From an uncultured Selenomonadales bacterium (GTDB taxonomy: Bacteria; Bacillota; Negativicutes; Selenomonadales; Selenomonadaceae), in assembly GCA_947305445.1 (NCBI GenBank), contig CAMZDU010000015.1, positions 1-10,765 on the forward strand: a stretch of DNA of 10,765 nucleotides, read 5' to 3'. Below, piece by piece: positions 1 to 10,765 of the stretch (the stretch's first letter is position 1; each line of letters starts with the position of its first letter). A program made the translations under genes and the position numbers. The notes below the pieces were generated by a model. It saw only the letters and a list, made by a program, of their open reading frames with translations. It was not told where the DNA came from and did no database searches.

Positions 1-992
1 TACTCGCTCGCCAAGTCGACTTCAACCAATTTACGCGCCAACTTCTCAATATAAAATTTTCCGACAAGCCCGGCGTGATAAGCTGTGCCGCATGCGACGA
101 TATAAATTTTGTCGATGCCGTCGAGAAAATTTTTGTCCCAGTTCAGCTCGTCGAGGACGATTGACGCGCCGTCCTTGGCAAGGCGTTTGCTCATGGTGTC
201 GCGCACGGCTTTGGGCTGCTCGTTAATTTCCTTCAGCATGAAATGTTCGTAGCCGCCCTTTTCGGCCGCCTCCGCGTTCCAGGTGACGTGGAAAATTTTT
301 TTGTTGACACGCTCGCCGCGACGATTGAGAATTTCAACGCCGTCTTTGTGGACAATGGCGAGCTCGCCGTCGTTTAGTATGTAAGTCTGCCGCGTGTGCT
401 TGATGATTGCGGGAATGTCCGAGGCGATGAAATTTTCACCTTTGCCCAAGCCGACGATGAGCGGATTGTCCTGCTTGGCGCATATTAAAACGTCGGGGTG
501 AGCCTTAGCCATGAACGCCAGAGAGTACGAGCCTTCGACCTTGCCGAGCACTTCGCGGACGGCCGCAACAAAATCGCCGTGATAAAATTCCTCCAGCAGG
601 TGTGCAATGACTTCGGTGTCGGTCTCCGAGGTGAACTTGTGGCCGCGGGCGATAAGCTCCTCTTTGAGCGGCAAATAGTTCTCGATAATTCCGTTGTGCA
701 CGACGACAAAATTTCCGTGACAATCGGTGTGCGGGTGCGCGTTGCCGTCGGAAGGACGACCGTGCGTCGCCCAGCGCGTGTGACCGATGCCGACCGTGCC
801 GTCAGGCAAATTGTTGCGCAATTTTTCTTTCAGCGCGTCAAGTCGTCCGACCGCTTTTTCTATAAAAACATTATCGCCGCAATCGACAGCAATGCCCGCC
901 GAATCGTAGCCGCGATATTCCAACTTCGTCAGCCCGTCCAAAAGAATCGGAGCCGCCTTCTTGCCGCCAATATATCCGACAATACCGCACAT
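1..992 (-). CDS. glmS: Glutamine--fructose-6-phosphate aminotransferase (isomerizing), N-terminal 330 residues, cut by window edge
   Basis: GlmS makes glucosamine-6-phosphate from fructose-6-phosphate and glutamine, the first step towards UDP-GlcNAc for peptidoglycan and lipopolysaccharide; it is cytosolic. Reading leftward from the ATG at 992 gives MCGIVGYIGG, with Cys2 as the class II glutaminase nucleophile after Met removal. Other family marks are EYRGYDSAGIAV (about 25-36), HTRWATHG (71-78), HNGIIENY (99-106) and the TSETDTEVIAHL segment. After about residue 225 comes the inter-domain linker with HFMLKEINEQP, then the first SIS (sugar isomerase) domain with IVACGTAYHAG. The family is about 600 residues, so roughly the C-terminal 45% lies outside the window. 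A GGAGG Shine-Dalgarno at 1001-1005 sits 8 nt from the ATG. The leader from the proposed promoter is only about 40 nt, too short for a glmS ribozyme. No frameshift is seen. The assignment is secure. Confidence 0.97.
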   Translation of the reverse strand, partial: MCGIVGYIGGKKAAPILLDGLTKLEYRGYDSAGIAVDCGDNVFIEKAVGRLDALKEKLRNNLPDGTVGIGHTRWATHGRPSDGNAHPHTDCHGNFVVVHNGIIENYLPLKEELIARGHKFTSETDTEVIAHLLEEFYHGDFVAAVREVLGKVEGSYSLAFMAKAHPDVLICAKQDNPLIVGLGKGENFIASDIPAIIKHTRQTYILNDGELAIVHKDGVEILNRRGERVNKKIFHVTWNAEAAEKGGYEHFMLKEINEQPKAVRDTMSKRLAKDGASIVLDELNWDKNFLDGIDKIYIVACGTAYHAGLVGKFYIEKLARKLVEVDLASE

Positions 993-1037
993 AACTTTAT
1001 CCTCCGTTACTGAAATTTTCGTGAATCACTTTCGGCG

Positions 1038-1066
1038 ATTATAGCAATTTACGCGGCAAGGGGCAA
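1038..1066 (-). promoter_or_regulatory. Probable sigma-70 promoter of glmS
   Basis: On the minus strand, TTGCCC (1066-1061) is followed after 17 nt by a perfect TATAAT (1043-1038). The start point would fall near 1031, giving a leader of about 40 nt that ends in the GGAGG site of glmS. Seen by eye; not tested. Confidence 0.6.
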
Positions 1067-1100
1067 GTTTTTTTGTTATACTCACCCGCCAACGAGTTCA

Positions 1101-1124
1101 ATTAGGAATTAGGAATTAGAAATT
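1101..1124. repeat. Heptad tandem repeat, GGAATTA type (left copy)
   Basis: About three copies of the 7-nt unit ATTAGGA (1101-1107, 1108-1114, and 1115-1121 with one change) run into a T-tract. A degenerate array of the same unit lies at 1466-1492, on the other side of the riboswitch. Such short heptad arrays resemble the short tandemly repeated repetitive sequences known from several bacterial genomes. Confidence 0.6.
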
Positions 1125-1252
1125 TTTTGAGAGCCGGTCGGGGTCGTGGTTACATCGAAATTAACCGTATCATTATCGTCGAAGTAATACACACGGAAAA
1201 AATTTTGTTGACAATCACGACAATTTGTAGGATTATACTGACGTTGAAAATT
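1109..1252 (-). other. Short open stretch that may be the 3' end of a decayed gene
   Basis: Between an in-frame TGA at 1253-1255 and a TAA at 1109-1111, one minus-strand frame is open for 47 codons. Its second half has a protein-like composition (VYYFDDNDTVNFDV followed by a Thr/Pro/Gly tail). There is no ATG and no Shine-Dalgarno; the only possible start is a GTG at about 1190 behind an A/T tract. The stop codon lies inside a GGAATTA heptad repeat, as if the repeat cut into a coding end. It also overlaps the likely promoter of the cobalamin riboswitch, so it may be chance. Nothing else coding is seen in 1067-1207. Confidence 0.15.
1208..1239 (+). promoter_or_regulatory. Probable promoter of the cobalamin riboswitch RNA
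   Basis: A perfect -35 TTGACA lies at 1208-1213. The -10 is less certain: TATACT (1234-1239) needs a long 20-nt spacer, whereas ATTATA (1232-1237) gives 18 nt. Transcription would start near 1245, just upstream of the aptamer. This suggests that the riboswitch is transcribed on its own. Confidence 0.5.
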
Positions 1253-1257
1253 TCATA

Positions 1258-1452
1258 TTGATTGGATCGAGTGGCGCAAGCCTCAATAGGGAATCCGGTC
1301 AAATGCCGGAACGGTCACGCCACCGTAGCGGGGAGCGACTCTGCATTTATGTCACTGAGGAAACTTGGGAAGGCGCAGACGAACTTTGAGCCGAAGTCGG
1401 GAGAACTGCTCGATTGACAATCGCCGTTTGACCTGCGAGCGACAGGAAGGAG
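1258..1452 (+). ncRNA. Cobalamin (B12) riboswitch, aptamer plus P13 hairpin and RBS, with no gene after it
   Basis: The RNA matches the cobalamin riboswitch consensus along its length. P1 can form between 1265-1271 and 1409-1415. The core AATAGGGAATCCGG starts at 1285, the P5 hairpin CCGG/CCGG is at 1295-1298 and 1306-1309, and ACGGTCACGCCACCGT follows. TTGGGAAGGCGCAGA is at 1365-1379. The B12 box AGTCGGGAGAACTGC is at 1395-1409 (the consensus has ACC where this has AAC). Just 3' of P1 a small hairpin, TCGC/GCGA (1421-1424/1435-1438), presents TTTGACC (1427-1433), complementary to the L5 loop region at 1297-1303. This is the kissing-loop arrangement of full-length cobalamin riboswitches. An AAGGAG Shine-Dalgarno (1447-1452) follows, so a translational expression platform is present. 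The only frames after it are about ten codons long (for example ATG 1469 to TAA 1501). The family normally turns off B12 synthesis or uptake genes when cobalamin is abundant. Confidence 0.95.
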
Positions 1453-1465
1453 ATTAATTCAATTT

Positions 1466-1492
1466 GGAATGTGGAATTGGGAATTTGAAATG
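1466..1492. repeat. Heptad tandem repeat, GGAATT type (right copy, degenerate)
   Basis: Four diverged 7-nt units with a GGAAT core (GGAATGT, GGAATTG, GGAATTT, GAAATG) start about 14 nt after the riboswitch's Shine-Dalgarno, exactly where the regulated gene should begin. The unit is the same as in the array at 1101-1124, with a different seventh base. Confidence 0.5.
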
Positions 1493-1535
1493 ATTTCGTA
1501 ATTCCATAGTCTGAAGTTTTTTGATATCCCGAACT

Positions 1536-1557
1536 GCGCCCGCGATTGGGCGTTTTT
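1536..1557 (+). terminator. Intrinsic terminator downstream of the cobalamin riboswitch
   Basis: CGCCC (1537-1541) and GGGCG (1548-1552) form a perfect 5-bp GC stem with a 6-nt loop, followed by TTTTT (1553-1557). It would end a riboswitch RNA of about 310 nt. It lies about 85 nt beyond the RBS, too far from the aptamer to be an obvious attenuator that competes with it. Confidence 0.7.
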
Positions 1558-1669
1558 AGTTTGCTTAACAATGGCGAAAAGTTTTCCCCGTCACGGGGAG
1601 GCATTGCTCATACATTTCACTTGCTGAGGAAATCAGCGGCTCCCGCTCGTTTGGCAGGAGATTTTTTTT
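1558..1669 (+). other. Structured intergenic segment ending in a second terminator; candidate dispersed element
   Basis: Three hairpins follow one another: CCCCG/CGGGG (1586-1598), GCTGA/TCAGC with a GGAAA loop (1623-1637), and an imperfect CTCC...GGAG stem (1640-1660) followed by eight T (1662-1669). The last has the form of an intrinsic terminator for plus-strand transcripts. The weak ORFs crossing this stretch have no start signals. I do not recognise the family; it may be a repeat element or part of the RNA read through from the riboswitch. Confidence 0.4.
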
Positions 1670-1671
1670 GC

Positions 1672-1701
1672 AAAAAAATTGAGCCGCCGCGTCGACAGCT
1701 C
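1672..1701 (-). terminator. Intrinsic terminator of ahbA-ahbB
   Basis: On the minus strand, directly after the ahbB stop codon (1705-1703), positions 1701-1681 fold into a 9-bp stem (GAGCTGTCG with GGCGGCTC side, two G-U pairs) with an ACG loop. AA and seven T (1678-1672) follow. It faces the plus-strand terminator at 1640-1669, so both convergent transcripts are closed off. Confidence 0.75.
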
Positions 1702-1702
1702 G

Positions 1703-2182
1703 TTATTCGCAAAAATATTTCATGCCGGTTTTTTTCCATTCACGTTTAGTATAAAGAATTTTGTAATCGGTGACGCCCGTCAAATTCGACAGCTCGCCGA
1801 TAATTTTTTCGCACTCGTCGCGGGTTTTGGCGTGAATCATGGTATAAAGATTATAATTCCAATTCGGCGCGGGTGTCCTGTCGTAGCAATGAGAAATCGC
1901 CGCGTGGGAGCTCATGGCGTGCGCTATGGCGTCTAGTTCGTCGGTCGGCACATGCCAGGCGCACAGGGCATTTGCATTGAAACCGACTTCGCGATGTCGG
2001 AGCACCGCACCCATCTTGCGGATTTTTTTCTCGTCGACGAGCTGCCTGACACGCCGTAAAAATTCGTCCTCGCTCATGCCGACACGAGCCGCCAAAATTT
2101 TGTAAGGCTCTTCGCACAGCGGGAAATCCTCTTGCAACGCTTTGATAATTAATTTGTCGCGTTCGCTTAAAAGTTCCAACAC
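1703..2182 (-). CDS. ahbB: Siroheme decarboxylase, AhbB subunit (Lrp/AsnC-like fold)
   Basis: AhbB pairs with AhbA to decarboxylate the C12 and C18 acetates of siroheme, giving 12,18-didecarboxysiroheme, an intermediate of the siroheme-dependent haem pathway of anaerobes (and, in NirDLGH relatives, of haem d1). The 159-residue protein has an N-terminal winged-helix segment (about 5-66, ending KIRKMGAVLRHREVGF). A ferredoxin-like C-terminal half carries SHCYDR (97-102) and NYNLYTMIH (109-117), then ITDYKIL-like and REWKKTGMKYF motifs typical of AhbB. His98 is in the region linked to substrate or haem binding in the family. The start is GTG at 2182 with GGAGGG at 2191-2186 only 3-4 nt away; the adjacent TTG at 2179 would give better spacing, so the true start may be one codon later. 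It follows ahbA by 12 nt and is surely co-transcribed. It resembles Lrp-family regulators but is probably not one. Confidence 0.87.
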   Translation of the reverse strand: MLELLSERDKLIIKALQEDFPLCEEPYKILAARVGMSEDEFLRRVRQLVDEKKIRKMGAVLRHREVGFNANALCAWHVPTDELDAIAHAMSSHAAISHCYDRTPAPNWNYNLYTMIHAKTRDECEKIIGELSNLTGVTDYKILYTKREWKKTGMKYFCE

Positions 2183-2194
2183 CGTCCCTCCGAG

Positions 2195-2653
2195 CTATTG
2201 GAGTTTGAATTGCACGTTGATTTTGTACTTCTTGTTGGCTTTGAGTCGAAGCATGTCCTCCACGCCGCGCAGTGACCGAATCTGCGCCAAAATTTTCGAC
2301 TCGCATTCGGCGTTCGGCGTCAACAATGTGAACCAGAGATTGTACTGATCTTCGCGCTCGTAATTGTGTGTCGCGCCGGGATAGCGGTTGACTGCCTCGG
2401 CCACGTCATGCAGTGCCGACGGCTCGACTTTGAGTGCGACCAGCGTGCCTTGATAGCCCAGACGATTCGAGTCAAAGAAAGTTCCGATTCGCCGCAAAAA
2501 ACCCGCCGCCTTGAGTTCACGTAGCCGCGTAAGAACAGTGTCCTCGTCCGTGCCGAGGTGACTTGCCAGCTCCGCGAACGGGTGCGAGCAAATCGGTATG
2601 TCGCTCTGCAAAAGATTCAGCAAAGCTTTGTCGAAAGCGGATAGCCTCGTCAT
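2195..2653 (-). CDS. ahbA: Siroheme decarboxylase, AhbA subunit (Lrp/AsnC-like fold)
   Basis: Partner of the downstream ahbB in siroheme decarboxylation. The 152-residue product has an N-terminal helix-turn-helix-like segment (about 5-60, LSAFDKALLNLLQSDIP, then FLRRIGTFFDSNRLGYQGTLVA). A C-terminal half has THNYERE (95-101) and QYNLWFTLLTP (103-113), the AhbA version of the conserved His/Tyr motif. Length and motif order fit the family. The ATG at 2653 has GGGGAG (2667-2662) 8 nt upstream. It is the first gene of a two-gene unit with its own promoter and a palindrome in the leader. No other haem gene (ahbC, ahbD, cysG, hemA-D) is in the window, so the rest of the pathway must lie elsewhere. 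Confidence 0.87.
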   Translation of the reverse strand: MTRLSAFDKALLNLLQSDIPICSHPFAELASHLGTDEDTVLTRLRELKAAGFLRRIGTFFDSNRLGYQGTLVALKVEPSALHDVAEAVNRYPGATHNYEREDQYNLWFTLLTPNAECESKILAQIRSLRGVEDMLRLKANKKYKINVQFKLQ

Positions 2654-2668
2654 AACAAACTCTCCCCT

Positions 2669-2688
2669 GCACCGATGCTCAACGGTGC
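2669..2688 (-). promoter_or_regulatory. Perfect inverted repeat in the ahbA leader, possible operator or RNA hairpin
   Basis: GCACCG (2669-2674) and CGGTGC (2683-2688) form a 6-8-6 inverted repeat between the proposed start point (about 2702) and the ahbA Shine-Dalgarno, which it abuts. It could be a dimeric repressor site or a leader hairpin that limits ribosome access. On the minus strand no T-tract follows it, so it is not a terminator. Confidence 0.45.
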
Positions 2689-2708
2689 AAAAAATTTTTG
2701 TTGCGGCT

Positions 2709-2738
2709 ATTGTATCAAAGAATTTACAACAACGTCAA
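2709..2738 (-). promoter_or_regulatory. Probable promoter of ahbA-ahbB
   Basis: On the minus strand TTGACG (2738-2733), an 18-nt spacer and TACAAT (2714-2709) give a good sigma-70 type promoter. Transcription would start near 2702. Confidence 0.6.
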
Positions 2739-2740
2739 GT

Positions 2741-2765
2741 AAAAATGAATGCCCTTCATTTTTTT
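2741..2765 (-). terminator. AT-rich inverted repeat, probable terminator of engB
   Basis: AAAAATGAA (2741-2749) and TTCATTTTT (2755-2763) are perfectly complementary with a 5-nt loop. The repeat is about 37-60 nt beyond the engB stop on the minus strand. The stem carries its own T-run in either direction, so it may act both ways. It ends just before the -35 of ahbA. Confidence 0.45.
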
Positions 2766-2799
2766 GTCGACGAGTTCATGAGCCGTGAAAAAAATTTTT

Positions 2800-3417
2800 T
2801 TAAGTCGCGGCCAGAGAGTTGACGATAACGGCAAGCAAATCGTCGCGGCCGCGATGTTCCGTCGACGAATAAGGCAGGATTGATTCGGCGTCGACGCCGA
2901 GAGAATTTTTTATCGCGTCGAGATGTTTTTGACGCTCGGTCTTGCCGAGTTTGTCGGATTTGGTGGCGATGACGAGCACCGGTAAATTTTTCTCGACGAG
3001 GTTTGCGAAAGACTGCAAGTCAGATTCCATCGGCGGATGACGCATGTCAATGAGCTGGCAGACAAATTTTATGTCGCGGTTGCTTGAGAGGTACTCGTCG
3101 ATAAATTTTGTCCAGAGCCGGCGATTGGTTTTGGAAGTTTTGGCATAACCGTAGCCGGGCAAATCAACCAGGTAAAGTTTGCGGCGAACGTCCTCGTCAA
3201 GTTTCAGCTCCACGCGAAAAAAATTTATCGTCTGCGTCTTACCGGGCGTGCCCGAAGTTCGCGCCAGTGCTTTTCTCCGCGTCAGAGAATTTATCAGCGA
3301 CGACTTGCCGACATTGGAGCGGCCGACGAAGACAATTTCCGGCAGAGGTTCTTCGGGGCAAGTCTTGCGGCTCACCGCCGAGGTAACGTATTCGCTCCTT
3401 ATAACAGTAATATCCAC
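2800..3417 (-). CDS. engB: Ribosome biogenesis GTP-binding protein EngB/YsxC (YihA)
   Basis: EngB is an essential GTPase that helps late assembly of the 50S ribosomal subunit. The G motifs are in order: G1 GRSNVGKSS (32-40), G2 region with T57 in SGTPGKTQTINFF (55-67), G3 DLPGYG (85-90), G4 TKSD (152-155) and the G5-like YSS near 183. The length of 205 residues fits the family (about 190-210). The frame stays open further upstream to 3657 but that part overlaps ftsZ and has unrelated composition. GTG at 3417 is the start because GGAGG (3429-3425) lies 7 nt before it and the protein then begins VDITVIRSEYVTSAV as in homologues. It lies 76 nt downstream of ftsZ with a terminator-like hairpin between, so it is expressed by read-through or from a weak promoter I cannot define. 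Confidence 0.95.
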   Translation of the reverse strand: MDITVIRSEYVTSAVSRKTCPEEPLPEIVFVGRSNVGKSSLINSLTRRKALARTSGTPGKTQTINFFRVELKLDEDVRRKLYLVDLPGYGYAKTSKTNRRLWTKFIDEYLSSNRDIKFVCQLIDMRHPPMESDLQSFANLVEKNLPVLVIATKSDKLGKTERQKHLDAIKNSLGVDAESILPYSSTEHRGRDDLLAVIVNSLAAT

Positions 3418-3429
3418 AGCATTTCCTCC

Positions 3430-3462
3430 AAAAAAATAAACCGTAACGCATGCACGTCGCGG
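3430..3462 (-). terminator. Terminator-like hairpin between ftsZ and engB, possible attenuator
   Basis: On the minus strand 3462-3441 folds into an imperfect stem (CCG, one mismatch, then GACGTG pairing with TGCGTT including G-U pairs), followed by TTTATTTTTTT (3440-3430). The T-tract touches the engB Shine-Dalgarno at 3429. It would reduce, not necessarily abolish, transcription from ftsZ into engB. Confidence 0.45.
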
Positions 3463-3493
3463 CAATCGCAAATATCGGCGGCAATTATTTTCT

Positions 3494-4678
3494 TTAGTCA
3501 GAGTCGTCACGCGGGCGGAAAGTGAACGTCGGCATTTGAAAAATATTTTCGGGCGGTTTAGGCGGTGTCGGTGCTTCAAAGTTGAATCCCTTCGACACGG
3601 TGACAGTTGACTTTGGAGCTTCAATCGTCGGCGACTTGAGTGCGAGGCTGTCGGCAAAGTCCGTGGCGATAATCGTCGCCTGAATCATGCCGTTCATGTT
3701 TTTATCAATAACCGTGCCGAGAATAATGTTAACGTCGTCTTCCGTCTGGCTGAAGATGTAACTTGCGGCGGCGTTCACGTCGTGGATGGGAAGCGTCTCG
3801 TCGCCGGTGATGTTCAAAATAATTCCGCGTGCGCCTTTCAGCGACTTGTCAATAAGCGGGCTGTGAATGGCCTCCTGCACGGCTTTAACCGCGCTGATTT
3901 TACTGCGGCCGATACCTAGGAGCGCGTCGCTCGATTCACTCTGGCGGAAAATTGTCGTCATGTCGGCGAAGTCCACGTTAATTACGCCCGTCGTCAAAAT
4001 CAGCTCGGCGACGCAACGGATTGCCTGACGCAGAACCGAATCCGCCGCGTTGAAGGCACCGACCATTGACAGATCTTTGTTTTCGGGGAGCTTCATCAAG
4101 TTGTCGTTCTTGACGACAATCAGCGCGTCCATGTACGATTGCATTTTTACGATACCTTCGTTGGCGATGCGTTGCTTGCGGCGACCTTCAAAGCTGAACG
4201 GGAGCGTGACGACGCCGACGGTCAACATGCCCATCTCCTTGGCAAGCCGTGCGACAATGGGAGCCGCGCCGGTACCCGTGCCGCCGCCCATACCCGCCGT
4301 GATGAAAATCATGTCCGCGCCTGTCATCATCTCTTTAAGGCGTTCGGCGTCATTTTTGGCGGCCTGCTCACCGATTGCGACGTTGCCGCCCGTGCCGCGA
4401 CCTTTGGTCAGTTGCTCGCCGATTTGTACCGTCTTAATTTTGTCGAGATTGGAAAAGCTCAGCGCGTGCGAATCGGTGTTGACGGCAACCAATTCAATCT
4501 CCAAAAAATTGCTCTCGGCAATCCGTTTGAGGACACTGTTGCCGCCGCCGCCCACGCCGAAAACTTTTATCGTGACGAGGGCTTTTTTTATCGCCGCATC
4601 GTCAGCCGCTCGTTGCTGTTGTCTGTTGAGGCGCAGTTTTTTTAACGCCTCACGGATTGCCGCATCATTAGCCCCCAT
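3494..4678 (-). CDS. ftsZ: FtsZ-family tubulin-like GTPase (cell division protein FtsZ or a paralogue)
   Basis: FtsZ polymerises into the cytokinetic ring and recruits the divisome. Over 394 residues the sequence shows the GTP-binding FGVGGGGNS (40-48), AVNTD (65-69), the tubulin signature GGGTGTG (131-137) and the T7 synergy loop NVDFAD (234-239) with the Asp pair needed to hydrolyse GTP in the next subunit. The activity residues are intact. Residues 1-36 form a charged, Ala/Lys/Gln-rich tail longer than in B. subtilis FtsZ. A short Pro-rich linker precedes a C-terminal peptide, IFQMPTFTFRPR (379-390), an unusual version of the FtsA/SepF-binding tail. ATG 4678 is chosen because GGAAGGA is 9 nt upstream; the 40 codons before it, up to 4798, look non-coding. 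There is no ftsA, murein or other dcw gene beside it. KLPENKDLSMVGAF and AIRCVAELILTTGVIN differ from the usual core and suggest a second, divergent FtsZ type. Confidence 0.9.
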   Translation of the reverse strand: MGANDAAIREALKKLRLNRQQQRAADDAAIKKALVTIKVFGVGGGGNSVLKRIAESNFLEIELVAVNTDSHALSFSNLDKIKTVQIGEQLTKGRGTGGNVAIGEQAAKNDAERLKEMMTGADMIFITAGMGGGTGTGAAPIVARLAKEMGMLTVGVVTLPFSFEGRRKQRIANEGIVKMQSYMDALIVVKNDNLMKLPENKDLSMVGAFNAADSVLRQAIRCVAELILTTGVINVDFADMTTIFRQSESSDALLGIGRSKISAVKAVQEAIHSPLIDKSLKGARGIILNITGDETLPIHDVNAAASYIFSQTEDDVNIILGTVIDKNMNGMIQATIIATDFADSLALKSPTIEAPKSTVTVSKGFNFEAPTPPKPPENIFQMPTFTFRPRDDSD

Positions 4679-4797
4679 GTCAGTTCGTCCTTCCAAAAAA
4701 ATATTTACGGCAATGTTTCGACGCGGGAAAAAATTTTCCTTCACGTCGCCGAGAAGCCCCCGCCTCATCAAGCAGATTTCGTAAAAAAATTTTTCCA

Positions 4798-4826
4798 TTG
4801 AGATTTTGCGCGACCGGTGATATATT
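4798..4826 (+). promoter_or_regulatory. Probable promoter of the MATE exporter gene
   Basis: TTGAGA (4798-4803), a 17-nt spacer and TATATT (4821-4826) on the plus strand. The start point near 4833 leaves a leader of about 26 nt ending with the GGAGG site at 4847-4851. This rules out a more upstream start codon at 4817. Confidence 0.65.
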
Positions 4827-4858
4827 GCTCCAAAGCTTTACAGTTTGGAGGATTTTTT

Positions 4859-6205
4859 TTGAACGCAAGAGAGATTGACATGTTGCGCGGTTCGCTGTGG
4901 GACAAAATAATTCTGTTCGCATTGCCGCTGGCATTGACGGGAGTTATGCAACAGCTTTTGAACGCGGCGGACGTGGTGACGCTGGGAAAATTTGTCGGCA
5001 AGCACGCAATGGCCGCCGTTGGAAATAATATTTCCATGGTCGGATTAATCGTAAGCCTGCTTATGGGGTTGAGTCTGGGCGCGAATGTCGTCATTGCTCA
5101 AAATATCGGCGCGAACAGAATTGACCGCGCACAATCGGCAGTAAGTACGGCATTTGTTTTGGCGGCGGCGGCGGGAATTTTTTTCTGTGTAATCGGCGAG
5201 CTGTTGGTTGCGCCGATTTTTTACTTGCTCGAAGTGCCGACAAGCGTCGTGGACATGGCGGAAAGTTACCTGCGAATTTTTCTGCTCGGTCTGCCGGCTA
5301 TGAGCCTGTACAATTTCCAAGCGGCAATTTTCCGTAGCAAAGGTGACACGCGCACGCCGTTAATCGCACTGGCAACCGCAAGCGGCATAAATATTTTGCT
5401 GAACCTGCTGTTCGTGCTGGAGTTTGATTGGGGAATTGAGGGCGTTGCGGCGGCTACGGTTCTTGCCAACGTCGTCAGCGCGATAATTTTGTTCATCGAA
5501 CTTCTTCACGCCGAAGGAGTAATAAAACTTCACCCGAACGCGCTGATTGTCGAGCGCGACGAGCTGTTCGAGATTTTGCGAATTGGTTTGCCGGCCGGAG
5601 TGCAAGGCATGGTCTTTTCGCTGTCGAATTTGCTGATTCAAGCGGCGATAAACGCTCTCGGCGCGGACGCAATGGCGGCTTCGGCGGCGGCCTTCACGAT
5701 TGAAATTAACGTCTTCTGCGTCGTCAACGGCTTCGGACAAGCGGCCACGACCTTTGTCGGACAAAATTACGGCGCGGGAAATTTGCCTCGTTGCAAGCGC
5801 GTGACGTGGACGGCGATGGGCTTGAGTGCGCTGTTTATGCAAACGCTGTGCTTTGTGATTTTGTTCTTCGCCGAAGAAATTTTGAGCCTGTTTAACACCG
5901 ACCCCGAAGTCATACGGCTGGGCGTGATTCGTTTATGGTACATTGTCGCGCCGGAAATAATTAACGTGGCAATGGAAGGATTATCGGGAGCATTGCGCGG
6001 CTACGGCATCTCGCTTACACCGGCGGTGATAACTCTGATTTGCGTGTGCGGAGTGCGCGTGGCGTGGATATTCACGGCTTTTGCAAAAATTCCAACGTAT
6101 GCAACGCTAATGGCAGTCTACCCGATAAGCTGGTTTATCACAACGATTGTGTTAATCGCGGCGTACTCGTACCACATGAAACGCCTTAAGCCCGCACGGA
6201 AATAA
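4859..6205 (+). CDS. MATE-family (MatE) multidrug/cation efflux transporter
   Basis: MATE proteins export drugs or metabolites in exchange for Na+ or H+ across the cytoplasmic membrane. The 448-residue product is highly hydrophobic with about 12 predicted membrane helices in two MatE halves. Typical pieces are GSLWDKIILFALPLALTGVMQQLLNAADVV near the N-terminus, LGKFVGKHAMAAVG, LSLGANVVIAQNIGA, FRSKGDTRTPL between helices 5 and 6 and, in the second half, GFGQAATTFVGQNYGAGN and SGALRGYGIS. It belongs with the NorM/DinF/YpnP-like group; the substrate cannot be told from sequence. TTG at 4859 is preferred as start because GGAGG lies 7 nt before it; the ATG at 4880 (MLRGSLW) is the alternative, with only a weak site. 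It is divergent from ftsZ and convergent with the glycosyltransferase-like gene, so it is a single-gene unit. No neighbouring regulator is seen. Confidence 0.92.
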   Translation: MNAREIDMLRGSLWDKIILFALPLALTGVMQQLLNAADVVTLGKFVGKHAMAAVGNNISMVGLIVSLLMGLSLGANVVIAQNIGANRIDRAQSAVSTAFVLAAAAGIFFCVIGELLVAPIFYLLEVPTSVVDMAESYLRIFLLGLPAMSLYNFQAAIFRSKGDTRTPLIALATASGINILLNLLFVLEFDWGIEGVAAATVLANVVSAIILFIELLHAEGVIKLHPNALIVERDELFEILRIGLPAGVQGMVFSLSNLLIQAAINALGADAMAASAAAFTIEINVFCVVNGFGQAATTFVGQNYGAGNLPRCKRVTWTAMGLSALFMQTLCFVILFFAEEILSLFNTDPEVIRLGVIRLWYIVAPEIINVAMEGLSGALRGYGISLTPAVITLICVCGVRVAWIFTAFAKIPTYATLMAVYPISWFITTIVLIAAYSYHMKRLKPARK

Positions 6206-6235
6206 TTTGCGGCGGCCGTCGAAAAAATTTCTACA

Positions 6236-6262
6236 TACAGTTTATGAATCTTTCAAACTGTA
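6236..6262. terminator. Inverted repeat over the end of the glycosyltransferase-like gene; weak terminator
   Basis: TACAGTTT (6236-6243) and AAACTGTA (6255-6262) form an 8-bp AT-rich stem that includes the minus-strand stop codon (6244-6242). On the minus strand a run of six T follows about 8 nt later, so terminator activity is possible but not typical. The MATE gene, converging from the left, has no better terminator in the 36-bp gap. Confidence 0.35.
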
Positions 6263-7825
6263 GAGTCGAAAAAAATCCTGATACGTTTCAATCTCGTCGA
6301 CAAAATCATATTTCTCCCGCAACAAGCTTTCAACGTCGGCATCTCGGTTTTGTCGGAAATGCTTTGTCCAATCGTCGGGATAATCGCCAGTGAATTCGCT
6401 TACGGGCGCAGAATAGATTATCCACTGCGGAGAATTGGCGCGGGCAACTTCAAACCACTCGCGCTTAACATTTGGGTCGACGTTCGCGAAAGCTTTGACA
6501 TTGCCGAAGAATCGACAGCGCGGATAAATGCCCGTCGTCAAAATTAAATGCGATACGTGCGTTCCCTCTCCCCAAATCATGACGGAATTTCCTTCTTCGG
6601 GCGGAATAAGTTCACCCAATCGGAGCATGTCTATGTTTTGCTCGGCGTGGTATTGTCGCGTTGATTCCGAATTATTTCTTACGATAAGGCTCACAACTTC
6701 TTGAACTAGAATCAGAGGATAAAGCATAAAGGATACGATAACGAACTTACAAAGAAATTTTTTTGCTAAGAAAACGGATGAAGTCTGCGATTCACGGATA
6801 CTTTTCGCTAAAGCGGCAAGCAGAGTAAAAAGTATTGGGAACAACGGCACGATTAAAGCACAGTAGCCCCGATACGGGCTAGACTTCATCAAAAGTAGAA
6901 GCATCATCGCGCCGCAGAAGAGTCCGCTCATTGCCAAGCGGCTTTTGTCTTTTATAAGCTCCATTATACTAACTACGATAAGCAGATAAAGCGGCATAAA
7001 ATGTATCACGATATGCACGATGTATTCTTCAAGGTAAAGATGTGTTAGTAAAAAACTTTCTCGTTGAGCGGAATAAATTACGTTAAGGAGGATTGTCCCG
7101 TAGAGCATGTCATAAAGAGCACCACGCGCCGCGAAGTAAACGACGAACGGCAGACAGATTATCACGAAGCCCGCGCAGAAGTTCAGGACGTTTTGCCACA
7201 AAGCTTTAAAGTCTCGTGCTTGGATTAGGAACAGTGCGCTCAAGAATGTGCAGCAACAGAGCGGCAAGGCGTTTGTCGTCCTCAACAAGACGCAAGCCCC
7301 GAAGCCAAGCCCGTTAATCAGTCCGACGAGCGGCGGGCAAGAAAATCTTTCCTCCTTCAGTCCGCGCAAGAAAAAGTAAGTCGCCGCCATGAGGAACGGC
7401 ATAGACCATTCCTCCGTTCGGTTGCCGTCTAGGGAGTAAAGCGCGTAATAAACGAACGTGAAGACCATCACCGCGACTCTTGTCTTGTCTGAGAGATACA
7501 AACTCAACGCTCGCCACGCCAAAGTAAATGATAAGTACATCATCGGCACTTGCAAGATAAAAATACCGACGCGCGGATAAATCATGTAACCGATTGCGTC
7601 GATTAGGAATATCAGCGGGCCTTTGTTCTCGAATAGGTCGACGTAAGGCAGATGACCTTCCGACCAACCTTTTCCGACTGCTTGAAAGATAGCCGAGTCG
7701 TCGCCCAAAGAATTATAAAGCGGACTCGTCGACGTGGAGAAGAGGAAAACAAACAGTACGCTCGCCAAAAATATCGCGGCATGAAAAGTCTTACTGCCCG
7801 AAAAGATTTCTTTGATTAAGTTCAC
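6242..7825 (-). CDS. Polytopic membrane protein, probable GT39/GT83-like (GT-C fold) glycosyltransferase
   Basis: GT-C enzymes of this kind use polyprenyl-phosphate sugars to modify lipids, glycans or proteins at the outer face of the membrane. The 527-residue product begins with a signal-anchor-like helix (about 15-31). The first outside loop holds GDDSAIFQAVGKGWSEGHLP (41-60) and PYVDLFENKGPLIFL (60-74), the acidic/ENKGP pattern common to GT39-type enzymes, where the Asp pair (42-43) is in the catalytic loop. DGNRTEEW (133-140) follows, then some ten membrane helices and a soluble C-terminal part of about 120 residues (MIWGEGTHVSHL onward). The start is GTG at 7825, with GGGAGG (7838-7833) 7 nt upstream; longer versions of the frame overlap the promoter. 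It stands alone, with no sugar or polysaccharide genes beside it, so acceptor and donor are unknown. It could be a membrane protein of unknown role sharing only the fold. Confidence 0.72.
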   Translation of the reverse strand: MNLIKEIFSGSKTFHAAIFLASVLFVFLFSTSTSPLYNSLGDDSAIFQAVGKGWSEGHLPYVDLFENKGPLIFLIDAIGYMIYPRVGIFILQVPMMYLSFTLAWRALSLYLSDKTRVAVMVFTFVYYALYSLDGNRTEEWSMPFLMAATYFFLRGLKEERFSCPPLVGLINGLGFGACVLLRTTNALPLCCCTFLSALFLIQARDFKALWQNVLNFCAGFVIICLPFVVYFAARGALYDMLYGTILLNVIYSAQRESFLLTHLYLEEYIVHIVIHFMPLYLLIVVSIMELIKDKSRLAMSGLFCGAMMLLLLMKSSPYRGYCALIVPLFPILFTLLAALAKSIRESQTSSVFLAKKFLCKFVIVSFMLYPLILVQEVVSLIVRNNSESTRQYHAEQNIDMLRLGELIPPEEGNSVMIWGEGTHVSHLILTTGIYPRCRFFGNVKAFANVDPNVKREWFEVARANSPQWIIYSAPVSEFTGDYPDDWTKHFRQNRDADVESLLREKYDFVDEIETYQDFFRLYSLKDS

Positions 7826-7854
7826 CTTGCTACCTCCCAAAAATTTCTTCGGGC

Positions 7855-7883
7855 ATTGTAGACTGATTGCCAACCGAATGCAA
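7855..7883 (-). promoter_or_regulatory. Probable promoter of the glycosyltransferase-like gene
   Basis: On the minus strand TTGCAT (7883-7878), a 17-nt spacer and TACAAT (7860-7855). The leader to the GTG at 7825 is about 22 nt and contains the GGGAGG site. It is divergent from the argGH promoter; their -35 boxes are only 13 nt apart. Confidence 0.6.
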
Positions 7884-7896
7884 GCCGCCGCCCAAA

Positions 7897-7925
7897 TTGA
7901 CAAGCTCCAAGCGCGAAGGTAAAAT
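7897..7925 (+). promoter_or_regulatory. Probable strong promoter of argGH
   Basis: A perfect TTGACA (7897-7902), exactly 17 nt, then TAAAAT (7920-7925). The start point near 7932 leaves a short leader with AAAGGAG (7942-7948). I see at most one ArgR-like half site (TGAAT on the minus strand at 7933-7929), not a full ARG box. Confidence 0.7.
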
Positions 7926-7956
7926 ACAATTCATTACTTGCAAAGGAGATAATCAC

Positions 7957-10590
7957 ATGAAGGACACAGTTAAAAAGGTAGCACTGGCTTATAGCGGCGG
8001 GCTTGATACGTCGGTTATCATTCCGTGGCTCAAGGAGAATTACGGCTGCGAAGTCATAGCGGTTTGCGCGGACGTCGGACAGGGCGACGAACTTAACGTA
8101 GTTCACGACAAAGCACTTAAGTCCGGCGCGTCGAAAGTTTTCATCGCCGACCTGACAAAAGATTTTATCGAAAATTACATCTTCCCCACGCTCAAAGCCA
8201 GCGCGACTTACGAGGAGAAGTATTTGCTCGGAACGTCGTTTGCTCGTCCGATTATCGCTAAAAAACTCGTCGAGATTGCGCTTGCCGAAGGTTGCGACGC
8301 CGTCGCTCACGGCGCGACCGGCAAAGGCAACGACCAGGTTCGTTTCGAGCTGACGGTTAAAGCTCTGGCTCCCGAACTGAAAATTATTGCTCCGTGGCGC
8401 GAGTGGGAACTTGACAGCCGTGAATCTGAGATTGAGTACGCGAAGGCGCACGACATTCCCATTCCGACCGCGAACAAAACTTACAGCATGGACAGGAATA
8501 TTTGGCACCTGTCGCACGAAGGTTCCGACTTGGAAGACCCGTGGAACGCGCCGCAAAATAAAATGTTCCTCATCAGCTGTGCGCCCGAAGATGCGCCCGA
8601 CAAGGCCGAAGAAATTTCCGTCGACTTCGAGCGTGGCATTCCCGTTGCCGTCAACGGCGAGAAACTCGGCTCCGTCGAACTCGTCACCAAACTCAACGAA
8701 CTCGGCGCACGCAACGGCGTCGGCATTGTCGACATCTGCGAAAATCGTCTTGTCGGCATGAAGAGCCGCGGCGTTTACGAAAATCCTGCCGGCTCCATTC
8801 TCTACTACGCGCACCGCGAACTTGAATATCTGTGCCTCGACCGTGCGACGTTCCATTTTAAACAGCACGTTGCCGTTAAGTACGGCGAATTGGTTTACGA
8901 CGGCATGTGGTTCTGTCAACTGCGCGAGGCTCTGGCGGCGTTCGTCGACGAAACTCAGCAGACCGTCACGGGCACCGTCAAGCTTAAGCTCTACAAAGGC
9001 AACATAATTTCCGCCGGAGCGAAGTCGCCGTATTCGCTTTACAGTCAGGAGTTCGTGACGTTCGAGCACGACGACGTTTACAATCAGGCCGACGCAACGG
9101 GCTTTATCAATCTGCTTGCCGCTGAAAGTTCGTGCGCTGGTGAACAAAAAATGACAACTCGCAAAAAATCTGTCCCCACCTCCAACAGTCAAGGCTCCGG
9201 CGAAAAACTTTGGGGCGGCCGCTTCGAGAAGTCGACCGACGAGATGATTAACGACTTTCAAGCGTCTATTAACTTCGACAAGCGCATGTACCGCGAAGAT
9301 ATTTCCGGCTCGATTGTTCACGCGAAAATGCTTGCCGCGCAGGGAATTATCTCCGCCGACGACGCGAAAAAAATTTGCGCGGGCTTGAAAAAAATTTTGG
9401 AGCAGATTGACGCCGGTAAGTTTGAATTCAGCGTTGCGCTTGAAGATATTCACATGAACGTTGAGAAGGCGTTGACCGATTCGATTGGCGCGGCGGGCGG
9501 ACGACTTCACACTGCACGCAGCCGCAACGATCAAGTCGCGCTCGACACTCATCTTTACATGCGCCGTCAAGTTCGCGAAGTGCAACGCTTGATTCTCGAA
9601 TTGCAAAATGAACTTATTAAAGCCGCCGAAAAAAATCGCGACGTGATTATGCCGGGTTATACGCACCTGCAACGCGCCCAGCCGATATTGTTCGCGCATC
9701 ACCTGCTGGCGTATTTTTCAATGTTGCAACGAGACTTCGACAGGTTCGAGGGCGTTTACACTCGCGCCGACATAATGCCGCTCGGAGCGGGTGCATTGGC
9801 CGGCACGACGCTTCCGATTGACCGCGAATTTGTTGCACGGGAGCTGAACTTCGGCGCACTCTACTCCAACAGCTTGGACGCAGTCAGCGACAGAGATTAC
9901 CTGCTGGAATTCTTATCGGCGGCGTCAATTTTGATGGTGCACCTGTCGCGGTTCAGCGAGGAAATAATTTTGTGGTGCAGTCGCGAATTTTCATTCGTGG
10001 AACTCGACGACGCGCACTGCACAGGCTCGTCAATGATGCCGCAGAAAAAAAATCCCGACGTGCCCGAACTCGTACGCGGCAAAACCGGACGCGTCATCGG
10101 ACACTTGACGGCACTTTTGACGACGGTAAAGGCTCTGCCGCTCGCTTACAACAAAGATTTGCAGGAGGACAAGGAAGGCCTCTTCGACGCGCTCGACACG
10201 GTGAAATTTTCGCTGGCGGTCTTCGCGCAGATTATCGCGGACATGAAAGTTCGTCGTGCCAACATGCGCCGCGCCGTTGAAGAAGATTTTTCAAACGCCA
10301 CCGACTTGGCCGACTACCTTGTCAAAAAAAATTTGCCGTTCCGTCCCGCGCACGCGGTCGCCGGCAAACTTGTCCGCCACTGCATAAAACGCGGCGTCTA
10401 TCTGAAGGATTTGTCGCTCGACGAATTCAAAAAATTTTCGCCGATGTTCGATGCCGACATTCACAACGCAATCAAGCCGGAGACTTGTGTCGCCGCTCGA
10501 AATTCTCTCGGCGGCACTTCGCCGCAACAAGTCGACGCGCAAATCTTTGCCGCGCACGAGTGGCTTAAGAATCATGAGCATAAAAATTAA
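7957..10590 (+). CDS. argGH: Fused argininosuccinate synthase-argininosuccinate lyase (ArgG-ArgH)
   Basis: One 877-residue chain carries the last two steps of arginine synthesis: citrulline + aspartate + ATP to argininosuccinate, then cleavage to arginine and fumarate. ArgG part, about 1-387: PP-loop YSGGLDTS (12-19), [25 protein letters not shown] (118-131) and the [11 protein letters not shown] ending (376-386). A linker of about 30 residues rich in Ser, Thr, Lys, Gly and Gln follows (388-416). ArgH part, 417-877: [14 protein letters not shown] at its start, HTARSRNDQ (518-526), [10 protein letters not shown] with His570 as the likely catalytic acid, and the superfamily signature [11 protein letters not shown] (690-700). 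Both parts have normal family length (about 400 and 460) and intact key residues, so both activities are expected. An internal ATG (9151, Met399) has no Shine-Dalgarno. ATG 7957 follows AAAGGAG by 8 nt; upstream in-frame codons overlap the promoter. No stop or frameshift interrupts the junction. Confidence 0.96.
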
Positions 10591-10610
10591 TCGTATCGTC
10601 TTCCGCAGAC

Positions 10611-10653
10611 AAAAAGGACGACAGAAAAATTTTTCTGCCGTCCGATTTTTTTT
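10611..10653. terminator. Strong intrinsic terminator after argGH, probably bidirectional
   Basis: GGACG (10616-10620) plus CAGAAAAA and TTTTTCTG plus CGTCC (10639-10643) form a 13-bp stem with one A-C mismatch. Eight T (10646-10653) follow on the plus strand. On the minus strand the same stem is followed by five T (10615-10611), so it can also close the converging gene that ends at 10666. Confidence 0.85.
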
Positions 10654-10665
10654 CCGATAAAAATT

Positions 10666-10765
10666 TTAAGCGTAATCAATGTCGATGCGTCCGCCACCGT
10701 GGCAAGCCGTTCCGCAAGGTCGGGATTTGTCTTCGAGTATTTGTCGATTGAGCGGCACTGACTTA
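10666..10765 (-). CDS. C-terminal end of an unidentified protein with a Cys-rich tail, cut by window edge
   Basis: Reading leftward from the right edge, 33 codons remain open up to TAA at 10668-10666. The end reads SRPCGTACHGGGRIDIDYA, a CxxxCH arrangement near the C-terminus that might bind a metal or a cluster. The frame converges on argGH and the shared terminator lies 13 nt beyond the stop, which supports a real gene end. The other frames offer nothing better. I do not recognise the family and the fragment is too short to assign. Confidence 0.5.
   Translation of the reverse strand, partial: KSVPLNRQILEDKSRPCGTACHGGGRIDIDYA

Follow-up and report, generated by a model that had tools for sequence, protein, structure and literature searches.

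Here we report that a cobalamin riboswitch lacking a gene, in the genome of an uncultured Selenomonadales bacterium, most probably gates the completion of a trans-acting small RNA (sRNA), which by its sequence would pair with the leaders of B12 genes. Comparative sequence analysis establishes the conservation of this gene-less unit, its complementarity to the leaders and its co-variation with them. The stretch of DNA analysed (hereafter the window; 10,765 nt) is contig 15 of a metagenome-assembled genome (MAG) of 1.53 Mb, which comprises 300 contigs and is 68.7% complete. Comparison was with 60 congeneric genomes, a set that includes the own genome (G000); the genus, a member of Negativicutes, is very probably Quinella.

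Covariance-model search (cmscan) revealed a cobalamin riboswitch aptamer (RF00174) at 1252-1427 of the plus strand, where all the elements described below also lie. The match spanned the full model (1-189) and scored 79.4 bits (E 1.1e-18) as compared to a gathering score of 31.5, and it was the sole cobalamin riboswitch found in the whole assembly. A promoter-like site, TTGACA-17-GATTAT, was detected at 1208-1236 by consensus scan, which returned 4 such sites in 761 bases as compared to a mean of 1.2 in shuffles, and transcription may start near 1243. The L5 segment TCAAA (1299-1303) is complementary to TTTGA (1427-1431) in the loop of a putative P13/L13 hairpin, TCGC-CGTTTGACCT-GCGA (1421-1438), the stem of which was assigned by eye; a kissing loop between L5 and L13 is proposed from this sequence complementarity alone. 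The motif AAGGAG is present within ACAGGAAGGAGATT (1442-1455). The intact aptamer, promoter, L5-to-P13 complementarity and AAGGAG site of the original prediction are thus borne out. According to the part of PMC9600662 drawn on here, the cobalamin riboswitches of Negativicutes are predominantly promiscuous for cobamides, so that one or another of several cobamides may be the ligand.

The unit, comprising the B12 box, a hairpin and a conserved antisense element (the seed) but no gene, was found at 50 loci in 49 of the 60 genomes. A script searching for box plus seed yielded 46 of these loci, and 4 with diverged seeds were added from the riboswitch search; G048 has a further copy (L417), which is not counted among the 50. 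An RF00174 match lay directly 5' of the unit in 47 of the 49 genomes, G009 and G011 being cut by contig ends. Mainly two kinds of sequence follow the riboswitches of the relatives, namely an ABC permease gene or the gene-less tail. The permease is of the nickel/peptide type (one tested, L032: NF045470, 381 bits as compared to a cut-off of 350). The 11 genomes without the unit include G002 and G008, where a riboswitch precedes cbiK. No riboswitch was found by the search in G001, G010, G022 and G067, nor in G068, which nevertheless has a cbiK site; G041 has a riboswitch of the transporter type only, G019 and G042 are about 60% complete, and the G056 contig stops immediately behind its riboswitch.

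With the 17-nt seed as an exact query, 96 stretches were obtained from a collection of 84,980 species, and 80 of these were listed. Among these 80 of 96 matches, 44 had a B12 box just upstream and all 44 were titled Negativicutes, their titles naming Selenomonadaceae/Selenomonadales MAGs, Quinella, Anaerovibrio lipolyticus, A. slackiae, Megamonas sp. UBA and others. Seven further listed hits were from Negativicutes: four targets in cbiK leaders (L157, L161, L200, L201), an sRNA with a long linker (L170), a site near a contig end (L207) and a Schwartzia locus with the box further off (L221). The box was present in none of the 29 listed hits with other or unspecific titles, as chance matches would give. 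A B12-controlled RNA, one of the two outcomes originally envisaged, is therefore strongly supported by comparison, the unit being kept not only in 49 of the 60 genomes but also in other genera. Two variations of the locus were also seen. In G079 (record titled Megamonas sp. UBA1799; L370/L388), seed-bearing tails lie in tandem about 300 nt apart, one copy with a one-base change in the seed. In one clade (L028, L033, L038, L425), a glutamine synthetase-like gene, checked with PF00120 for L028 only, lies about 230-260 nt behind the riboswitch, past the second terminator.

Terminator 1 (1534-1557), consisting of a hairpin at 1536-1553 and a T run, has equivalents in the relatives and is probably, on sequence grounds, a B12-controlled attenuator rather than the 3' end of the RNA. 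Consensus scanning found 3 terminator-like sites as compared to a mean of 1.2 in shuffles, so the hairpin is a weak indication on its own. However, a hairpin followed by a T run was present between the B12 box and the seed at all 50 loci. The arm TGCGAGCGACAGGA (1434-1447), which overlaps the 3' side of P13, can form a duplex with the 5' arm of terminator 1 (-17.5 kcal/mol in the window) and is a candidate antiterminator. The own arm paired better than the mean of shuffled arms at 48/50 loci. Own pairs of arm and terminator averaged -17.1 kcal/mol as compared to -15.8 kcal/mol for swapped pairs, a difference reached in none of 5,000 permutations, which like all permutation and Fisher tests here ignore the relatedness between genomes; the test is flattered because the best-pairing hairpin was chosen wherever one locus had several. 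The stretch 1420-1562 of the window folds with a z of -3.1. At the level of sequence and pairing, the locus thus combines a riboswitch, an intrinsic terminator and a competing antiterminator with the lack of a gene.

Beyond the attenuator, a conserved tail (about 1573-1669) carries the seed between hairpins and is closed by a second terminator. A hairpin, TCCCCG-TCA-CGGGGA (1585-1599), was seen 5' of the seed in the fold and in the alignment of 28 clade-A sequences, with G020 lacking it. The seed itself, CATTGCTCATACATTTC, occupies 17 nt (1602-1618) and was defined by conservation and folds; matches within 2 mismatches occurred in 51 of the 60 genomes, target sites counted too. It is followed by the extension TTGCTGAGGAAATCAGC (1621-1637), which forms a hairpin in the fold and co-varies with cbiK leaders, and by terminator 2, CTCCCGCTCGTTTGGCAGGAG-A-TTTTTTTT (1640-1669), the putative 3' end of the sRNA. 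Terminator 2 is supported by the fold and the clade-A tail alignment and was not among the sites found by the consensus terminator scan. Positions 1609-1618 of the seed were unpaired in both the single and the consensus fold. In the consensus fold of the 28 clade-A sequences, 1602 and 1604-1608 were paired with 1573-1577 and 1581; since 6 of 17 seed bases are engaged, this stem would have to be opened for a target to pair. The tail alone did not fold better than shuffles (z -1.2, 21/200 shuffles as good). Since the conserved tail reaches about 1669 with a terminator of its own, the complete RNA would measure about 430 nt. The RNA of about 310 nt ending at 1557, as originally predicted, would stand as the B12-terminated form and not as the full RNA.

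The linker from attenuator to seed varies up to several hundred bases, with insertions in several genomes (418 nt from box to seed in G055), so the tail may have an independent promoter. Repeat-like AATTAGGAATTAGGAATT or AATGCGTAATGCGTAATG tracts are present in the window at 1098-1124 and 1458-1512; tracts of this type also occur in the linkers of L039, L036 and L035 and in some cbiK leaders, and the unit is not destroyed by them. Of 21 genomes of the genus, 17 have an Hfq match exceeding the cut-off; none was found in G000, which is 68.7% complete.

The claim that no gene follows the switch was upheld. No plus-strand frame of at least 20 aa starts between 1428 and terminator 1. A 30-aa frame starts inside the aptamer and stops at 1457, and the remaining plus-strand frames up to 4784 all overlap minus-strand genes. 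A TTG-started frame of 67 aa (1546-1749) starts inside the terminator 1 hairpin and crosses the conserved tail. It was tried as a small protein and rejected, because by eye the relatives use different frames across the same stretch, reading for example GIAHTFPLLRNQ, CSYISLLRNQ or ALLIHFFAEES. A search for a phage origin gave no match. Farther along the window, a 907-aa plus-strand frame (7867-10590) appeared by eye to be ArgG (argininosuccinate synthase) fused to ArgH (argininosuccinate lyase).

Searching the 60 genomes with the seed, allowing up to 2 mismatches, gave 143 matches as compared to 10 for the reversed pattern. Besides the sRNAs themselves, many of these were reverse complements in mRNA leaders. 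The cbiK target encodes a secreted CbiK-family chelatase (PF06180, 246 bits, above cut-off; below cut-off with the NCBIfam CbiK model). The mutA target, with the seed site at its start codon, encodes methylmalonyl-CoA mutase (PF01642, 511 bits, above cut-off; below cut-off, as a partial frame, with the NCBIfam mutase models). The third is cbiL, and CbiL of the own genome matched TIGR01467 with 238.5 bits as compared to a cut-off of 163.25. Single-case targets were a periplasmic binding protein (L137, PF01497), a B12-binding radical SAM protein (L382, TIGR03960) and a corrin methyltransferase-like gene of A. slackiae (L381, PF00590); cbiL-like leader targets were found in A. slackiae (L372, PF00590) and in An883 (L373, by eye). 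Matches inside reading frames (L111, L140, L141, L357-L359 and others) were dropped by eye as probable chance. An own-genome match with 2 mismatches (C22) was discarded as a target, since it is in sense orientation inside a frame that by eye resembles an EcfT-like transporter part. Three further own-genome matches had 3 mismatches each.

We compared the pairing energy of each leader with that of 72 control gene starts. This comparison covered 43 cbiK and 44 mutA leaders, with four later-added sRNA loci sitting among the genomes counted as without sRNA. The cbiK leader was better than all 72 controls in 39/43 sRNA genomes, and the mutA start in 44/44. However, the mutA start also beat all controls in 13 of the 14 genomes that were at that stage listed as lacking the sRNA, some of which later proved to carry it. 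The start-codon match of mutA was therefore judged weak when taken alone, and it is partly due to the MS(N/D) coding start. The cbiL leader was better than all controls in 24 of 45 sRNA genomes and not in the other 21, as compared to 4/10 genomes without a found sRNA (G002, G019, G042 and G056, three of them incomplete or cut). In the own genome, the cbiL leader (G000 contig 178; core 61 nt before the ATG) paired with -17.2 kcal/mol and the mutA start with -15.2 kcal/mol, and in each case 0/72 controls were as good. No cbiK gene was found in the own genome; as this assembly is incomplete, the strongest target is documented in relatives only. A cbiK site was present in 41 of 46 genomes with the sRNA as compared to 2 of 7 without (p 0.0015, relatedness ignored). 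Among genomes with the sRNA, no such site was found in G007, G049, G054, G057 and G062, and G065 is truncated by the end of its contig. A second CbiK-like gene of G049 does have a site in front of it.

The sequence 3' of the seed varies by clade, and the cbiK leaders vary in step. In the clade of the window, TTGCTGAGG of the seed extension is complementary to the CCTCAGCAA-type strand of cbiK leaders. The corresponding pairs are GCCGAGGA and TCCTCGGC in G020, AAGTTAAGGGCG and CGCCCTTAACTT in G018 and G050, and CAAATTGCCGG and CCGGCAATTTG in G053. When sRNAs and cbiK leaders were swapped between genomes, mean pairing dropped from -18.1 kcal/mol for own to -12.6 kcal/mol for swapped pairs, and 0 of 20,000 permutations reached the own value (n=41). 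Own pairing was better than mean swapped pairing in 36/41; in G043 and G074 the own cbiK leader fitted no better than others. Of 47 sRNA loci for which a cbiK leader was available, the swap used 41 (G007, G049, G054, G057, G062 and G065 omitted for want of a site), and G051 was classed as 'other' by the script rule though clade-A-like. Complementarity to leaders beyond that of control genes and co-variation, by which a trans-acting sRNA is recognised, are thus both present.

The same strand of cbiK leaders pairs in cis with the region of the ribosome site, with -12.4 kcal/mol for own as compared to -9.5 kcal/mol for swapped pairs (0/5,000 permutations, n=44). Masking this strand opened the ribosome site in 40 of 44 models, and by at least 0.3 in 21/44 as compared to 14/72 controls. 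Thus, activation of cbiK by the sRNA is expected. In cbiL leaders, masking of the site gave no consistent change in access to the ribosome site (mean 0.50 to 0.55, n=27), so we claim no direction for cbiL. In the case of mutA, a second block of the tail, GCGAAAAGT (1574-1582), is complementary to ACTTTTCGC located 41-49 nt before the start. ACTTTTCGC was present in the mutA leader at 26/28 loci when the sRNA has the block and at 0/20 when it has not (Fisher p 1.4e-11); elsewhere, this 9-mer turned up 9 times in 809 kb, both strands counted. Because the two mutA blocks follow one another in parallel order in sRNA and leader, they cannot both take part in one continuous duplex.

The motif shared by riboswitch tail and targets could also be the DNA site of a B12-responsive transcription factor, being located upstream of B12 genes. 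However, sRNA and counted mRNA sites are in opposite orientation, the latter fall either on the start codon or within what are presumed to be 5' UTRs, the flanks change by clade yet remain complementary, and the strand concerned in cbiK leaders is the one that pairs in cis with the ribosome site. This makes a DNA site very unlikely.

It is highly improbable that the read-through RNA serves as antisense to the convergent ahbB/ahbA genes (minus strand, 1703-2653), in the way AspocR is thought to act on pocR. The arrangement is suggestive, as ahbB ends at 1703, 34 nt beyond terminator 2, and both genes belong to tetrapyrrole metabolism. But terminator 2 comes before ahbB, and the gene neighbours of the unit vary between genomes (by eye). 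When eight window proteins were sought in 26 loci around riboswitches of both kinds, none was found, while the positive control worked; and in G015 some 21 kb separate ahbB from the unit. The products of 1703-2653 themselves matched NF040707 and NF040708 above cut-off as the siroheme decarboxylase subunits AhbB and AhbA, and AhbB relatives were found in 56 of the 60 genomes.

The alternative outcome originally envisaged, that a recent deletion removed the regulated gene while the aptamer has so far escaped decay, is hardly tenable. It would account for the lack of a recognisable gene after the switch in the window, and a gene directly after the switch in a relative, named beforehand as the mark of a mere remnant, does occur: in G002 (L042, about 5000-5295) and G008 (L347) a cobalamin riboswitch lies immediately 5' of cbiK. 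The contig of G008 starts inside the riboswitch, leaving the 3' part only, beyond the reach of RF00174. No sRNA tail was found in G002 or G008, so we read them as carrying a cis version of the same control and not as evidence for a remnant; cis and trans control of cbiK have apparently been exchanged in evolution. A recent loss is not supported, because the gene-less unit is kept with the same tail across the genus and in other genera, and a remnant would not be expected to have a seed, a second terminator and co-variation with unlinked mRNA leaders.

That the RNA sequesters an ANTAR antiterminator protein, the precedent first offered on the model of EutX and Rli55, is scarcely credible: the layout of B12 riboswitch, terminator and RNA tail is the same in the part of PMC8079631 on Rli55, and a below-cut-off ANTAR match was seen in 4/21 genomes, but the most conserved part of the tail is a linear seed complementary to B12-gene leaders, the predicted tail fold is without a pair of hexaloop hairpins, and no ANTAR protein was above cut-off in the 21 genomes (a weak point, as 14 control genomes also gave 0).

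For the gated sRNA, the transcription, the response to B12 and the direction of each effect are given here as we infer them. When B12 is bound, P13 and the L5-L13 contact would hold the antiterminator arm, terminator 1 would form, and only the leader of about 310 nt would be made. When B12 is lacking, the arm could pair with the 5' side of terminator 1, and transcription would read through to terminator 2, yielding the full seed-bearing RNA (about 430 nt). This seed, together with the extension 3' of it, may then pair with the leaders of B12 genes. In cbiK, this would cover the strand hiding the ribosome site and turn translation on; in mutA, it would cover the start codon, probably repressing the B12-dependent mutase; and the site in the cbiL leader may be used as well. 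We lean, with modest confidence, to the wider reading that one gated sRNA runs the whole B12 economy in trans, low B12 turning the supply through cbiK on and the demand of methylmalonyl-CoA mutase off, and that some species have swapped this trans circuit for cis control of cbiK. In rumen Selenomonadaceae, the hosts of the unit, propionate is expected to be formed via the B12-dependent mutase. Because the unit occurs in records whose titles name Anaerovibrio strains, the proposal is testable. If it holds, the persistence of an orphan riboswitch would be explained by an output that is RNA, and one sensor may manage both B12 supply and demand in trans.

To our knowledge, most riboswitches act on their own RNA, and the few that make regulatory RNAs hit one protein or one gene. 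EutX of Enterococcus is a non-coding RNA terminated by a B12 riboswitch and completed only when B12 is scarce. Similarly, in the part of PMC8079631 drawn on here, a B12 riboswitch and terminator control the gene-less regulatory RNA Rli55 of Listeria, which is completed only at scarce B12. The present locus shares with both a cobalamin riboswitch and a downstream terminator controlling a gene-less RNA; in contrast, EutX and Rli55 sequester the ANTAR protein EutV, whereas here an antisense seed faces several mRNAs. The same text describes AspocR of Listeria as an RNA attenuated by a B12 riboswitch and thought to base-pair with the adjacent pocR (PMC8079631), so that, as far as these passages go, B12 riboswitches attenuating regulatory RNAs (AspocR, Rli55) are already known. 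AspocR resembles the present RNA in being attenuated by a B12 riboswitch and thought to pair, but it has one adjacent target, whereas here there are several unlinked targets and a short conserved seed; nor is the unit antisense to a neighbouring regulated gene, as its neighbours differ between relatives. The Listeria SAM riboswitches SreA and SreB, again in the passages of PMC8079631 used, pair in trans with the leader of prfA mRNA. Trans pairing of a riboswitch-derived RNA with an mRNA leader is thus common to both, but in SreA/SreB, as described there, the terminated ligand-bound switch is itself the sRNA and leads an operon, whereas here the pairing part stands behind the attenuator and there is no gene. 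In E. coli, a separate riboswitch and the sRNA OmrA both act on btuB mRNA, according to the part of PMC11162775 consulted. That case likewise joins a riboswitch and an sRNA on a B12 gene; here, in contrast, the riboswitch would gate the sRNA. In the open-access literature searched, we recognised no sRNA that is gated by a riboswitch and directs a conserved seed at several B12 genes unlinked to it. RyhB-type sRNAs spare a cofactor and DsrA/RNAIII-type sRNAs open leaders, both being switched by protein regulators. The logic proposed here is alike, in that users of a scarce cofactor would be repressed and a hidden ribosome site freed, but the protein regulators are replaced by a riboswitch in the same RNA. 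The output gated by the riboswitch of the window seems to be a dedicated antisense sRNA aimed at several unlinked B12-related genes; if so, it would be a metabolite-switched counterpart of the cofactor-sparing sRNAs in bacteria.
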